A stretch of DNA of 64,000 nucleotides from Nitrososphaerota archaeon. Its GTDB lineage: Archaea > Thermoproteota > Nitrososphaeria > Conexivisphaerales > Conexivisphaeraceae. This document shows positions 1 to 64,000 of this stretch, one piece after another (the first letter of the stretch is position 1; every line of letters starts with the position of its first letter). Below the pieces are notes generated by a model, which saw only the letters and a list, made by a program, of their open reading frames with translations, did no database searches and was not told the DNA's origin. The position numbers and the translations under genes were made by a program. Location of the stretch: NCBI GenBank assembly GCA_015522695.1, contig WALT01000010.1, positions 1 through 64,000 on the forward strand, in the 5' to 3' direction.

Positions 1-53
1 CGACCGTCCATTATCATTGGTATGACGGCTAAGCACCTATTAAGCGTGTTTGG

Positions 54-1078
54 TCATCGGCCTTGAGGATACCAGCTGCCTTCCAGATGCCACAGATAAT
101 GGACTCCACGAGTCCAGATCCCCAGATCCTGTGGGGGTACTGGTGAGCCCGTGAGGATGACGTCGCCCCTCCTCAACTTGAACCCCCTCCTGAACGGAGC
201 CCTGGATAGCCAGACGAGTGAATTTAGAGGTCCATCATATGCATTTGACAGGATCCCACATACGATCGGCATACCGCTAAGCTTCAGAACCACGCATATA
301 TCCTCCATGCTGGCCGCTGTTATCCTCTGCGTGGTCGCGACCACCACGATCTTACCCCCCGCCATGTCGGCTACGAGATCCGGGAGCGTGATCCTCCATT
401 CGAACCTTGAATCGACGACATCTATAGCCGGCACGAACGAATCTATGTGTGCGAGCGCCTCCGCCATGCTCCTAAACGGTCCATGCGAATCCTCGCCCAT
501 GAGCACGGCTATCTCTGGCTCCACCGTGGGCTTTATCGCACCCGCCAAGCTCACCTCTAGGCCGCTACGTCTAAACATCCAGTCGAGTATAGGGCAGAAA
601 CTTATGATGTTGCGATCGTAACATTTAATGACTTTTGCAACATAAAATAAAAAGCTTTATAAATCGGATTTTTATCTCTAGATGAGCCCTGCCTAGGATT
701 TGGGAAGGGCGATAAGGAAGAGGGAAAGCCCTGAAAGGGTGGAGCTGTGATGACGGCAAGATGGATGTGGGGGCTTCATCCATATCCGTTCACCCCGAAA
801 GCCCTCCGATGGGTGAAGGAGGGAAGTTCCCCGCTACACGTGCAACGGAAGCCACGAAAGCGGTGGAGGGTCGAACGGGCAAACACAGGTTCATCGGCAC
901 CCATCCTCTCCCTGGCCCTATCCTCCGCGATGGCCACCTTCCAACCTATGGTGCTGCCGCCAAGCCTCTCAGCTAGCATTTGCTGAACATCATGCCTCCT
1001 CTGGGCTCAGGCGAGTGATCCTGTCAAAGGTCTGCCGGTCCTCCAGGAACCTTCCAACATCTCGACGGCTTTCAACTT
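54..1078 (-). pseudogene. Broken 2-keto-4-pentenoate hydratase (MhpD/fumarylacetoacetate hydrolase-like fold)
   Basis: Two minus-strand fragments together match one MhpD-type hydratase of about 260 residues. The C-terminal fragment (54-578, 174 codons) carries family blocks IKPTVEPEIAVLMGED, PAIDVVDSRFEWR, GPLNSLVWL and LRRGDVILTGS. The N-terminal fragment (about 776-1078) reads GSTIGWKVAIAEDRARERMGADEPVF, equivalent to the usual GWKIG...LGVDEPDF block. Before it, RTGRPL is in one frame, FDRITRLSPEEA in a second, and VQQMLAERLGG is back in the first, so at least two frameshifts and an in-frame stop are present. The stretch between the fragments (about 579-775) is AT-rich near 640-690 and shows no hydratase coding. 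Family hydratases act on 2-oxo-alkenoates in aromatic-ring meta-cleavage. No such pathway genes are nearby, which fits decay. Sequencing error could explain the two small shifts but not the non-homologous middle. Confidence 0.7.
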
Positions 1079-1469
1079 GTCCATTACGCTGAGGTCCTCG
1101 GATAACCCGTTATATATCGGTATGTGGAACTACCCTGAAGTGAGGATAGGAGAGTGGTTGGAGGAGGAGCTCGTTGGATCAGGATTCGACCGTGAGAGGG
1201 CCAAGAAGGTAGCGCTCAGGATGCCCAAGTTCATGAGATCGGAGGAGATGGAGAACATATTGAATGTTGAGGGCATGGACTATGAGAGCCTTGAGGGACT
1301 CAGGCTCTTCCTCTCGAGCTTGGGTAGGGCATTATTAGTTGAGGGTAAGGGTGGAGAGGAAGCTCTCTCGAGGATGCTCAACGAGTTCAAGGATAAGGGT
1401 GGAGCACTCGGGCTTATGGTCGACTGGTACAGGATAGCGTTGAAGAACGGGATTGGATTGATGATCTAA
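1077..1469 (+). CDS. Hypothetical alpha-helical protein upstream of hjc
   Basis: This 130-codon frame begins at a TTG. An in-frame ATG at 1123 would give about 115 residues starting MWNYPEVRIGEWLEE and is equally likely, because the first 15 codons overlap the decayed hydratase. The protein is charged and helical (many E, R, K and L residues) with no signal peptide, membrane segment or cysteine motif. I do not recognise a family. It lies 86 bp before another unknown gene that overlaps hjc, so it may belong to the same transcription unit. Codon use (AGG, ATA, GAG) matches the neighbours, which supports real coding. Confidence 0.5.
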   Translation: MSITLRSSDNPLYIGMWNYPEVRIGEWLEEELVGSGFDRERAKKVALRMPKFMRSEEMENILNVEGMDYESLEGLRLFLSSLGRALLVEGKGGEEALSRMLNEFKDKGGALGLMVDWYRIALKNGIGLMI

Positions 1470-1554
1470 TTGAACGCGGCCCCATATATCAGAACTGAGA
1501 GAAGGCCTTACACAGGCTAGAAGGACTGCGCATGGAGAGGGGATCGGACTGGAC

Positions 1555-1860
1555 ATGATGAATTCACGCCTCGAGCACCTCGTGATCACGATGGGCAACC
1601 TTAGCAGGGGGATCGAGGCTGTGATGCTCGATATAGGGGAGTACTTCGAGGTCATGGCGAAATGGAACGGGACATCGAGGGCTGACGAGGTATTGGCCGT
1701 GGATCCCGAGCCTGAAGGAGAAGATAATCCCTGGCTTAGCGTCCAGCCCCCCATGCACATGACCTCAGAACAGCCACTGAACGTTAACGGTCCTGTGGAA
1801 GAATCCAGGTCTGGCGTGTTCGAGTCGCCTTCATCGAGTGGGGATGGAAGGGGAGGATGA
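1555..1860 (+). CDS. Hypothetical protein translationally coupled to hjc
   Basis: The product is 101 residues, starting MMNSRLEHLVITMGNLSRG. The first half is helical (RGIEAVMLDIGEYFEVMAKW) and the second half is acidic, Pro/Ser-rich and probably disordered. The TGA stop overlaps the hjc ATG in an ATGA at 1857-1860, the main reason to believe it is translated. No family is recognised. A helical head with an acidic tail would suit a small partner protein, but that is only inference from shape and position. Confidence 0.5.
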   Translation: MMNSRLEHLVITMGNLSRGIEAVMLDIGEYFEVMAKWNGTSRADEVLAVDPEPEGEDNPWLSVQPPMHMTSEQPLNVNGPVEESRSGVFESPSSSGDGRGG

Positions 1861-2267
1861 AGGGCAGGGAAAGGGCTAGGAAGAGGGGGTTCAACAAGGA
1901 AAGGGAGTTCTCTAGGAGGCTTTGGAATATGGGTTTTGCTACTGTGAGGGCCCCAGCAAGCGGCTCCAAGGCTAGGCTCGTGGTACAACCGGATGTCGTA
2001 GCAGCCAAGGGCGGAAGGATCTTCTGTTTTGAGGTTAAGACCAGAAGGAGGGGGCCCTTCTATATCGGAGAAGAACAGGTAAGGAAGCTGTGCGAGTGGG
2101 CTAAGAGGGCTGGAGCAAAACCCTTCATAGCCATCTACACGAAGAGGAGATGGTTCCTCGTTCCGCTTGAGGCGATCGAGAAGATCGAGGAAGGTTACAG
2201 GATCGGGAAGGAGCAGCTCGAGAGGGCGCTCGATTTGAAGGACCTCGATGAGATTGTGTCCAGCTAG
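1857..2267 (+). CDS. hjc: Holliday junction resolvase Hjc
   Basis: Archaeal Hjc cuts four-way DNA junctions during recombination repair as a homodimer with a PD-(D/E)XK nuclease fold. The 136-residue length fits the family. Visible motifs are the N-terminal basic GFNKERE segment with catalytic Glu15, the RAPASGSKA block (32-40), Asp46 in QPDVV, and Glu59-x-Lys61 in FEVKTRR. These give the full metal-binding set. It is the last gene of a three-gene plus-strand run and starts inside the stop of the gene before it. Its TAG stop lies in the palindrome CTAG (2264-2267), which also supplies the stop of the convergent adenosyltransferase. Confidence 0.95.
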   Translation: MKGRERARKRGFNKEREFSRRLWNMGFATVRAPASGSKARLVVQPDVVAAKGGRIFCFEVKTRRRGPFYIGEEQVRKLCEWAKRAGAKPFIAIYTKRRWFLVPLEAIEKIEEGYRIGKEQLERALDLKDLDEIVSS

Positions 2268-2803
2268 GGCTTCCAGATCTCCTCCATAGACCCTGTCCTC
2301 CTGTTGACGTGGACGGCGAGGGCGAAAAGAGCGCTGCTGGCCCTGTTCAACAGCTTGATCGCCACGGGCTGGTCGAGGTCCTCCTCTCTCGATGCCTTGA
2401 CGGCGGTTCTTTCAAGCCTCCTGACAGCTGCCCTCGCCACATGAAGAGCAGTTGAAGCTGGATGACCGGAAGGGACCACGAACAATTGTACGTCTTCCAT
2501 CCTGTTCTCAGCGACGCTCTCAAGCCATCGGACATCACCTTCTCCCACCAGGACTCGAGAACCCCTGCTTTGGAGCGTCGTGACGGCGGCGAACAACATC
2601 CTCTGAATGGTCGAGAGCTCGGAGTCCACATCCTCGAACTTCTCCGGCAGAAAGCTTCTAGCCAGGCCGACGGCGGACACAGCTTCGTCCAACGTCCCAG
2701 AGAGTTCGACTAAGACGTGGTCCTTTGGCACCCTGCTCCTCATAGCGGGATTATAGGTCGATCCATCGTCGCCGGAGCCCGTGTAGGGGCGAAATCTGAC
2801 CAT
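2264..2803 (-). CDS. Cob(I)alamin adenosyltransferase, PduO type
   Basis: PduO/MMAB-type enzymes transfer the adenosyl group of ATP to cob(I)alamin to make coenzyme B12. The 179-residue protein has the N-terminal ATP-binding loop TGSGDDGST (8-16), the GTLDEAVSAVG helix (36-46), the IQRMLFAA helix, FVVPSGHPASTALHVARAAVRRLER (the family F-P-G-G...A..LH.AR...RR.ER block) and a C-terminal LLNRASSALFALA. It is convergent with hjc and shares its stop tetranucleotide. It starts 42 bp downstream of the mdh stop, so it may be the second gene of an mdh-adenosyltransferase unit. A BtuF-like protein at 44667 is the only other cobalamin-related candidate here. Confidence 0.88.
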   Translation of the reverse strand: MVRFRPYTGSGDDGSTYNPAMRSRVPKDHVLVELSGTLDEAVSAVGLARSFLPEKFEDVDSELSTIQRMLFAAVTTLQSRGSRVLVGEGDVRWLESVAENRMEDVQLFVVPSGHPASTALHVARAAVRRLERTAVKASREEDLDQPVAIKLLNRASSALFALAVHVNRRTGSMEEIWKP

Positions 2804-2845
2804 AAAATGAGTGGGCTTGAGGGTCGATAAAAATCGTTTGACCCT

Positions 2846-3772
2846 CTATGGTAGATATTCCTTGGGTATCTGAGCTAAGTTCGCCTTTATCGCTTCCACG
2901 CTCTCGAGGAAGCCCTTCCTCTCCTCATCAGTTAACGGTAGCTCCAATATCCTCTCTACTCCCTTTCTGCCCAGGACTATAGGTACGCTGACCGTTATGT
3001 CGTTTAGCCCGTACTCGCCATCCAGGTACACGCTCGTAAGGAACACCCTCTTCAAGTCCTTCTTTATCGACTCCATCATCGTGGAGACCCCTGCTCCAGG
3101 AGCCCAGTTGCTGCTGAACCCCCTGAGCCTCGTGACGGTGCCTCCGGCACCCACCGTCTCCTTGACTATCTCATCTAGGTCCTCCTTACTCAGGAGTGAT
3201 GTGATCGGCACACCGGCGATGCTCGACAGTCTGGGGACAGGGAACATCCTTTCGCCGTGTTGTCCTATGACCACGGGCGTTATCGAGCTGGGGGCAATGC
3301 CCAGCTTTTGTGAAGCATAATAGGCTAACCTCTTAGAGTCCAGCAGACCGCTGAAGCCCATCACGTGCTCCCTTGGGAATCCAAGCGTCTTATACATCAG
3401 ATATATCATCGGATCGAGTGGATTCGTCGTCATTATCACGATGGAGTCTGGAGCATATCTTTTTATGTTCCCAGCTATGCTCTTGACCACGCTGGCGTTT
3501 TTATCGACGAGCTCCTCCCTGGTCATCCCAGGCTTCCTCGGAAAGCCAGCCGTCACCACGACGATGTCGCTACCCTCCATGTCCTTGTAATCGTTCGTGC
3601 CCCTCACCCTGATATCTACTCCAAGTATCGAGAGGGCGTGACCGAGATCTTGGGCCTCCCCCTGAGGTAGGTTCTCGATGATGTCCACCAGGAGTATATC
3701 GTCAAGCTGTTTTATAGCCGTGAATACCGCTGTAGACATTCCGACGCGTCCTGTTCCTATTATGGTGATCAA
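2846..3772 (-). CDS. mdh: Malate dehydrogenase (NAD-dependent, LDH/MDH superfamily)
   Basis: Oxidises malate to oxaloacetate in the cytosol. The 308-residue protein has the nucleotide-binding GTGRVG (6-11) and Asp30, which favours NAD over NADP. Arg78 in AGFPRKPGMTR (74-84) is the residue that selects malate over lactate. TNPLDPM, Asp144/Arg147 (LLDSKR) and catalytic His171 in GQHGERM complete the active site. The start is a TTG at 3772, because the Rossmann strand MITIIGTG begins there and no ATG is available. A TATA-like TTTTAGTA on the minus strand near 3800-3810 fits a short leader. The adenosyltransferase follows in the same direction. Confidence 0.93.
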   Translation of the reverse strand: MITIIGTGRVGMSTAVFTAIKQLDDILLVDIIENLPQGEAQDLGHALSILGVDIRVRGTNDYKDMEGSDIVVVTAGFPRKPGMTREELVDKNASVVKSIAGNIKRYAPDSIVIMTTNPLDPMIYLMYKTLGFPREHVMGFSGLLDSKRLAYYASQKLGIAPSSITPVVIGQHGERMFPVPRLSSIAGVPITSLLSKEDLDEIVKETVGAGGTVTRLRGFSSNWAPGAGVSTMMESIKKDLKRVFLTSVYLDGEYGLNDITVSVPIVLGRKGVERILELPLTDEERKGFLESVEAIKANLAQIPKEYLP

Positions 3773-4201
3773 TTCCAGGTATATGTAGAGCCTGATGTCA
3801 TACTAAAACGTTTAGCTCATATACGTAGCTAGAAACAGTTTTCTATATAGGACTAGGATGATCCCATTCACATATGATGATCCTCGACTGATCCGTTTGG
3901 ATCAGAAATATCGTCATCGTAGTCGAATCGACACGTGATGATCTAGTCCTCCATCGATGGTCATACTGAACATGTCGTACGATGATATCCAAGAGGAGGT
4001 CGCATCAGCTATCGGTTCCACTAGTGTATCGATGCATATAACTGTCGATTCGATGAATGACAAGATCGCTGTTTCCAGATCCAGATCCACAGCTGAGGCA
4101 TCATGATTCGCCGATGATGGTATAACCGATCCTCCATGCCCATATGACGCGAAACCCTCACATACCCTCGGGAAACCATCATTCGGCTGAGGCAACGATA
4201 G
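3773..4201. other. Intergenic region with a perfect hairpin
   Basis: This 429-bp stretch separates the divergent mdh and JAMM-protein genes. Short frames in it have no family features or coherent codon use, so I call no gene. It is rich in GATC/GATG words and holds one perfect inverted repeat: CTGATCC (3888-3894), a 4-base loop, then GGATCAG (3899-3905). The left end must contain the mdh promoter and the right end that of the JAMM gene. Nothing resembling a tRNA or mobile element was seen. Confidence 0.5.
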
Positions 4202-4582
4202 ATGAGGTTGAAGAAGATCAGGATAAGTAGGGAGATGTTGTTGGGCATCTTAGCATATGCGTTCGAGACTTATCCGAACGAGATGGTCCTCCTCCTCAAG
4301 GCCGACAGAAGGGGCGGTACTGCTACCGTAAGCGGAATAGTATTCCCGCCGTATGCCGTTGGAGGTCCCTACTATGCGATCCTCGGTGAGGGCATGATGC
4401 CGCCCGATCCGAACATAATTGGATCGGTACATTCACATCCATCCGGCTCCAAGGAGCCGAGCGAGGAGGATCTAATACATGGCCGTGGACCCGCGATAAT
4501 GATCGTCGCATATCCCTACACGGAATCATCGGTCGTAGTGTACAATAAGCAGGGGGAGAGGTTGGATCTGGAGGTCTTCTGA
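4202..4582 (+). CDS. JAMM/MPN+ metalloprotease, archaeal Rpn11/CSN5-like
   Basis: Archaeal JAMM proteins are zinc isopeptidases that remove ubiquitin-like modifiers or SAMP proteins from targets. The 126-residue protein has the complete JAMM motif: Glu27 (NEMVLLL), then His77-x-His79-Pro in GSVHSHPSGS, Ser87 and Asp90 (PSEED). All zinc and catalytic residues are present, so it should be active. A methyltransferase begins 1 bp after its stop and is surely co-transcribed. No E1-like or ubiquitin-like gene lies in the window, so the modifier it acts on cannot be named. Confidence 0.88.
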   Translation: MRLKKIRISREMLLGILAYAFETYPNEMVLLLKADRRGGTATVSGIVFPPYAVGGPYYAILGEGMMPPDPNIIGSVHSHPSGSKEPSEEDLIHGRGPAIMIVAYPYTESSVVVYNKQGERLDLEVF

Positions 4583-4583
4583 G

Positions 4584-5153
4584 ATGTCCGATGGGTTGGA
4601 GAAACTACGGAAAGGGGATGTAGTAAAGCTGTATGATGAGAATGCGATGAAGTATGAGGCTTTCTACGGCGATGAACAGAGACCGAAGTTCGATTTAGCG
4701 CTCGAAATCGCCGAACCGAAGCCGCCCATCCTCGACGCCGGCTGTGGCACAGGGCTTCTATTGCACAGGCTCGACCAGCTGGCGGTCGGTCTCGATATAA
4801 GCCTTCGGATGCTTAAGGTCGCTGTAGATAAGGGCGTGAGGAATCCACTCGTGTTGGCGGATGTGGAGACCCTTCCATTCAGGGAGAATTCCTTTTCCAC
4901 AATATACTCGATAACGGTAATCCAACTCTCAGAGCATCCATCGAGAGCTCTGAAGGAGATGTCCAAGGTCCTCAAACGAGGTGGTAAGCTCGTCGTCTCG
5001 GCGCATAGGGCGACGGACATCGCCGGGATGTTGGTTAGATTGGCCGACGAGGCCGGTCTCAGGGTGGTGGTCGTCAGGAAGCCATGTGGGCCCATCGTAG
5101 ACCTCATCGTGCTCTATGAAAGGCCTCAGTATATCGACTCAAGTATGTTATAG
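4584..5153 (+). CDS. Class I SAM-dependent methyltransferase
   Basis: The 189-residue protein has the SAM-binding motif I ILDAGCGTGLLL (49-60), an acidic motif II loop (VGLDIS), motif III VLADVETLPF and a post-IV strand GGKLVVSAHR, the Methyltransf_11/UbiE-like layout. The substrate is not evident. The ATG at 4584 follows the JAMM stop by 1 bp, so the two genes are coupled. The 3' end overlaps the convergent radical SAM gene by 28 bp. Similar small methyltransferases act on quinones, small metabolites or tRNA, and the sequence does not separate these. Confidence 0.82.
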   Translation: MSDGLEKLRKGDVVKLYDENAMKYEAFYGDEQRPKFDLALEIAEPKPPILDAGCGTGLLLHRLDQLAVGLDISLRMLKVAVDKGVRNPLVLADVETLPFRENSFSTIYSITVIQLSEHPSRALKEMSKVLKRGGKLVVSAHRATDIAGMLVRLADEAGLRVVVVRKPCGPIVDLIVLYERPQYIDSSML

Positions 5154-6235
5154 GATGCGACCTTGACGCCGAGGTCTGAAATGGCCTCCCTGAATTGTTC
5201 CTCCTGATAATCCATCTCGTGTTCACTCAAGTGATCTTTGACGGCTTCCATATATGGTAGAGTGGGGGAGAGTATGAGCCGCGAGAGGAAGATCATGTCA
5301 TCCTTGCCAGGGTCGATCCTAGCGATGACGGACACCGTCTCCTCTAGATGCTCCCTCCATAAGCTCCTGCCGCCAGCGCCAACGAGCACTATTATACCTC
5401 GTGCTATTCCAGAGTCGGCGAGCATCGACGCCATCCTCACGGCCTCATCAGGATTAGGTGGCTTGTTGAGCAACTTGAGCACATCCTTGGAGCCGGATTC
5501 AAGTCCGATATAGACCCTTCTTAAGCCAGAGGAGGCGAGCTTGGAATAGTCGTGTGACTCGAGCTTCGTGGAAAAATAATCGGCGAATGAGTATATCCCC
5601 TTTGCCTCCGGGAACACCTCGCCGGCTATCCTCACGTATTCCATGACGTACTCCTTAGGAGCGCTCAGCGGGTTCGCATCGGAAAGGAACACGTTCCTCC
5701 TCACCGAGATGCCGTTACCGAGCCATTCTCGAACCTTTAGGGAATGTCTTCTGAATTCACTCGGACTCTTAGGTCGGTACGGTCTATCCTTATAGAAGTT
5801 ACAGAAGCTGCATCTATTGTAGATGCAGCCCACCACTGCTTGGAGTACCGTGGAGAGGTAGTGGTCGGGTGGAAGTATCGTTATGGGCAGATAGAGCTCG
5901 CTGAAGCGCTTCTCGTCCTCCTTCAGCCACTCTAGGCCCCTTCCCACAGCCAACTCAAGGTAGTCCCTGGCCTCGCTCGATGCATCTTGTAGAGCCCCTT
6001 CTAGGACGTTATAGATCGATCGCAGGAGGGATCCTTTCTCAGCGTCCTGCAGGATCTCGACCACTCTACGCCTACCGTCCCAGGATTTCCTAACGAGCAC
6101 GCCGCTGAGACCCCTTTCGTAGCTCTTGAACCCGTGTTCAAAGAATAGGGGACGTCCCTCCAGGTCGAGGACGTAGACTCCTACTCCAGTCACCGTCACC
6201 CTCAGAGCACCCTCGTACACTATCGACGAGCTCAC
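5126..6235 (-). CDS. Radical SAM protein with a CX4CX2C cluster motif
   Basis: A 369-residue radical SAM enzyme. The iron-sulfur cysteines are C137, C142 and C145 (GCIYNRCSFCNF), a CX4CX2C spacing rather than the classic CX3CX2C. This variant occurs in a subgroup of COG1032-like proteins. IYSFADYFSTKL and YIGLESGSKDVLKLLNKP are the SAM-binding barrel strands typical of Elp3/HemN-like proteins. About 130 residues precede the cluster and look like a separate beta-rich domain. The reaction is unknown. The ATG at 6235 lies 19 bp past the end of the ABC permease, so it may be the last gene of that unit. Confidence 0.78.
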   Translation of the reverse strand: MSSSIVYEGALRVTVTGVGVYVLDLEGRPLFFEHGFKSYERGLSGVLVRKSWDGRRRVVEILQDAEKGSLLRSIYNVLEGALQDASSEARDYLELAVGRGLEWLKEDEKRFSELYLPITILPPDHYLSTVLQAVVGCIYNRCSFCNFYKDRPYRPKSPSEFRRHSLKVREWLGNGISVRRNVFLSDANPLSAPKEYVMEYVRIAGEVFPEAKGIYSFADYFSTKLESHDYSKLASSGLRRVYIGLESGSKDVLKLLNKPPNPDEAVRMASMLADSGIARGIIVLVGAGGRSLWREHLEETVSVIARIDPGKDDMIFLSRLILSPTLPYMEAVKDHLSEHEMDYQEEQFREAISDLGVKVASYNILESIY

Positions 6236-6254
6236 ACTTATGCGGGAAGAGGGC

Positions 6255-7829
6255 CTAGGAATATCCTTTCCCCTCCATCTGGAGCCTCCTACGGCCCAAG
6301 AACCCGGTCAATCCCAAGGCCATGAGGAGCGCTGACAGGACTAGCAGGGCCGAGACGGATGCTTCTGCAACATATACAGCCGGAATGGAGGCGACGGCCG
6401 ACATAGCGGCCAGCAATATCGCTACCAGCTCGAGCTTCAGACGAGGCTCAGTGCCGTAGCCCTCTGGACCTACCCTGAGAGCCATGCTGGAGATCGGGTA
6501 GTATATGCTGAGGGCGAAACCGGCGAGTGATGAAGCTAGAGCCAGGATCAGAGCAGCTGAACCGTTAGCGCTCCCCAAGACTGCGAACGCCGCTGTCCCT
6601 ACGGCGTAGTAGAACGCAGAGGAGAGCAGAGAGAAAACGAGCTTGGATTTAGCGTATTCCGACCTCCTTAGGCCTGATGCGAACAAGAGCCAGCCGAACT
6701 TCCCATCGATCCTGAAGGACTGCAGCCCCAGGACCGCGGAGAATGTATTGGACACGAAGGCGACCGAGGAGGCCATAACTATGACTGGGATTATGCCGAT
6801 GGGGGCCTCAGCAGCAGATACCCCTGACAGCATGCTCACGATCACTATTGGAGGCACTACCAGGAGCGGCGCCCTCCTGACGTCTCTGAATATCAGCTTG
6901 AAGTCTTTGGCGGCCAGCTGCAGGCTGAGGAAGTGGGAGTACGAAAGGGAGAGGGGACGGGAAGCTGCTCTGATAACCACGTAGATAGGCGATGTCGAGG
7001 AGGACACGAACGCCGAAGAGCTTTTCCTGAGAGCATAGGCTCCAGCGGCCAGCCATAGAAGTGAGAGGAGTAAGGAATAGGGGCGGCTCATGAGGAGCAC
7101 ATGGAAGGGAAAGACTAGAAGCAATGGCCAACCCGCTGTAGCTGCGGTGGACGCTAGCGCATCGGCCATGCCGGCTATCGTGTGGGACAGAGCATACACT
7201 TGGTACACGAGGATGAAGACTATGGAGTAGACGGCGACGTTGGCCGCCTGCATCATCGTCGCTTTTCGTGAAGGGCCTGAGTACCTGTGACCGCCTACCA
7301 GTACAGAGAGCCCGAGGCCTACGGAGACTCCTATAGCTAGGCTCGCAGCGACTGAGATCGCGGCTGTCGCTGCTGCAACCGGGCCGCTGCCAGCCAGGAG
7401 AGCCGATAAGGGCAGCGCTGCGATCCCCCAGAGCAGCGCTAGGCTGGACGCCGTCAAGTAGGCAGCGCCTATTTCTACATCGGACAAGGGCAGCAGCCTG
7501 AGGGGTGAGGCGTGGCCATACGTCTCCAGCATCCAGGAGTTCTCGAACGCTGCTATGAACGATAGGATGACCGTTATCGCCTCGACGGCCAGGAGCCTAG
7601 AGCTGAAAGGTCCAGGGCCCATCATCAGCATAATGACGACGGCTGCACCGAACAAGTTGATCAGTAGGCTCCCTCCGAGCGAGGACAGCACCAGCTCCCT
7701 CCTGCGCGGCCTCCTGCCCCTCTCCTCATACTTGTATTTCCCCATCTGGTAGTGGGACTCCCGGAGAAGGAGCAGCGCTAGGCGGAAGACCAGTCCTGCT
7801 CTAGCTGAGGGCCCTGAGTATTTCCTCAA
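6255..7829 (-). CDS. ABC transporter permease, large multi-pass membrane protein
   Basis: The 524-residue protein has roughly twelve hydrophobic segments spread over its length, in two halves separated by a charged loop (SLQLAAKDFKLIFRDVRRAP). The N-terminal RESHYQMGKYKYEERGRR is cytosolic. The proposed TTG start at 7829 overlaps the ATPase gene by 29 bp; an ATG at 7745 would remove about 28 residues. It pairs with the ATPase just upstream as an ABC-2-like exporter of unknown cargo. Leu, Ala and Ser dominate, as expected for a membrane protein. Confidence 0.82.
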   Translation of the reverse strand: MRKYSGPSARAGLVFRLALLLLRESHYQMGKYKYEERGRRPRRRELVLSSLGGSLLINLFGAAVVIMLMMGPGPFSSRLLAVEAITVILSFIAAFENSWMLETYGHASPLRLLPLSDVEIGAAYLTASSLALLWGIAALPLSALLAGSGPVAAATAAISVAASLAIGVSVGLGLSVLVGGHRYSGPSRKATMMQAANVAVYSIVFILVYQVYALSHTIAGMADALASTAATAGWPLLLVFPFHVLLMSRPYSLLLSLLWLAAGAYALRKSSSAFVSSSTSPIYVVIRAASRPLSLSYSHFLSLQLAAKDFKLIFRDVRRAPLLVVPPIVIVSMLSGVSAAEAPIGIIPVIVMASSVAFVSNTFSAVLGLQSFRIDGKFGWLLFASGLRRSEYAKSKLVFSLLSSAFYYAVGTAAFAVLGSANGSAALILALASSLAGFALSIYYPISSMALRVGPEGYGTEPRLKLELVAILLAAMSAVASIPAVYVAEASVSALLVLSALLMALGLTGFLGRRRLQMEGKGYS

Positions 7830-8565
7830 TTTCGGAGGCCCTCCCGCTTATATGCAACATCAGCTCCTCCAGGCCCCCGGCGACTGAAGCCACCTGTTTT
7901 ACGGTCCCGTAGATCACAATCCTCCCCCCATCCAGCAGTACTATCTTGTTGCATAGCTTTTCCGCTATCTCCATCACATGTGTGGAGAAGATCACCGTGC
8001 CACCCTCAGAGGCCTTAGACCTGATGATGCCCTTTAGGACACGAGCCGAGAATGCGTCCAGCCCCGTCAGAGGTTCATCTAAGAAGAGCACCTTAGGGTT
8101 GTGTAGAATAGCAGCCACTAGCGCCACTTTCTGCTTGTTGCCCTTGGAGAGGGCGCCTATAAGCGTGTCCACATACTTGACCAGCTCGAACGCGTCTACT
8201 AGCGCATTAAGCCTGTCAAGGGCGTATTTGGAGCCTAGGCCCCTAACCCTCGCCACTAGGGAGAAGAGCTCTCTGAGGGTGAGGCTCTCGTATAGCTCGA
8301 CCGTCTCGGGGACGTAGCCGGATATCCTCCTGACGGCCATGGAATCTTCTGTGGAGTCTGCGCCTGCTACCATTACATGACCCGAGTCGGGCTTTAGGAA
8401 GCCCAACATTATCCTCATAAGCGTACTCTTGCCGCTGCCGTTAGGACCTAAGAGTCCCACGACCTCTCCCGGACCTGCAGTGAAGCTAACAGAATCTAGC
8501 GCCTTTTTACCGCTGAACTTCTTTGTGACGCTGTCGACGATCACAGCAGGCTCTTCTCCGTGCAC
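7801..8565 (-). CDS. ABC transporter ATP-binding protein (CcmA-like)
   Basis: The 254-residue ATPase drives the adjacent permease. It has Walker A GPNGSGKST (40-48), a Q-loop region around GYVPETVELYESLT, the signature LSKGNKQ (139-145, a variant of LSGGQ with K for the first G), Walker B VLFLDEP (159-165), D-loop TGLD and switch His in FSTHVM. The start is GTG at 8565. A TATA-like element on the minus strand at 8586-8599 lies about 28 bp upstream, which supports leaderless initiation at this GTG. The permease and possibly the radical SAM gene follow in the same transcript. Confidence 0.9.
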   Translation of the reverse strand: MHGEEPAVIVDSVTKKFSGKKALDSVSFTAGPGEVVGLLGPNGSGKSTLMRIMLGFLKPDSGHVMVAGADSTEDSMAVRRISGYVPETVELYESLTLRELFSLVARVRGLGSKYALDRLNALVDAFELVKYVDTLIGALSKGNKQKVALVAAILHNPKVLFLDEPLTGLDAFSARVLKGIIRSKASEGGTVIFSTHVMEIAEKLCNKIVLLDGGRIVIYGTVKQVASVAGGLEELMLHISGRASEIEEILRALS

Positions 8566-8785
8566 AACACCAAAAAATAGGGGGCCTATACTTATACTTG
8601 CTCCGACCTGCTATATCCGTTATGGCCGGCCTCAAGTCCCTTCTTGACTCTTCAGTCACGTTCTTGCTCAGCATTTCATCTCTGTCGTAGAAGTCCACCC
8701 GGACGTTCTCCATCTTGAACATCTCCTCACCGATTGAGTACTCAACGGTGATGTTGAGGACAGCATCCCTCGTGATCTCGAACAT
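8507..8785 (-). CDS. Possible small protein upstream of the ABC exporter
   Basis: A 92-codon frame with a sensible first two-thirds (ITRDAVLNITVEYSIGEEMF, DFYDRDEMLSKNVTEESRR) and an odd Cys/Arg-rich end where it overlaps the ATPase gene in another frame. It also runs across the ATPase promoter. A real gene could end with a frameshifted or decayed tail, or the whole frame may be chance. No family is recognised. Confidence 0.25.
   Translation of the reverse strand: MFEITRDAVLNITVEYSIGEEMFKMENVRVDFYDRDEMLSKNVTEESRRDLRPAITDIAGRSKYKYRPPIFWCCARRRACCDRRQRHKEVQR
8586..8599 (-). promoter_or_regulatory. TATA box of the ABC exporter genes
   Basis: Reading the minus strand, AGTATAAGTATAGG centres about 28 bp before the GTG at 8565. 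This is the spacing seen for several other starts here and implies little or no 5' leader. It is recognised by pattern only. Confidence 0.5.
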
Positions 8786-8910
8786 CTCTACTACGCCCTT
8801 TTAGAGCGCTTTATTGAGCCTGGTGAGCTATTCGTTAACCCGCTTGGAGTTCAGTCAGAGTCGGCTTGCCCTGCTTTACCGTGGACCTTACAGCGGCATT
8901 TATAACCCTT

Positions 8911-9396
8911 CTAAGGGGGCACGCTTATCCTCATCGTGGCAGACGATCCGTCGCTCGTGATTACCTTCAATATCCTGCTCTGCCCGCTCGATCCAATGCC
9001 ATCATCGAAGTATATGCTATGTGTGTCCAGGAGTCTTGAGGATCTAGGATCTATTACCGTCGATGTGAAATTCTTCGCGGTAGCGACCAAGTTGAGGCCT
9101 TCCGGGTTCAATAATATTATCCCAACAACGGTAGCAGGCGTCGATCCTATATTTCTGATGGCTATGAATACGTAATAACGGTCGTGATCACGATCGTGGT
9201 CAAGGCCCGCAGCATCTATCGTTATCAGGCTTGGCGATCTAGTATTCGTCGTCATCTGGGCCACGTAGGATTGCAGATATCCGTAGAGGAAGTATCCGGC
9301 AGACACCGCTATCACCACCAGCATAAGCTCCGCTATGATCGGCGATATCCCCCGCCTCTTATGGCCTCCGGAGGCCAAAGCTCTACCTATCCTCAT
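8911..9396 (-). CDS. Archaeal type IV pilin-like protein
   Basis: A 161-residue secreted filament subunit. It starts with a short basic leader ending in GGHKRRG, followed by ISPIIAELMLVVIAVSAGYFLY, the class III signal with cleavage after the glycine by a PibD/FlaK-type prepilin peptidase. The hydrophobic helix then forms the pilus core. The rest is a beta-rich domain (YYVFIAIRNIGSTPATVVGIILL) as in DUF1628-type pilins. I chose ATG 9396: a TTG frame opens at 9438, but the TATA box TTGTATAAC covers 9430-9438, so transcription should begin near 9408. No other pilus genes are in the window, so assembly machinery must be elsewhere. Confidence 0.8.
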   Translation of the reverse strand: MRIGRALASGGHKRRGISPIIAELMLVVIAVSAGYFLYGYLQSYVAQMTTNTRSPSLITIDAAGLDHDRDHDRYYVFIAIRNIGSTPATVVGIILLNPEGLNLVATAKNFTSTVIDPRSSRLLDTHSIYFDDGIGSSGQSRILKVITSDGSSATMRISVPP

Positions 9397-9429
9397 GGCT
9401 GCTGCTCTTTTTTGGTTCACGAATCCCCT

Positions 9430-9438
9430 GTTATACAA
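9430..9438 (-). promoter_or_regulatory. TATA box of the pilin gene
   Basis: The minus strand reads TTGTATAAC, centred at 9434. It covers the upstream TTG codon and so rules that codon out as a start. The predicted transcript begins near 9408, 12 nt before the ATG at 9396. Confidence 0.5.
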
Positions 9439-9469
9439 TGAAATCTACCATGATAATATCGTTTCGGTA

Positions 9470-10684
9470 CTATTGTTTTGGGACTTTTTGTTCAGTTCTC
9501 TCTAGCTCTTCGAGCAGTCTGTCCATGTCGTTGAAGAAGGTACCGAATCCCATAAATGGGGTGGAAAGAGGATCGCCGTCCTCACCCCTGTCCCAGTATA
9601 CGAGGACCCTCTTCTTGGCGACGTTAACGGCATAGCTCATCTCGAAATAGGAGCCGACGCTCAGCATCCCCTTATAATAGGGTCTATATGCTACGACGGC
9701 ATCGCTCTGTAATACGAACATCACATCCCTGTACAATATGTTCTTATCTATCTCGCTGGGCTCATCCGTCGACTCGGCCACCTCCCTGACCTGATCGATC
9801 GGTATCTCCATCGGATACACGGGCTCCCTGACCGTGTTCAGGATGACGTGATCCCCGACTAACGGCCTTAGATCATCCCCAGTGGGAAATGGCCATTTAT
9901 CGTCCTCTTCTATCCTTATGAGGTCTGATGTTCCCCTCTCCTCTCCTCTTCCTCCTCCTCTGCGATATACATGCTGTGGAACCCTGTCGTCGGCCAACAA
10001 TGGATCGAAGGAACAGAACCTCCTGTGCATGTAGGCTCTGAACTCATTTATCTCCCTCACCGCCCTTTCATCCTCCCTGATGTGCGTTATGGGAAAGGAT
10101 AGGTACACCATCGGCCTGATCTCGGAGAGGAGCCTATAGAGATCTGAGGCTGGCTGCTTGACTGGGAAGATGTAATGAGGAACTCGAAGGTGCCTCGCTA
10201 TCGTGGCGGCGTGCATTATCGACACGCTACGCCACGTGAACATATCCTTCAACCTGAACACGCTCCTGCTCTTGTGTCTCTCCTCCCTCCTCCTTATACG
10301 GGCCCACGCCACATGTCCCTCCTCGATGAACGTGATCACGGCCTTAGGCGAGTACTCACCTAGCACGTCAACTATCGCGGGTGGGAAAAAGCGGCTCTTC
10401 CTGAAATATGGGGCGTTCGTCAGCACCATTGATATCTCCCTTCCCTGGGTCACCACCTCCCGGGCAGCTGCCCTGAAGGCGTCGACCCATCTATCTTCTT
10501 GAAACTTGTAGTCATCGCTGTCCAGGTAGGTTATGAAGTCGACGCCTAGCTTGCCCTCGACTATCGACTGGGAAAGGCTTGTGCCTCCCCTTGAGGATGA
10601 ATATTCCCGTAAGTTCCTGGAGAGATCTGCAAGCTCTGTGCCAGTAGGTCCATTTGCGTACACCTTATCGTACATGATGGACAT
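9470..10684 (-). CDS. Unknown protein with a nucleoside 2-deoxyribosyltransferase-like C-terminal domain
   Basis: The protein is about 404 residues from ATG 10684 (a second ATG lies at 10675). The open frame extends to 10738, but a TATA-like TTTTTAT near 10701-10707 argues that transcription starts after it. The C-terminal part reads VMFVLQSDAVVAYRPYYKG, SVGSYFEMSYAVNVAKKRV and LVYWDRGED, which resembles the deoxyribosyltransferase pattern of an aspartate-bearing strand, a G-x-x-E helix and a following strand. A middle block, PMVYLSFPITHIREDE, could be the nucleotide-site strand of the same fold. The N-terminus has GPTGTEL, which looks like a P-loop but lacks the lysine. A charged insertion (GGGRGEERG) interrupts the fold. 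The function is unassigned; nucleotide or NAD-derivative hydrolysis is one possibility. Confidence 0.55.
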   Translation of the reverse strand: MSIMYDKVYANGPTGTELADLSRNLREYSSSRGGTSLSQSIVEGKLGVDFITYLDSDDYKFQEDRWVDAFRAAAREVVTQGREISMVLTNAPYFRKSRFFPPAIVDVLGEYSPKAVITFIEEGHVAWARIRRREERHKSRSVFRLKDMFTWRSVSIMHAATIARHLRVPHYIFPVKQPASDLYRLLSEIRPMVYLSFPITHIREDERAVREINEFRAYMHRRFCSFDPLLADDRVPQHVYRRGGGRGEERGTSDLIRIEEDDKWPFPTGDDLRPLVGDHVILNTVREPVYPMEIPIDQVREVAESTDEPSEIDKNILYRDVMFVLQSDAVVAYRPYYKGMLSVGSYFEMSYAVNVAKKRVLVYWDRGEDGDPLSTPFMGFGTFFNDMDRLLEELERTEQKVPKQ

Positions 10685-10784
10685 CGATACGACCAGAAGG
10701 ATAAAAAGGGTTAGCCCTTCCCCATTCACGCAACGCAATCGAACTCCTCATGTGATCTGTAAATATACGGATGTCAAGGTGACG

Positions 10785-10808
10785 GATATCGATATCGATA
10801 TCGATATC
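10785..10808. repeat. Four tandem GATATC hexamers
   Basis: Four exact GATATC copies run without gaps, and the whole 24 bp is a perfect palindrome. It lies between the deoxyribosyltransferase-like gene (leftward) and the orphan gene at 10963, in a 278-bp gap with no recognisable gene. It may be a simple-repeat slippage product, or a protein-binding or cruciform-forming site. Confidence 0.75.
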
Positions 10809-10962
10809 GGGAGCAGATCCCGATCGTGATCGAGGTGGTCCAGGTTGGAGAAATGACGACATGGCGATCTACCGGAGTACAAATCTGTCCATAGATCTGT
10901 TCGATGAAGATCTTGGATGAGGCCACCATCAATGATATATCCGACGTCGTTGCTCGATACTG

Positions 10963-11706
10963 TTGTTGGGAGAATGCTTGGAGGTCGCCAGAGAAGCTCT
11001 TAGATCTCTTAGTATGGGTGATGTCGAAGTCGCCCATAGGAGATATGGAGAACTCTCAGCTATAGCGAGGAGGCTGGAGGACTTCATGGATATAACGTCG
11101 AAGGCACGTATGTGGACGACCGAGGGAAGACTCGATGAGCTCCACGAGATCCTATTATCTCGTCTCTTGCCCGGGATTTCATACAGGATCGCCATCGCGA
11201 GGAGCAGGATAAAGGAGCTGGCAGCGATGCTCGATAGGTGTGGCTTATACGAGACCCTCAGCTCGTGCCCTGCTAAGATAAGGCTGGCTGACATATTGAG
11301 ACATCCTAAGATAAGGGGCAGCGATCTGCTTGAGAAGGCTAGGGATCTGCTGAGGGAGGAGGGAGATATAACGAAGCCCCTAGGAGGATGGCGTTCCACC
11401 GCTGCTCTAGCCTCTGGCAGGATAGCCGCCGCCATGAAGGAGCTCGAGCAGGCGTTATTATCTGAGGGTCTACTGTTAGGCTCACCGAGTTGGAGACCGT
11501 TACATCAGAGCGATCAAATATTGAAGGATCTCAAGGCGATAGTACTGGGCGGCTTGCTGATATCACATGGAGTGTCCTCAGGAGTTCCAGAGGCGTCCAT
11601 AGCGGGATTGTGGATAGTATATAGGAGGAGTTCCAAATACAGGAAGCGCATCATAAGGGAGCCTCACACGGCGACTTTGGATGAATTCCTCAAGGAAACA
11701 TCGTGA
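10963..11706 (+). CDS. Orphan alpha-helical protein
   Basis: A 247-residue protein from TTG 10963. It is almost entirely predicted helix with regular Leu/Ala/Arg/Glu spacing (ARSRIKELAAMLDRCG, DLLEKARDLLREEG, RIAAAMKELEQALLSEG). A more hydrophobic stretch (AIVLGGLLISHGVSSGVPEASIAGLWIVY) near residues 190-218 is followed by basic RRSSKYRKRIIRE. This could be a single membrane anchor or a buried hairpin. Two cysteines (near 93 and 101) sit in LDRCGLYETLSSCP. No family is recognised. It stands alone, with a long gap on its 3' side. Confidence 0.6.
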   Translation: MLGECLEVAREALRSLSMGDVEVAHRRYGELSAIARRLEDFMDITSKARMWTTEGRLDELHEILLSRLLPGISYRIAIARSRIKELAAMLDRCGLYETLSSCPAKIRLADILRHPKIRGSDLLEKARDLLREEGDITKPLGGWRSTAALASGRIAAAMKELEQALLSEGLLLGSPSWRPLHQSDQILKDLKAIVLGGLLISHGVSSGVPEASIAGLWIVYRRSSKYRKRIIREPHTATLDEFLKETS

Positions 11707-12040
11707 AAGGGTCAGGGTTGGCATCCTCGACATCGCAGGATATTCATCCATCGACGGCAAATCTGACCCCGAACCCTTCGGAGGAAGGGCCATCCGAGGT
11801 AATCCTCCACCCAGGACATCGATGAAGGTCCTAGGAAATTGCATTGCAAGGAAACCTCAAGATGAAGTATCTCACATCGTCGATGGGTTTGAGGTTGGAA
11901 GTGAGCGGTTCTCGTCCATCCCGATAACATCTGCGATCTTCGAGTGGGAGCCCCCTCCTCCTTTCGACGGCCAGTTGATGATGATACAATTGAAGTGTTG
12001 AAGATATATCGATGGTTGGGGATGAAGATAATCTTCAGGG
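11707..12040. other. Intergenic region, no gene seen
   Basis: This gap lies between two convergent genes. A plus-strand frame covers 11681-12001, but it starts inside the preceding gene, its composition is unlike the neighbours and it has no family features. The minus-strand frames are equally unconvincing. No tRNA-like or strong terminator structure was seen. Confidence 0.4.
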
Positions 12041-12853
12041 CTAGAGTAGTGCCGTCTTAAGTGCCTCGCAACAGCTGCACCTGTTGGGATCTGGTGTTGA
12101 AGGGAGCCTGTAAACGGCGTTCACCAATACGTCCTTTGCCCTCTCGACGTTCTCGTTCATCGTTCTGGTTACCTCCTCTGCGGTCACAGGCCTCTCAGCC
12201 CACACATCGTAATCGGTGACCAGCGATAGCATGGCATAGCACATCTGAGCTTCGCAGGCCAAGTTGACCTCTGGGATCAGGGTCATCCCCACGATATGTG
12301 CTCCCCAGCTCCTCCAAAGCCTGCTCTCAGCCCTCGTGGAGAACCTAGGTCCTTCTATACATATATACGTTCCATGGTCGTGCACGCTATAGTCGAGCCC
12401 TCTCGTGGTGGATATCAATTCCTCCCTCAGTTGATCACAGAAGGGATCGGCCATGCTGACATGGGCAACCCTTGGACCGTCGAAGAACGTATATGATCTG
12501 GCCTTCGTCATGTCTATGAACTGATCCGGGACGACGATATCCCCGGGCTTATACTCATCCTGGAGGCTTCCAACGGCGGACACGGCCATCACCCATCTGA
12601 CGCCCATGCTCTTGAGCGCCCATATGTTGGCCCTGTAGTTGATCATATGGGGAGGTATCCTGTGACCTTTCCCATGTCTGGGCAGGAAGGCCACCTTTTT
12701 GTCGCCCATCATACCGACTGTTATATCGTCACTGGGCTCACCATAAGGCGTGTAGACCTTCACCCTCTCCATGGACTCCAAGATTCCCGGATCGTATAGG
12801 CCGGAACCGCCGATAACCCCTATCTCAGCACGATGTTCCTCCGATATCATCAC
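12041..12853 (-). CDS. mtnP: 5'-methylthioadenosine phosphorylase (MTAP, CxC type)
   Basis: Cleaves methylthioadenosine with phosphate to adenine and methylthioribose-1-phosphate, recycling the by-product of polyamine synthesis. The 270-residue protein has the phosphate-binding [21 protein letters not shown], purine-site [13 protein letters not shown] and [16 protein letters not shown]. The C-terminus carries Cys259-Ser-Cys261-Cys262, the CxC disulfide motif described for Sulfolobus MTAP II and tied to stability at high temperature. The ATG overlaps the stop of the upstream ABC-class ATPase in a 4-bp ATGA, so the two are translated together. Confidence 0.95.
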
Positions 12854-14544
12854 GAACCCTTTCTCCCGTCCCCTAGATAAGGGTGTGACCTCTGGATAGT
12901 CCTCAAGCCATGGAGTCTGTTCAGTAAAAATGCCACATCTTGTGCCCTGACCTCAGCCAGTCCTGGACCTGGCTCCCTCCCCAATAGGGAATCGAAGTCC
13001 CCTCTATTCAGGTCGCCCTCTATTCTGGTCGCATATTCGACTATCGAGATCTTAAGGGCGCCGAGCAATCTAGTGGCTATTGCTTGGAAGGTGGCCAGTT
13101 GGGCTTCCTCGACCATCAGCTCATCCGCATCCAAGTCAACTGGGACGTGAAGGAACCTGTCCTCGAGCCTCCTGCCCTTCACCTTGGGCTTCTTCAGATC
13201 TGGGACTGAGATCACGAGCCTAGCGGTTGGAGCATGGTACTCATTTCCATGTTGTTCAGCGTGATATCTTCCGGCGATCCTTCTGGCTTCATCGGTGGCA
13301 TCCCTGGCCCTATATCCCTCCATCACGATCACGGTGTTAGCTGTGGAGAGCAATGGCAGGCTCCCTGAGGACACCACCACGAGGGAGATCCCTTCTTCTC
13401 CCATGCTTTTCGCAAGCTCTGAGAGAGGGGTGACCGTGTTCCATCTGATGAGCTGGGAGACCCTCTCGTCCCAATAGAGGATATTCGTTGCAGCCGTGTC
13501 CTCATCCAAAACCAGAAGCCTGGAGCCTGCTTCCACGGCCTCCTGTACTGATGCCGCCGTGCTCGTTGCGCCGCTCGCATTTCCCGTGCTGAAGCACTCG
13601 GTGTCCTTGTTGGCCGGCAGGTCGTGTATCATCGATGAGATATCTACACAGGATATGTACCGACCGTCCTCGGCCCTCACCAACATGGCATCCCTGACCG
13701 CAACGACCTTCTCCCTCCCATCACCCGGTATGTGGTTCCAGACGCCTTGAGCAATCGCTTCTGCGAGTGTTGTCTTACCATGAAACGCGGATCCAGCTAT
13801 AACCGTGAGGCCTTTCCTGACCCCCATGCCGGAGACGACATCGCCCCAGGGTACCTCTATATCGACCCTTAGACTTCGGGGCGACTCGAACGGTATAGCA
13901 TCCTCGAGCGGTTCCCAGCAACCGCCACATCTTCTGGGAAGTATGGAGCCATCACCGACGAACGCAACCAATCCCAACCGTGCGAGTTCCCCCCTGATGT
14001 GCTCTTGAAGCCTCCAGGCCATTATGTGTCGTCTCAGTGGATCCTTTGCATCGCCTATATCGAGGGAATTGGAGAACGCCCTCGGGAGCTTCGATGACAG
14101 CATCTCAGAGGCTGCGCTGGAATCTATCCTACGACCTCTAGACGGTAGGCCGACCCAGATCCTGGCCACGACGCTTCCATCCTCGTGCGCCTCCAGGCAA
14201 CTCCTCCTCAACATCATCGGGCCTGGCTTTGGTACAGCGAGAATACCGCTTCTGCCCTCGCCCAGCCTGGATGACTCCCTCCTGAGCTGAACGTACAGCC
14301 TCCTGCAGAGGAAGTCCGAGAGGGGTGTCGTGTGTTCCAGCGCCCATGATGGAACATCCACCTTAGATTCTAGCTTGACGACGCTTGGAGGGGCATATGG
14401 ATCCCCTTGCACCTTGATGACCTCCACGGTAACGGCATCGCTGATCTCTCTGGCGCCCAGCAGGCTCCTGTAGGCCTTGTATCCCCTTCCATCGATCCTT
14501 GACAGCACCGAAGATATCCCGGCGAAGTCCATGGACATTGCCAT
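12850..14544 (-). CDS. Predicted ATPase of the ABC class (COG3044-like)
   Basis: A 564-residue soluble ATPase. The N-terminal blocks [15 protein letters not shown] (17-31) and [13 protein letters not shown] (42-54) are hallmarks of the COG3044 family. It has a phosphate-binding loop GSAFHGKTT (251-259), a helix after [13 protein letters not shown] that stands where the ABC signature lies, and Walker [13 protein letters not shown] (343-354). Trypanosome homologues bind RNA in mitochondrial editing complexes; the archaeal role is unknown. The gene runs directly into the MTA phosphorylase gene, and the exporter pair lies 13 bp upstream on the same strand. Confidence 0.85.
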
Positions 14545-14557
14545 GAAGACCCCCTAT

Positions 14558-15304
14558 TTAAGAGGGCCTCCGAGATGAGTAGACTAGAAAGGCCGCCGTT
14601 TCCACTATTAGCACTATGTAGGCTATTATCGTCTCGGGTAGACTAGCTGGGACTATTCTCATGGAATCCTGTAGGAGCAGGGCAGCTGATGCCGTCGGCG
14701 TGACGAGGGATGCCAGCGAAGCCCAATAGGGGAGTATCGTCCTCGGGTAGTACACCGGTGGTAACACCGAGATGGCGAAAGTCAATATGGCCGTCGTCGG
14801 CCAAACCTCCCTCATCTCCTTGAACGTCGAGGATATCGCGAACCCCATGCTGGAGCCAGCAGCCCATAACAGCACGGAGGCAGCCACGACCTCGACCCAA
14901 TCGTGGACGGTAATTCCCAGTATCTCCATGACGATGGCAAAAACAGCTATACCGGGAGCGCTGAATAAAAGCCCAGAGAGGGCCAAGCCCATCATGTACG
15001 ACCATGGCCGTACAGGCCCAGCCACGATCATATCTTGGAACTTCAAGTAGATTCTATAGAAGGCTGCATCAGCCATCAACCCCAATCCGTTGTAGACGAG
15101 TATCATCGTCAGACCCCCGATGACCCCAAATGCTAGGGCTTCCTTTCTCGCCAGAAATCCCAATATCACGAGTATGCTCAGAGGGGGAGTTAGATACGAT
15201 GCTACCCATAGAGGCGTCCTCACAGCTGCCACTATACCGTTGAGCCAAGCTAGCGTTAAAGCGGCCCTGATCTGCATGATGATCTCCCTATGGAGATTGC
15301 TCAT
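14558..15304 (-). CDS. ABC-2 type transporter permease
   Basis: The 248-residue membrane protein has six hydrophobic segments and the ABC-2 layout: a long helix near FKEMREVWPTTAILTFAISVLPPVYYPRTILP, where the YYP block before the last pair of helices is typical of daunorubicin- or polysaccharide-type exporters. It overlaps the ATPase stop by 4 bp. The two form an efflux pump of unknown substrate. The following ATPase gene (COG3044) begins 13 bp later. Confidence 0.85.
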   Translation of the reverse strand: MSNLHREIIMQIRAALTLAWLNGIVAAVRTPLWVASYLTPPLSILVILGFLARKEALAFGVIGGLTMILVYNGLGLMADAAFYRIYLKFQDMIVAGPVRPWSYMMGLALSGLLFSAPGIAVFAIVMEILGITVHDWVEVVAASVLLWAAGSSMGFAISSTFKEMREVWPTTAILTFAISVLPPVYYPRTILPYWASLASLVTPTASAALLLQDSMRIVPASLPETIIAYIVLIVETAAFLVYSSRRPS

Positions 15305-16224
15305 AATGCCTTCATACCTCCAGCCAACATCAGGAAGGCGTCCTCCAATCCCACCTCTCTGACCCTGACCCTCACATCGATTCTCATAAGACGCTCGGCG
15401 GCCTCCACGGCGGACTCCCTATCGGCATACAATACGAACTTCGACCCATGCCTGTACAGCCTCCCGTAGCCAGCCAGCTCGCTCGGATCAACTGATGTGG
15501 CGTCGACCTCCACCCTGTGTGTCGCGCCGATCGTACTTATGATGGAGTTGACGTCGCCCTCTATGACGACACGACCCCTCTCCAGGAGCACTATCTTGTC
15601 GCTGAGGGCCTCAGCCTCCTCCATATGATGTGTCGTGAGCAATATCGTCTGGCCTGCTCGTCTCGCGTCCTCCAGTATCCTCCACACACCTCTTCTGCTA
15701 TGGGGATCCAGGCCGAGTGTCGGTTCGTCCAAGAAGAGGAGCTCAGCACCGCTCGCCAGGATCATCGCCAAGAGGACCTTCCTTTTCAACCCCCCGCTGA
15801 GCTGCGACACGAGCTTCTTCCTATGCTCCCAGATACCGGTCTCATCCATTATCCTCCTCGTCCTCATCTTGGCATCCACGATGCCCCAGCCCCTCATCAT
15901 GAGATATGCCTCTATCAGCTCGCCGGGCTTCGGGAACGTCAAGGGATAACCTTCCTGCGGCATCAGGGCGATCTTCTTCCTCACACAATACGGATCCTTG
16001 AGGGCGTCACAGCTCAGGACCTCCATCCTACCGCCAGTCGGCCTCAGTAGGGTGGCTGCTATCTTGACGAATGTTGTCTTTCCAGCACCGTTCCTTCCCA
16101 GCAGAGTTGTTATCTCGCCACCCCTAACCTTAAGGTCGACCTCGGAAAGTGCGAGGGCTCCGCTCGGATATATCTTACTTAGGCCTTCGGCTATTATCGC
16201 TGGCCTCTGAACCAAGGAAGGCAC
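15301..16224 (-). CDS. ABC-2 exporter ATP-binding protein (DrrA-like)
   Basis: The 307-residue ATPase has Walker A GRNGAGKTT (38-46), signature LSGGLKRK, Walker B ELLFLDEPTLGLD and switch motif LLTTHHMEEAEALSD. A C-terminal extension (VEVDATSVDPSEL to the end) resembles the regulatory tail of DrrA-type ATPases. It is the first gene of the exporter pair, lying 23 bp downstream of gapN on the same strand, so it may be part of a longer leftward transcript beginning at gapN. Confidence 0.92.
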   Translation of the reverse strand: MPSLVQRPAIIAEGLSKIYPSGALALSEVDLKVRGGEITTLLGRNGAGKTTFVKIAATLLRPTGGRMEVLSCDALKDPYCVRKKIALMPQEGYPLTFPKPGELIEAYLMMRGWGIVDAKMRTRRIMDETGIWEHRKKLVSQLSGGLKRKVLLAMILASGAELLFLDEPTLGLDPHSRRGVWRILEDARRAGQTILLTTHHMEEAEALSDKIVLLERGRVVIEGDVNSIISTIGATHRVEVDATSVDPSELAGYGRLYRHGSKFVLYADRESAVEAAERLMRIDVRVRVREVGLEDAFLMLAGGMKAL

Positions 16225-16247
16225 CCCCCGTTTGGATGGAAGGTCCT

Positions 16248-17765
16248 TCAGAGCTTGAAGACCATCGTCTTGAGCTCTGTCAGCTCATCGAGGCTGTAGC
16301 CCACACCCTCTCTGCCCTTGCCCGAATCTTTCACGCCGCCGAAGGGGAAGAGGCCGAGTCCGTGACGGGGGAAGTCGTTCACCGTGACCCCGCCGGCCTC
16401 TATCGCCAGGGCGAGCCTCCACGCCCGCTCCACGCTCGAGGTGAAAACGGCCGAGTCAAGTCCATACACGCTCTCATTAGATATCTTCACCGCCTCGCCT
16501 TCATCCTCCACCTTGATGATGGGTATCACCGGACCAAAGGTCTCCTCCCACGATATCCTGGCGGTCAGTGGGACATCGTCCAATAGAGTTGGCTGGAAGT
16601 AGAGGTTCCATCTGCTGCCTCCACCGACGAGTTCAGCACCTCTTTCGATGGCATCAGCAACCAAGGACTCCACCCTCTCTGCCGCCTTCCTATCTATCAA
16701 CGGGCCGATCTTCGTCGAGGGATCCCTCGGATCTCCAAGCTTCCACTCATCCCTCTTCTCCTCGAGCAACTCGACAAGCCTATCTGCGACGCTCTTGACG
16801 ACTATCACCCTGCTTATCGCATCGCACCTCTGGCCCGAGAGCCTATAGGCACCATACGCTATTCTATCGGCTGCCAGCTCGAGGTCCGCATCCTCAAGCA
16901 CGAGCGCAGGGGCCTTTCCCCCGAGCTCCATGTGCATCTTCTTAAGCCCCGCTACCCTGCTGATTCGCTTACCAACCTGGCTGCTGCCGGTGAATGTTAT
17001 GGCTTTGACGAGCGGATGGGAGACTATAGCATCCCCTATGGAGCCACCTGGGCCTGTCACGAAGGCCAGAAACCTGGAGAAGCCGGCCTCAGCGAAGAGC
17101 CTAGCTATCAGGGCCCCTATAATCGGTGTATTGCTTGCTGGCTTAAATATGACCGGGTCGCCGGCGAGGAGGGCAGGTCCTATCTTGGCGACCGCAGAGA
17201 ATAACGGGTAATTGAACGGGGTTATAGCGGCCACCACCCCTACAGGTACCCTGATGATCACCGCCCTCTTCGATTCCGTTCCAGGCCCATAGCCACCTGG
17301 TATGGCGACCTCGAGAAGTCTGCCGAGATCTTGGTAGACGAGCTTAAGCCTCTCCGCTGCTGCATTCACCTCGCCAGATGCCTCATGCATGGGCTTTCCA
17401 GCCTCAGTGACGAGCACATCGCTCAATATCTTCGAGTGTTCCAGTATCAGGTCGGCCACCTTCTCCAACATTTCCGCCCTCTTATGCGGAGGGATGGAGG
17501 CGATCTCCTCCATGTGGCCGTCGAGTTTTTCCACGATCTCCTCGATCATCGGGGCGGAGGCCCTCTGAACATAACCTATTTCGCTCCCATCTATCGGGCT
17601 GTCAACCGGCATCAATCCATCTGCTTCCATCCACCGTCCATCGGCAAGCATCCTAGATGCGGGAAGTCCCTCCACTTCGTAGAAGGAATCCCGAAAGATG
17701 TCTTGTAATCGCGGAAGCTCCGGCCTTCCCAATAACACGACCTGTAACTCATTCGACTTGCTCAT
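16248..17765 (-). CDS. gapN: Non-phosphorylating glyceraldehyde-3-phosphate dehydrogenase (GAPN)
   Basis: GAPN oxidises glyceraldehyde-3-phosphate directly to 3-phosphoglycerate, the irreversible glycolytic step in many thermophilic archaea. This ALDH-fold enzyme is about 505 residues. In numbering from the TTG at 17771 it has Asn187 (TPFNYP), Glu282 (MELGGKAP), catalytic Cys316 (SGQRCDAIS) and C-terminal VNDFPRHGLGLFPFGGVKDSGKGR. That last block is typical of archaeal GAPN rather than general aldehyde dehydrogenases. I prefer ATG 17765; the TTG adds two residues. A TATA-like CTTTATTT near 17795-17802 supports a short leader. A general aldehyde dehydrogenase is the main alternative. Confidence 0.85.
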   Translation of the reverse strand: MSKSNELQVVLLGRPELPRLQDIFRDSFYEVEGLPASRMLADGRWMEADGLMPVDSPIDGSEIGYVQRASAPMIEEIVEKLDGHMEEIASIPPHKRAEMLEKVADLILEHSKILSDVLVTEAGKPMHEASGEVNAAAERLKLVYQDLGRLLEVAIPGGYGPGTESKRAVIIRVPVGVVAAITPFNYPLFSAVAKIGPALLAGDPVIFKPASNTPIIGALIARLFAEAGFSRFLAFVTGPGGSIGDAIVSHPLVKAITFTGSSQVGKRISRVAGLKKMHMELGGKAPALVLEDADLELAADRIAYGAYRLSGQRCDAISRVIVVKSVADRLVELLEEKRDEWKLGDPRDPSTKIGPLIDRKAAERVESLVADAIERGAELVGGGSRWNLYFQPTLLDDVPLTARISWEETFGPVIPIIKVEDEGEAVKISNESVYGLDSAVFTSSVERAWRLALAIEAGGVTVNDFPRHGLGLFPFGGVKDSGKGREGVGYSLDELTELKTMVFKL

Positions 17766-17833
17766 AGGCAACGCTGATTATCGGCTCCCCTCTGAAATAA
17801 AGATTTGCTAGGTAATCGTTATTAGGGAGGTCG

Positions 17834-18637
17834 ATGCCTTTAGGCAATGGTTTGTCTTTAAGCAGCGTGCTCGGTAAGCCCGTGTCGACGATAATGTCGC
17901 GATCGCTCTATTGGCTTGGGCCGTCGGCCATGCTCGACGAGGCCGCGAGACTCATGACGGAGAGAAGGGTTAGGCACGTCCCCATAGGGGGCCCCGAGAA
18001 GGCTGATGGTATCATATCGATAAGAGATGTAGCTAAGATAATCCTTGAGGCTGGTGGGGATTGGGCGTCTAGAAGTGTGAAAAGGCTGATTTCGAGACCC
18101 CCGGTGTCGATCGATCCTGGATGGAGCATCGGTGGAGCAGCTAGCAAGATGAAGATCGAGAAGACGGGATCGCTGTTGGTGGAGGAGAAGGAAAGGCCTG
18201 TTGGGATAATCACCGAGAAGGATATCGTGCATGCCCTTAGAGGAGTGCGGATGGAGGGGAGGGTATATAGCTTGATGACATTGAAACCGGCGACGGTCGA
18301 ACAGGATACAAACCTCGCCGACAGCCTTAGGCTCATGGTCACTGGAGGCTTCAGACATGCACCAGTGGTCTCGGAGGGAAGGCTTATCGGTATACTATCG
18401 ATAAGAAACGTAGTCGATATGCTCACATCGGGTGAGGCCATGTTCAGCACTCCGGTCTTCAAGGTGATGACACATGATCCTATAACGATAGACTCCGTCG
18501 CAGGTGTAGATGAGGCCGTGGCGTTGATCGTAGCCAAAGATGTGGGGAGTCTTCCGGTGGTCGATGCCGGCCGACTCGTCGGCATATTGACGGAGAGGGA
18601 TATAGTTTATAAGGTAGCGGCACGGGATACCGGTTAA
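17834..18637 (+). CDS. Four-CBS-domain protein
   Basis: The 267-residue protein is built only of CBS repeats, which bind adenine nucleotides as energy sensors. Repeats are seen at about 12-75 (DEAARLMTERRVRHVPIGG), 80-135 (GIITEKDIVHAL), 140-200 (MVTGGFRHAPVVSEGRLIGILSIRNVV) and 205-265 (SLPVVDAGRLVGILTERDIV). No enzyme or channel domain is attached, so it probably regulates a partner. It has a Shine-Dalgarno-like GGGAGGT just before the ATG. It diverges from gapN and lies 37 bp before the thiolase gene, which has its own TATA box. Confidence 0.9.
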   Translation: MPLGNGLSLSSVLGKPVSTIMSRSLYWLGPSAMLDEAARLMTERRVRHVPIGGPEKADGIISIRDVAKIILEAGGDWASRSVKRLISRPPVSIDPGWSIGGAASKMKIEKTGSLLVEEKERPVGIITEKDIVHALRGVRMEGRVYSLMTLKPATVEQDTNLADSLRLMVTGGFRHAPVVSEGRLIGILSIRNVVDMLTSGEAMFSTPVFKVMTHDPITIDSVAGVDEAVALIVAKDVGSLPVVDAGRLVGILTERDIVYKVAARDTG

Positions 18638-18644
18638 AATTCTC

Positions 18645-18654
18645 TTTATTTTAT
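18645..18654 (+). promoter_or_regulatory. TATA box of the thiolase gene
   Basis: TTTATTTTAT is centred about 26 bp before the GTG at 18675, with no room for a leader. The T-rich run just after the CBS stop may also terminate the upstream transcript. Confidence 0.5.
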
Positions 18655-18674
18655 TTATGAAGGAACATTAATTA

Positions 18675-19877
18675 GTGTGCCATCCGCTATTTAAAGGACC
18701 AAGATTGAGGGGAAAGCCTTTAGCAGCTATAGTCTCCGCAGGATCGACAAAGTTCGGGAAGCACGAGCTCAAAGGTGCCAGGGAGCTTTTCGCTGAGGCC
18801 TTCATCGAGGCCGTGGAGAGCGCTAGGAACATCGATCCAAAGAGGGATATCGAGGCCGTGATCATCGGTCAGATGGGAAGCGAGTACGAGTTCCAAGCCC
18901 ACTCGGGCTCGTGGGCTGCAGAGTATGCTGGACTTCCCTATACACATGCCGCCAGGGTGGAGAGCGCATGTGCCTCCGGGTCGACGGCGTTAAGGCTCGC
19001 CGTCAGCAGCATAATAGCTGGAATACACGACGTCGTGCTCGTGGCTGGTGTCGAGAAGATGAGGAACAGGAGCACCAGCGAGGTTACACTATTCCTAGGG
19101 GAGGCTGGGGACTTCCACATGGAGATATGGAATGGGTTGACATTTCCAGGGCTCTTCGCCCTCATGGCGACGGCATACATGCATAAGTATGGTGCAAAGG
19201 AAGAACATCTCGCCATGGTCGCGGTCAAGAATCACAAACACGCCTCGATGAATCCGAAGGCACAATATCCTGTGGAGATAACCCTAGATCAAGCCATGAG
19301 CTCAAGGATGGTAGCATGGCCATTGAAGCTCTACGATTGTAGCCCGATAACCGATGGCGCCTCTACAGCTATAGTCACCAAGCCTGAGCTAGCCAAGAGG
19401 TTCACGGACACGCCCATATACATCACCGGGATGGGACATAGCACCGACTACTTGGGAGTTTATGAGAGGGAGGATCTAGCATACCTCGAAGGGGCACATA
19501 GAGCTGCAGGTCGAGCCTATAAGATGGCAGGTATAGGCCCAGGCGACCCCGATCTCGTGGAGCTCCATGACTGCTTCACGATAGCCGAGATAATCCTCTA
19601 CGAGGCACTGGGCCTTGCGGAGAGGGGAAAGGGCTATAAGCTGATAGAGGAGGGCGAGACCTACTACGATGCGAGGATTCCCGTCAATGTAAGTGGAGGT
19701 CTGAAGGCGAAGGGACATCCAGTTGGAGCAACGGGCGTCGGCCAGGTCTACGAGATATGGTTGCACTTGACCGATAGGGCTGGCAAAAGGCAGGTCAAGA
19801 ACGCTGAGATGGGCCTCACACATAACATGGGCGGCTCTGGCGCTTCACATAACGTGTTCGTGTTCGAGAGGGGGTAG
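18675..19877 (+). CDS. Thiolase family protein (archaeal acetoacetyl-CoA thiolase / SCP-x-like)
   Basis: In archaea this thiolase group condenses two acetyl-CoA for the mevalonate pathway, working with a DUF35 protein and HMG-CoA synthase. The 400-residue protein has nucleophile Cys99 in ESACASGSTAL, the VELHDCFT block and the GGLKAKGHPVGATG histidine region. GTG 18675 is chosen because a TATA box lies 26 bp before it. The DUF35 partner follows after 4 bp. HMG-CoA synthase, often the first gene of this cluster, is absent here: the preceding gene is a CBS protein. A beta-oxidation-type thiolase is an alternative. Confidence 0.88.
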   Translation: MCHPLFKGPRLRGKPLAAIVSAGSTKFGKHELKGARELFAEAFIEAVESARNIDPKRDIEAVIIGQMGSEYEFQAHSGSWAAEYAGLPYTHAARVESACASGSTALRLAVSSIIAGIHDVVLVAGVEKMRNRSTSEVTLFLGEAGDFHMEIWNGLTFPGLFALMATAYMHKYGAKEEHLAMVAVKNHKHASMNPKAQYPVEITLDQAMSSRMVAWPLKLYDCSPITDGASTAIVTKPELAKRFTDTPIYITGMGHSTDYLGVYEREDLAYLEGAHRAAGRAYKMAGIGPGDPDLVELHDCFTIAEIILYEALGLAERGKGYKLIEEGETYYDARIPVNVSGGLKAKGHPVGATGVGQVYEIWLHLTDRAGKRQVKNAEMGLTHNMGGSGASHNVFVFERG

Positions 19878-19881
19878 GATC

Positions 19882-20301
19882 GTGGAGGACAGGGAGTTCA
19901 CGATAGAGAGCTTCTATAAGTTCGTCGGCGAAAGGAAGCTTATGGGAGCCAGGTGCCGGAAGTGTGGAAATCTGATGGTGCCACCACGACCAGTCTGCCC
20001 CAAATGTTACTCGAGGGATATGGAATGGGTAGAGCTCAGCGGCAAGGGTATCGTGGAGAGCTTCACGATAATCCACGTGCCCACCGTCCTTCTAAAGGGA
20101 AGGGAACCCTATACCGTAGCTGTCGTTAAGCTAGATGAAGGTCCAAGGATACCGGGTATAGTTGTAGGAGTCCAGGATCCGAATCGGATAAAGATAGGCG
20201 ATAGGGTCGAAGTGGATTTCGAGGAAGCCGGTGAGCTCCCGCCCGGCATCACCTGGCCTACGTGGCCTCGCTACATATTCGTGAGGAGTAGCCATGGATG
20301 A
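19882..20301 (+). CDS. DUF35 zinc-ribbon/OB-fold acyl-CoA-binding protein
   Basis: The 139-residue protein has the rubredoxin-like zinc ribbon CRKCGN...CPKCYS (residues about 25-42) followed by the OB-fold block GKGIVESFTIIHVP...YTVAVVKLDEGPRIPG. In archaea DUF35 proteins bridge thiolase and HMG-CoA synthase and channel acetoacetyl-CoA between them. It starts 4 bp after the thiolase stop, with a GTG two codons upstream of the GAGGAC start region. The 3' end overlaps the convergent B3/B4 gene by 44 bp, the longest such overlap here. Confidence 0.9.
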   Translation: MEDREFTIESFYKFVGERKLMGARCRKCGNLMVPPRPVCPKCYSRDMEWVELSGKGIVESFTIIHVPTVLLKGREPYTVAVVKLDEGPRIPGIVVGVQDPNRIKIGDRVEVDFEEAGELPPGITWPTWPRYIFVRSSHG

Positions 20302-20974
20302 ACTCGAGGGTTATCCTCTCAGCTTCCTCTAATACGCCATCCGATATACCAGGAGCGCCGCAGATCATGAGGAGGACGCGTTTTGTGTCCTCGGCGATCT
20401 TCGTCCTCTCAGCGTCACGATATGGATATATCGCCACTAAGCCTGCGCCATCCTCGACGACAAGCTCCCTACCGATGAGTTTCCTCGGCTCCCTCATCCC
20501 TATACCCAGGAACTCCTCGCCCGGCCTCGCGAATCTCATGAAGAGCTTATACCCGGATATGCTGTCCGCATCGAATGCAGCTATGGGCACCTTGCTGAGG
20601 GCCGAGGCGAGATTATAGGAGTCGACCACGGTGTTGATCTTCGGCAGGCTTCTACCCTGCACGATCCTCCGCACAAGGGCTTCACTTGCAGGCCTGACCT
20701 TGGTGGGATCGAGCCCCATCCTCCAATAGAAGTCCCTGTAGGCCCGAAAGATTATGTCGTCCTTGATCCTATCCAGGGTATAATGCGACCTTATCCTCCT
20801 GTACACATCCATCTTGAGCTTCTCCAATTCTCGGCTTCCACCACAGACGATGACATCATCGACCGTTACGAGATATGCCTTTAGACCTGGAAAATGGGAG
20901 ACGACCTCCTCATCGATGCCCAGCTTATAGCCATCCATGTCCACTAGAGCCACGAGGGCCGAGGAATATATCAT
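20258..20974 (-). CDS. B3/B4 domain protein (PheRS beta-subunit-like)
   Basis: The 238-residue protein resembles the free-standing B3/B4 domain, the editing-site domain of phenylalanyl-tRNA synthetase beta. Diagnostic blocks are FYWRMGLDPTKVRPASEALVRRI, LPKINTVVDSYNLASALSKVPIAAFD and DGAGLVAIYPYRDAERTKI. Stand-alone copies are proposed to clear mischarged tRNA or bind amino acids, but the role is not settled. The frame starts at ATG 20974, and an internal ATG opens MDGYKLGIDEEVV. It diverges from the isocitrate dehydrogenase-like gene across a region holding an 18-bp palindrome. Confidence 0.82.
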   Translation of the reverse strand: MIYSSALVALVDMDGYKLGIDEEVVSHFPGLKAYLVTVDDVIVCGGSRELEKLKMDVYRRIRSHYTLDRIKDDIIFRAYRDFYWRMGLDPTKVRPASEALVRRIVQGRSLPKINTVVDSYNLASALSKVPIAAFDADSISGYKLFMRFARPGEEFLGIGMREPRKLIGRELVVEDGAGLVAIYPYRDAERTKIAEDTKRVLLMICGAPGISDGVLEEAERITLEFIHGYSSRICSEAT

Positions 20975-21014
20975 TTTAGCGCTAGGTCGATGGATAATAA
21001 TCTATATTCAACAC

Positions 21015-21032
21015 ATTAGACCATGGTCTAAT
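21015..21032. promoter_or_regulatory. 18-bp perfect palindrome, candidate operator
   Basis: ATTAGACCATGGTCTAAT is an uninterrupted palindrome in the 182-bp gap between the divergent B3/B4 and isocitrate dehydrogenase genes. It abuts the AT-rich TATAAAATT to its right. Perfect symmetry of this length suggests a dimeric regulator. Which promoter it would control is not clear. Confidence 0.55.
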
Positions 21033-21156
21033 ATAAAATTATTTCATCTAAACACGTTATCTATGGATAAAAATAACACTAATTGCTTCCACTATTCTAT
21101 TCTAGTGGTTCATGAACGCAACTATTATTTAGGAGCTCTTGGGGAGGGGTCACGAG

Positions 21157-22218
21157 ATGGCGGAGAAAGTCACTCTGATACCTGGGGATGGAATAGGGCC
21201 GGAGGTCACGGGTCTGGCAAGGGAAGTTCTGGATGCGGCAGATGTAGGAATAGATTGGAAGGTCATAGAGCTGGGAGAGCCGGCGGTGGAAAAATATGGT
21301 GAACCCCTGCCCGGATGGGCCCTTGACGAGATAAAGAAAACCCCGGTGGTATTGAAGGGACCGCTGACGACGCCCATAGGCGGTGGCTATAGGAGCCTGA
21401 ACGTGACCTTGAGGATCGCGCTCGACACGTACGCCGTCGTGAGACCGGCTAAGGCGCTACCGGTCTCCTGGCTTTACCAAGACGTGCCTCGATATCAGAA
21501 CGTCGACATCGTGATGGTGAGGGAGGCCACCGAGGGCCTTTACTCCGGGGTGGAACACTTCATACCTCAGAGCGCGACAAAGGAGGCCGCAATAGCTGCG
21601 GAGACGATAAACCTGATAACGAGGAGGAATAGCGAGAGGGTGGTCAAGTTCGCCTTCGAATATGCCAGGAAGTTCGGCAGGAAGAAGGTCACAGCCGTAC
21701 ATAAGGCCAACATCATGAAGACGACCGGTGGATTATTCCAACAGATAGCTCAAGAGGTGGCAAAGGGGTATCAGGACATCCAATTTGAGGAGAGGATAGT
21801 CGACAATATGGCGATGCAGCTGGTCCTCAAGCCGCAGGAGTACGACGTCATAGTGACCACGAACCTCATGGGAGACATATTATCCGACCTCGCATCGGGC
21901 CTCATAGGAGGTCTGGGGGTAGCACCATCCAGCAATATAGGCGATAGATATGCACTATTCGAAGCTGTGCATGGATCCGCCCCGAAGTATAAGGGTCAGT
22001 GGAAGGTCAATCCAACCGCGATAATGTTGACCGCTACCCTCATGTTGCGCTATATGGGTAAGACGGACAAGGCCGAGTTGATAGAGCAGGCGATATTCAA
22101 GACGCTGAATGATGGTAAGAAATTGACCTATGACATGGCGAGGATAAGGAGGATAGAGCCGGTGACGAACAAGGAGTATACACAAGAGATAATAAAGAAC
22201 CTCAGACAATCGATGTAG
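21157..22218 (+). CDS. Isocitrate/isopropylmalate dehydrogenase family enzyme, probably NAD-dependent isocitrate dehydrogenase
   Basis: A beta-decarboxylating dehydrogenase of 353 residues. The start is ATG 21157, because GGGAGGGGT seven bases upstream is a good Shine-Dalgarno and the conserved VTLIPGDGIGPEV begins at once; an upstream TTG (21139) adds six residues. It has the substrate-loop Arg residues RSLNVTLRIALDTYAVVRPAKA, REATEGLYSGVEH, the Lys region KKVTAVHKANIMKTTGGLF, the acidic TNLMGDILSDLASGLIGG and the cofactor block HGSAPKYKGQWKVNPTA. The NVTLRIALDTYAVVRP pattern is closer to mitochondrial-type isocitrate dehydrogenase than to LeuB. Homoisocitrate or isopropylmalate activity cannot be excluded. 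No leu genes are nearby. Confidence 0.85.
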   Translation: MAEKVTLIPGDGIGPEVTGLAREVLDAADVGIDWKVIELGEPAVEKYGEPLPGWALDEIKKTPVVLKGPLTTPIGGGYRSLNVTLRIALDTYAVVRPAKALPVSWLYQDVPRYQNVDIVMVREATEGLYSGVEHFIPQSATKEAAIAAETINLITRRNSERVVKFAFEYARKFGRKKVTAVHKANIMKTTGGLFQQIAQEVAKGYQDIQFEERIVDNMAMQLVLKPQEYDVIVTTNLMGDILSDLASGLIGGLGVAPSSNIGDRYALFEAVHGSAPKYKGQWKVNPTAIMLTATLMLRYMGKTDKAELIEQAIFKTLNDGKKLTYDMARIRRIEPVTNKEYTQEIIKNLRQSM

Positions 22219-22489
22219 ACGATCGGACCCATTTGATATATTTTTCCTCAAACGTTCCAGGTTAGGGAGGAATACTATCGAGAGTTCATATACCAACTAT
22301 CCTTGAATCCTCTCAAATCAAAATTTAAGCTGATGACCTCGGCCATGGATATCTCTGGAGGCCTTGGGTCTGGGATTTCGATAACGATAACGATGAAAAC
22401 AGGTAGCTTGTGACGTTAACGGCCACAGCGATCCCATGATGATGGGATCCTTCTCCCGAATCATTCCAATAGATATCTTGCTGGTACTT
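22219..22489. other. Intergenic region with an 8-bp hairpin
   Basis: This gap lies between convergent genes. It contains a perfect hairpin, GATCCCAT (22430-22437), loop GATG, ATGGGATC (22442-22449), about 210 bp past the dehydrogenase stop. T-rich TATATTTTTCC follows that stop more closely and is the likelier terminator. No gene was recognised. Confidence 0.45.
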
Positions 22490-23626
22490 CTAACTGATCG
22501 GTTTATATATCAGGCCCAATTTCTCCGCCTCGTCATATGCCTCCTCTATCTCGCTTCTCCTGAGCCTTCTATCGATCTCTGGCCACTTGTCTGGCCTCTT
22601 GACCACCAAGTGCTCTGGCCTATATTGCTCCATCACGTTCACCAGCACATCATCTCTGGACAGGTTCTCCGCTATCCATCTGAGAACAGGCTTCGTGCAA
22701 CAGTCCACGTGCCCGGGGAGGATCAGATGTCTGATGATCATATCTCCGTTCTCGGCAGCCTCCTTGAGGTTTCTCGTGACCGCCTCGATGTAACGAGGTG
22801 CCCTGCTCAACCTTAAAGCACAGATGTCGTTCCCGTATTTGAAGTCGGGAAGCCATATATCTATCACATCCAGTAGGAGCTTGAGGGCCTCCCGGCTCGC
22901 ATAAAAGTTGCTGTTCCATAGTTGTGGGACGTTCATGTCCAAGTATCTGAAGCTGTCCAATATCACAGGCAGACTTGGGGTGGGCTCCCCACCTACGTGG
23001 TTTATGTTCCTAGCCCCCGTCTCCCTCAACCACCTCTGAATGGCCGCCAGCCTCGGGGGACTTACCCTCTCCCCTGCGAGAGGTGCTACTTGGCTTATAT
23101 CATAGTTCTGGCAGAAGACACATCTGAAGTTGCATCCCCCATAGAATATCGTCCCACTTGGCACCAGCGGCCCCTCCTCGCCCATGTGATGGAAGTAGCT
23201 GTGTACTACGGCCTCGGCGTAGGGCTGAAGACAAACGCCCGGAGTCCCCCTCCTCCTTTCTACCCGGCACATACGCTCACAAAGCCTACATGGAGAGGAG
23301 AGCCTGTACGCGAGCTCGACCTTCACGTCCAAAAAACTGTGCTCGGGCTTCGACAGCCCTTCCAACTCCTCTCTATCTTCCTTTATCCTCGACCACAGTA
23401 GCGTGAACTCGTCGACAAGTTTGCCGTGGAGATCCCATAGCGATCCCTCATCCAGTTTCCTTGGATCCTCGCCGGCATCGATCCTCTTGGCGATCATGAA
23501 CTTAGCAGGTTTTCTATCCGTCATGACGGACCAGTACCAAGATAAAGCTTTACGTACACGGGGATCCTCCCAAGCGGAGATAGCATCTGGCCGCAATAAG
23601 CGCCAATCCCATTCCATCATTCGCAA
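22490..23626 (-). CDS. PflX-like radical SAM protein (COG1313)
   Basis: The 378-residue protein has an N-terminal cysteine set C113, C116, C120 and C132 (CRLCERMCRV...GVC), then the radical SAM triad C165, C169, C172 (GGCNFRCVFCQN, classic CX3CX2C) followed by DISQ. VGGEPTPSLP and WLPDFKYGND are further COG1313 blocks. This group is named after PflX, a presumed pyruvate formate-lyase activase homologue, but it lacks a proven substrate. The extra N-terminal cluster could bind a second metal site. No glycyl radical enzyme lies in the window, so activase function is not supported by context. Confidence 0.85.
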   Translation of the reverse strand: MRMMEWDWRLLRPDAISAWEDPRVRKALSWYWSVMTDRKPAKFMIAKRIDAGEDPRKLDEGSLWDLHGKLVDEFTLLWSRIKEDREELEGLSKPEHSFLDVKVELAYRLSSPCRLCERMCRVERRRGTPGVCLQPYAEAVVHSYFHHMGEEGPLVPSGTIFYGGCNFRCVFCQNYDISQVAPLAGERVSPPRLAAIQRWLRETGARNINHVGGEPTPSLPVILDSFRYLDMNVPQLWNSNFYASREALKLLLDVIDIWLPDFKYGNDICALRLSRAPRYIEAVTRNLKEAAENGDMIIRHLILPGHVDCCTKPVLRWIAENLSRDDVLVNVMEQYRPEHLVVKRPDKWPEIDRRLRRSEIEEAYDEAEKLGLIYKPIS

Positions 23627-23934
23627 GAGACGAGATGAAAACTGTGGATATAATCGTTGTCCAAGATATCCGTACGGTCCCTTGAAGGCGGCAACCAGCT
23701 TGTCAATCGACGATGATCGTTACCGTGCATCGTAGACGTCGAACGGTTCCCATCAGCACGAACTCCGTACGATCGATCCCCATGCTCGATCGGAGCGAAA
23801 ACGTCCTGAATATCATCCAACATCGGGGTCTATGACGGACAGAGCCCATTCTATTTCTAGTGACATGTGGACACATCCGGTCTCGATCCGACGAGGCCCA
23901 TGAAGGTCTATGGCCAGCTCGTACATGTGGCACA
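23627..23934. other. Intergenic region, no gene seen
   Basis: A 308-bp stretch between two leftward genes, upstream of the PflX-like gene. It contains only short frames without family features or consistent codon use. It has several CGATC and CGATG words but no clear hairpin, tRNA or C/D-box pair that I could recognise. Confidence 0.4.
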
Positions 23935-24975
23935 TCAGCTTTTGATCGCCCTCTCGAGCCTTCTGATGTTCCCCTTCAGGAAATCGATCTTGGAGGGATC
24001 GCTCTCTGTGGCTTCATCTTCAACTGGATCCCGTTCACCGAGGATCCCTGCGATGAAGGCGGGTAGCCCTCTCTCGAGGCCATGTGTATAGCCGCCCTCC
24101 AATATCGCTATTAAAACCCGTGGATTCAGCTCTTCCCTTATCATCTCACCTATCCCATGATAGGTGTTCGAGGTCGCGAGCATCGTGGCCGATAAGCCAT
24201 CCCCCCTATATGCATCGAAGCCCATGTCCACGACCAGGACTTCCACATGGTATCGCAAGAGGAGTCCGATCGCGTATCTTGCCGCCTCGAGATAGATGTC
24301 GTCGCCGCTGCCAGGTGCCACTATTACGTTATATTTCGTGCCCTTGCCTGGGCCTCTTCCAATATCCTCCGGCAGCCCCGTGCCCGGGTAGATCGTCCAT
24401 GGATCTTGGTGGATGTCCACGTGATAGATCTTGGGGGCCTCGTAGAGTATCTCCTGTGTGCCATTGCCATGGTGTAGATCGAAATCCAACACACCGACTA
24501 CCAGTCCACGGTCGGCGAGCTCCAGCGCAGCCAGAGCAGAAAGGTTGAATATGCAAAAACCCAACGTTGAGGCGCCCATCGCAGGGCCGCTCCTTCCTGC
24601 ATGATGACCTGGGGGCCTAGCCAAGATGAAGGATTTGTGGGTAACGGTGGATAGAGTTCTCTCGACTGAGTCCTTTGCGGATGCCAAAGCTGCCAAGCCG
24701 GCCCTCCAGGTTCCACGGGATACATATGTGTCAGAGTCGAGCCAACCTCCACCACGTGAGGAAAGCTTCTCGACCAACTCGACGTAGTCATGATCGTGGA
24801 TCTTCAGCGCCAGCTCCTTGAAGCCATGAGGCGGCTCCACTTGCTGGAACCTATTCCATAATCCATAGTTCTCCAATCCATGGATGGCTCTATCCAGTCT
24901 CTCCGGCGTCTCGTAGTGACTACTGGGTGGTATGTGCTCATGAAATACATGACCATGATACACATAGGGGTTCAA
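23935..24975 (-). CDS. Histone deacetylase family protein (HDAC/AcuC/AphA class)
   Basis: The 346-residue zinc amidohydrolase has the tandem-histidine motif PPGHHA (121-126), zinc ligands Asp166 and His168 in VLDFDLHHGNGTQ, and the third Asp in VVDMGFDAYRGDGL. The transition-state Tyr region is replaced by ILEGGYTHGLERG near the end, as is usual for the class. Prokaryotic members remove acetyl groups from proteins such as Alba or acetyl-CoA synthetase, or act on acetylpolyamines. The sequence does not decide which. No acetyltransferase is adjacent. It diverges from leuS, with its own AT-rich promoter near 25000. Confidence 0.9.
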   Translation of the reverse strand: MNPYVYHGHVFHEHIPPSSHYETPERLDRAIHGLENYGLWNRFQQVEPPHGFKELALKIHDHDYVELVEKLSSRGGGWLDSDTYVSRGTWRAGLAALASAKDSVERTLSTVTHKSFILARPPGHHAGRSGPAMGASTLGFCIFNLSALAALELADRGLVVGVLDFDLHHGNGTQEILYEAPKIYHVDIHQDPWTIYPGTGLPEDIGRGPGKGTKYNVIVAPGSGDDIYLEAARYAIGLLLRYHVEVLVVDMGFDAYRGDGLSATMLATSNTYHGIGEMIREELNPRVLIAILEGGYTHGLERGLPAFIAGILGERDPVEDEATESDPSKIDFLKGNIRRLERAIKS

Positions 24976-25143
24976 TCCGATGGAAGCCAGTTAAAGCACC
25001 CGATGGCTTTAATGTTTATCCTCCAGATCGATGATATGATCACATCCACGTTCACGCCCCAGATGAGCTCATTGAACACGATGATATGGGTGAACCACCC
25101 CCACCCTTATGGACGTGGTCTTCTTGTGGAGCTGTGATAAATC

Positions 25144-25149
25144 TTATAT
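25144..25149 (+). promoter_or_regulatory. TATA box of leuS
   Basis: AAATC followed by TTATAT forms a BRE/TATA-like element centred at about 25146.5. The predicted transcription start is about 25172-25173, exactly at the in-frame ATT proposed as the leuS start. Confidence 0.55.
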
Positions 25150-25172
25150 CCTGAAGGAAGTAGACATGGGCT

Positions 25173-28073
25173 ATTGCTAGCGGCAGGCGCGATGAATACG
25201 GTAGAAGGGTCGAGTTCCTGAAGAGCATAGAGGCCAAGTGGCAACGTATATGGGACGAAAAGAAACTGTTCTGGGCAGAGCCGGACGAGGCCAAACAGAA
25301 GTACATGGTCACGTTTCCATATCCATATGTCAACGCACTGCCACACGTCGGCTCGATGTTCACGCTTCTAAGGGTCGAGTTCACAGCCAGGTACAAGCGC
25401 ATGAGGGGCTACAACGTTCTATTTGCACAGGGCTGGCACGCAACTGGAGGTCCAATAGTATCCGCAGCGCTCAGGGTTAGGGAGGGAGACCCTAAACAGA
25501 TAGGGATACTGAGATCGATGGGGATATCTGAGGAAGAGATATCGAGATATGCGAAGCCGGAATACTGGGTCGAATATTTCTCCAGGGAGTGGAGGAGAGA
25601 CCTGGAGAGGTTGGGCGTCAGCGTCGATTGGAGGAGGGAATTCTACACAACGGGCCTCAATCCACCATATAGCGCGTTCGTGCAGTGGCAATACCTGAAG
25701 TTGCGGGAGAAGGGGCTCGTCTTCAAGGGCAGTCATCCAGTCGTATGGTGTCCCAAGGAGAAGAAGGTCGTTGGGGATCACGATAGGCCGGACGAGTACG
25801 TCGGCATCGGGCCAGAGCAGGTCACGATAGTGAAGTTCAGGGGAGGGGATGGAAGGGTGTATCCATGTCTCACATATAGACCAGAAACCGTCTACGGTGT
25901 GACGAATATCTGGGTTAGGGTTGACGCCAGATATGTGGAGGCGGATGTGGACGGTGAGAGGTGGGTCACATCGAGATACTCCTTGGAGGAGCTCGCCGAT
26001 CAAGGACATGAGATCAGGGAGCTGGGAGAGGTCGAGGGCACAGGGCTCGTCGGCATGTCCGTGAAGAATCCCGTCACTGGGGAATATGTACCCGTGTTGC
26101 CAGCTAAGTTCGTGGATCCGGAGCTAGGCACGGGGATGGTGATGTCGGTCCCGGCCCATGCACCGTATGATCATGTAGCCCTCATGGAGATCAAGAAAGA
26201 TCCTGGGTCCTTCGGTGTAAGCCGAGAGCTCGTCGAAGGGATAGAGCCGAGGAGCCTGATATCTCTTGAGGGATACGGTGACTTCCCAGCTGCTGAGGAG
26301 GTCGAGAGGGTGGGAGCTGGAAGCCAGGAAGAGATGGAGAAGCTGGATAGGGCCACGAAGAAGATCTACACGAAGGAGTATCACGAAGGGGTGTTGAAGG
26401 ATTTGTTCGGCGATCTAGCTGGCATGAAGATCTGGGAAGCTAAGGATATCATAACGGAGAGGCTGGTAGATGCTGGTGCTGCGATCAAAGCTTACACGCT
26501 GCCCTCCAAGGTTTATTGCAGATGTGGGGCTAGAACGCACATCAAGATCGTGAAGGATCAATGGTTCCTGAGGTACTCAGATCCCGGATGGAAGGACCTC
26601 GCACATTCTTGTGTCGACGGGATGAAGTTTCATCCAGAGGAGGTCAGGGACATCTTCCACAGTCAGATAGATTGGCTTCAAGATTGGGCGTGTGCCCACC
26701 AGGGTGAGTTGGGCACACGGCTTCCATGGGATGAAGGATGGGTCGTTGAGAGCTTGAGCGATTCTACGATATATATGGCATATTATACGATAGCCAAATA
26801 CCTTCAACATCCAGAGGAATACGGTATAGATTGGAGTAGACTCGGACCAGAGTTCTTCGATTACGTCCTCCTCGGACATGGGGATCCCAGGAAGGTGGCC
26901 GAAAGGGCTGGTATGAGCTTGAGGTTGCTGAAGGAGATGAAGAGGGAGTTCGAGTACTGGTACCCGGTGGACTTCAGAAACTCGGGGAAGGACCTTCTAT
27001 ACAATCACTTGATATTCTTCATATTCCATCACGCGGCGATATTTCCTCCAGATAGATGGCCTCGCAGTGTAGGAATCAACGGCTGGGTCCTCGTAGGGGG
27101 AAGGAAGATGTCGAAGACCGCTGGGAACTTCATATCGATAAGGGAGGCCATAGGGAAATGGGGAGCTGATGCCACCAGGCTCGCCAGTGCCCTTGCAGGC
27201 GATCCCGCATTAGTGGACCCGAGCTTCGATCCGAAGCTCGCCGAGCAGGCGGTGAACTTGCTCTACGAATGGTATAGGTTCTCGGTCAAGAACTACGGAG
27301 AGGGGAGGGGAGGGAGGCTCAAGGTCGACGACTGGTTTGAAAGCGTGCTAAACAGGACCGTGAGAGAGGTCACCATGCTTATGGAGGAAACGCGGTACAG
27401 GAGCGCACTGGTCAAGGGGTTCTTCGAGCTCCAGGAGGAGTTCAGGTGGTATATGAAGAGATGCGGACGTGATCCGAACGGGGAGCTCCTGAAGCTATTC
27501 ATAGAGGTTCAGACGCTGATGATGGCTCCCTTCACTCCACACCTAGCCGAGGAGATCTGGGAGGCGCTGGGGAAGAACATGCTCATAGGTGAGGAGGAAT
27601 GGCCTAGGTCAGACGGCTCCAAGATCGACAGGGACCTGGAGGCAGCTGAGGAGATCGTGCGAAGGCTTTTGGATGATTGTAGGGAAGTGCTTTCATTGGT
27701 GAAGGGAAAGCCCAGGAGATTGAAGGTGATACTGGCCAGCGACTGGAAGTATTCATTCGCCGAGATCGTGAGGGAAGCCCTCGAGAAGAAGGGCAAGGTA
27801 AGGGAGGCGGTGAAGATCGGCATCGACAGCCTGGAGCCCATGAGGAAGGGGGAGGCCGGGAGGCTTGCCCAGCTGATCTCCAGGGATCCAGGGATATTGG
27901 AGCTTCTTGTTCCATCAGACCTTGAGAGGAAGGCCATCCATGAGGCTACGGAGTTCCTCTCAAGGGAACTCTCTCTACCGATCGTCGTCGAACTTGAAGA
28001 CGGAAACCCGGAGGCGAAGGCTAAACTATCATTACCATCCAGGCCATCGATAATCGTGGAATTGGAGGGTTAA
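25173..28073 (+). CDS. leuS: Leucyl-tRNA synthetase, archaeal type, with a non-canonical start
   Basis: Charges tRNA-Leu. The protein is about 966 residues, the usual archaeal length. The class I HIGH motif is PHVGS (near residue 57) and KMSKT lies near 645 (GGRKMSKTAGNF); an editing domain (about 200-400) has YRPETVYGVTN. The first ATG is at 25305, but the frame stays open upstream and encodes EFLKSIEAKWQRIWDEKKLF, the N-terminal helix conserved in archaeal LeuRS. This frame is bounded by a TAG at 25161, and between them there is no ATG, GTG or TTG. I place the start at ATT 25173, which is where a TATA box predicts the transcript to begin. A one-base error in GGG 25168-25170 would instead give ATG 25166. 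The function is certain, the start is not. Confidence 0.9.
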   Translation: MASGRRDEYGRRVEFLKSIEAKWQRIWDEKKLFWAEPDEAKQKYMVTFPYPYVNALPHVGSMFTLLRVEFTARYKRMRGYNVLFAQGWHATGGPIVSAALRVREGDPKQIGILRSMGISEEEISRYAKPEYWVEYFSREWRRDLERLGVSVDWRREFYTTGLNPPYSAFVQWQYLKLREKGLVFKGSHPVVWCPKEKKVVGDHDRPDEYVGIGPEQVTIVKFRGGDGRVYPCLTYRPETVYGVTNIWVRVDARYVEADVDGERWVTSRYSLEELADQGHEIRELGEVEGTGLVGMSVKNPVTGEYVPVLPAKFVDPELGTGMVMSVPAHAPYDHVALMEIKKDPGSFGVSRELVEGIEPRSLISLEGYGDFPAAEEVERVGAGSQEEMEKLDRATKKIYTKEYHEGVLKDLFGDLAGMKIWEAKDIITERLVDAGAAIKAYTLPSKVYCRCGARTHIKIVKDQWFLRYSDPGWKDLAHSCVDGMKFHPEEVRDIFHSQIDWLQDWACAHQGELGTRLPWDEGWVVESLSDSTIYMAYYTIAKYLQHPEEYGIDWSRLGPEFFDYVLLGHGDPRKVAERAGMSLRLLKEMKREFEYWYPVDFRNSGKDLLYNHLIFFIFHHAAIFPPDRWPRSVGINGWVLVGGRKMSKTAGNFISIREAIGKWGADATRLASALAGDPALVDPSFDPKLAEQAVNLLYEWYRFSVKNYGEGRGGRLKVDDWFESVLNRTVREVTMLMEETRYRSALVKGFFELQEEFRWYMKRCGRDPNGELLKLFIEVQTLMMAPFTPHLAEEIWEALGKNMLIGEEEWPRSDGSKIDRDLEAAEEIVRRLLDDCREVLSLVKGKPRRLKVILASDWKYSFAEIVREALEKKGKVREAVKIGIDSLEPMRKGEAGRLAQLISRDPGILELLVPSDLERKAIHEATEFLSRELSLPIVVELEDGNPEAKAKLSLPSRPSIIVELEG

Positions 28074-28083
28074 TTCCATATCC

Positions 28084-29046
28084 CTATCCTATAATCCCTT
28101 CGCCCTCTATCACCAGTATCCTCTGAGAATCGTCCAGAGTCTCCTCGCATCCAGGGTTCAGGTACAACACGTCATCCTTCACATGACCTACTAGAAGATG
28201 GCCGTGCGTCTCCTTCAGGATCCTAGCGGCCTCGCAGAACTTCAAATGGGCTATGTCACGTGGAGTTCTAAGCTCCCTCAATCTGGCTCCCCTACTGGAG
28301 TCGCTCAGGTCCTCGACGGCCTTCACGGTATACTTCTCCGCCAGATAGCTCGCTAGGAGCCTAGCGGTTATCGCTGGATGAGCTATGAAGTCGGCTCCAG
28401 CCTCCTGGAGGAGGTGGATGGCTGCCATCGAAATCGCCCTGGCCGCTATCTTGGCCTTCTTGTTCAGGTGTCTAACTAGGAGTATAGTGTGGATCGCCTT
28501 GGACTCATCGTTCAATACCACCATGACCGCCTTAGCTCCCTTGACGCCTGCCCTGTTCAGGTCGTCGATCTCTATAGGAGAACCGATGATATAGCTCACA
28601 CCTTCAGGTCTGGTCTTCCATTCGATGGGAGTTAAAAGCGATATCTTATGGGCCTCATATCTGGCTTTCAGTTCACTGAATATTTCCTTGGCTATATGTT
28701 GATCCTCGGTGATGACCACGACGTCTGCCTCCTTCACCCTGAATAGCCCTAATTCCTTACGCATCTCGATGCTTAAAAAGAGCTCCGTGAGGGCTGAGAT
28801 CAACAACATGTAGCTCACCACACCGCTTACCGCAGCAGCGACCGCTACCATCCTACCGGCCTCGGTGTGTGGGGTGATATCGCCATAGCCGACCGTGGAC
28901 GTCGTTATCACGGACCAGTAGAGCGAGTCCACGAAGGTCAATCCTCCCTCGACCACGTAGAACAGCGAGGCGAAGACGATGTCTATGGCAGCCACGAACA
29001 GCAGCGTATAGACCAAGAGCGGGAACCTCGGGCGTACCGTCCTCAT
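28084..29046 (-). CDS. Two-TM potassium channel with TrkA-N (RCK) domain
   Basis: The 320-residue protein has TM1 (LLVYTLLFVAAIDIVFASLFYVV), a pore loop with the selectivity filter TVGYGD (51-56), TM2 (VAVAAAVSGVVSYMLLISALTELFL) and a cytosolic Rossmann RCK domain (EADVVVITEDQHIAKEI, IDDLNRAGVKGAKAVMVVLND) with a C-terminal TrkA-C-like part. This is the MthK/Kch layout for ligand-gated K+ flow. The frame is open to 29280, but that part overlaps the XPD-type gene and is low-complexity, so ATG 29046 (MRTVRPRFPLLVY) is the start. It shares a 67-bp divergent promoter region with the helicase. Confidence 0.92.
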   Translation of the reverse strand: MRTVRPRFPLLVYTLLFVAAIDIVFASLFYVVEGGLTFVDSLYWSVITTSTVGYGDITPHTEAGRMVAVAAAVSGVVSYMLLISALTELFLSIEMRKELGLFRVKEADVVVITEDQHIAKEIFSELKARYEAHKISLLTPIEWKTRPEGVSYIIGSPIEIDDLNRAGVKGAKAVMVVLNDESKAIHTILLVRHLNKKAKIAARAISMAAIHLLQEAGADFIAHPAITARLLASYLAEKYTVKAVEDLSDSSRGARLRELRTPRDIAHLKFCEAARILKETHGHLLVGHVKDDVLYLNPGCEETLDDSQRILVIEGEGIIG

Positions 29047-29075
29047 ATCCTTCACATCTATGGAGCGTAGGAAAC

Positions 29076-29085
29076 TGTTAAAGGT
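29076..29085. promoter_or_regulatory. Shared TATA element for K+ channel and XPD helicase
   Basis: TGTTAAAGGT reads TTAAAGG rightward and CCTTTAA leftward, in the middle of the 67-bp gap. It sits about 34 bp from both starts (29046 leftward, 29114 rightward), so one element may serve both directions, with leaders of about 8 nt. Confidence 0.4.
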
Positions 29086-29113
29086 TCGCTGATGATGCTC
29101 AAACACGAGAATA

Positions 29114-30736
29114 GTGGAGCTCAGGAGTTGGCAGAAGGACGCTTTACCTGAAGTGCTGGATATCATCAGACGGGGCCATATAGTCGTTGTATCTGCGCCC
29201 ACCGGTAGTGGGAAGACGATGCTCGTCCTGGCTGCAGCGATGGAACTCGACAATCCTCTCACGGTTTTCGTCAGAAGCAAAAGCCAATTCCAGGTGTGGT
29301 TCAGAGATGCATCGAAGATCGTCCCGGAAAGGACGGTATCGTTCTTAGTGGGCCAGGGTGACGCCTGTCATTTGGCAGAAGGAAGCCTGATATCGCCAGC
29401 CCCCTGTGATCTATGCCCACTCAACAGGGCCCTCAAGAAGGGCCCATACAGGGCGATAGAGGTGGGGAGACCCCCAGACATGCTCAGGGGACTTCTAGTC
29501 GAGGCAGCTGGTGAGGGCTCGTGCGCCTATAGAACGCTGCTCTCATGGGCAGACGAATCATGGCTTCTGCTAGCGTCGTATCCCTACTTGATCTCGCCCA
29601 ATGTTAGGAGGGCCGTCGAGAGGAGGATGTCGAGAAGTTTAGTGATCGTGGACGAGGCGCATAACTTGGACTCCGCAGCCGAGGAGTATTCCATGGGAAG
29701 GAAGGCCCTCGAGGCGGCGAGAAAACAGGCCAGAGATAAGGAGATCAAGAGGGTGGCAAGCGCGCTTGCCACCCTCTTGAGGAACGATAGCGGTTGGGTT
29801 GTGATCGAAAAGCCCCTAGAGCTAGCCGGTTATGCTGACCTCGTTAGAGAGGAGGCTGTGCGCTTATACGTGGCAATGGCCAGGAGGGAGGCGATCAGGA
29901 CCAACTATCTTAGGCTCATGGCCGAATTCCTGTCATATCTATCAGATACTAGGTTCAAATTATACACAGGTTATGGCAGGCTGAGGCTCATCGACCCTGA
30001 TCCTGCCTCGGTGCTCTCCATCCTTTCCTCCCCTCCAGCCGTCGTGTTGTTGTCGGCAACAATGCCACCCCCGAAGTACATAGAGAAGGTATGGGGCCTC
30101 GGCAAGGAGGTCGAGCTGGTGGAGGGAAAGCCCGGATGGGGTAGGAGGTTGGAGCTGTGTGCACCGGCCAAGGGCTTGACCACGAGGTATAAGGAGAGGG
30201 GAGAAAGGATGTGGGATGCCTACTCCAACTTCGTGAGGGACGTGTGGAGGAAAGCGGAAAAGAGCATCCTCGTCGTCTGCCCAAGCTATCGGGTCATAGA
30301 GGAGCTAGCTGGGAGGCTGATGGATCTACCGCTGCTTGTGGAGAGTAGAGGGACTAGAGCTGACGATATCGAAGCCGAGCTCAGGGCTGGGAGGAGACTC
30401 GTGGTAGCGGTGGCCAGGGGAAAGCTCGTGGAGGGTGTAGAGTTCAGGAGCGAGGACGGAGAAAGCCTATTATCGGACATAGTGGTCGCCGGCATTCCAT
30501 ATAAGCAACCGGATTCCGTGGAGGAGGAGAGGGCTAGGAGGGTTGCGAAGAGGGCTGGGCTGAGCGATAGGGATGTGTGGTTTTTTCTGCAGTTGATCCC
30601 AGCATGGCATGCCGTAGCACAGGCCGCGGGCAGAGCCATCAGGAGTGAGAGGGATAAGGCCAGGTTATGGCTTCTCGATGAGAGGTTCTCGAAGGGATGG
30701 TGGACCAAGAGGGTTTCAGAACTAGGGGTATTCTAG
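29114..30736 (+). CDS. XPD/Rad3-type Fe-S DNA helicase
   Basis: A superfamily 2, 5'-3' DNA helicase involved in repair. The 540-residue protein starts at GTG 29114 with the Q-motif-like LRSWQKDAL. It has Walker A APTGSGKT (28-35), four iron-sulfur cysteines C85, C98, C101 and C137, DEAH (180-183), VVLLSATMPPP as motif III, and the C-terminal motif VI QAAGRAIRSERDKA. All parts of archaeal XPD are present. The last arginines of motif VI argue for an active ATPase. It is divergent from the K+ channel and followed by a DHH gene with its own TATA box. Confidence 0.93.
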   Translation: MELRSWQKDALPEVLDIIRRGHIVVVSAPTGSGKTMLVLAAAMELDNPLTVFVRSKSQFQVWFRDASKIVPERTVSFLVGQGDACHLAEGSLISPAPCDLCPLNRALKKGPYRAIEVGRPPDMLRGLLVEAAGEGSCAYRTLLSWADESWLLLASYPYLISPNVRRAVERRMSRSLVIVDEAHNLDSAAEEYSMGRKALEAARKQARDKEIKRVASALATLLRNDSGWVVIEKPLELAGYADLVREEAVRLYVAMARREAIRTNYLRLMAEFLSYLSDTRFKLYTGYGRLRLIDPDPASVLSILSSPPAVVLLSATMPPPKYIEKVWGLGKEVELVEGKPGWGRRLELCAPAKGLTTRYKERGERMWDAYSNFVRDVWRKAEKSILVVCPSYRVIEELAGRLMDLPLLVESRGTRADDIEAELRAGRRLVVAVARGKLVEGVEFRSEDGESLLSDIVVAGIPYKQPDSVEEERARRVAKRAGLSDRDVWFFLQLIPAWHAVAQAAGRAIRSERDKARLWLLDERFSKGWWTKRVSELGVF

Positions 30737-30748
30737 AAAGTGCAAACT

Positions 30749-30756
30749 CTTAAAGG
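30749..30756 (+). promoter_or_regulatory. TATA box of the DHH phosphoesterase gene
   Basis: CTTAAAGG is centred 26 bp before the GTG at 30778, predicting a leaderless transcript. It lies only 13 bp after the helicase stop. Confidence 0.5.
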
Positions 30757-30777
30757 CATCTGTTCCAGGAGTGGCTG

Positions 30778-31719
30778 GTGTTGGCGATAGGGAGGCTCGT
30801 CTTCAGCCACAGTAGAGATCTCGATGGTATAGTCTCTGCAGCACTCATGGTGAGATGTCTTAGGGATTTGAAGCTCATGTTGGTCGACTATGAAGACATC
30901 TCCAGGCTCATCGAGGAGATAAGGACGGCGGCCGAGAAGGGATTCGGTGAGGTATACGTAGCCGACTTGGCTTTAGCTGAGTTCTATGCCGATGCCGTGT
31001 TGAAGGCTGCGGCCGAGGCCATCAAGGAAGGGATCTCGATAATGTGGTTCGATCATCATAGGCCTCCAGCCGAGCTCGTGGAGGAGGCATCGAGACATGG
31101 TATAATCATGAGGCTAGATCAATCTAGATGTAGCGGCGAGATAGTGTCTGAGGCTCTATGTGGGGACTCGGAAAATGTCCTTGCAAGGCTCGCACACGAC
31201 ACGGATTTCCTGATATTCAGCCACCCTCTTTCCAGGCCGCTGGCTGAACTCGTGACCTATTATTACCATAGAGGTGAGGAGTGGAGGCTCATCAGGCTCG
31301 CTGAAAGGATGGCACAGGGAGTGATCTGGGATGAGACCGTGGAGGAGGACTGGAGGAATGCCAGGGAGGCTATAGAAGAAGAGGAGGGGAGGATGCTGTC
31401 GAGGGTCGTGCTTAGGAACCCGAAAGGATACAGGATCGCAGGAAGTTATGCCAACACGCTGATACCGACGCACACGGGGCCCCTTCTGCTGGTGGAGAAG
31501 ATGGATGCAGATCTTGGACTCGTGCTATATGAGACCGGTGAGTTCATAATCGCCAAGAGAAGGGGCGTGACCTTGGATTGTGGAGCCCTTGCAAGGGGAG
31601 TTGGAGGCGGAGGCCATCCACATATGGCCGGTGGATGGTTCAAGGATGGGGGATCCCTCGAAGGGAAGCTGAGGAAGCTCTTGAGCATGATGGCCGACGT
31701 CATAAAAAGCCCGTCTTAG
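30778..31719 (+). CDS. DHH/DHHA1 family phosphoesterase
   Basis: The 313-residue protein has motif I SHSRDLDGIVSA (10-21), DHH motif WFDHHRP (90-96), motif IV HDTDFLIFS, and the DHHA1 substrate domain ending in GALARGVGGGGHPHMAGGW. DHH enzymes degrade nano-RNA, cyclic dinucleotides, or single-stranded DNA as in RecJ. Archaeal short forms include nanoRNases and the Cdc45-like GAN. The size and domain order fit a nanoRNase or cyclic-dinucleotide phosphodiesterase better than full RecJ. GTG 30778 is preferred from the TATA spacing. The 3' end overlaps the convergent membrane-protein gene by 20 bp. Confidence 0.87.
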   Translation: MLAIGRLVFSHSRDLDGIVSAALMVRCLRDLKLMLVDYEDISRLIEEIRTAAEKGFGEVYVADLALAEFYADAVLKAAAEAIKEGISIMWFDHHRPPAELVEEASRHGIIMRLDQSRCSGEIVSEALCGDSENVLARLAHDTDFLIFSHPLSRPLAELVTYYYHRGEEWRLIRLAERMAQGVIWDETVEEDWRNAREAIEEEEGRMLSRVVLRNPKGYRIAGSYANTLIPTHTGPLLLVEKMDADLGLVLYETGEFIIAKRRGVTLDCGALARGVGGGGHPHMAGGWFKDGGSLEGKLRKLLSMMADVIKSPS

Positions 31720-32029
31720 CCATCCATATGGCGAAGGTGAGTGTGACGAACAACACGAGCAATATCAGGCCGGTGATGTAATAACCGACACTCACCCTGA
31801 TGCGACTCACGCTTCTGCGCATGAACTCAACAGCAGCTACGCCGAGACCCAATATGACCACGTACGCTATCGTCTCGACGAGTGTCTGATAGCGTATCGA
31901 CCTCACCATCGGTACCGATGCCGGTATATGTATCCCCTCCACGAGGTAGTTTATTATCCCAGCGCTGAGTAGGAGGGCTATGGTTACCCCAGTCCAGAAT
32001 ACGAATCTGTCGGATGTCTCATCGCTCAA
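31700..32029 (-). CDS. Small three-helix membrane protein
   Basis: The 109-residue protein has three hydrophobic segments (FWTGVTIALLLSAGIINYLV, TLVETIAYVVILGLGVAAVEF, YYITGLILLVLFVTLTFAIWM) joined by basic loops (RRSVSRIRVS). No charged residues suggesting transport lie within the helices. No family is recognised. It begins 25 bp downstream of the UDP-sugar dehydrogenase stop on the same strand, but its last 20 bp run over the 3' end of the DHH gene. Confidence 0.7.
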   Translation of the reverse strand: MSDETSDRFVFWTGVTIALLLSAGIINYLVEGIHIPASVPMVRSIRYQTLVETIAYVVILGLGVAAVEFMRRSVSRIRVSVGYYITGLILLVLFVTLTFAIWMAKTGFL

Positions 32030-32054
32030 TTGAATGAGCCAGATGGATGGGATC

Positions 32055-33506
32055 CTATTTTACTTTTCTACCGGAGGCCGGCTGCACGAGTTTTAAATCC
32101 TTGAACATCGCCGGATTTAGTATGCGTCTGGAGTCCAGTACTAGAGGCCGCCCGCCCGAGGCGGATATCAAGATCCTGTCCGAGAGCGAGGTATATTCCG
32201 AGTGATCAGTAGCCACTATTATCAGATCGGCCCCTCGCAGGGCCTCGGTCAAACTTCTGGTCACCCTGACTGAAATCCTGGACAATAGTTCATCATCGTC
32301 GAAGTATGGATCGTGGACTGTCACCGATGCCCCCCTTTTCAGGAGCTCCGCCACCAGATCATAGGTGGGACTCAACCTCTTGTCCGCGACGTCACCTCTA
32401 AAGGCTAGACCCAGTACCGCAACCCTCTTGCCCATCAGGCCGCCCATATATCTCTCCGCCATCGACGCGAAGTATCCCGGCATGTTATCGTTCATCCTCC
32501 TGGCCGTGAGGACGAGCTCTGGGATGACGCCCACCTCCAGCGCGTTCTTGACGAGAAACCATGGATAAATCGGTATACATGCCCCTCCGACGCCGAGGCC
32601 GGGCTTGTGTATATGGGAATATGGCTGGCTGTTGGCCGCCGTCCTTATCTCCTCGAAGTCAAGACCTAGACCATCTGCTATAATGGCGAGCTCGTTGGCT
32701 AGAGCTATGTTAACGTCCCTGTATATACCCTCATAGATCTTCTCCGCTTCTGCCGCTTCGAGGCTCTTCATGCATATCACACCAGCCTTGGCTATAAGTC
32801 CATATAATGACCTGGCGAAGTCCAGGCTCTTCGGCCCCACACCGCTTACGATGGCTGGATAATGCTCCTCGATATCGGAGACTGCCCGTCCTGCAGATAT
32901 CCTCTCCGGGCTATAGATATAGAGGAAATCATCATCTGGGAGGAGACCGCTGGAGGATAATAGGGGGACGACTACCTTCCTGGACGTGCCTATCGGTATT
33001 GTGGGCTTCACTATCACGACGTCATCCTCCGATATGTTGGATGCGATCGTCCTGATGACGGACATTAACATCGAGATCTCCAGCCCTCTGCTGGACCAGG
33101 AGACCGGGACTGCCACGAACTTTATCTTCGCCTCCCTAGATTCACCATCACCCTCCGTGGTGGCCTCGAACCTTCCCTCCTCTAGTCCTTTCAAATACGC
33201 CTCGGAGATCAATGGTTCGCCCATGGGGCCCAGCCCTTTATTGGCCCGTTCTACGACGCTCGGGTTTTTGTCGACACCGACTACATGAGCACCGAATCTA
33301 AGCCATGCGGCGGTTATCGCCGATCCGACCAAACCCAGTCCGTACACCACCACCTTTAACGTTCCAGATCTCAGCAGGCCACGCAACTCCTCCTCTCTTA
33401 TAGGGAGCAACCTGTTGGCTAGATCAGATGAGCCTCTTTTAAGGTATCCGTTCCCATCGTCATACTTAGGTCCTGCCAGTACGTGGAGGAGGTCGCGGAT
33501 ATCCAT
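32055..33506 (-). CDS. UDP-glucose/UDP-N-acetylhexosamine 6-dehydrogenase family (WecC/Ugd-like)
   Basis: Oxidises a nucleotide sugar to the uronic acid with two NAD. About 483 residues from ATG 33506 (MDIRDLL); an upstream in-frame ATG at 33530 adds eight. It has the NAD loop VVVYGLGLVGSA, VKPTIPIGTS, YSPERISAGRA, the Lys/Asn helix EAEKIYEGIYRDVNIALANE, the catalytic-Cys block GVGGACIP, and the C-terminal VLGLAFRGDVADKRLSPT and VHDPYFD. SPERI and the RDVNIAL block are typical of UDP-ManNAc-type dehydrogenases. A DegT aminotransferase lies just upstream, which suggests modified sugars for glycans. Confidence 0.9.
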   Translation of the reverse strand: MDIRDLLHVLAGPKYDDGNGYLKRGSSDLANRLLPIREEELRGLLRSGTLKVVVYGLGLVGSAITAAWLRFGAHVVGVDKNPSVVERANKGLGPMGEPLISEAYLKGLEEGRFEATTEGDGESREAKIKFVAVPVSWSSRGLEISMLMSVIRTIASNISEDDVVIVKPTIPIGTSRKVVVPLLSSSGLLPDDDFLYIYSPERISAGRAVSDIEEHYPAIVSGVGPKSLDFARSLYGLIAKAGVICMKSLEAAEAEKIYEGIYRDVNIALANELAIIADGLGLDFEEIRTAANSQPYSHIHKPGLGVGGACIPIYPWFLVKNALEVGVIPELVLTARRMNDNMPGYFASMAERYMGGLMGKRVAVLGLAFRGDVADKRLSPTYDLVAELLKRGASVTVHDPYFDDDELLSRISVRVTRSLTEALRGADLIIVATDHSEYTSLSDRILISASGGRPLVLDSRRILNPAMFKDLKLVQPASGRKVK

Positions 33507-33786
33507 CGTGTACGGCGTCCTACAGGTCACTAGAATCGCCCCTGGCCTCCGCGTTGAGGATCGTCCCGACGATCTCCAGTTGACGAGGACCCCGTAGTCG
33601 CCATCCTAGTGATCCCTGCTTCAGTTGGCCTCTGCGGAGGGTGGCGTTGAACGGATATACCACTCCTCCTAAGTTGAGGGAGCATGAGGTTCCTCAGCGA
33701 CATCAAGGATTCCATTGCGGATGCCGAAACGGCCCTCACAGCTTGAGGTCCCCCTCATCGAATGTTCAGATTTTTGGTGGACACCA

Positions 33787-34941
33787 TCATCTCTTCAAGT
33801 ACGTCGCCAGAACCTTTTCCACGGCCCTGGCCACGACATCGACCTCCTCCTCGGAGAGGGCAGGGTGACATGGTAACGAGATCACGGTCTTGGAGGCCAT
33901 CTCCGCCCTTTCTAGACCACCCACAGTGAGCTTTCGGAACACAGGCTGTTCATGGAGGGGAATAGGATAGTAGACACGAGCATCCACCCCTTCAGCCCTG
34001 AGGGCCGTAACTATCCTGTCCCTACCGACCCTGTAGAGCTCTGGGTCTATCCTGACTGTAAAGAGGTTGTAGGTGTGTCTTCTGCCAGGCGGCTCGACCG
34101 GAAGATCGAGGCCAGGGATGTCGGCTAGAACCCTCTTGATCCTCTCAGCGTTTTTCCTCCTAGCCTCGATGAACCTCCCCAGCCTCTGAAGCTGGATAAG
34201 ACCTATGGCTGCCTCCATCTCCCCCATCCTGAGGTTGAAACCGAGTATCTCATGTAGATAGCCACCTCTCCTCTGCCCATGGTTTTTTATGAGTCTAGCC
34301 CTTTCAGCTATATCCCTCCTGTTAGTAGCCATCATCCCCCCCTCACCGGTTGTTATGTTTTTGCTGGGATAGAAGCTGTAGCAAGCCACATCGCCGTACG
34401 CGCCGGACTCCCTTCCATCGACCGTTGAACCCAAAGATTGTGATGCATCCACGATCACGCTCAACTTCAGTTCCTCGGCGAGCTTCATCACGGCAGTCAG
34501 ATCGCTGGCTAAACCGTACAGGTTCACGACGACGATACCCCTAGTCCTGTCCGTCATCCTGCTGACGGCATCGTCCAGATCCAGTTCATAGGTGTCCAGC
34601 CTTATATCCGCAAAGATCGGCTTCAAGCCGGCGGCAACGGCCATGCTGGCGGTAGCTATGAACGTGAAGGATGGCATTATCAACTCAGAGCCCTTCTCGA
34701 ACGATGCCATGTAGGTGGTGAGCAACGCTGAGGTACCGCTGTTGACGGCTATGGCCTGCTTCACCCCCACATAACTGGCGAACATCTCCTCGAACTTGTG
34801 GGCGTTGGAGCCCTCCCTGAGTGAACCTGACAAGACGACAGCGCTTACGGCCCTCGCCTCCTCGTCCCCCAACACCGGCCTAGCGATTGGTATCAGTTTC
34901 TCCGATAACGGTCTACCGCCATCTATCGCCAGCCTTTCCAC
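33787..34941 (-). CDS. DegT/DnrJ/EryC1/StrS sugar aminotransferase
   Basis: A PLP-dependent enzyme that aminates a keto-sugar nucleotide. The 384-residue protein has AVNSGTSALLTTY (65-77), the PLP aspartate region VIVDASQSLG (162-171), and Lys194 in SFYPSKNITTGEGGM. The substrate block RMGEMEAAIGLIQLQRL and NLFTVRIDPELYRVGRD are also typical. The start is GTG 34941. It lies 280 bp upstream of the UDP-sugar dehydrogenase on the same strand; the gap (33507-33786) holds only short frames without support. Together they may make a diamino or amino-uronic sugar. Confidence 0.92.
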   Translation of the reverse strand: MERLAIDGGRPLSEKLIPIARPVLGDEEARAVSAVVLSGSLREGSNAHKFEEMFASYVGVKQAIAVNSGTSALLTTYMASFEKGSELIMPSFTFIATASMAVAAGLKPIFADIRLDTYELDLDDAVSRMTDRTRGIVVVNLYGLASDLTAVMKLAEELKLSVIVDASQSLGSTVDGRESGAYGDVACYSFYPSKNITTGEGGMMATNRRDIAERARLIKNHGQRRGGYLHEILGFNLRMGEMEAAIGLIQLQRLGRFIEARRKNAERIKRVLADIPGLDLPVEPPGRRHTYNLFTVRIDPELYRVGRDRIVTALRAEGVDARVYYPIPLHEQPVFRKLTVGGLERAEMASKTVISLPCHPALSEEEVDVVARAVEKVLATYLKR

Positions 34942-34967
34942 GCGGACTGGTCATCGTGAGCATGTAT

Positions 34968-35588
34968 TTATCGTTTCCAGAGGCTGAGCTCATCCCATCG
35001 CTTTTTACGCCTTGGAAGCTGCGAGGATTCTGGATATCCGATCTCCAGAAGGATTTGTGGCTCGATATCCTCATCCAATCTGAGGACTTTCCGCACACGA
35101 TCTTGGCAGAATAGGGGAGCAGCCCTCCAGCAGCCTGCAAGACCTAGGAAATGTGCAGCCAAAAGCATGTTCTCAGCGGCTGCAGCGAGCGATTGGATCC
35201 CCATGATCCACTCCTCGAACATCTTCCTGCCCGGGGATCTGGGCTTCAACAGGCGCCGATCCAGACTTAGGAGTATCAGTAGTGGAGCATTCACGGTCCT
35301 CTTCCAAGCCCTTCTGGCCTTTACCTCTGCATCTGGATCGCCATTTTTCCTCAACTCCTCGAGATAAGAGTCACGTAGAGAATCCCCGAGCTTCCTTTTA
35401 GAGGTCCCACTCACGACGACGAACGACCATGGTTGGGTATTATGTGGGCTAGGTGCCCTAGCACCGGCTTCAAGAATCTTATCGACTAGTTCCTCCGGAA
35501 TTGTTCTCAGCTCGAACCTTCTGACGCTCCGTCGCGTGTAAATAAGCTCCAGACAGTCTTCCTCCACGCTCAAATAGGCTTGTGACAA
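34968..35588 (-). CDS. Nitroreductase family flavoprotein (FbiB C-terminal-like)
   Basis: The 206-residue FMN protein has the family start YTRRSVRRFE (18-27), PEELVDKILEAGARAPSPHNTQPWSFVVV, and later AAENMLLAAHFLGLAGCWRAA and EIGYPE. The APSPHNTQPW block is shared with the C-terminal domain of FbiB, which acts in F420 synthesis, and with generic nitroreductases. The electron donor and acceptor are unknown. It diverges from the DNA ligase gene over a 38-bp gap, and lies 26 bp upstream of the aminotransferase start on the same strand. Confidence 0.87.
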   Translation of the reverse strand: MSQAYLSVEEDCLELIYTRRSVRRFELRTIPEELVDKILEAGARAPSPHNTQPWSFVVVSGTSKRKLGDSLRDSYLEELRKNGDPDAEVKARRAWKRTVNAPLLILLSLDRRLLKPRSPGRKMFEEWIMGIQSLAAAAENMLLAAHFLGLAGCWRAAPLFCQDRVRKVLRLDEDIEPQILLEIGYPESSQLPRRKKRWDELSLWKR

Positions 35589-35626
35589 GGGTTTATAGGG
35601 ATTGGAGATCGTCTGTATGATGAGGT

Positions 35627-37414
35627 TTGGACGACGATATGCCGTTTAGCAGGTTGAGCGAGGCCTTCCAGAAGATGGAGGTCACCAGCAGCAGGATAGC
35701 ATTGACGGAGATATTGATAGAGCTATTTAAACAGACACCATCCCAACTCATGGACGATGTCGTCTATTTGATTCAAGGTAAGCTCTATCCCGACTTCGTA
35801 GGGCTGGAGCTAGGGGTCGGTGAGAAGCTCTTGCTCAGGGCCATCAGCCTCGCCACCGGAGTCGGCCCCCAGGAAGTTGAGAAACTGTATAAACAGCTCG
35901 GCGACGTCGGTAAAGCCGCCGAGGATTGTGAGAAGAGGAGGAGACAAGCCACGCTTTTCCGCGAGCCGCTTACGATATCCCGCGTGTACTCGACCCTCGA
36001 GAAGGTCGCCAAGGCGTTCGGGGAGGGCTCCCAAGATATTAAGATAAGGCTATTGGCTAGTCTATTTAACGATGCCGAGCCCCTCGAAGCCAGATACTTG
36101 GCCAGGATAGTTCTGGGGAAGCTCAGGCTTGGCGTCGCTGATTACACGGTTCTCGACGCCCTCGCGGTCGCATTTGGCGGTACGAAGGAAGCCAGGGAGA
36201 TCGTGGAAAGGGCATATAACCTCTCAAGCGACCTCGGACTTGTGGCTAGGACTATAGCTGAGCAGGAGCTTGAGGGCGTCAAGGGTATAGGGATAACGGT
36301 CGGCCGACCGGTTAGACCTATGCTCGCGGAGAGGCTTAAGACCCCACAAGAAGTTTTGGAGAAGATCGGCGGGGAGGTGGCGGCGGAGTATAAGTTCGAT
36401 GGCGAACGCATGCAGGTACATAAAAAAGGCGACCAGGTATGGGTTTTCTCCAGGAGGCTCGAGAATATAACCGATCACTATCCCGATGTAACCAGGATAG
36501 CTGGGGATGGCATAAAGGCTGAAGAGGTCATTGTGGAAGGTGAAGGGGTGGCATTTAATCCAGATACCGGTGAGTTCCTACCATTTCAGGAGCTCATGCA
36601 TAGAAGGCGTAAATACGGTATAGAGAAGGCCATGGAGGAGTATCCGGTCTCGCTCTACTTCTTCGACCTGCTATACCTCGACGGCGTGGATTACACCCAG
36701 AAGCCGTACTCGGAGAGGAGGAGGAAGCTAACGGAGATAGTAGAGGAAAGCGAGAGGATACATCTAGCTCCGATGATTCGTACCGAAAGCCCAGATGGAC
36801 TGGAGACGTTCATGATGGAAGCTATAGAGAGGGGCTGTGAAGGTCTGGTGGTCAAGGATCCCGGAAGCAACTATAGGGCTGGAGCTAGGGAGTGGGCCTG
36901 GATAAAGTTGAAGCGCGAATATAGGACGGAGATGACTGACACCGTCGATCTAGTAATCGTGGGAGGCTTTCACGGTAGAGGGAAGAGGACAGGTGTATAC
37001 GGAGCATACCTGGTCGCAGCTTACGATAAGGAGGCTGATATGTTCAGGACGGTGTGCAAGGTGGGTACTGGGTTCACCGACGAGGACTTAAAGGACTTCT
37101 ATGAGATGATGAGTAGATATGAGACCGATCACAAGCATCCAAGGGTGGACTCGAAGATGGAGGCTGACAAGTGGTTCATCCCTCAGGTGGTCATCGAAGT
37201 GCTCGCGGCGGAGATAACCCTCAGCCCCATACATACGGCCGCTTGGGGCTCTATAAGATCTGGAGCTGGACTGGCGCTCAGGTTTCCAAGATATACTGGT
37301 AGGCTCAGGCTCGATAAGAGCCCTGAGGACGCCACCACAGTCCAAGAGCTCATCGAGATGTACAGGAGGCAGACGAAGAGCATAGTCGAGGAGGAGGCTA
37401 AAGAGATCAGATAG
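35627..37414 (+). CDS. lig: ATP-dependent DNA ligase (archaeal LigA type)
   Basis: Seals nicks in replication and repair. The 595-residue protein from TTG 35627 (591 from ATG 35639, MPFSRLSEAF) has the N-terminal DNA-binding domain (VTSSRIALTEILIELFK...GVADYTVLDAL), catalytic Lys256 in EYKFDGERMQVHK, FSRRLENITDHYPDV, EGEGVAFNP, FDLLYLDG, GLVVKDPGSNY, WIKLKREY and the OB-fold end RFPRYTGRLRLDK. All nucleotidyltransferase motifs are present. A TATA-like TTTATAGG near 35592 and GATGAGGT before the TTG fit a short leader. The CDF gene starts 6 bp after the stop. Confidence 0.95.
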   Translation: MDDDMPFSRLSEAFQKMEVTSSRIALTEILIELFKQTPSQLMDDVVYLIQGKLYPDFVGLELGVGEKLLLRAISLATGVGPQEVEKLYKQLGDVGKAAEDCEKRRRQATLFREPLTISRVYSTLEKVAKAFGEGSQDIKIRLLASLFNDAEPLEARYLARIVLGKLRLGVADYTVLDALAVAFGGTKEAREIVERAYNLSSDLGLVARTIAEQELEGVKGIGITVGRPVRPMLAERLKTPQEVLEKIGGEVAAEYKFDGERMQVHKKGDQVWVFSRRLENITDHYPDVTRIAGDGIKAEEVIVEGEGVAFNPDTGEFLPFQELMHRRRKYGIEKAMEEYPVSLYFFDLLYLDGVDYTQKPYSERRRKLTEIVEESERIHLAPMIRTESPDGLETFMMEAIERGCEGLVVKDPGSNYRAGAREWAWIKLKREYRTEMTDTVDLVIVGGFHGRGKRTGVYGAYLVAAYDKEADMFRTVCKVGTGFTDEDLKDFYEMMSRYETDHKHPRVDSKMEADKWFIPQVVIEVLAAEITLSPIHTAAWGSIRSGAGLALRFPRYTGRLRLDKSPEDATTVQELIEMYRRQTKSIVEEEAKEIR

Positions 37415-37419
37415 AGCTG

Positions 37420-38349
37420 TTGGCTTCGCTCAGGGGCACATATAGAGCTGTGTATGCTGCGCTGACGTCGAACATAGCGCTGATGCTATTAAAGGCAACT
37501 ATAGCAGCGCTTACTGGCAGCAGCACGATATTAGCGGAGAGCTTGCACTCGGCATCCGACACCGTCAATCAACTCTTCCTCTGGTTTGGGTTGAAGCTCA
37601 GCGGCAAAAGGGATAAGACGTTGAGGTTCCCGTTCGGCCGTGGTAAAGAACAGTACTTCTGGTCCTTCGTCGCCGCAATCGTCGTGATCGCTGTGTCCAG
37701 CACACAAGCAGTGCTGGAGGGGGTAGAGAGGATGTTCAATCCAATCAGGCTCTTCGATATACATTATGCGATAGCTGCGGTGATCATAGGTCTGATCTTC
37801 GAGGGAATCGCCCTCAAGATAAGCTTCTCGGTATTCGAGAAGGAGAGGAAGGCCGAGGGGTACACCGGCAGGTTGGAATACGTCAGGGAGACGAAGAACT
37901 CCGTGCTCCTGGCAGCCCTGTTGGAGGATCTGACAGCCGTGGTCGGACTCCTCATAGCGCTGGTGGCCCTGACGTTTACATGGATCTCGGGTAACACGAT
38001 CTTCGATGCTGTCGGATCCATAATCATAGGCGGACTTCTCGCCGTCTTCGGCTTCACGATAGCCAGGGAAACCAGGGACCTCTTGATCGGCGAAGGTCTA
38101 GCCAAGAAGGACGTGGAGAACATCAGGAGGCTCATAAAGTCCCATCCCACCGTGAACAGGGTCTTGGATATAAGGGGTGCATTCTTCGGTGCGGATAGCG
38201 TGGTCCTGGGCGTAGACATCAACTTCAGGGACGGACTGACCACGGATGAGATAGAAGGGGCTGTAGATGAGATAGAGAGGAACATCCGTGCGAAGTATCC
38301 ATTCATAAAGAGGATATATCTGGAGGCGGAGGAGCTTATGGCGCGATGA
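37420..38349 (+). CDS. Cation diffusion facilitator (CDF) family transporter
   Basis: A 309-residue metal/proton antiporter with six hydrophobic segments and a C-terminal cytosolic ferredoxin-like domain (LIKSHPTVNRVLDIRGAFFGADSVVLGVDINF). Metal-site residues are seen in TM2, ESLHSASDTVNQ, and in TM5, ALLEDLTAVVG, where Glu-Asp occupies the positions usually held by His-Asp in zinc carriers. That change suggests a different metal preference such as Mn or Fe. The start is TTG 37420, 6 bp past the ligase stop. The 3' end overlaps the convergent HPS gene by 14 bp. Confidence 0.87.
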   Translation: MASLRGTYRAVYAALTSNIALMLLKATIAALTGSSTILAESLHSASDTVNQLFLWFGLKLSGKRDKTLRFPFGRGKEQYFWSFVAAIVVIAVSSTQAVLEGVERMFNPIRLFDIHYAIAAVIIGLIFEGIALKISFSVFEKERKAEGYTGRLEYVRETKNSVLLAALLEDLTAVVGLLIALVALTFTWISGNTIFDAVGSIIIGGLLAVFGFTIARETRDLLIGEGLAKKDVENIRRLIKSHPTVNRVLDIRGAFFGADSVVLGVDINFRDGLTTDEIEGAVDEIERNIRAKYPFIKRIYLEAEELMAR

Positions 38350-38989
38350 TGTGCAAGTATTCCTGGATCCTGGAACCTGGATCCTCGCTGCCGGTTATAT
38401 CTCGACCCACTATCAATATATGAGCTCCGAGTCCGAGCGCCTCGGCGGCCAAGGTAGGGTTTAAGCCTCCGGCTACGGCCACGCGAAACCCCATCGGCTT
38501 CAGCTCGTCGATCTTCTCCTTGAACGTGGGAGCCCGCCCCAGGGACTCTTCATCTATGCCCCTGTGAATCACGATGATGTCAGCACCTTCTGCCTTCTTA
38601 GCTATGAGCCGTACATCATCTACCCCCAAGCTATCCACATAGGATAAAATGTCATTCCTCCTGCAGGAGTCGATGAATAGCTTGACAGTCTCTTTAGGTG
38701 CAGCACCGCTGACGACGGCTGCATCCGCTCCAGCAGATGCGGCGAGCTCGACCTCTATCTCTGCGGTATCCATGGTCTTCATGTCGGCCACCACCGGAGA
38801 TCTGGGGATGATATCCCTCATCCTGCGGACGACCCTTACGCCCTCCGCCTTTATCAACGGGGTCCCGACCTCGACGATGAGACTAGGGCCGGCGAGCTCC
38901 CTCACACTCTCAACGATCCGCATGGCTCCATCCCACGACGTGAAATCGAACGCCACCTGTAGTGCTGGGTACTCCGGTTTTACGTGCAT
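38336..38989 (-). CDS. hxlA: 3-hexulose-6-phosphate synthase (HUMPS/OMPDC family)
   Basis: In archaea lacking the oxidative pentose-phosphate pathway this enzyme works in reverse to make ribulose-5-phosphate from hexulose-6-phosphate, releasing formaldehyde. The 217-residue TIM barrel has LQVAFDFTSW, VEVGTPLIKAEG, catalytic VADMKTMDTAEIEVELAASAGAD, and phosphate-site AVAGGLNPTLAAEALGLGAHILIVGRDIT. GTPLIK with MKTMD separates it from orotidine-phosphate decarboxylase and keto-gulonate-phosphate decarboxylase. The isomerase HxlB, often fused or adjacent, is not in the window. The transcript starts in the AT-rich gap 38990-39122. Confidence 0.87.
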   Translation of the reverse strand: MHVKPEYPALQVAFDFTSWDGAMRIVESVRELAGPSLIVEVGTPLIKAEGVRVVRRMRDIIPRSPVVADMKTMDTAEIEVELAASAGADAAVVSGAAPKETVKLFIDSCRRNDILSYVDSLGVDDVRLIAKKAEGADIIVIHRGIDEESLGRAPTFKEKIDELKPMGFRVAVAGGLNPTLAAEALGLGAHILIVGRDITGSEDPGSRIQEYLHIIAP

Positions 38990-39122
38990 AGTATATACTT
39001 TCTTCAGTAAGCTAGCTAAATATTTTCCCTAAATCCTAAGTGTAAATTTTATATTGAAGAGAGCAGTAAAGAATAGCAGGCGCATCATTGTCGTCGGACA
39101 CCAGTAACAGAGGTGTTGTGCG

Positions 39123-39782
39123 TTGAGCTTCTACGTAGGTGATACTGAGTTCCAGGTCAAAAGGAGGATACTTCTAGCTCTGCATGACATGTCGAGAAAG
39201 CTCCTAGATGCCTCGAGGCTTCTGCTCGGCATGTACGAGTCACTGACGGGTGGAGACAGCGATGGAGCGGAGGAATACAGAGGTGAGCTAGCCAAGACAA
39301 TAGGGGATATAGAAGGATATAGAAGGTCCCTGACCAGACAGCTGGCGGAAGTAGGCGCCATGCTGATAAATAGGGAGGATGTCCTCAGAGCGGCATACCT
39401 GCTCGAGGAGATGGCGAGTTACATGGATAGTTCTTCCTTTAGAATCTACTCCAGCTTCAGATATCTAGAGGGTCTAGGTAAGCTCAAGAGATCGCTGAAG
39501 GCGCTTTTGGAACAGATGCTGAATACGGTGGCCAAAATGAACGACCTCAGCAGGATGCTCCAAGTGAATCCAGCCAAGATAAGCGACATCGTCTCATTGG
39601 TCGAGAAGGAGGAGAAGGCGATGGATTCCATATACAGGGAGGCCCTGGTCGAGAGCTTGGACGAGATCGATGATTATAAGAGGCTGATCGTCTTCAGGGA
39701 TGTTATAGAGAGGATAGAGAGGATAGCCGACTTAGCGCTCAACGCATCGGACATGATGGTGATAATATCCCTGAGGTTATAG
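39123..39782 (+). CDS. DUF47/PhoU-like helical protein
   Basis: The 219-residue all-helical protein has repeated heptad-like helices and the C-terminal block IVFRDVIERIERIADLALNASD, a DUF47 (PhoU-like) signature. Such proteins usually sit beside Pit phosphate transporters and regulate them. None is seen here; instead the EndA gene follows after 7 bp. The start is TTG 39123. A TATA-like TTTATATTG near 39050 predicts a leader of about 45 nt. An acidic middle loop, GGDSDGAEEYRGE, separates the first two helices. Confidence 0.7.
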   Translation: MSFYVGDTEFQVKRRILLALHDMSRKLLDASRLLLGMYESLTGGDSDGAEEYRGELAKTIGDIEGYRRSLTRQLAEVGAMLINREDVLRAAYLLEEMASYMDSSSFRIYSSFRYLEGLGKLKRSLKALLEQMLNTVAKMNDLSRMLQVNPAKISDIVSLVEKEEKAMDSIYREALVESLDEIDDYKRLIVFRDVIERIERIADLALNASDMMVIISLRL

Positions 39783-39789
39783 TTCGGCC

Positions 39790-40335
39790 ATGAAGATGGC
39801 TGTAGGCGAGCTGATAGAGAACAGGGTTATCGTTTGGGATAGGGATGATGCCAGGCGCCTTTATTCCATGGGTTTTTATGGAAAGCCCCTGGGGATATCC
39901 AAGCCCAAAGGTATCAGCTTCGACGCTCCACTGGTATTGGATCTCCTAGAGGCATATCATCTCGTGAAGGAGGAGCTCCTCAGGGTCGTCGATCGCAGCG
40001 GGAGGACGATCGGCCCGGATGGGCTCAAGAAGAGGTGTTCAAAGGAGTATTCATATTTCGAGGAGAAGTTCCGGGTATATGAGGAGCTCAGGAGGGCAGG
40101 CTTCATAGTCAGCGCGGGGATGAAGTTCGGGAGCGACTTCGCCGTCTATGAGAAGGGGCCTGGTATAGATCATGCTCCATTTCTAGTCCATGTGTTACGG
40201 CCGGAGCATAAGATCACGGCGAACTATGTCGTCCTGGCAGGGAGGCTGGCGACGACCGTTAGAAAACAGTTCGTCCTAGCTATAGCCAATAAAAGGAGAT
40301 CCGATTCCCTCGTGTTCGAGTGGTGGAGGCTCTAA
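39790..40335 (+). CDS. endA: tRNA-splicing endonuclease EndA
   Basis: Cuts introns from pre-tRNA at bulge-helix-bulge sites. The 181-residue protein is the size of the homotetramer or crenarchaeal catalytic subunit. The catalytic triad is complete: Tyr120 (DFAVYEKGPG), His128 (IDHAPFLVHV) and Lys159 (VRKQFVLAIA). It starts 7 bp after the DUF47-like gene and probably shares its transcript. The TAA stop overlaps the TAG of the convergent amidohydrolase in CTAA (40332-40335). Whether a second structural subunit exists elsewhere cannot be seen. Confidence 0.93.
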   Translation: MKMAVGELIENRVIVWDRDDARRLYSMGFYGKPLGISKPKGISFDAPLVLDLLEAYHLVKEELLRVVDRSGRTIGPDGLKKRCSKEYSYFEEKFRVYEELRRAGFIVSAGMKFGSDFAVYEKGPGIDHAPFLVHVLRPEHKITANYVVLAGRLATTVRKQFVLAIANKRRSDSLVFEWWRL

Positions 40336-41708
40336 AGCTCCGTGACATCCAGTTGTTCCGATATCCTGTGGAATCTCCCCCAGAGCTTCTCGACAGCGCC
40401 TTGAGATATACCGTTGACCTCCTCCACATCGATCCTCGTGGGCATGCCTCTACTTACGAGGGGTTCGCCCTCGACGATCACGGTATCCACATCACCCCCG
40501 TCCACAGCATTCACCAGATGTCCATAAACGGTCTCGGAGTTCAGAGGCGTGGGAACGAGCTTGGGTCTAATCACGATTATATCTGCGCTCTTCCCGGGTT
40601 CTAAGCTCCCGATCTCCTCCTCCAGCCCGTAGGCCCTAGCACCATTTATCGTCGCCATCTCGAGGACCTGGAGCGGAGTCATGTAACGAGGGTCCCTCTT
40701 CGCCAGTTTATGTATCAAGAACGCAGCCCTGATGTTCTCGAATGGATCGAATATGTAGCCGTCGTTGCCGAGCGCGACGTTGATCCCAGCTTCGAGCATC
40801 TCCGGAATCGGCGCTATACCGACGGCGTTGAGCATGTTGCTCAAGGGATTATGGACGACGTGAACACCGTCCTTCTTCATCAACGATATCTCATCGTCAT
40901 TCACGTGGACGGCGTGAGCCAATACGGCATCCTCCCCCAGAAGCCCTATTCTGTGGAGCCTCTCCAAAGTCCTCTCGCCATATCTCTCCATGTTATGATA
41001 TAGATCCCAGAGGCCCTCGGAGACGTGTATCGTTATCTTGGCACCGAGTTCCCTGGCCTTCTCAACGGCGTACTCGATGAGCTCGTCGGTCAAAGTGAAG
41101 CTGGCGTGGAGGCTCATCATGCCGAACACCCTCCCTCTAGCCCTCCGCCTTATGAACCGCAGATTTTCCTCAACTCCCCTTAAGCCTTCCTCCCTGCTGT
41201 GCCTCTCGGTGGCTTCGAACGATATAGCTGCACGCAGACCCACCTTATTCACGGCCCTCTCGATATTATCGAGAACGCCTGATATTGCGTTAGGACCGGA
41301 GAACGTATCGGCGAAAAACGTTACGCCGTTGAGCAACATCTCCAAGCTCGCTGAGAGCGCACTCGCATATGCGTCCTCCACATTCATGGATTCATCTATA
41401 GGCCACCATATGCGTTGCAGGCTCTGGGTGAAATCCGTGGGAGGAGGTAGGTGTAGACGACCTCCCCGGAGGAGTATACCATAGAGATGGGTGTGCGCGC
41501 ACACAAGCCCAGGCATGACTATGCCATCGGGAAACTCGAGCACCGTCTCAGGCTTGTAATCGTTCTTCAAATAATCGAGAGGGCCCACCGCCACTATCCT
41601 TCCGTTCTCCACGTAAACACCCCCTCGATCGATTATCTTCCTTTCGCCATCCATCGTAACCAGAACACGCCCGCCTACGAGTAGGCTCCTTCGAGTTCGA
41701 GCTGACAT
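40332..41708 (-). CDS. Amidohydrolase, SsnA / ATZ-TRZ deaminase type
   Basis: The 458-residue metal-dependent hydrolase has HTHLYG (His72, His74), HVSEGLWD, AHAVHVNDDE and LGNDGYIFD, so all metal ligands of the deaminase group are present. The FTQSLQRIWWPIDESMNVEDAY block and FADTFSGPNAISGVLD match SsnA-like proteins, whose substrate is uncertain. Methylthioadenosine or S-adenosylhomocysteine deaminase (MtaD) is a related alternative. A TATA-like CTTTAAG near 41735 on the minus strand supports ATG 41708. Its relative at 52070 has lost several of these ligands. Confidence 0.87.
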   Translation of the reverse strand: MSARTRRSLLVGGRVLVTMDGERKIIDRGGVYVENGRIVAVGPLDYLKNDYKPETVLEFPDGIVMPGLVCAHTHLYGILLRGGRLHLPPPTDFTQSLQRIWWPIDESMNVEDAYASALSASLEMLLNGVTFFADTFSGPNAISGVLDNIERAVNKVGLRAAISFEATERHSREEGLRGVEENLRFIRRRARGRVFGMMSLHASFTLTDELIEYAVEKARELGAKITIHVSEGLWDLYHNMERYGERTLERLHRIGLLGEDAVLAHAVHVNDDEISLMKKDGVHVVHNPLSNMLNAVGIAPIPEMLEAGINVALGNDGYIFDPFENIRAAFLIHKLAKRDPRYMTPLQVLEMATINGARAYGLEEEIGSLEPGKSADIIVIRPKLVPTPLNSETVYGHLVNAVDGGDVDTVIVEGEPLVSRGMPTRIDVEEVNGISQGAVEKLWGRFHRISEQLDVTEL

Positions 41709-41769
41709 CTTCGTTCCATAATACGCACAGCCACTTAAAGCGTTGCCCGTGCTGTCATAACGATGACCG

Positions 41770-42249
41770 TCAGCGTCGATTCCTGTCTACTTCTGCAGAG
41801 ATCCTGGGCTCGTATAAATAGAGTTTGATACCCTTGTACTCCTCGACCTCTAGGGGCTTCCATCCAGGTATGGGGAACTGATGAGCCACGACCTTGGCGT
41901 TTGGAAGCTCATGGAGCAAGCGTCGTGCCAGCAATGCGTTCGCATCGGGAAGGAGATAGAGCGTAACTATCGTCGCCTTCGGCATGGGAGCTGTTAGAAA
42001 ATCACCTCTGACTATCTTTATACGGTTTCCCAATCCCTTCGACTTAACTTTCTCGATGCCCAACCTGACCAGGACAGGGTCTATCTCTATCCCATATGCT
42101 CTAGAACCGAAATCCTTGGCCGCCTCCACGAGTATGCTTCCGCTGCCGGAGCCCAGATCCAACACGAGGTCCTCTTCTCCTGCGCCAGCCAGACTGAGCA
42201 TCCTCCTAACGATCTCGGGGCTTGTCCTGGCGAAGGGGACACGGGTCAA
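41770..42249 (-). CDS. aKMT-like protein lysine methyltransferase
   Basis: A 159-residue class I methyltransferase close in size and pattern to the broad-specificity lysine methyltransferase aKMT of Sulfolobus and to FAM173: VPFARTSPEIVRRMLSLAG, DLVLDLGSGSGSILVEAAKDFG, GIEIDPVLV, VRGDFLTA, ATIVTLYLLPDANALL and HQFPIPGWKP. In Sulfolobus aKMT methylates chromatin proteins such as Cren7 and many others. The start is TTG 42249. It is upstream of the SsnA-like gene on the same strand, 61 bp apart, but that gene has its own TATA-like box. The targets are unknown. Confidence 0.75.
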   Translation of the reverse strand: MTRVPFARTSPEIVRRMLSLAGAGEEDLVLDLGSGSGSILVEAAKDFGSRAYGIEIDPVLVRLGIEKVKSKGLGNRIKIVRGDFLTAPMPKATIVTLYLLPDANALLARRLLHELPNAKVVAHQFPIPGWKPLEVEEYKGIKLYLYEPRISAEVDRNRR

Positions 42250-42594
42250 GTCGTGTGGTGGAACATGTCGAGCGGGGAGATAACGTTTACTGTGAATCCA
42301 GGACCTCCAAGGATATCACCCGGAAGGTCGTTCCCCTACTCGGCTGGATCCCCACGATGAAGCGGATCATCACCTGCCAAGTATTGTTTCCTCCACGGTG
42401 GCTTCATCCTCTAGGCCAGGTTACGTGCCCATTCATCTTACCGTTCCCTGAGATCACGATAACCCTCACATGCTGGTGAACTTTAACCCGACTTGTAGAC
42501 CTCGTCACATAACCGGTTATGCTGAGGTCTCTGGAGATACCGAGGTGTTTGAAAGCTCAGCATCGACCTCCATCGCTATAGTATACACAAGCCC
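42250..42594. other. Intergenic region with palindromes
   Basis: This gap lies between two leftward genes. It contains a 14-bp perfect palindrome CATAACCGGTTATG (42508-42521) and GCTGAG (42521-42526) that can pair with CTCAGC (42556-42561). Short frames here have no support. A minus-strand AAACGTTATC near 42280 is the likely TATA box of the aKMT-like gene. Confidence 0.4.
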
Positions 42595-43755
42595 TCAAGG
42601 CCTGTCGTGCAACGCCCTCAGAAATCGTTCCCTCTCACCCTGGCTTAGCCTGAAGGCACCTTCGAGGATGCGTCTCATGCCCGAGGTCATGCTGACGCCA
42701 CGTCTACTCATCATCCGCTCCGCTATCTCGATGGCCTTCTCAAACTTGAGCTCCGCTGGCTCAGGGATCTGAACGCTGGAATACACCACGAATGCTGGGA
42801 TGTCCTTATCGATCAGGCCATATACATGATCCGAAGTCCCTATTCTCCGACCTGTGTATATGCTCGTGTTTATGGCTATCTTGGCATGGTCCCCGATGAT
42901 CGAGCCCATCTTGATCATCCCCGTGTCGACCCTTCTGTCGCCGATCATCATCCTTACCGTCCCATACGTGTTCTTCAAATCGCTGGTGACGGTGCCAGCT
43001 CCTATGTTCACCCAGCTTCCGACGTAGCTGTGACCCAGGTATCCTGCATGTGCTTTATTGGAATGATCGGCGATTATACTGTGTTCGACCTCACCGCCGA
43101 TCCTGCACACCTCACCGATGAAGGTATATGGATTTATCCTGGCCGAGTGGATTATGCTGCCCTTCCCTATGTACACTGGTCCCTCTATCCTCGTGAACGC
43201 CTCTATCCTCACGTCGTCCGCTATGAGTACGGGGCCCCTCTCGGAATCCATCATCACAGGCTCTTCTACCTTTACATTGGACCCATATATGACCCCATGA
43301 CCCCTAGGCCATCTCGTGAGGGCGTCGATGAGCTCCCAGGGTCCCTTTATCAGGACATCGGCTTCCATTCCACGCCATCCTCTACCGGAGAGGAGCTCTG
43401 ATGTACTATGACCTTCTACATCAAGTTTAGCTGCAGCCAGCCTCCCATGGTCCACGACGACGTTCCCATCCTCCACTGCCTTTAGGACGTCGTCCAGGGC
43501 CTCAGGCCTTATAGAGGCATTGACCACGAGCGTGCGGGCGCTCAGGTCCTCCAGTGTAGTCTTCCTACCTGGATATCTCTCATGTACATATTCCTCAAAC
43601 CTCGAGGGCACCACGAGCGCATCTGGCTCCCCTAAGCGGTCGATGATCATTTTTATCAATTGGCGACGTCCATATCTCAGCTCAAAGACCGGTGTCGTCA
43701 AGGATAGGGGTTGAATGGGGTCTGGATACTCCTCGACGAATATCGCTACGCTCAA
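42595..43755 (-). CDS. GlmU-like sugar-1-phosphate nucleotidylyltransferase / acetyltransferase (alternative GlmU type)
   Basis: The 386-residue protein has a shortened N-terminal domain (FVEEYPDPIQPLSLTTPVFELRYGR) followed by a left-handed beta-helix of hexapeptide repeats (VLIADDVRIEAFTRIEGPVYIGKGSIIHSA region, GSWVNIGAGTVTSDLKNTYG). This is the layout of the alternative GlmU family that makes UDP-GlcNAc. VNIGAGTVTSDLKNTYG is the acetyl-CoA site block. The classic GxGTRM nucleotide motif is absent from this protein but present in its neighbour, whose stop overlaps it by 4 bp. The two probably work in sequence on one sugar phosphate. Confidence 0.85.
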   Translation of the reverse strand: MSVAIFVEEYPDPIQPLSLTTPVFELRYGRRQLIKMIIDRLGEPDALVVPSRFEEYVHERYPGRKTTLEDLSARTLVVNASIRPEALDDVLKAVEDGNVVVDHGRLAAAKLDVEGHSTSELLSGRGWRGMEADVLIKGPWELIDALTRWPRGHGVIYGSNVKVEEPVMMDSERGPVLIADDVRIEAFTRIEGPVYIGKGSIIHSARINPYTFIGEVCRIGGEVEHSIIADHSNKAHAGYLGHSYVGSWVNIGAGTVTSDLKNTYGTVRMMIGDRRVDTGMIKMGSIIGDHAKIAINTSIYTGRRIGTSDHVYGLIDKDIPAFVVYSSVQIPEPAELKFEKAIEIAERMMSRRGVSMTSGMRRILEGAFRLSQGERERFLRALHDRP

Positions 43756-44456
43756 GGTATCCTTCCCATCCTCTTCAGGAACTCGCGATATGCCTCACGA
43801 TATGATCTCCTGTCGCCGATGTCCAAAAACCTGCCATCGGATTTATAGGCATAGATGGGCTCTCCAACCTTGATAGCGTTTCTGAATGCATCATCCATTC
43901 CGTACGGGACATCGGATGGAATGTACTTTAAGAACACCGGCTCCATCACGTAACAGCCGACGTTTATCCATCCCCCAACTTCTGGCTTCTCCCTCCACTC
44001 CCTGATCCTTCCTGCTTCATCCGTCTCTATGAGCCCATACTTCAACTTGGCCTTATAGTACATCAGCATCATCGTTGCCACAGCCCCATGGGAGCTGTGG
44101 AAGTCTATCATGGGCTTTAGGTCTGCTTCTAGGAGCACGTCGCCATAAACGAGCACGAAACGCTCGTCCAACATTCTCCCTGCCGTCCTGAGCTGGCCTG
44201 CCGTGCCCAACGGCCTGTCGCTCCTCGCATATCTTATCCTGACTCCAAATTCTCTACCGTCTCCAAAATAGCTCTCTATCACTTTCCTCATGTACCCTAC
44301 CGCGACGATTATATCCCTGATATCGTTCTCCTTCAGCCATTCCATCATGCGCTCGAGGATGGGCTTGTCGCCCAGTGGGAGCATGGGTTTAGGCAGCAGC
44401 AACGTATAGGGCTGAAGCCTCGTACCTAACCCTCCGGCTAATACCACCGCTTTCAA
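43752..44456 (-). CDS. NDP-sugar pyrophosphorylase (mannose-1-phosphate guanylyltransferase-like)
   Basis: The 234-residue nucleotidyltransferase has the signature VLAGGLGTRLQPYTLLLPKPMLPLG (5-29), GTAGQLR, VYGDVLLEADL and the sugar-binding EKPEVGGWINVGCYVMEP. It ends after the catalytic domain and has no hexapeptide tail. The downstream GlmU-like gene overlaps it by 4 bp and could provide that function. The nucleotide and sugar are uncertain (GDP-Man, UDP-Glc or dTDP-Glc type). It is divergent from the BtuF-like gene, with a 210-bp gap between them. Confidence 0.9.
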   Translation of the reverse strand: MKAVVLAGGLGTRLQPYTLLLPKPMLPLGDKPILERMMEWLKENDIRDIIVAVGYMRKVIESYFGDGREFGVRIRYARSDRPLGTAGQLRTAGRMLDERFVLVYGDVLLEADLKPMIDFHSSHGAVATMMLMYYKAKLKYGLIETDEAGRIREWREKPEVGGWINVGCYVMEPVFLKYIPSDVPYGMDDAFRNAIKVGEPIYAYKSDGRFLDIGDRRSYREAYREFLKRMGRIP

Positions 44457-44666
44457 TTCCTCTATTATGGATCGTCAAAAGGGCGAATTAGTGTTGCGGT
44501 TCGAGGAGGATACCTTTACATCGAATGAAGCTTCGAACACCTCGATGAATATCTTCAAAGGGGACCCGCCTTCCCCAACTGTACACCCGATCACAGTCCT
44601 GAGCGATGCCGGGATCATACAAATACCGAATACAAAGTTATCCGTCGGGCCATATATAGAGTTGCC

Positions 44667-45539
44667 GTGCGCCGGGTCTACAATCCCTATATAGGTTGGC
44701 TTACGCTACCTGAGAAGCCCAGGAGGATAGTGAGCCTCAATCCATCGGCCACCGAGGCCCTTTTCTCGATCGGTTCTGGCGATGTCGTCATAGGTACCAG
44801 CAGTTGGTGTCGTCGACCTCGAGAGGCTGTGGGAAAACCTAAAGTCGGAAGCTATATGACCGTAAATCTAAGGCTGCTCGAGAAGTTGCGGCCCGATCTA
44901 GTTATAACTTCCACGGGGGTACAGAGGAACATAATAAGACACCTCAGGATGTTGGGCTTCCCGATATATCCGATAGCCCCACCGAAGAGCGTGTTCGGCA
45001 TAATGGAGCTTGTGTTGGAGGTAGGTGGACTTATAGGGGAGGGGCCGAGGGCGACGGAGGTCGTTCTACGGTTGACCGAAGAGCTGGATGATATCAGAGG
45101 TCTTGCAAGACGAGGTTTGAGACCGACGGTATATGTCGAGATGAACATAGGAGGGCCTGTGATACCGGCGTATTACAGCCATGTGACGAGCGCCCTGTCG
45201 TTGGCTGGTTTCCATGGCTTGTTCGAAGACATCGCAGCCCAGTATCTGTTCGGTATGAGTGTGCCTGGACATGAACCTCTCGACATCGATACGGTCGTCC
45301 GAAGGGATCCGGACTTGATCGTCTATGAATCTAAAAGCCCGCGTCCTACCATCGACGAGTTCCTGGAGTTAGCTAAGTTGAGAGGATGGATGAACATGAG
45401 GGCTGTCGGGGAGGGCAGGATATTATTGCTGCCCGTCGATACGCTTGCACATCATGGCCCTAGCTTTCTGGTCGATTTCAAGGATGTGGGGAAGAGGTTA
45501 TGGAGGCTCGCCGGGCAGGCTCATGCCATATATAGATGA
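44667..45539 (+). CDS. BtuF/TroA-like substrate-binding protein without signal peptide
   Basis: The 290-residue protein has the cobalamin/siderophore-binding fold: PRRIVSLNPSATEALFSIGSGDVVIGTSS, KPKVGSYMTVNLRLLEKLRPDLVITS, and a C-terminal lobe with PDLIVYESKSPRP and DTLAHHGPSFLVD. The start GTG 44667 leads straight into the domain, and no signal peptide or lipobox is seen. No permease or ATPase follows. The protein may stay in the cytosol or use a signal that a different start would supply. With the PduO-type enzyme at 2264 it hints at cobinamide salvage. The flavoprotein gene starts 16 bp after its stop. Confidence 0.8.
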   Translation: MRRVYNPYIGWLTLPEKPRRIVSLNPSATEALFSIGSGDVVIGTSSWCRRPREAVGKPKVGSYMTVNLRLLEKLRPDLVITSTGVQRNIIRHLRMLGFPIYPIAPPKSVFGIMELVLEVGGLIGEGPRATEVVLRLTEELDDIRGLARRGLRPTVYVEMNIGGPVIPAYYSHVTSALSLAGFHGLFEDIAAQYLFGMSVPGHEPLDIDTVVRRDPDLIVYESKSPRPTIDEFLELAKLRGWMNMRAVGEGRILLLPVDTLAHHGPSFLVDFKDVGKRLWRLAGQAHAIYR

Positions 45540-45555
45540 GCTGAAGCTGGTGCGC

Positions 45556-46614
45556 ATGATGAAAATAGCCATCGTCGGCGCTGGGGTCGCCGGATCTTAT
45601 CTGATCAGAATGCTATCGGGATCACATGATGTCATCGGATATGAGAGGCAACGCGAGGAGAACTATAGGGCTGTCTGTGCATGGGCAGCCTCGAAGCATC
45701 CGATGGAGATGTTCGCCAAAAATGCGGGGCTGGATTTTTATAGCTATACATTCCATGAAGGTCGTTATTTCACGGTCGTGTTCGGCGACGATAGGCTCGA
45801 CATAAAGGCGACCGGCCTCGTGACCTTCGATAAAGAGGCCTTCGAGAAGGATATGAGGAAAGGGCAGAGGATAATATATGGCGCTAATGTGGACAGCAGA
45901 AACTTGAGGGTCGTCGATTACGACTTAGTGATAGATGCGACCGGTTTCTACAGGAGTATGATCGGACGTCCAAAGCGGGATCTGTTCATCCCGACTGTCG
46001 AGTACATGGTCCGCTACAGGGAGCTGCCCTACGACGACTTCTATGCGGAGGTGTTCCCCGGCCTCTCAGGGTTCCTCTGGTTCTTTCCCCTCGGAAACAG
46101 GACTGCCCACGTGGGCGCTGGCGACCTTGCCGGGAACCATGTGAAGTATGTGGAGGAATTCCTCTCGAGACATAGGCCCATCGAGAAGCTGAGAAAGGTT
46201 GGGCGGCCCCTCAGACTAGCGTCCCCGAGGATGGTTACACCATTATCCATCGGCAGGATATTCGCAGTGGGAGAGTCGGCCGGCGTGGTTTTCCCCACCA
46301 CTGGCGAGGGGATAATACCGAGCCTCCAAAACTCAGATCTGTTGATGGAGCTCCTTCACAAGGGGAAGCTCTACGAATACGAGTACGAGCGTAGGATGCT
46401 CGAACTGTTCAAATTACATGAGAGGACGGCGAGGATCTTCTTCGATATCCTTCTCAAGGGGAAGACGGGCCTACATGTAGCTATACGCTTGGCAGCTTTA
46501 GCCTCAAGCTTCAGCAGAAACAGCGAGCGCTTCGGGCTTAAACCAGGGGTGATGCCGCTGATCAAGGCCATGATGTCATATGCTGGAAGAAGGGTCCTAA
46601 CCAGTTTTAAATAG
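45556..46614 (+). CDS. FAD-dependent geranylgeranyl reductase-family protein
   Basis: The protein is 352 residues from ATG 45556 (MMKIAIVGAGVAGSYL); the frame is open upstream but only inside the preceding gene. It has the dinucleotide-binding GAGVAG, EENYRAVCAWAASKHP (with the Cys near 44 typical of the group), DATGFYRS and the second FAD motif IFAVGESAGVVFPTTGEGI. Members saturate the isoprenoid chains of archaeal lipids or related quinones. The length is slightly shorter than usual geranylgeranyl reductases (about 390-450), so the exact substrate is open. The neighbouring oxidoreductase starts 24 bp on. Confidence 0.82.
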   Translation: MMKIAIVGAGVAGSYLIRMLSGSHDVIGYERQREENYRAVCAWAASKHPMEMFAKNAGLDFYSYTFHEGRYFTVVFGDDRLDIKATGLVTFDKEAFEKDMRKGQRIIYGANVDSRNLRVVDYDLVIDATGFYRSMIGRPKRDLFIPTVEYMVRYRELPYDDFYAEVFPGLSGFLWFFPLGNRTAHVGAGDLAGNHVKYVEEFLSRHRPIEKLRKVGRPLRLASPRMVTPLSIGRIFAVGESAGVVFPTTGEGIIPSLQNSDLLMELLHKGKLYEYEYERRMLELFKLHERTARIFFDILLKGKTGLHVAIRLAALASSFSRNSERFGLKPGVMPLIKAMMSYAGRRVLTSFK

Positions 46615-46638
46615 GCTCTCGATATAGCCACGTCCGGG

Positions 46639-47988
46639 ATGGCGATCAAAGCCATCATCATAGGTGGTGGAGCAGCAGGTGCCTCAGCGGCCGCCAGGGC
46701 CAGACGCTGGAGCCAGGATGCAGATATAAGGCTTTTCGAGGCCGGCAGCATGATAACACATGCCCCATGTGGAATACCATATTACGTCGGTGGGGTCGTC
46801 GGAGATGCTAGCATGCTGAAAACGTATTCCCCCAGTGAATTCGGTAAGCGCAGGAACATAGATGTACACGTGAACGCTAGGGTCACAAAGGTCGATGTGA
46901 TCGATAAAGAGATAAGGGTTCTAGAAGGGGGCTCGGAGAATACCTACGAATGGGACAGGCTGATAATCGCCACCGGCGCTAAACCATCTGTACCTAGGAT
47001 GGAGGGCGTCGGCCTTAAGGGGGTATACACCGTTAGGATCCCAGATGGGGCCCCTGAGATCAAGATGGGGCTGGAAGGTGCATCCAACGTGGCCGTGGTG
47101 GGAGGTGGCTACATAGGCCTTGAGATGACCGAGGCGGTGAGACGTTCAGGGAAAAGGGTATTGTTGTTCGAGGCTCTTGAACACGTCCTGCCGACGACGT
47201 TCGACGATGACGTCGCTGGGATACTCCACGAGGAGCTCAGGGCCAATGGCGTCGAGCTCCATCTCTCCGAGCCCGTGTTGAGGATAGAGGGTAGGGATCG
47301 AGTTGAACGCGTCATCACGGAGAAGGGCTCCTACCCCATAGATGCCGTCGTTCTGGCCATCGGTGTGAAACCAGATGTCGACCTTGCAATCGAGGCAGGT
47401 GCGAGGATCGGGGAGACCGGGGCAGTCCACGTCAACGAATACATGGAGACTAGCGTCCCAGACGTTTACGCGGCTGGCGATGTCGCGGAGACCAGAAATA
47501 TGCTCACCGACAAGAGGGCATGGATACCGCTAGCTCCACCGGCCAATAAGATGGGTCAGGTAGCAGGAGCTAACAGCGTTTCACCTCGTAGCCTGAAGTT
47601 TCCAGGAGTCCTGGGCACAGCCGTCACCAAGGTGTTCGGGTATTATGCTGCTAGGACAGGTCTCGTGGACTCGCAGGCACTACATGAAGGCTACACTATA
47701 GAGTCCAGACCGATAAAGACCAGGAGCACCGCCGAATATTATCCTGAGGGCGAGACCATCCACATCAAGCTGACAGTTGAGAAGGACACGGGCAGGCTGC
47801 TCGGGGGTCAGATGGTCAGCAGGGATAAGATAGTCGCCGGCTATATAGATCTCATAGCGGCGTTCGTCACGTTCAACGCGAGGATAGACGATATATTCTT
47901 CTCCGACCTCAGCTACTCCCCTTTGACGTCCCCTGTATGGCACCCGGTGATAACGGCCGCTAGGGTCCTAAGCCATGGTAGATTCTGA
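46639..47988 (+). CDS. CoA-disulfide reductase / NAD(P)H oxidase-like flavoprotein
   Basis: A 449-residue pyridine nucleotide-disulfide oxidoreductase. It has GGGAAGASAAARARR (9-23), the single redox Cys44 in THAPCGIPYY (as in CoA-disulfide reductase and Nox), NAD-binding VAVVGGGYIGLEMTEA, TSVPDVYAAGDVAE, and the dimer domain with GTAVTKVFGYYAARTG and YSPLTSPVWHP. It may reduce CoA disulfide, polysulfide or oxygen. The Cys44 context favours CoADR. It belongs to a plus-strand run with the reductase before it and an aminotransferase after it. Confidence 0.88.
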   Translation: MAIKAIIIGGGAAGASAAARARRWSQDADIRLFEAGSMITHAPCGIPYYVGGVVGDASMLKTYSPSEFGKRRNIDVHVNARVTKVDVIDKEIRVLEGGSENTYEWDRLIIATGAKPSVPRMEGVGLKGVYTVRIPDGAPEIKMGLEGASNVAVVGGGYIGLEMTEAVRRSGKRVLLFEALEHVLPTTFDDDVAGILHEELRANGVELHLSEPVLRIEGRDRVERVITEKGSYPIDAVVLAIGVKPDVDLAIEAGARIGETGAVHVNEYMETSVPDVYAAGDVAETRNMLTDKRAWIPLAPPANKMGQVAGANSVSPRSLKFPGVLGTAVTKVFGYYAARTGLVDSQALHEGYTIESRPIKTRSTAEYYPEGETIHIKLTVEKDTGRLLGGQMVSRDKIVAGYIDLIAAFVTFNARIDDIFFSDLSYSPLTSPVWHPVITAARVLSHGRF

Positions 47989-47999
47989 TTCTAAAATCC

Positions 48000-48008
48000 T
48001 TATTTATC
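48000..48008 (+). promoter_or_regulatory. TATA box of the aminotransferase gene
   Basis: TTATTTATC is centred about 26-27 bp before the TTG at 48031, supporting that TTG as a leaderless start. Confidence 0.5.
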
Positions 48009-48030
48009 TGATGGGTTAAGGGTTAGAGGC

Positions 48031-49176
48031 TTGCTTTCACTAAGGATAGCCAGACTTAGAGAGTCTGCGACGATAAGGATGATGGAGAAGGCGAAGGAGT
48101 TGGAGTCGCGCGGTGTGGAAATAATACATCTTGACGTAGGAGAACCTGATTTCCAGACGCCAAAGGAGGTAATGGATGCAGCTTGTAACGCCATGAGGGA
48201 TGGATACACACATTATACGCCCAGCAGGGGCTTGCCGGAGCTTAGGGAGGCGATAGCCGACAAACTGAGGAGCGAGAATGGAATAGACGTTACGGCGAGC
48301 AACATCCTCGTTACCCCCGGTTCCAAGCAAGCGCTACTCTATACATTCCTGGCGTTATTGGACGAAGGTGATGAGGTCATCATACCGACACCAGCTTGGC
48401 CTAGCTATTGGGAAATGGCCAATATAGCTGGTGCAATCGTGAAGCAGGTGCCGCCAAAGGACGGCTTCGGGCTCAACCTGGAGGACATCGAGGCTCTAAT
48501 CGGTGAGAAGACCAAGATGATAGTGATCAATAGCCCGAACAATCCATCCGGTGCCGTCTTCACCAAGGAGACCTTGGAGGGCTTGGTCGAGCTCGCGATC
48601 AGGAGGAAGATTATAATAGCATCAGATGAGGTTTACGAGAAAATAATCTACGAGGGCAGCCATGTAAGCCCAGCGAGCCTTCCCGGGGGTCAAGAATTCG
48701 TGGTGACAGTCAACGGGTTCAGCAAGACCTTTGCCATGACCGGTTGGAGGCTCGGCTATCTTGCTGGACCAAAACAGATAGTAGAGGCTGCGGCGAAGAT
48801 ACAACAGCACTCGGCGACATGCGCGCCGGCGTTCGCACAGAAGGCCGTGGCTGAAGTATTAGCCCACGCCGATAAGCTCGTAAAACCGATGGTGAGGGAG
48901 TTTCGCAGACGTAGGGACTTCATAGTGCCGAGTTTGGAGAAGATGGACTTTAATGTAAGGAATCCTGCCGGTGCCTTCTACGTGTTCCCGGAAATTCCGG
49001 GCGACGAGCCGGATGCCCCTGACTTCGTGGAGAAGATCCTGGAGAAAGCTGGGGTTAGCATCACGAGCGGTTCCTCCTTCGGTGGGTTCAACAGAAGTGT
49101 GCGCATATCATATGCTAACAACCTGGAAAACATAAGTAAGGCTATCGAAAGGATCAGATCCACGATATCGTCCTAG
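48031..49176 (+). CDS. Aspartate/aromatic aminotransferase, class I (fold type I)
   Basis: The 381-residue PLP enzyme starts at TTG 48031 with LSLRIARLRESATIRMMEKA. It has the usual DVGEPDFQTP, HYTPSRGLPELREAIADKL, NSPNNPSGAVF (PLP-binding), SDEVYEKIIY, PLP Lys232 in NGFSKTFAMTGWRLGY, and the substrate Arg in VRISYANN. This is the archaeal AspC subgroup; alanine or aromatic substrates are possible. The stop lies in CTAG (49173-49176), shared with the convergent zinc-protein gene. Confidence 0.92.
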   Translation: MLSLRIARLRESATIRMMEKAKELESRGVEIIHLDVGEPDFQTPKEVMDAACNAMRDGYTHYTPSRGLPELREAIADKLRSENGIDVTASNILVTPGSKQALLYTFLALLDEGDEVIIPTPAWPSYWEMANIAGAIVKQVPPKDGFGLNLEDIEALIGEKTKMIVINSPNNPSGAVFTKETLEGLVELAIRRKIIIASDEVYEKIIYEGSHVSPASLPGGQEFVVTVNGFSKTFAMTGWRLGYLAGPKQIVEAAAKIQQHSATCAPAFAQKAVAEVLAHADKLVKPMVREFRRRRDFIVPSLEKMDFNVRNPAGAFYVFPEIPGDEPDAPDFVEKILEKAGVSITSGSSFGGFNRSVRISYANNLENISKAIERIRSTISS

Positions 49177-49628
49177 CGTGGCCACAGCACGCCGCCGATC
49201 ACATCGGCGAGCTCGTGTGCGTCCTTCAAGCTCACAGGTTTCGGAATTATCTCTCCCTTCTGCAGAGGGCTCGCGAGAAGCCTCACATCTATATGATCCC
49301 CAGAGGAGACACATGCCACTACGGTCCTCCTTCCCTCGACCTTGGCTGGATATACACATCCTAACAGGATTGGTTCGAGCTCCCCACCACACCTGGGACA
49401 CGCGAGCATGGTGGCCGCGGCCACCATGCTCGCAGCCATGAATCTAGCATCCTCCCATCCATAAGTTACACTGCTGTAGAGACCTTTACATCTCACACAA
49501 CGAAATCTCAGGTATATGACCGTAGGTGGTTCGCTCGTGTTCAAATGCTCTTCGCCGATGCGGGTAAGCCAGCTCAGAATCCTTTCAGGCTCCGTCCCCA
49601 CATCCTCTTCAAGAGTCAGCGGCATCAC
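49173..49628 (-). CDS. Hypothetical protein with two CxxC pairs
   Basis: The 151-residue protein has RCVRCKG (near 43-49) and CPRCGGEL (near 77-84), consistent with a single zinc ribbon made from both pairs, spaced about 30 residues apart. The N-terminal EEDVGTEPERILSWLTRIGEEH is helical. The C-terminal GDHIDVRLLASPLQKGE to the end is a mixed fold. I do not recognise a family. It lies 32 bp downstream of the C2H2 zinc-finger gene on the same strand, so the two zinc proteins are probably co-transcribed. Confidence 0.65.
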   Translation of the reverse strand: MMPLTLEEDVGTEPERILSWLTRIGEEHLNTSEPPTVIYLRFRCVRCKGLYSSVTYGWEDARFMAASMVAAATMLACPRCGGELEPILLGCVYPAKVEGRRTVVACVSSGDHIDVRLLASPLQKGEIIPKPVSLKDAHELADVIGGVLWPR

Positions 49629-49660
49629 ATAAATATCCCTACCATTCTATATTAGGCTTC

Positions 49661-49867
49661 CTAGCGTCTTCTCTTCCTTCTCCACGAGGCATGCGCCTTC
49701 TGCCAATGAAGCTCCAGCTCCTTCCTGGTGGGAAATATCATGCCACATGCCCTACATTTGTAGCCCTTGAAGGAATCTTCGCTCACCGGATCGTTAAGAT
49801 CATCATCTTCTTCCTCATTGAGGTGCAGAGAGAAAACGTTATCCAGCCTCCTCTTGCTATCGCTCAA
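49661..49867 (-). CDS. Small C2H2 zinc-finger protein
   Basis: The 68-residue protein has one C2H2 finger: Cys38, Cys41, His54 and His59 (YKCRACGMIFPTRKELELHW), preceded by an acidic stretch (EEEDDDLND) and followed by a basic tail RRKRRR. This fits small archaeal DNA-binding or RNA-binding regulators. It sits 32 bp upstream of the two-CxxC gene. The acidic head and basic tail may regulate binding; the target is unknown. Confidence 0.8.
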   Translation of the reverse strand: MSDSKRRLDNVFSLHLNEEEDDDLNDPVSEDSFKGYKCRACGMIFPTRKELELHWQKAHASWRRKRRR

Positions 49868-49945
49868 CAGACCATCGACACCCTCCCCGCTGTCACCTGG
49901 TAGCTAATCAACAGGAAGCCCTTATTAACTTTCTTCAGCCTTCCC

Positions 49946-50374
49946 TCACATTATGGGTGCCCCAGGCGGAGCCTCTCCATCGATGGTCAACCATATGGGT
50001 TTTCCATCGTCAACTGCTGCAAGGAGCATACCCTGTGATTCTATGCCGGCTATCTCCTTGGGTTGCAGGTTTGCCACGATAACCATCAGCTTTCCCTCGA
50101 AGTACTCAGGTTGATAATACTCGGCACCTCCAACGACGATTATCCTCGTTCCATCACCTAGGTCCACGGTGAGCTTCAACAACTTACTCCTCCCCTGTAT
50201 CCTTTCCGCCTTCAGGACCTTACATACCCTGAGGTCCAATTTCTTAAATTCCTCATACGATATATATTCCCTCAACACATCAAGGGACCCTCCTCCAAGC
50301 CGGTTAATATGGTTTAAGTAATTGCCGTCTTCAACAGTTCCTGGATGGATTGCCTTAAATGGACTTTTATCCAT
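49946..50374 (-). CDS. tRNA-binding domain protein (MetRS beta / Trbp111-like)
   Basis: The 142-residue protein ends in a complete OB-fold tRNA-binding domain: LDLRVCKVLKAERIQGRSKLLKLTVDLGDGTRIIVVGGAEYY and LMVIVANLQPKEIAGIESQGMLLAA. This matches the C-terminal or separate beta subunit of archaeal methionyl-tRNA synthetase, which binds tRNA elbow non-specifically as a dimer. About 35 residues precede it. The main MetRS gene is not in the window. It is upstream of the C2H2 gene on the same strand, 78 bp away. Confidence 0.88.
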   Translation of the reverse strand: MDKSPFKAIHPGTVEDGNYLNHINRLGGGSLDVLREYISYEEFKKLDLRVCKVLKAERIQGRSKLLKLTVDLGDGTRIIVVGGAEYYQPEYFEGKLMVIVANLQPKEIAGIESQGMLLAAVDDGKPIWLTIDGEAPPGAPIM

Positions 50375-50790
50375 CAGCTTCAGGGCGGACTCCGATCAGG
50401 TCGCAAGGCGACCTATGGATTATGCTGCCTTCGGATGGGGGGACTTTCCCCATACGGATGACATCAAGCTGGAAACGGCTTGAGGGGGAGATGTGTGGGG
50501 TGGGTTCGACCCTATGGAGGGCGATGCCGAGCCCTCCTAGGGGACAAGGCCCGATGATGGCCGAGGTCTATGTATGACGATATGGACCAGAACCCCCAAA
50601 ATGAGTCAAGCCATACGATCTATGTGACCTGTCAACAGCTTCTCTTCCGAAGCCAAGCCACAAAAACATCCTTCTCCAACGTCATTGCGATGCGATGATT
50701 TAATTAGCTAAGCTTCGCAGCAAAATACAATAGGAAAAGAAGTTTCAGAAAATTCAGAAAAATTTAAAACTTGGTGCTCCAAAATATATC
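50375..50790. other. Intergenic region: GC-rich hairpin then AT-rich promoter zone
   Basis: This 416-bp gap lies between divergent genes. The left half is GC-rich and holds a perfect hairpin, GGAGGGC (50516-50522), loop GATGCCGA, GCCCTCC (50531-50537), preceded by GGGTTCGACCC (50492-50502). The right half turns strongly AT-rich from about 50580. A plus-strand frame at 50359-50577 lacks coding character. An unknown structured RNA is possible; I do not recognise a tRNA, RNase P or SRP RNA core. Confidence 0.4.
50763..50769 (+). promoter_or_regulatory. TATA box of the small membrane protein gene
   Basis: TTTAAAA is centred 25 bp before ATG 50791. The A-rich stretch just upstream may serve as BRE. 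Confidence 0.5.
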
Positions 50791-51138
50791 ATGGTGAAAG
50801 CGGTGGGCGAAGGTGGTGAAGCTCGAACTAAGTTCAAGTGGGGCTGGATTCTCGCCATAATAGGAGCTGTATTAGTGCTGGCTGACGGTGCAATGGTGTT
50901 GGCTATGGGAAGCTTTTACGGTCCTCATTACGGGGGTCAAACGCTTGTCGGCTGGTCTGAGATAATCCTGGGGATTATAATCATAGTTATAGCGCCCTTC
51001 TATGGTAAGAGTCCTGCGGGCATAGGATGGTCAGCCTTTGGTCTAGCCATCATAGCGTTGGCCTTCGATGGAGGTTTCTACGAAGTGGGCGCTATCATAG
51101 CGTTAATAGGCGGAGTCATGATAGTATATAAGAGGTAG
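50791..51138 (+). CDS. Small multi-pass membrane protein
   Basis: The 115-residue protein has four short hydrophobic segments (WILAIIGAVLVLADGAMVLAM, IILGIIIIVIAPFY, FGLAIIALAFDGGFY, GAIIALIGGVMIVY) with Gly-rich turns. No family is recognised; the pattern resembles DUF-type four-helix membrane proteins. The start is leaderless by the TATA position. It is followed by a T7 run and then an HTH regulator, in an AT-rich zone unlike its surroundings, so the pair may have arrived together. Confidence 0.75.
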   Translation: MVKAVGEGGEARTKFKWGWILAIIGAVLVLADGAMVLAMGSFYGPHYGGQTLVGWSEIILGIIIIVIAPFYGKSPAGIGWSAFGLAIIALAFDGGFYEVGAIIALIGGVMIVYKR

Positions 51139-51170
51139 CCCGGACGGGGAGGCTGGTTAAAGCACAACTT

Positions 51171-51178
51171 ATTTTTTT
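51171..51178 (+). terminator. Poly-T terminator after the membrane protein gene
   Basis: A run of seven T within ATTTTTTT lies 33 bp after the stop at 51138. Oligo-T is the usual archaeal termination signal. Confidence 0.45.
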
Positions 51179-51209
51179 CAAATTTTACAAATAGTTTACG
51201 GTGGACAAG

Positions 51210-51683
51210 ATGGACGAGGGTTTCCGGGAGACCTACATCTATGTGGAGAGGATCCTCAGGAGATGGGGTTTTAGACAAAGGGATATACTGGTGTACTCGG
51301 CGCTGCTCTTAATGCCAACCCCTCTATCGATGAGGGAGATAGCTGAGAGGACGGGGTTAAGCATATCCTCTGTTTCAACGTCGCTTAGCCTTCTCTTAGA
51401 AAACTACATGGTGAAAGTCGAGAAGAGAGGTAGGGCTAAAGTGTTCACGGCGATCCCCATATTCTATGAGTACTTCCTGAAACAGCCTTTTGAGATTCTC
51501 GATAAAGAAGTAATTCCGTTGAAAGAGAGGCTTTTAAGGCTTGAAAGAGAAGAAGTATCCCCTCAACTACATGGGAAAATAAGGAATACAATAAATGATC
51601 TAGAAATGTTTGAATGTATACTGAGGAAAATAATAGATTTGAAAAATAAGTGTGTGTGCAAGCGACTAAAAACAGATGTTTAG
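51210..51683 (+). CDS. Winged-helix transcriptional regulator (GbsR/TrmB-like)
   Basis: The 157-residue protein has a winged helix-turn-helix: LMPTPLSMREIAERTGLSISSVSTSLSLLLENYMVKVEKRGRAKVF (about 33-78). It is followed by a helical dimerisation part (LKERLLRLEREE...LEMFECILRKIIDL) with Cys-x-Cys near the end. ATG 51210 is preferred over GTG 51201 because TTTTACAAATAG near 51187 predicts the transcript to begin about 51213. Codons are visibly more A/T-rich than in neighbours, which suggests transfer. It probably controls the membrane protein gene before it. Confidence 0.82.
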   Translation: MDEGFRETYIYVERILRRWGFRQRDILVYSALLLMPTPLSMREIAERTGLSISSVSTSLSLLLENYMVKVEKRGRAKVFTAIPIFYEYFLKQPFEILDKEVIPLKERLLRLEREEVSPQLHGKIRNTINDLEMFECILRKIIDLKNKCVCKRLKTDV

Positions 51684-52069
51684 GAGAAGATGATATTCTT
51701 TCTCTACCAGTTTAAAAGCATTAAGATGACAGGGCTAATTTAAGGGGAATGTTTCATCAAAGGCTTGACATGGGGGAGAGATTGCTGAAGTATAAGCCCT
51801 TGATGGAGGGGAAGCGCTGGGACATTTCATGGAGAAGCGGTTTACGAGAAATGGAGCGATTCTGTAGTAGGAGGTTTAACATGGATTCGGGGATCCCATC
51901 TGTTTTCACATTCGCAATGGAAATTTCCCTCCCCCATATATAGGGTTGGTGGAATATCGATGCCGCAACCTACTATGTCCAGATAGATATTACAGCAAGT
52001 TCCATATTGGATTGGAGTATAACGCGTCAGCTCCATTCAATGCTGAATTGTTTGTCTGCTGACCGTGGC
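51684..52069. other. Intergenic region with one weak small frame
   Basis: This gap lies between the regulator and a convergent amidohydrolase. A 64-codon frame (51749-51943, MFHQRLDMGERLL) follows a GTTTAAAAG TATA-like box at about 51711-51719 and an AAGGGGA ribosome-site-like stretch, so a small protein or RNA is possible. Its sequence (many W, R and M) resembles no family, and I leave it uncalled. Confidence 0.35.
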
Positions 52070-53305
52070 TTAGCGTTGTTTAACAAATTTGCCATACTCC
52101 AAGATCGTCCTTCCTCCAATTATCACGTGTTTAACATGATGACACCCGCCCCTATAGACCGCGTATATGAGTGGATCCCCCACGACCGACCCAGATCCCC
52201 TCAGGCGCGGATCGAGGATAACGGCATCTCCCCATGATCCTTCATCGAACCTCCCAGCCTTATCCAGTCCTAGAGCATCGGCGGCCTGTGCCGTTACAGC
52301 TGAGAGGGCCCACCATGCATCGACCACGCTCGTGCTGAACCTGGAGTCCTTAAAGGCCAGCGCGGCCAAGCCAGCTACCCTCAACATATCCGTGGAGCCT
52401 GGACTGCTGAGGCCACCGCTTCCAAGGGCCACTCTAGCGCCGAGCTGGGACAGCTCAGGGAGCATCCCTCTCCTGCCGAGACCTCCCCCATTTGACATAC
52501 AGGTATAGGGACAGGCCACGAAGCCGGCGCCCTCCCCAGCCGCCTTCACAGCATCCTCCACCGGCATCCCGACGACCCTGGCTATCAAGACCCTCTCGAC
52601 ATCGAAGCCGGCCTTTCTCACGAGATCCAGCTCGTTTCGTGAGAAACCAAAATGTGACGTGAAGATCAACCCCTTCTTATTGGCCTCGACGGCCAATGTC
52701 TCTAGGAGCTCGTATGAAGAGTTCACCACATCGACTGCAGATGCCAAAGGTATGACCATTTCTCTCCTCCTACTTGATTCGTCCTCTATCCTTCTGAGTG
52801 CTGCCAGTGCATCCTTGGGCTCCGTGTAAATTCTATCTCGCAGGCTCCAAGAGAGCGCCCCAGCCACAACCCTCACGTTGACCTTGGCGACCTCCTCGAG
52901 CACGCTCCCGACGTTCATCATCATCGGATCGGCGACGACCGTCGTCCCACATGAGGCCGCTTCCTCCAGGAACATGCGTGTAGCCATTGCCTCCACATCG
53001 GGCGTCATGTTCTCGTAGAGCGGTAGAATCCACCTCCTAACCCTGGCCTCACCATCCAGCAGCTCATCCGCTACCTCCCTTATCATATACTCCGCTGGAT
53101 GTGCATGTGCGTCGATGATGCCTGGGATGACCACAGAGCCATCTGCGTCGATGAGGGCATCGCTTGAGGCCAGGAGCGGCAGGTCGCAGACGTCACCGAG
53201 CTCCGAGATCAACCCATCCTCCACTAGAAGGTATCCATCCTTGATGACCCCTCTCTCGCTCGACATGCTCACAATAGTACCATGCTTTATCAGGAGCTTC
53301 CCCAA
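52070..53305 (-). CDS. Amidohydrolase-family protein with altered metal-site residues
   Basis: The 411-residue protein has the overall ATZ/TRZ amidohydrolase pattern: DGSVVIPGIIDAHAHPAE (His67, His69), SHFGFSRNE (His218), ACPYTCMSNGGG, ALGSGGLSSPGSTDMLR, and the C-terminal WGDAVILDPRL beta-sandwich strand. The histidine pair expected after 240 reads ARVVGM (Arg243, Gly246) instead of AHAVHV, and the invariant Asp of LGTDG/LGNDG is Gly297. Lost ligands suggest no ordinary deaminase activity, or a different metal or substrate. It is intact in frame, so it is not a simple pseudogene. Cytosine-deaminase-like or TatD-unrelated functions cannot be assigned. Confidence 0.78.
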   Translation of the reverse strand: MGKLLIKHGTIVSMSSERGVIKDGYLLVEDGLISELGDVCDLPLLASSDALIDADGSVVIPGIIDAHAHPAEYMIREVADELLDGEARVRRWILPLYENMTPDVEAMATRMFLEEAASCGTTVVADPMMMNVGSVLEEVAKVNVRVVAGALSWSLRDRIYTEPKDALAALRRIEDESSRRREMVIPLASAVDVVNSSYELLETLAVEANKKGLIFTSHFGFSRNELDLVRKAGFDVERVLIARVVGMPVEDAVKAAGEGAGFVACPYTCMSNGGGLGRRGMLPELSQLGARVALGSGGLSSPGSTDMLRVAGLAALAFKDSRFSTSVVDAWWALSAVTAQAADALGLDKAGRFDEGSWGDAVILDPRLRGSGSVVGDPLIYAVYRGGCHHVKHVIIGGRTILEYGKFVKQR

Positions 53306-53398
53306 CCCATTCCTTCAGGGACCTCATCACTATAAATGGGTGTTTTCGATGATTTTCATTTAAGTAAACGACCTCTTCGCAGGAGGGAACTCCAGAGC

Positions 53399-53417
53399 AT
53401 AGATAGATAGATAGATA
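53399..53417. repeat. AGAT tandem repeat upstream of sufC
   Basis: About four and a half AGAT units (ATAGATAGATAGATAGATA) lie directly upstream of the sufC TATA box. It is a simple microsatellite-like repeat, probably slippage-prone; any effect on the promoter is speculative. Confidence 0.7.
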
Positions 53418-53420
53418 AGT

Positions 53421-53428
53421 GATATATC
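53421..53428 (+). promoter_or_regulatory. TATA box of sufC
   Basis: GATATATC is centred 26.5 bp before ATG 53451, predicting leaderless mRNA. The AGAT repeat precedes it immediately. Confidence 0.55.
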
Positions 53429-53450
53429 GGAGAGGACTGAAGGGCTATGT

Positions 53451-54173
53451 ATGCTCCTCGAGGTCCATGACCTCCACGTGAAGGCTGGAGGCGATGAAAT
53501 CATACGCGGCATAAGCCTATCCATCGGAGAACACGAGACCCACATCCTCATGGGCCCTAACGGATCGGGGAAGACGACGTTGCTGAAGGCGATAATGGGC
53601 TTGCGGGGTATCGAGATAGAGGATGGTCACATCCTGTTCAATGGTGAGGACATAACCTGGAAGCCGCCTCATGTGAGGGCCAGGATGGGACTTGCCATGA
53701 TGTTTCAGAATCCGCCGAGGATAAAGGGGGTCACGCTCTCCGATGTTATCAGAGAGATCGAGAGGAGATATGGCAAGCCGGAGGATGATCTCGGTAATCT
53801 CGTGGAGATCTCCAGTCTGCGTAACAGGAGCCTACATGTCGGCTATAGCGGTGGAGAGATAAAGCAAGTGGAGATACTGCTGACGATTCTACAGAAACCC
53901 AGGTTAGCGCTTCTGGACGAGCCGGATAGTGGAGTTGACGTGGAGAACCTTCGCCGACTTGGGGAGGCGATGAACACCATGGCCGAAAGGGCATCCCTCT
54001 TGATAATAACACATACTGGGGGGATACTCAAGTATCTGAGAAAGGTGGACAAGGCCCACGTGATCGTCGAAGGTAGGATGATATGTTCGGGACATTCGGA
54101 GGAGATAATACCCCTGGTTCTCGAGAACGGATTCGATGGCATCAGTGGGAGGGAAGGATGTGCGACCGGCTGA
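53451..54173 (+). CDS. sufC: SufC Fe-S cluster assembly ATPase
   Basis: The 240-residue ABC-type ATPase works in the cytosol on the scaffold SufB. It has Walker A GPNGSGKTT (35-43), Q-loop MMFQNPPRIKGV, signature YSGGEIKQVE, Walker B LALLDEPDSGVD and switch His in IITHTGG. MFQNPP and DEPDSGVD are specific to SufC rather than transporters. It overlaps the SufB/D gene by 38 bp. No SufS, SufU or SufD second copy lies nearby, so this is the two-gene archaeal arrangement. Confidence 0.93.
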   Translation: MLLEVHDLHVKAGGDEIIRGISLSIGEHETHILMGPNGSGKTTLLKAIMGLRGIEIEDGHILFNGEDITWKPPHVRARMGLAMMFQNPPRIKGVTLSDVIREIERRYGKPEDDLGNLVEISSLRNRSLHVGYSGGEIKQVEILLTILQKPRLALLDEPDSGVDVENLRRLGEAMNTMAERASLLIITHTGGILKYLRKVDKAHVIVEGRMICSGHSEEIIPLVLENGFDGISGREGCATG

Positions 54174-55338
54174 TATCAGGGGAAGGGCTCTAAGGGCACT
54201 AGGTAAACGATCGACATATGGCGTTGACGTCGATGTGGCCAAGTATCTGGGGGTCTCCAAAGGCAAGTCTACGGATTCATTGACGAAGCTCGGCATCGGT
54301 AGACGTGAACTCTTCAGCTCAGCGAGCTATGTTCAGGCCGATGAGGCTGTGCTCCAGACGTTTGTGGCCGAGAGCCTTAGATCGCTAGGCGTCACGATGA
54401 TGCCGCTCCATGAGGCATTGGGGAGGATTGGGAGATATTACTGGGGGCTCATCGACGTCGATGAGGATAAGTACACGGCTCTAGCCGAGCTCAGCGGCCA
54501 AGGGGTATACATAAAGATCCCCAGGGATGTACATGTAAAGGCTCCGATATACACTTGCTTCGTGATATCGACGGCCGGCATAGCGCAGCCGGTGCACAAC
54601 CTTGTGGTGGTGGAGGACGGGGCGGAGCTGAACCTCGTAACTGCTTGCTCCTCTTCCGCGGCCGGCCTCCACGTGGGCGTTACGGAGTTATATGTGGGCG
54701 CAGGTGCCAAGGTGACGTATACCATGATACATAATTGGGCTGAGGGTACGCACTCCAGGCCCAGGACCGGGGCTAGGCTAGCTGATGGATCGAGGCTGGA
54801 CATGTATTACGTCAACCTAAACCCAGGGGCTAGCTTACAGACGATGCCTACAGTCGAGATAGGTGCCCGCTCCTCCTTCTATAGCGCATCTGTGCTTCTT
54901 GCCTCCGGATCCAGCTCTCTGGACGTCGGAACATCGGCGATGGTCTCGGGAGAGGGCGGAAGGGCTGAGATAATATCGAAGATAATCGCAAGGGACACCT
55001 CCGATGTCGTCAGCAGGACTGAAATCCTAGCGAGGGCTCCAGGGACCAGAGGACATACGGAGTGCAGTGGACTCATGCTGTCGGACGATGCGAGCATCAG
55101 GACGATACCGGCGTTGGAATCTCGATCTCCGACCGCCGAGCTGAGCCACGAGGCGGCCATCGGTAGGGTGGATGAGGAGGCGATATCATATCTGATGGCC
55201 AGAGGTCTCTCGGAGGATGAGGCCATCGCACTCCTGGTGAGGGGGTTCGCCATCATAGAGCTGGGAGAACTCCCTTTACCGGTCGAGAAAAGCTTGAGAT
55301 CAGCGTTAAGGGCTCTAGCGATAAAGGCCACAGGTTGA
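54136..55338 (+). CDS. sufB: SufB/SufD-family scaffold protein
   Basis: The 400-residue protein has the family's beta-helix core: GVYIKIPRDVHVKAPIYTCFV, HNLVVVEDGAELNLVTACSSS, GAKVTYTMIHNWAEG, and the C-terminal block HTECSGLMLSDDASIRTIPALE and LSHEAAIGRVDEEAISYLMARGLSEDEA, where LxHEAxIGRI/VxExxLxYLxSRG is the SufB/D signature. It assembles Fe-S clusters with SufC. ATG 54136 overlaps sufC; a GTG near 54158 is possible. A single SufB-like partner instead of SufB plus SufD implies a homodimeric scaffold. Confidence 0.92.
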   Translation: MASVGGKDVRPADIRGRALRALGKRSTYGVDVDVAKYLGVSKGKSTDSLTKLGIGRRELFSSASYVQADEAVLQTFVAESLRSLGVTMMPLHEALGRIGRYYWGLIDVDEDKYTALAELSGQGVYIKIPRDVHVKAPIYTCFVISTAGIAQPVHNLVVVEDGAELNLVTACSSSAAGLHVGVTELYVGAGAKVTYTMIHNWAEGTHSRPRTGARLADGSRLDMYYVNLNPGASLQTMPTVEIGARSSFYSASVLLASGSSSLDVGTSAMVSGEGGRAEIISKIIARDTSDVVSRTEILARAPGTRGHTECSGLMLSDDASIRTIPALESRSPTAELSHEAAIGRVDEEAISYLMARGLSEDEAIALLVRGFAIIELGELPLPVEKSLRSALRALAIKATG

Positions 55339-55361
55339 ATGCGTAACCTCTATAATGTCCT

Positions 55362-56018
55362 GTGGTGATGTTGGGCGTTGAAGTGTGGTATTACAGGAGC
55401 CCTCAGTCAGTGTCTAGATTCCCCTGGACTTTCAAGCTGATAATAATATGCACGATAGTCCTCGTGCTGGAATTCTTGATCCCGGAGAGGGTGTGGGTGC
55501 CCAACCTGACGCTCATACCGATATTGATATCGTCCAAGCCGTGGACCCTCATAACGTCGATATTCCTACACGCAGGGATTGAACACTACTTCTTCAACAT
55601 GCTCGCGCTGTTCTTCTTCGGTATATACTTGGAAAGGCTCGTCGGCTCGCGCTTGTTCTTGGAGATATTCTTCGTGGGTGGCATCGTGGGGAATTTAGGA
55701 TATATCGTTACGGCATATGCTGGACTGCCATCAGCTGGCCTTCTCGTACCTGCATTGGGTGCCTCTGGAGCGATATACTCGGTGATGGCAGCCCTCGCCG
55801 TCCTCAGACCCAGGTTGCTCGTGTACATATATGGATTCGTACCGATACCGATATCCGTCGCGATGATCCTCTGGGCTTTGTTCGACATCGCCGGGTTGTT
55901 CGCCCCCACAGGGATTGCACACGGCGCACATCTGGCCGGCCTAGCCTCAGGTCTCTACTATGGATATAGGATGAAATCCGAGTGGAGAAGGCTGGAAGGT
56001 CTGTACTATTGGCGCTAG
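55362..56018 (+). CDS. Rhomboid family intramembrane serine protease
   Basis: The 218-residue protein has six hydrophobic segments with the rhomboid signature: His70 and Asn79 (LHAGIEHYFFNM), catalytic Ser135 in GASGAIYS, and catalytic His190 in HGAHLAGLASG. The Arg in L1 is replaced by IPERVW earlier. It cleaves membrane proteins within the bilayer; substrates are unknown. It starts 23 bp after sufB with GTG 55362 (ATG 55365 close by). Its stop shares CTAG 56015-56018 with the convergent NSUN gene. Confidence 0.92.
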   Translation: MVMLGVEVWYYRSPQSVSRFPWTFKLIIICTIVLVLEFLIPERVWVPNLTLIPILISSKPWTLITSIFLHAGIEHYFFNMLALFFFGIYLERLVGSRLFLEIFFVGGIVGNLGYIVTAYAGLPSAGLLVPALGASGAIYSVMAALAVLRPRLLVYIYGFVPIPISVAMILWALFDIAGLFAPTGIAHGAHLAGLASGLYYGYRMKSEWRRLEGLYYWR

Positions 56019-57277
56019 CGTGCTAGCCTTGCGACGAAAAAGCCCTCTGCATCATGGATATGTGGATGTATCCTGTATCCTATACCTCTATATCCTCTAG
56101 ACAACCCTATCCTCGATTCCAATATATGCATATCCCTGACGATATCCTCACCCTCCTCTGGGAGGATCGAACATGTAGCGTAAACCACAAGATTTCTCGA
56201 GTTCCTGAGAGCGTTCATGAGCAATTCACGCTGGAGTTCGGTGTAGTATTCGATCCTCCTCTTCCTCCTCAAAGCTATCTTAACGGCTGGATCCCTCCTG
56301 ATACTTCCACTCCCGCTACATGGTGCATCCAATAGCACTTGATCGGTCTTCCTGGCCAACGTGTAGTGGCTTGCATCGCACCTGATCAGGTTCACACGAG
56401 GACCTAGTACACCGGCTTCCCTCAACAATATAGCCTCAGACCTGAGCCGTTTTGCAGATAGATCGCAACCTATAGCTGTCCCCCTTCTCCTGGCAACAAA
56501 GAGGGCCATCTTACCACCGGGGGCGGAACAAGCATCGAGCAACAAGCCCCCATCCTCAAGCTCCTCGGTTACCATGGCAGAGCCGAGATCCTGTGGTATG
56601 ACATATCCCGCTAAGACGGGCTTAAGCCTCGAAACCGGCTTCCTGGAGCTGGATAGCCTCAACATATATTCGAGCTTCCGATGTCTCTTAACCCTCGCCC
56701 CCTCGGCCTCAAGAGCTTTAACGGCCTCATCCACATCAGTTCTAAACGTGTTCACCCTCAGCCATATGGTCTCTTCATTAAGCGCCTTGAGTAAGGCCCT
56801 AGTTTCACCGATGCCCATGATGTCGGCGAGCTCGGCTACGACCCATCGTGGATACGATAGCTCCACGCTGATCCTGCCGATACCTTCGGGTTCTTCCAGC
56901 AATTCCTCCAGGTCGGGAAGCTTGCCCTTAGGAGCCTCCCTACATATTTTCTTTGAGAACCTCTTGTGATCCCGTTCATCGATGTAACCTTTACCGAAGT
57001 AATAGATCCACAGATCGGTCAACGTCCTCGTCCTTCTCCTATACCAGAATTTGCCGTATACAACCTCCGCCATATACTCGAGCGTATAATAACGGGATAT
57101 GAGATCTCGACCTGCGTAATATGCCGTCTTCCTGCTCACCCCTGGCAGTCTATCCCTCACATCCTTGAAGGCCCTCTGAAAGGCTAGATCATAGGACAGC
57201 TTTAGCTTCTCGACGTAATAGAGCAGTCTAGGTGCTAGATATCTAAAGCCCCATGTGTCCAATGGCCCGTCGGACAA
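56015..57277 (-). CDS. NSUN/RsmB-type RNA (cytosine-5) methyltransferase
   Basis: The 420-residue protein has a SAM-binding core LLDACSAPGGKMALFVARR, acidic GCDLSAKRL, motif IV DAPCSGSGSIRRDP (catalytic pair Cys) and motif VI YATCSILPEEGED (nucleophile Cys). The N-terminal 150 residues (helical, RsmB-like) precede an RRM-like WLRVNTFRTDVDEAVKALE. Archaeal members modify tRNA at positions 48-52 or rRNA. Substrate choice cannot be read from the sequence. It is convergent with rhomboid and divergent from the CYTH gene. Confidence 0.92.
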   Translation of the reverse strand: MSDGPLDTWGFRYLAPRLLYYVEKLKLSYDLAFQRAFKDVRDRLPGVSRKTAYYAGRDLISRYYTLEYMAEVVYGKFWYRRRTRTLTDLWIYYFGKGYIDERDHKRFSKKICREAPKGKLPDLEELLEEPEGIGRISVELSYPRWVVAELADIMGIGETRALLKALNEETIWLRVNTFRTDVDEAVKALEAEGARVKRHRKLEYMLRLSSSRKPVSRLKPVLAGYVIPQDLGSAMVTEELEDGGLLLDACSAPGGKMALFVARRRGTAIGCDLSAKRLRSEAILLREAGVLGPRVNLIRCDASHYTLARKTDQVLLDAPCSGSGSIRRDPAVKIALRRKRRIEYYTELQRELLMNALRNSRNLVVYATCSILPEEGEDIVRDMHILESRIGLSRGYRGIGYRIHPHIHDAEGFFVARLAR

Positions 57278-57336
57278 CCCTTCGTCGCGTTTCTTAATCA
57301 GTTAAGATTAATAGCTGCTACCATGAAACAGCGCTC

Positions 57337-57861
57337 ATGTACACAGAGATCGAGGTGAAACTTCCGATAGGGGATGTGAGCAGGCTGAAGGCGATCTTGG
57401 AAAGGACGGCTGAGCCTTTGGAGAGAGGGATATATGAAACGGACATCTACTTCGACCATCCATGCAAGGACCTCGCCTCGACCGACGAGGTATTAAGGGT
57501 CAGGAGGACCAGTACCAACCGTGTGGAACTGACCTATAAGGGTCCCAAGAGCAGCTATGAGCCGAAAAGGAGATCCGAGATAACGACGCTCGTCGATGAT
57601 TTTGAGAAGATCGTGGAGATGCTCGATGTGCTGAATTTTAGGAGGATAGTTGAAGTCAAGAAGAGGAGAAGCTATTATCGTCTCGGTCAAGTCCTGGTGA
57701 GCATCGATGAAGTCGAGGGTCTCGGGACATTCACCGAGCTGGAGCTCGTGAAGCCAGAAGGCGGCCTCAAGGCATTGCGGGATACGGCAGAAAAGCTAGG
57801 CCTAGGGTGGGCACCGATACATAGGACCTACCTGGATATGATCCTGGAGAAAAACGGCTAG
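57337..57861 (+). CDS. CYTH domain protein (class IV adenylyl cyclase / triphosphatase-like)
   Basis: The 174-residue protein has the ExExK motif EIEVKLP at its start, RGIYETDIYFD, EVLRVRRT, ELTYKGPKSSYEPKRRSEI and VSIDEVEGLGTFTELE, giving the full tunnel fold. The family hydrolyses triphosphates such as ThTP or makes cAMP; CyaB-like archaeal forms are usually triphosphatases. A TATA-like TTAAGATTAATAG near 57302-57314 fits a near-leaderless ATG 57337. Confidence 0.88.
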   Translation: MYTEIEVKLPIGDVSRLKAILERTAEPLERGIYETDIYFDHPCKDLASTDEVLRVRRTSTNRVELTYKGPKSSYEPKRRSEITTLVDDFEKIVEMLDVLNFRRIVEVKKRRSYYRLGQVLVSIDEVEGLGTFTELELVKPEGGLKALRDTAEKLGLGWAPIHRTYLDMILEKNG

Positions 57862-57866
57862 AAAGC

Positions 57867-57876
57867 ATAATATAGG
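57867..57876 (+). promoter_or_regulatory. TATA box of alaX
   Basis: ATAATATAG is centred 26 bp before ATG 57896. It lies only a few bases after the CYTH stop, so alaX has its own promoter despite close spacing. Confidence 0.5.
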
Positions 57877-57895
57877 TGTCACCATCTCAACGATC

Positions 57896-58621
57896 ATGCA
57901 CATGCCCAGGAGGACGGAGCTTCTCTATATGGACGATTCGTACATCAGGAAGTTCTCTGCTACGGCCATAGACATGGAGGAAGATGCCGTTGCCCTGGAT
58001 AAAACCGCCTTTTATCCAGGAGGGGGTGGACTGCCGAGCGATACCGGCATCATGAGGATCGGGGATGAAGAGTTCAAGGTCCCTGTCACCTATAAGAAGG
58101 GTGATCTCGTCTACCATATACTTGAGGGAGGAGGCCTCGTGAAGCCTGGTGAAATCGTCGAGGGCGAGATAGACTGGGACAGACGTTATAGACTCATGAG
58201 GATGCACACCGGTCTTCACGTCTTGGGAGCGATCTTCTATGAGAGGATGGGTGCACTCGTGACCGGCAACCAGATAGGCGTCGATAGGAGCAGGGTTGAC
58301 GTGAATATCGAGGGTTTCAAAAGAGAACTCATCGGGAGTATCCTTGAGGAAGCCAATAGGATCCTATCCGAGGGTAGAAAGGTCAAGATATATTATCTGC
58401 CACGTGAGGAAGCCCTGAGGATACCAGGTATCGTAAAGCTCGCCGGGGCCATGCCACCGAACGTCGAGAGGCTCAGGATAGTAGAGGTGGAGGATATCGA
58501 TATCCAGGCGGATGGAGGTCCCCACGTGGCCAACACGAATGAGATAGGCAAGCTCGTGTTGCTCAGGACGGAGAGTAAGGGTCGTAGAAACAAGAGGATA
58601 TATTTCACATTGGAGCCCTAG
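57896..58621 (+). CDS. alaX: AlaX-M type alanyl-tRNA editing protein
   Basis: Hydrolyses mischarged Ser- or Gly-tRNA-Ala in trans. The 241-residue protein has an N-terminal beta-barrel with FYPGGGGLPSDTG and a zinc-binding domain MHTGLHVLGAIF (HxxxH) plus DIQADGGPHVANTNEIG. The usual GGTH is GGPH here, and the Cys present in some AlaX forms is Asp, as in other archaeal AlaX-M types. The two-domain length excludes the short AlaX-S. The stop is in CTAG 58618-58621, shared with the polynucleotide kinase. Confidence 0.9.
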   Translation: MHMPRRTELLYMDDSYIRKFSATAIDMEEDAVALDKTAFYPGGGGLPSDTGIMRIGDEEFKVPVTYKKGDLVYHILEGGGLVKPGEIVEGEIDWDRRYRLMRMHTGLHVLGAIFYERMGALVTGNQIGVDRSRVDVNIEGFKRELIGSILEEANRILSEGRKVKIYYLPREEALRIPGIVKLAGAMPPNVERLRIVEVEDIDIQADGGPHVANTNEIGKLVLLRTESKGRRNKRIYFTLEP

Positions 58622-59886
58622 AGGTATCCGGGTCGCAGGCTTCCGATCTCATTACTGCTATCATCCAACACCAGATTGCCGAAGACTATATAGCCCAGAT
58701 CTGATGGCTTTACTGCGGCCTTCGCATACGCCCTGATCTCCCTCCTCCTGAAGTCGATCTTGAGGAGCCTGCCGACGCCGGCGAATACCCCTTTTCCATC
58801 GTAAAGGCCTAAGTAGATCCCTCTAAGCTTCTCCGCATCGATCAACCTAAATTCCCTCGTCGTATCGACCAGAAGTCTCCTGATCGTATAGAAGGCATGT
58901 GGATCGAGCTTCTCGCCGAACACCACCACGACCTCTTCATCATCTCTGGCTGCGAACAGAGGCCTTTCGCCGATACCTCTCTCCACGACATCTTCCAACG
59001 TCCCATCCTCCGTGAATGTGAGGGTTCTAGCGTTCACGACCTTAACGTCATTCAAGTTCACGCTGATCTCCACAGCGCCTTCGAAGTATCGCGCCAAGGT
59101 GAGCGATCTGTACGCGGCCCGTGAGCTTCTACCCTTCCCGACGGCCTTGGGAGGTTTCATTATGATCACCTCTCCAGACATTATCGACATCAATATCTGG
59201 CTCAGCTCCCTTCGTTTCTGTACGCCGATGAGGAGCTCCGGTCTCACGATCTCGATCTTATGATATTTTAGAGCCCAGCCGACTCCTCCTCTAATGAGTC
59301 CAGTGGTATTTATCATGACGTTGGAGGCCCCCAGCTCCAAGGCCCTATCGATCATCCGTTTCGTCCCGACGATCATGGGTAACAAGTGACCTGAAGGCGT
59401 TTTATCGCCGACGAAGTAGGCATCCACCAGCCCCATATCCGAATATGATGGGACCGGTGAGCTAGGGAGCGCCAATCCTATCGTTCCGGGTGGCCCCAGA
59501 TCCGTCTGGCCGATATCCGAGTCGACTATTGCAGGTTTACATCCCTTCTCGATGGCTTTGTTCGCCAAGTATAGCGTCAGGCTGCTCTTCCCCGTGTCGT
59601 TCTCCCCGATGATCATTATCGTACGTTTACCACATACTTCATCCACAAGTTCTCTCCATGATGTGGGGATAGACGAACCCTCCTCAAGTTTCCAGCCTCC
59701 ATCGACGCGCACAAAGGAATTCGTGATGGATTCCAATGGAACCTTTCTGCCCTCCGGGATCGCCAGCTCATGTCTGCCGATCAGCTTCGCACCGAATACC
59801 TCGAGCTCCCCCTCGATGAGCTCCACCTCGCCCGGACCTTCGACGGTCAGCGTGTAGCCGTCGGGTATCTCTATCTCTTCCTTCAT
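58618..59886 (-). CDS. Polynucleotide 5'-hydroxyl kinase, Clp1/Grc3-like
   Basis: The protein is 422 residues from ATG 59886 (MKEEIEIPDGYTLTVEGPGEVELIEGELEVFGAKL); the open frame above it overlaps the CBS gene. It has an N-terminal beta domain, Walker A IIGENDTGKSSL, VDSDIGQTDLGPPGTI (Clp1/Grc3 D-x-D..Q signature) and a C-terminal beta region. Archaeal homologues phosphorylate 5' ends of RNA and DNA, possibly in tRNA exon or intron ligation. The EndA gene at 39790 would supply such ends. The stop overlaps alaX. Confidence 0.88.
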   Translation of the reverse strand: MKEEIEIPDGYTLTVEGPGEVELIEGELEVFGAKLIGRHELAIPEGRKVPLESITNSFVRVDGGWKLEEGSSIPTSWRELVDEVCGKRTIMIIGENDTGKSSLTLYLANKAIEKGCKPAIVDSDIGQTDLGPPGTIGLALPSSPVPSYSDMGLVDAYFVGDKTPSGHLLPMIVGTKRMIDRALELGASNVMINTTGLIRGGVGWALKYHKIEIVRPELLIGVQKRRELSQILMSIMSGEVIIMKPPKAVGKGRSSRAAYRSLTLARYFEGAVEISVNLNDVKVVNARTLTFTEDGTLEDVVERGIGERPLFAARDDEEVVVVFGEKLDPHAFYTIRRLLVDTTREFRLIDAEKLRGIYLGLYDGKGVFAGVGRLLKIDFRRREIRAYAKAAVKPSDLGYIVFGNLVLDDSSNEIGSLRPGYL

Positions 59887-59890
59887 CCCC

Positions 59891-60343
59891 CTACATATAG
59901 GGCATCTCGCTCGGCGGCCTAGAATACTGTCCCAGTGCGTTGAGAAGCGGATCCTCAAACCTCCTTTCCGCTGCCAACCATCTAGCTATGGAGTCGAGCG
60001 TCAATAGACCGGAGATCTCCCCATCTTCATCCAGCACCACGAGCCTCCTGATCCTGTACTTGGCCATAATCCCAGCGGCCACGTCAAGGCCATCCCCTTT
60101 GTCGACTGTATATAAAGGGCTGCTCATCACGCTCTTGACGATAACCTTAGATGGATCAAGTCCAGAGGCCACAACCCTGGCGACTATATCGCCGCTGGTC
60201 AAGATGCCGATGGGCTTCCCCTTATCCGTCACGATCACATGTCCTGCTTGTCTGTTGATCATCAATATAGCTGCCTCGCGCACGGTCCTCAAGTATTCTA
60301 TCGTGGGCGGATCCTTCTCCATGACCTCATCCACGCTAACCAT
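59891..60343 (-). CDS. Two-CBS-domain protein
   Basis: The protein is 150 residues (160 if the ATG at 60373 is used) with two CBS repeats: DEVMEKDPPTIEYLRTVREAAILMINRQAGHVIV and IVKSVMSSPLYTVDKGDGLDVAAGIMAKYRIRRLVVL. I prefer ATG 60343, since the TATA-like TTTTATAATGG covers the first ATG and predicts a start near 60350. It binds adenine nucleotides and likely regulates another protein. It lies 4 bp from the polynucleotide kinase start, so the pair is co-transcribed. Confidence 0.88.
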   Translation of the reverse strand: MVSVDEVMEKDPPTIEYLRTVREAAILMINRQAGHVIVTDKGKPIGILTSGDIVARVVASGLDPSKVIVKSVMSSPLYTVDKGDGLDVAAGIMAKYRIRRLVVLDEDGEISGLLTLDSIARWLAAERRFEDPLLNALGQYSRPPSEMPYM

Positions 60344-60372
60344 GCCCGTCGGTCGTGTAATGATGGGCACCA

Positions 60373-60380
60373 TTATAAAA
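60373..60380. promoter_or_regulatory. Shared TATA element between CBS gene and small beta protein
   Basis: CATTATAAAAGG on the plus strand reads CCTTTTATAATG on the other. Spacing predicts starts near 60402 (rightward) and 60350 (leftward), each about 7 nt from a start codon (60410 or 60413, and 60343). Confidence 0.4.
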
Positions 60381-60412
60381 GGCTATTAGGACCGGGCGGG
60401 CTCATCCATGTG

Positions 60413-60703
60413 ATGGAGGTGCTGGTCAACAGGCATGTGGTGAAGCCTGGCGATAGGTTATCGATGAAGTTCATCCGATCGTCGAGGGAGCGAGTGGATA
60501 TCGTGTTGATAGGAAATCTCAGTACGAGTTACCCGGAGATGTCCGTGGTCAAGCCTTCCGACAGTCCAGCCGATGTGGATTATACAGTGCCGCTGGATGC
60601 AGATGCCGGCGTCTACTTCTTGGCCGCGATGGGATCCGGGAGGCTTCTAGCCTATACAGAGTTCAGGGTCGTCAAGACGTATAAGCTCTCACAGTTAAGT
60701 TAA
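60413..60703 (+). CDS. Small beta-rich protein upstream of slipin
   Basis: A protein of 96 residues from ATG 60413 (GTG 60410 precedes it). It has alternating short strands: VLVNRHVVKPGDRLSMKFI, ERVDIVLIGNLS, YTVPLDADAGVYFLAAMG, AYTEFRVVKTY, like an immunoglobulin or carbohydrate-sandwich domain. It lacks a signal peptide. No family is recognised. It lies 29 bp before the slipin gene, which has its own TATA box. Upstream it shares a promoter region with the CBS gene. Confidence 0.6.
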   Translation: MEVLVNRHVVKPGDRLSMKFIRSSRERVDIVLIGNLSTSYPEMSVVKPSDSPADVDYTVPLDADAGVYFLAAMGSGRLLAYTEFRVVKTYKLSQLS

Positions 60704-60732
60704 AATACCTATAGATAATACGACACTCAGTA

Positions 60733-61536
60733 ATGTATCTCCTGGGTTTACACCCTCTTCAGATGGGTTTAGGTTCCCTAATCGGCCTCTTCTTCCTCAT
60801 AATAATCGTTCTGATAATATTTAGATCTTCCATCAGAACGATAAAGGAATATGAAAGGGCTATAATCTTCAGGCTCGGCAGGTTGATGGGTGCGAAGGGG
60901 CCGGGCCTGATAGTCGTGCTCCCCATAATAGACAAGGCCAGGATCGTCGACCTGAGGGTGATGACGCTCGACGTGCCCAAGCAACAGATAATAACTAGAG
61001 ATAACGTCACGGTCGACGTCGACGCAGTGGTATACCTGAGGGTGTTCGATCCGGTGGCGGCAGTCATGCACGTCCAAGATTATATAGATGCTACAGCATA
61101 TTTATCCCAGACGACGCTCAGGGATATAGTAGGACAGGTGGAGTTCGACGACCTCCTCTCCAGGAGGGAGGAGATAAACAAAAGGATTCAGGGAATATTG
61201 GACGAGGAGACCGACTCTTGGGGCATCAAGGTGACCACGGTGGCGATAAAGGATGTGTCGATACCGGAGAGCATGCAGAGGGCCATAGCCAAACAGGCTG
61301 AAGCAGAGAGGGAGAAGAGAAGCAGAATAATAATGGCGGCTGGTGAGCTCGCTGCCGCCGAGAAGATGACCCAAGCTGCTGTGTTCTACTCCAAGAATCC
61401 GATAGCCCTGAGATTGAGGGAGTTGCAGACGTGGGTTGAAATATCGAGGGAGAAGAACATGATCGTGGTCACGGATAGCGGAGGCCAGAGTTTAGGTACG
61501 CTGCTTGCCATAGCGAAAGGTGAAAAGGACAAGTAG
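60733..61536 (+). CDS. SPFH-domain slipin (stomatin-like membrane protein)
   Basis: The 267-residue protein has one N-terminal membrane helix (LIGLFFLIIIVLIIFRSSI, about 15-35), then the SPFH/Band 7 domain with YERAIIFRLGRLMGAKGPGLIVVLP, RVMTLDVPKQQIITRDNVTVDVDAVVY and a C-terminal helical oligomerisation part (QAEAEREKRSRIIMAAGE). Slipins form rings at the membrane. The NfeD gene starts right after it (no gap), the classic slipin-NfeD operon in which NfeD cleaves the slipin C-terminus. TTAAAATA at 60700-60707 is its TATA box. Confidence 0.93.
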   Translation: MYLLGLHPLQMGLGSLIGLFFLIIIVLIIFRSSIRTIKEYERAIIFRLGRLMGAKGPGLIVVLPIIDKARIVDLRVMTLDVPKQQIITRDNVTVDVDAVVYLRVFDPVAAVMHVQDYIDATAYLSQTTLRDIVGQVEFDDLLSRREEINKRIQGILDEETDSWGIKVTTVAIKDVSIPESMQRAIAKQAEAEREKRSRIIMAAGELAAAEKMTQAAVFYSKNPIALRLRELQTWVEISREKNMIVVTDSGGQSLGTLLAIAKGEKDK

Positions 61537-62835
61537 ATGAAACTATGCTACCTACTAGTGGTACTGATCGCTGCCATCGTACTAGCATCGTCAGCTTGTC
61601 AACCAGCTTCGGCAAACGATAAAATAGTGCTGAAGGTCAAGATCCAGGGCTATATAAGTAGGGCGACAGCTGAATATGTGAATATGGCGGTCGATGAGGC
61701 CTCGAGCGATGAGAGGACATCAGCCCTCCTCATAGTGCTGGATACACCTGGAGGTGAACTTCAAGCCACGGAGGATGTAATAGAGGCCTTGGTCTCATCA
61801 CGCGTTCCAGTTATATGTTACGTATATCCGCCTGGAGGAAAGGCGTTATCAGCTGGTACATACATAATGGAATCCGGAGACATCGCGGCCATGGCCCCAT
61901 ACACCATAGCTGGAGCTGGTCAGCCTGTGCTCGGTTTCACGCCTGTCAATGAAAGCAAGTACGTGAATCCGCTGTCCACGAGGCTCCTTGCGCTGATGAA
62001 GATGCATGGCAGAAACTGGAGTTTAGCGCAGAGGATCGTGGAGTCGAACCTCGTCCTGGATTCGGATGAGGCCCTGAAAAATGGGATGATAGACGTCGTC
62101 GCCGTCAACTCGAACGATTTGCTCGCTGAAGTGGATGGCCATCATGTGGAACGCCTCGGTGTGACCCTCGAGCTCAGAAATGTGAAGGTCGTCGAGGTGA
62201 GAAATACATTGAGACAGATGGCGTTATCGACGCTCTCAAATCCCATGTTGAGCAGCTTGTTACTGATGATAGGACTTCTCCTCCTGATCTTCGGATTGGC
62301 GACGCCGGGACTTGGGGCAGAGGTTATAGGGGCGATAATGGTCGTGCTCGGGTTGATCGGCGTCGGCATCGACGTCAACCTGGTCGTGGTTGCCCTGATG
62401 GTTTTGGGTGCAGCATTGATAGCTTATGAATTGTCGAACCCGGGATTCGGGATCTCAGGGGTCGGTGGAGCCGTAGCGCTCCTCCTCGGAGGACTCCTAT
62501 TGGTGGCGCGCCCATTTACACCTTCACTCATCAGCCCAAACTACATCAGCTCTACACTTTTATGGGTCGGAATGACATCTGCAGCTGCTGTAGGCTTCCT
62601 CGTTCTGATGGTGTACAAGGCGGTGAAGGCAGCTAGGCTCAAGCGCTCCTATAGTTACGATATAGTGGGGAATGTGGGGAGGGCTATAGAGGATATACCC
62701 GAAGGCTCGCTTGGCTTCATCGTAGTTAAGGGAGAATACTGGAGGGCTCGTCCACTCAAGGATGTTGGCAGTGGATCTAGGGTCAGGGTAGTAGGTAGGG
62801 AGGAGGATGGTGTACTCAGGGTGGAGCCGATTTGA
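61537..62835 (+). CDS. nfeD: NfeD-family membrane serine protease
   Basis: The 432-residue protein has a signal peptide (LVVLIAAIVLASSACQPASA), a ClpP-like domain with SPP-type dyad Ser105 (GGKALSAGTYI) and probable Lys141 (NESKYVNP), then four membrane helices (about 215-340) and a C-terminal OB-fold (GSLGFIVVKGEYWRARPLKDVGSGSRVRVVG). This is the long NfeD class typified by PH1510, which degrades slipin. The start abuts the slipin stop, and the stop overlaps the first codon (TTG) of the XPB frame. Confidence 0.9.
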   Translation: MKLCYLLVVLIAAIVLASSACQPASANDKIVLKVKIQGYISRATAEYVNMAVDEASSDERTSALLIVLDTPGGELQATEDVIEALVSSRVPVICYVYPPGGKALSAGTYIMESGDIAAMAPYTIAGAGQPVLGFTPVNESKYVNPLSTRLLALMKMHGRNWSLAQRIVESNLVLDSDEALKNGMIDVVAVNSNDLLAEVDGHHVERLGVTLELRNVKVVEVRNTLRQMALSTLSNPMLSSLLLMIGLLLLIFGLATPGLGAEVIGAIMVVLGLIGVGIDVNLVVVALMVLGAALIAYELSNPGFGISGVGGAVALLLGGLLLVARPFTPSLISPNYISSTLLWVGMTSAAAVGFLVLMVYKAVKAARLKRSYSYDIVGNVGRAIEDIPEGSLGFIVVKGEYWRARPLKDVGSGSRVRVVGREEDGVLRVEPI

Positions 62836-62855
62836 ACGAGGATAGAAAGGTGAAG

Positions 62856-64000
62856 ATGACATATCAGGGTGGCACCGTGCTCATCAGCGGTGCCTGGGCT
62901 CCCTACACGATGTGGGACGATAGGCTTGGGGCTTACAGGGCCTTCGCCATTCACTATCCTCTGATAAGGAGATATTTGGAATCCGCTGGCTATCAGCTCG
63001 AGGATGATGTTCTGGAGCTCGAGGATGTGTTGTTCGAAGATATCGTGGAGCTCAAGCCGGTCCAGAAGCATGCCCTCGATTCGTGGGAGAAAGCCGGTAG
63101 AAGGGGTATAGTCGTACTCCCCACTGGCACTGGAAAGACGTATGTGGCCTTGAAGGCGATGGCGAGGCTATCAAAGCCCACGCTGATAATAGTGCCGACG
63201 ATAGATCTACTGTCCCAATGGGGCGAGAGGGTGCAGTCACATCTAGGCTACGAGTCTGGCTATCTCGGAGGTGGAAAGCAGGAGATAAGGGGTGTGACCA
63301 TAGCGACCTATGACTCAGCTTATCTATGGGCGGAGAGGCTTGGCAACCGGTTCATATTAGTGGTCTTCGACGAGGTGCACCATCTACCGGCGCAAAGCTA
63401 TCGAAGGATAGCTGAATTCTCCGCGGCACCATATAGGCTGGGGCTTACGGCGACGCCTGAGAGGGAGGATGGCTTGGACAGGCTGTATCCGATGCTCGTC
63501 GGTGGTATCGTGTATAGTGCTGGGGTGAAGGAGCTGGCAGGTGTAGAGATAGCTCCCTTCAAGGTCAGAAGGGTTTACGTGGATTTAACGCCGGAGGAGA
63601 GGAGGACATATGATGAGGATGAGAGGCTCTTCACGGAGATCCTGAAGAGGCTTGGACTCAGGATGAGATCGCAGGACGACTTCCAGAGGCTCGTGAGGCT
63701 CACGGCCAGAAATAGGGAGGCGAGGAAGGCGCTGTTGGCGAGGCTTGAGATGAACAAGATAGCCATGAACTCCAGGGCTAAGATGGAGAAGCTCAGGGAG
63801 ATCTTAGCGGAGACCAGTACCTCCTCGACATTGATATTCACGAGATATAATAAGCTCGCATACGATATATCGAGGGAGTTCCTGATACCCGTGATAACAC
63901 ATGAAACGCCGAAGAAGGAGAGGGGTGAGATACTCGGCGACTTCAGAAGGGGCATCTACAGGGCTGTCGTGACGTCGACGGTCCTCGATGAAGGGATAGA
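62856..64000 (+). CDS. XPB-type DNA repair helicase (cut at window end)
   Basis: A superfamily 2, 3'-5' helicase; only about the first 381 residues are present. From ATG 62856 (MTYQGGTVLISGAW), which follows AAAGGTGAAG, it has an N-terminal damage-recognition-like domain, Walker A LPTGTGKT (88-95), DEVHH (172-176), the LTATPEREDG motif with the RED triplet at 203-205, and part of a thumb region (RRTYDEDERLFTEIL). The frame opens at TTG 62832 inside the nfeD stop, so coupling to nfeD is likely if that start is used. The C-terminal helicase lobe lies beyond 64000. Confidence 0.93.
   Translation, partial: MTYQGGTVLISGAWAPYTMWDDRLGAYRAFAIHYPLIRRYLESAGYQLEDDVLELEDVLFEDIVELKPVQKHALDSWEKAGRRGIVVLPTGTGKTYVALKAMARLSKPTLIIVPTIDLLSQWGERVQSHLGYESGYLGGGKQEIRGVTIATYDSAYLWAERLGNRFILVVFDEVHHLPAQSYRRIAEFSAAPYRLGLTATPEREDGLDRLYPMLVGGIVYSAGVKELAGVEIAPFKVRRVYVDLTPEERRTYDEDERLFTEILKRLGLRMRSQDDFQRLVRLTARNREARKALLARLEMNKIAMNSRAKMEKLREILAETSTSSTLIFTRYNKLAYDISREFLIPVITHETPKKERGEILGDFRRGIYRAVVTSTVLDEGI

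Follow-up and report, generated by a model that had tools for sequence, protein, structure and literature searches.

A conserved AUU codon overlapping an out-of-frame UUG is the probable initiation site of an archaeal leuS gene

The window analyzed here is a 64,000-nucleotide stretch of contig WALT01000010.1 from a Nitrososphaerota archaeon. On its plus strand, homology identified leuS, encoding an archaeal-type leucyl-tRNA synthetase (LeuRS) of 966 amino acids when read from an ATT codon (positions 25173 to 25175); the gene spans 25173 to 28073, with the stop codon at 28071 to 28073. The frame is bounded upstream by an in-frame TAG (25161 to 25163), and its first ATG, GTG, or TTG is the ATG at 25305 to 25307, 44 codons past the ATT. 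A TATA box (TTATAT, 25144 to 25149, plus strand) is centered 26 nt upstream of the ATT. Inspection of the sequence thus bore out three statements of an earlier, sequence-only reading of this DNA: that the ATT is in the leuS frame, that the interval between the TAG and ATG 25305 contains no ATG, GTG, or TTG, and that the ATT stands 26 nt from the TATA center. Two short plus-strand open reading frames (ORFs) lie at the start of the gene. One is a four-codon ORF (ATG GGC TAT TGC TAG, 25166 to 25180) that is out of the leuS frame and is not conserved. The other overlaps the leuS start in the +1 frame and runs for 15 codons (TTG CTA ... TGA, 25174 to 25221), opening with a canonical UUG followed by a Leu codon. 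The ATT is part of a conserved start-site motif, YYNTTGCT (25171 to 25178, plus strand; CTATTGCT in the window leuS), which emerged from an alignment of 23 loci. No other LeuRS was found in the genome, where the remaining matches were far weaker and consistent with other class I synthetases; this leuS must therefore be expressed. The gene next to leuS is convergent with it (28084 to 29280, minus strand) and shows similarity to voltage-gated potassium channels that carry a regulatory domain, scoring below the NCBIfam cut-off.

The frame preceding ATG 25305 had been proposed to encode the N-terminal helix of LeuRS, and three lines of evidence agree. The protein read from the ATT scored 969.9 bits against TIGR00395 (leuS_arch; cut-off, 648.5) over residues 18 to 963, and its match to the LeuRS of Pyrococcus horikoshii (1wz2) began at residue 16 (LKSIEAKWQ), with an E value of 5e-216. 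Pairwise comparison from codon 3 to the EKW motif gave 96, 75, and 152 differences at codon positions 1, 2, and 3, respectively, with 79 synonymous codon changes. This excess at the wobble position of frame 0 indicates that coding reaches the EKW motif. Within the same region, the motif KPRA(N/D)..RV.FLK is common to a Thermofilales group. Any gene finder limited to ATG, GTG, and TTG would choose ATG 25305, and LeuRS might be made from that codon with the upstream frame left untranslated, or an intron might supply an upstream ATG. We consider this barely credible, as a start at 25305 drops the helix present in 1wz2 and runs counter to the wobble bias upstream of it. Intron removal and trans-splicing were set aside since TATA or Shine-Dalgarno motifs directly before the start site leave little room for an upstream exon. 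Gene finders so restricted will truncate leuS in these genomes.

ORFs were also ranked by coding signal extending 12 or more codons upstream of the first canonical start, using sampled stretches of three genomes. Of the 298 coding ORFs in 373 kb from the window genome, leuS ranked first; it came second among 528 in 800 kb of a single-contig genome of the same family, and fourth among 630 in 800 kb of a Thermofilales genome. No further ATT start was recognized among the ranked ORFs of the three sampled genomes, a ranking that ATT-start genes escape if they lie outside the sampled stretches or have their next canonical codon within 12 codons. The most convincing of the remaining cases look like CTG starts. 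A TldE/PmbA-like ORF of the window genome (L106; contig C6, 1019 to 2329, minus strand), which comes straight after a TldD-like ORF, has 39 coding codons without ATG, GTG, or TTG and carries GGAGGTGA 6 nt before a CTG; it looks like either a CTG start or an indel in the run of Gs. A radical-SAM-like ORF (L119; G001, 7462 to 8598, plus strand) has no canonical start and appears to begin at a CTG, where CTGA overlaps the stop codon of the preceding gene.

Comparison of the leuS locus in relatives, a check that the sequence-only reading had recommended, revealed that ATTGCT recurs at the same place. The comparison comprised 23 NTTGCT loci from about 15 lineages: the three members of the window's family together with Thermofilales relatives. 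NTTGCT was present at the leuS start site of all three family members and of nearly all Thermofilales relatives with this leuS. The hexamer is ATTGCT in 20 of the 23 loci and TTTGCT in the other 3, which form one clade, so that position +1 is held by A (20 loci) or T (3 loci) and TTGCT occupies positions +2 to +6 in every case. Position +7 is A, C, or T and never G, and the site is preceded by pyrimidines (22 of 22 loci at −2; 21 of 23 at −1). The invariant core is TTGCT, not ATT. ATT is otherwise rare: it accounts for 0 of the 48 other Ile codons in the window leuS and for up to 35% in other loci, and the share of GCT among Ala codons in the leuS genes is 4 to 47%. With each gene's own codon usage as the expectation and lineages taken as independent, a T at the wobble position in all lineages has a P value of about 2e-14 for ATT and about 1e-10 for GCT; independence is a fair assumption rather than an exact one, as synonymous sites should be near saturation at this protein divergence. 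In three genomes, by contrast, ATG genes with Ala as the second codon used GCT in only 8 of 17, 6 of 25, and 0 of 6 cases.

The two other members of the window's family, L008 (a single-contig genome of 1.59 Mb) and L009, share 64 to 65% protein identity. The start site reads GCC ATTGCTTCC in L008 and CTC ATTGCTTCT in L009. An in-frame stop precedes it by 8 codons in L008 and by 5 in L009, and the first canonical in-frame start comes no earlier than codon 43 and codon 13, respectively. The Thermofilales relatives, at 55 to 61% identity, have the same hexamer; the upstream DNA is otherwise dissimilar. A canonical in-frame upstream start is absent from L007, L008, L009, L073, L078, L049, and L089, where the upstream stop is just 2 to 8 codons away; over all loci of this kind, the NTT follows an in-frame stop by 1 to 8 codons. 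In L066, L049, L073, and L089 the stop precedes the NTT by just one or two codons, so that the start must be the NTT or a codon no more than a few away (L073 has a CTG one codon upstream, and L066 has a GTG five codons downstream). ATG 25166 of the window has no counterpart in any species that lacks a canonical start close by. These comparisons bear on another suggestion of the earlier reading, namely, that an extra G at 25168 to 25170, an error of sequencing or assembly, hides the true start at ATG 25166. Removal of one base would indeed bring that ATG into the leuS frame. It lies only 19 nt from the TATA center, however, and L008, L009, L073, and L078 keep ATTGCT with no ATG at that place, as does L038, whose sole upstream GTG is about 10 nt from the TATA center. 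The retention of ATTGCT in relatives with no nearby ATG led us to reject the error, the probability of which we regard as negligible. The odd start site of leuS is real and ancient.

The distance from the TATA center to the ATT is 26, 26, and 27 nt in the three species of the window's family, and canonical starts of the window genome mostly lie 23 to 31 bp from a TATA-like center. The leuS mRNA of this family is therefore probably leaderless or nearly so, and judging from this spacing, the transcript very probably starts at or beside the A of the ATT. A spacing of 26 bp had been said to be shared with sufC, alaX, the thiolase gene, and the DHH gene; in a loose check, leuS fell within the range of canonical starts, and no fixed spacing was apparent. 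The idea of a leaderless leuS likewise fits the window's family but not most Thermofilales, in which recognized TATA motifs are mostly 35 to 42 nt from the site. A GGTG Shine-Dalgarno-like motif lies 6 to 7 nt upstream of the site in 14 of the 23 loci, all in Thermofilales. One start site thus appears, from these signals, to serve two modes of initiation, one leaderless and one using a short leader with a Shine-Dalgarno motif. Shine-Dalgarno spacing was dropped as a means of preferring UUG to AUU. Canonical genes show a dip at spacing 6, but this is an artifact, because the GTG of GGTG is then in frame and is taken as the first start.

At spacing 6 the GGTG places a GTG in frame at codon −3 in eight loci, and four more have a GTG or ATG at −2 to −4. 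In these 12 Thermofilales loci, the in-frame codon 2 to 4 codons upstream of NTTGCT may be the start; some of these codons lie at a leaderless distance from the TATA motif (about 25 to 29 nt from TATA-like motifs in several), and they count against initiation at the AUU. Extended to Thermofilales as a whole, this explanation makes NTTGCT an internal sequence that is constrained for some other reason, with a few species having lost the upstream start. We judge it improbable. ATTGCT is invariant in these loci too (for the seven lineages with GTG at −3, the product of codon-usage probabilities, calculated by hand, is about 7e-11), and a frame-0 GTG is absent from all of f1, from L073 and L078, and from the TTT clade. 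Moreover, the GTG is part of the GGTG motif, which in six loci stands at spacing 7 with its GTG out of frame.

Further inspection of the alignment revealed a feature that the earlier reading did not describe. A UUG lies one base past the AUU in all 23 NTTGCT loci and is followed by a CUN (Leu) codon in all 23. It opens a +1-frame ORF in every locus of the set, and this ORF is 4 to 24 codons long. The UUG persists in the TTT clade. This clade (L066, L049/L070, and L089) is monophyletic, and its +1-frame ORF is exactly five codons long in every member. In L091 (f69), ATTGTTGAC once more has a UUG whose next +1-frame codon, also UUG, encodes Leu. GAA, which does not encode Leu, takes that place in the g178/f35 clade. 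Among Acidilobaceae, leuS mostly has a canonical start at the homologous place, and in two loci (L087 and L074) it is an in-frame TTG GCT. Alignment of L087 (GGTGGTAGCC TTG GCT AGC) with L054 (GGTGGTAGTT ATT GCT AAC) indicates that the in-frame UUG start of the former corresponds to the A-UUG overlap of the ATT-type loci. The earlier focus on the ATT was therefore right about the in-frame codon at the start and missed both the TTGCT core and the overlapping UUG. The out-of-frame UUG may take part in leuS initiation, and the UUG with its CUN, the TTT clade, the TTG GCT of L087, and the pairing of the initiator tRNA (below) together suggest a part for both codons. Relative to the earlier reading, the new findings are the overlap of the AUU with an out-of-frame UUG-CUN, the TTGCT core, and the short dead-end ORF.

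One way for the short ORF to matter would be termination-reinitiation, in which it is translated and ribosomes restart in the LeuRS frame at an overlapping NTGA or NTAG codon. A restart of this type is known for narQ of Escherichia coli (PMC9841429), and the overlap codon is GTG or ATG in L040, L061, L066, L068, and L069. In the window, by contrast, the overlap falls on CTG 25218, within the conserved FLK helix, and conservation of the frame-0 protein (RVEFLK and KPRAN.ERV) begins upstream of it. These two observations rule reinitiation out as a general mechanism, and we consider it very improbable here.

We favor initiation at the AUU itself, a codon that hardly ever serves as a start. From its conservation and reading frame we infer, with a probability of roughly 0.68, that LeuRS translation starts at 25173, on a conserved AUU that overlaps a UUG, and that the protein begins Met-Ala. 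The initiator Met-tRNA (anticodon CAU) would be set on A-U-U and would place Met, and the second codon, GCU, would add Ala, so that LeuRS would begin (Met-)Ala-Ser. The site would be reached on a transcript beginning at or beside the A of the AUU, leaderless or nearly so, in the window's family and through a short leader with a Shine-Dalgarno motif in Thermofilales. A-UUG would act as an overlapping pair; since the UUG one base on opens a dead-end ORF of 4 to 24 codons, ribosomes choosing it would make no LeuRS. Such a weak, contested start would be expected to keep LeuRS low and responsive to initiation fidelity.

In five of six genomes, a pattern search found a single ordinary initiator tRNA anticodon arm (GGG-CUCAUAA-CCC). 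Its CAU anticodon can form two of the three base pairs with AUU and likewise with UUG, and A37/A38 could face the pyrimidines at −1 and −2 only with the AUU in the P site. The odd start site is not a product of chance, as leuS has the strongest coding extension among 298 ORFs and ATTGCT recurs in relatives. Two points besides the upstream GTG and ATG codons weigh against the AUU. TTT, as found in L066, L049/L070, and L089, is hardly a start codon, which suggests the UUG as the codon that matters, and the T at +6 is not accounted for by an AUU start alone. Given the conserved site, the leuS start may be a built-in control of the amount of LeuRS. Control by the gene's own product or by initiation fidelity, as raised in the sequence-only reading, is plausible. 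aIF1 promotes discrimination against noncanonical starts in extracts of S. solfataricus, according to work cited in PMC8211752; an AUU start of leuS might accordingly respond to aIF1, as infC does to IF3.

The pattern of constraint can also be explained by a programmed slip. The ribosome would settle on UUG 25174, and the initiator tRNA would slip one base back to the AUU. When leucyl-tRNA is scarce, the A site would stay empty, the slip would put GCU in it, and LeuRS would be made; when leucyl-tRNA is plentiful, the dead-end ORF would be read, so that LeuRS output would track the charging of tRNA-Leu. An invariant TTGCT (+2 to +6) with A or T at +1 and A, C, or T at +7 is what UUG-CUN predicts, and this accounts for both wobble Ts. 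The two-of-three pairing of CAU with either codon, the repeated UUG plus Leu codon in L091, and the canonical TTG GCT of L087 and L074 are in keeping with it, and it is accepted that a single P-site tRNA can slip when the next codon is starved (PMC8211752). On the other side, pairing on UUU in the TTT clade would be poor, the g178/f35 clade has GAA rather than a Leu codon after the UUG, slipping by an initiator tRNA is unproven, and Shine-Dalgarno spacing does not tell UUG from AUU. Of the explanations, the slip accounts best for why TTGCT never varies, yet it leaves the pairing in the TTT clade unexplained; it is speculative, more so than a response to aIF1, and we hold it to be doubtful. That A-UUG-CUN is a leucine-charging sensor, with LeuRS made in response to uncharged tRNA-Leu, is in our estimate unlikely. 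Were it true, neither a programmed frameshift made by an initiator tRNA nor ribosome-based feedback control of an archaeal aminoacyl-tRNA synthetase would, to our knowledge, have been described before. In that case, the prfB gene (RF2) would offer a parallel for a ribosome-level switch, as its programmed +1 frameshift lets the activity of its own product set the frame. That shift takes place during elongation, at a stop codon, whereas the leuS shift would be a putative −1 move of the initiator tRNA at the start. Nearer in domain of life is fucA1 of Saccharolobus solfataricus, the only archaeal cellular −1 frameshift in the list given in PMC8211752; its slippery site is inside the coding region, not at the start.

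For AUU initiation the closest parallel is infC (IF3) of E. coli, where, as described in PMC5472188, an AUU start gives translational autocontrol. Both genes are essential to translation and have a conserved near-cognate AUU start. infC, however, is bacterial and encodes the fidelity factor itself, and its start is policed by IF3; leuS encodes an archaeal synthetase, its AUU overlaps an out-of-frame UUG, and policing would fall to aIF1. In Streptomyces, a rare GTC start was shown experimentally to lower expression of sigR via initiation fidelity (PMC5472188); like that of leuS it is rare and noncanonical, with a different codon, gene, and domain of life. Overlapping starts in two frames (AUGUG and GUGUG) compete in E. 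coli and can lower the main product (PMC9841429). They resemble leuS in having two start codons in different frames at one site, but both are canonical, whereas in leuS the productive frame is the noncanonical one and the codons are one base apart. Two-frame overlapping starts and fidelity-controlled noncanonical starts were thus known beforehand. We found no earlier report of archaeal AUU starts or of leuS autoregulation in the open-access literature searched, and a 2021 review of archaeal recoding describes noncanonical translation events as demonstrated only in elongation and termination (PMC8211752). If the proposal is correct, leuS would provide a natural noncanonical case at archaeal initiation, in a single-copy essential gene. 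The site has no canonical in-frame codon and is conserved at the nucleotide level in two deeply diverged groups of archaea; it offers a concrete and cheap system in which to study how aIF1, aIF2, and the initiator tRNA tell AUU from UUG. It also lets one ask whether archaea regulate synthetases at the ribosome.

The LeuRS of the window's family groups with those of Thermofilales and Acidilobaceae, at 55 to 61% identity, rather than with those of its own order, at about 42%. This placement suggests that leuS was transferred early. In the LeuRS tree, the ATT genes of the window's family fall outside Thermofilales plus Acidilobaceae (SH-aLRT, 89); the A-UUG overlap may therefore be ancestral, or leuS may have been exchanged early. 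Among Acidilobaceae relatives, the leuS starts of L085 and L093 (g178) and of L080, L082, and L086 (f35) share [A/G]TTGGAATTG after GGTG. The leuS of L085 has no canonical in-frame start nearby, and another odd leuS start may exist there.
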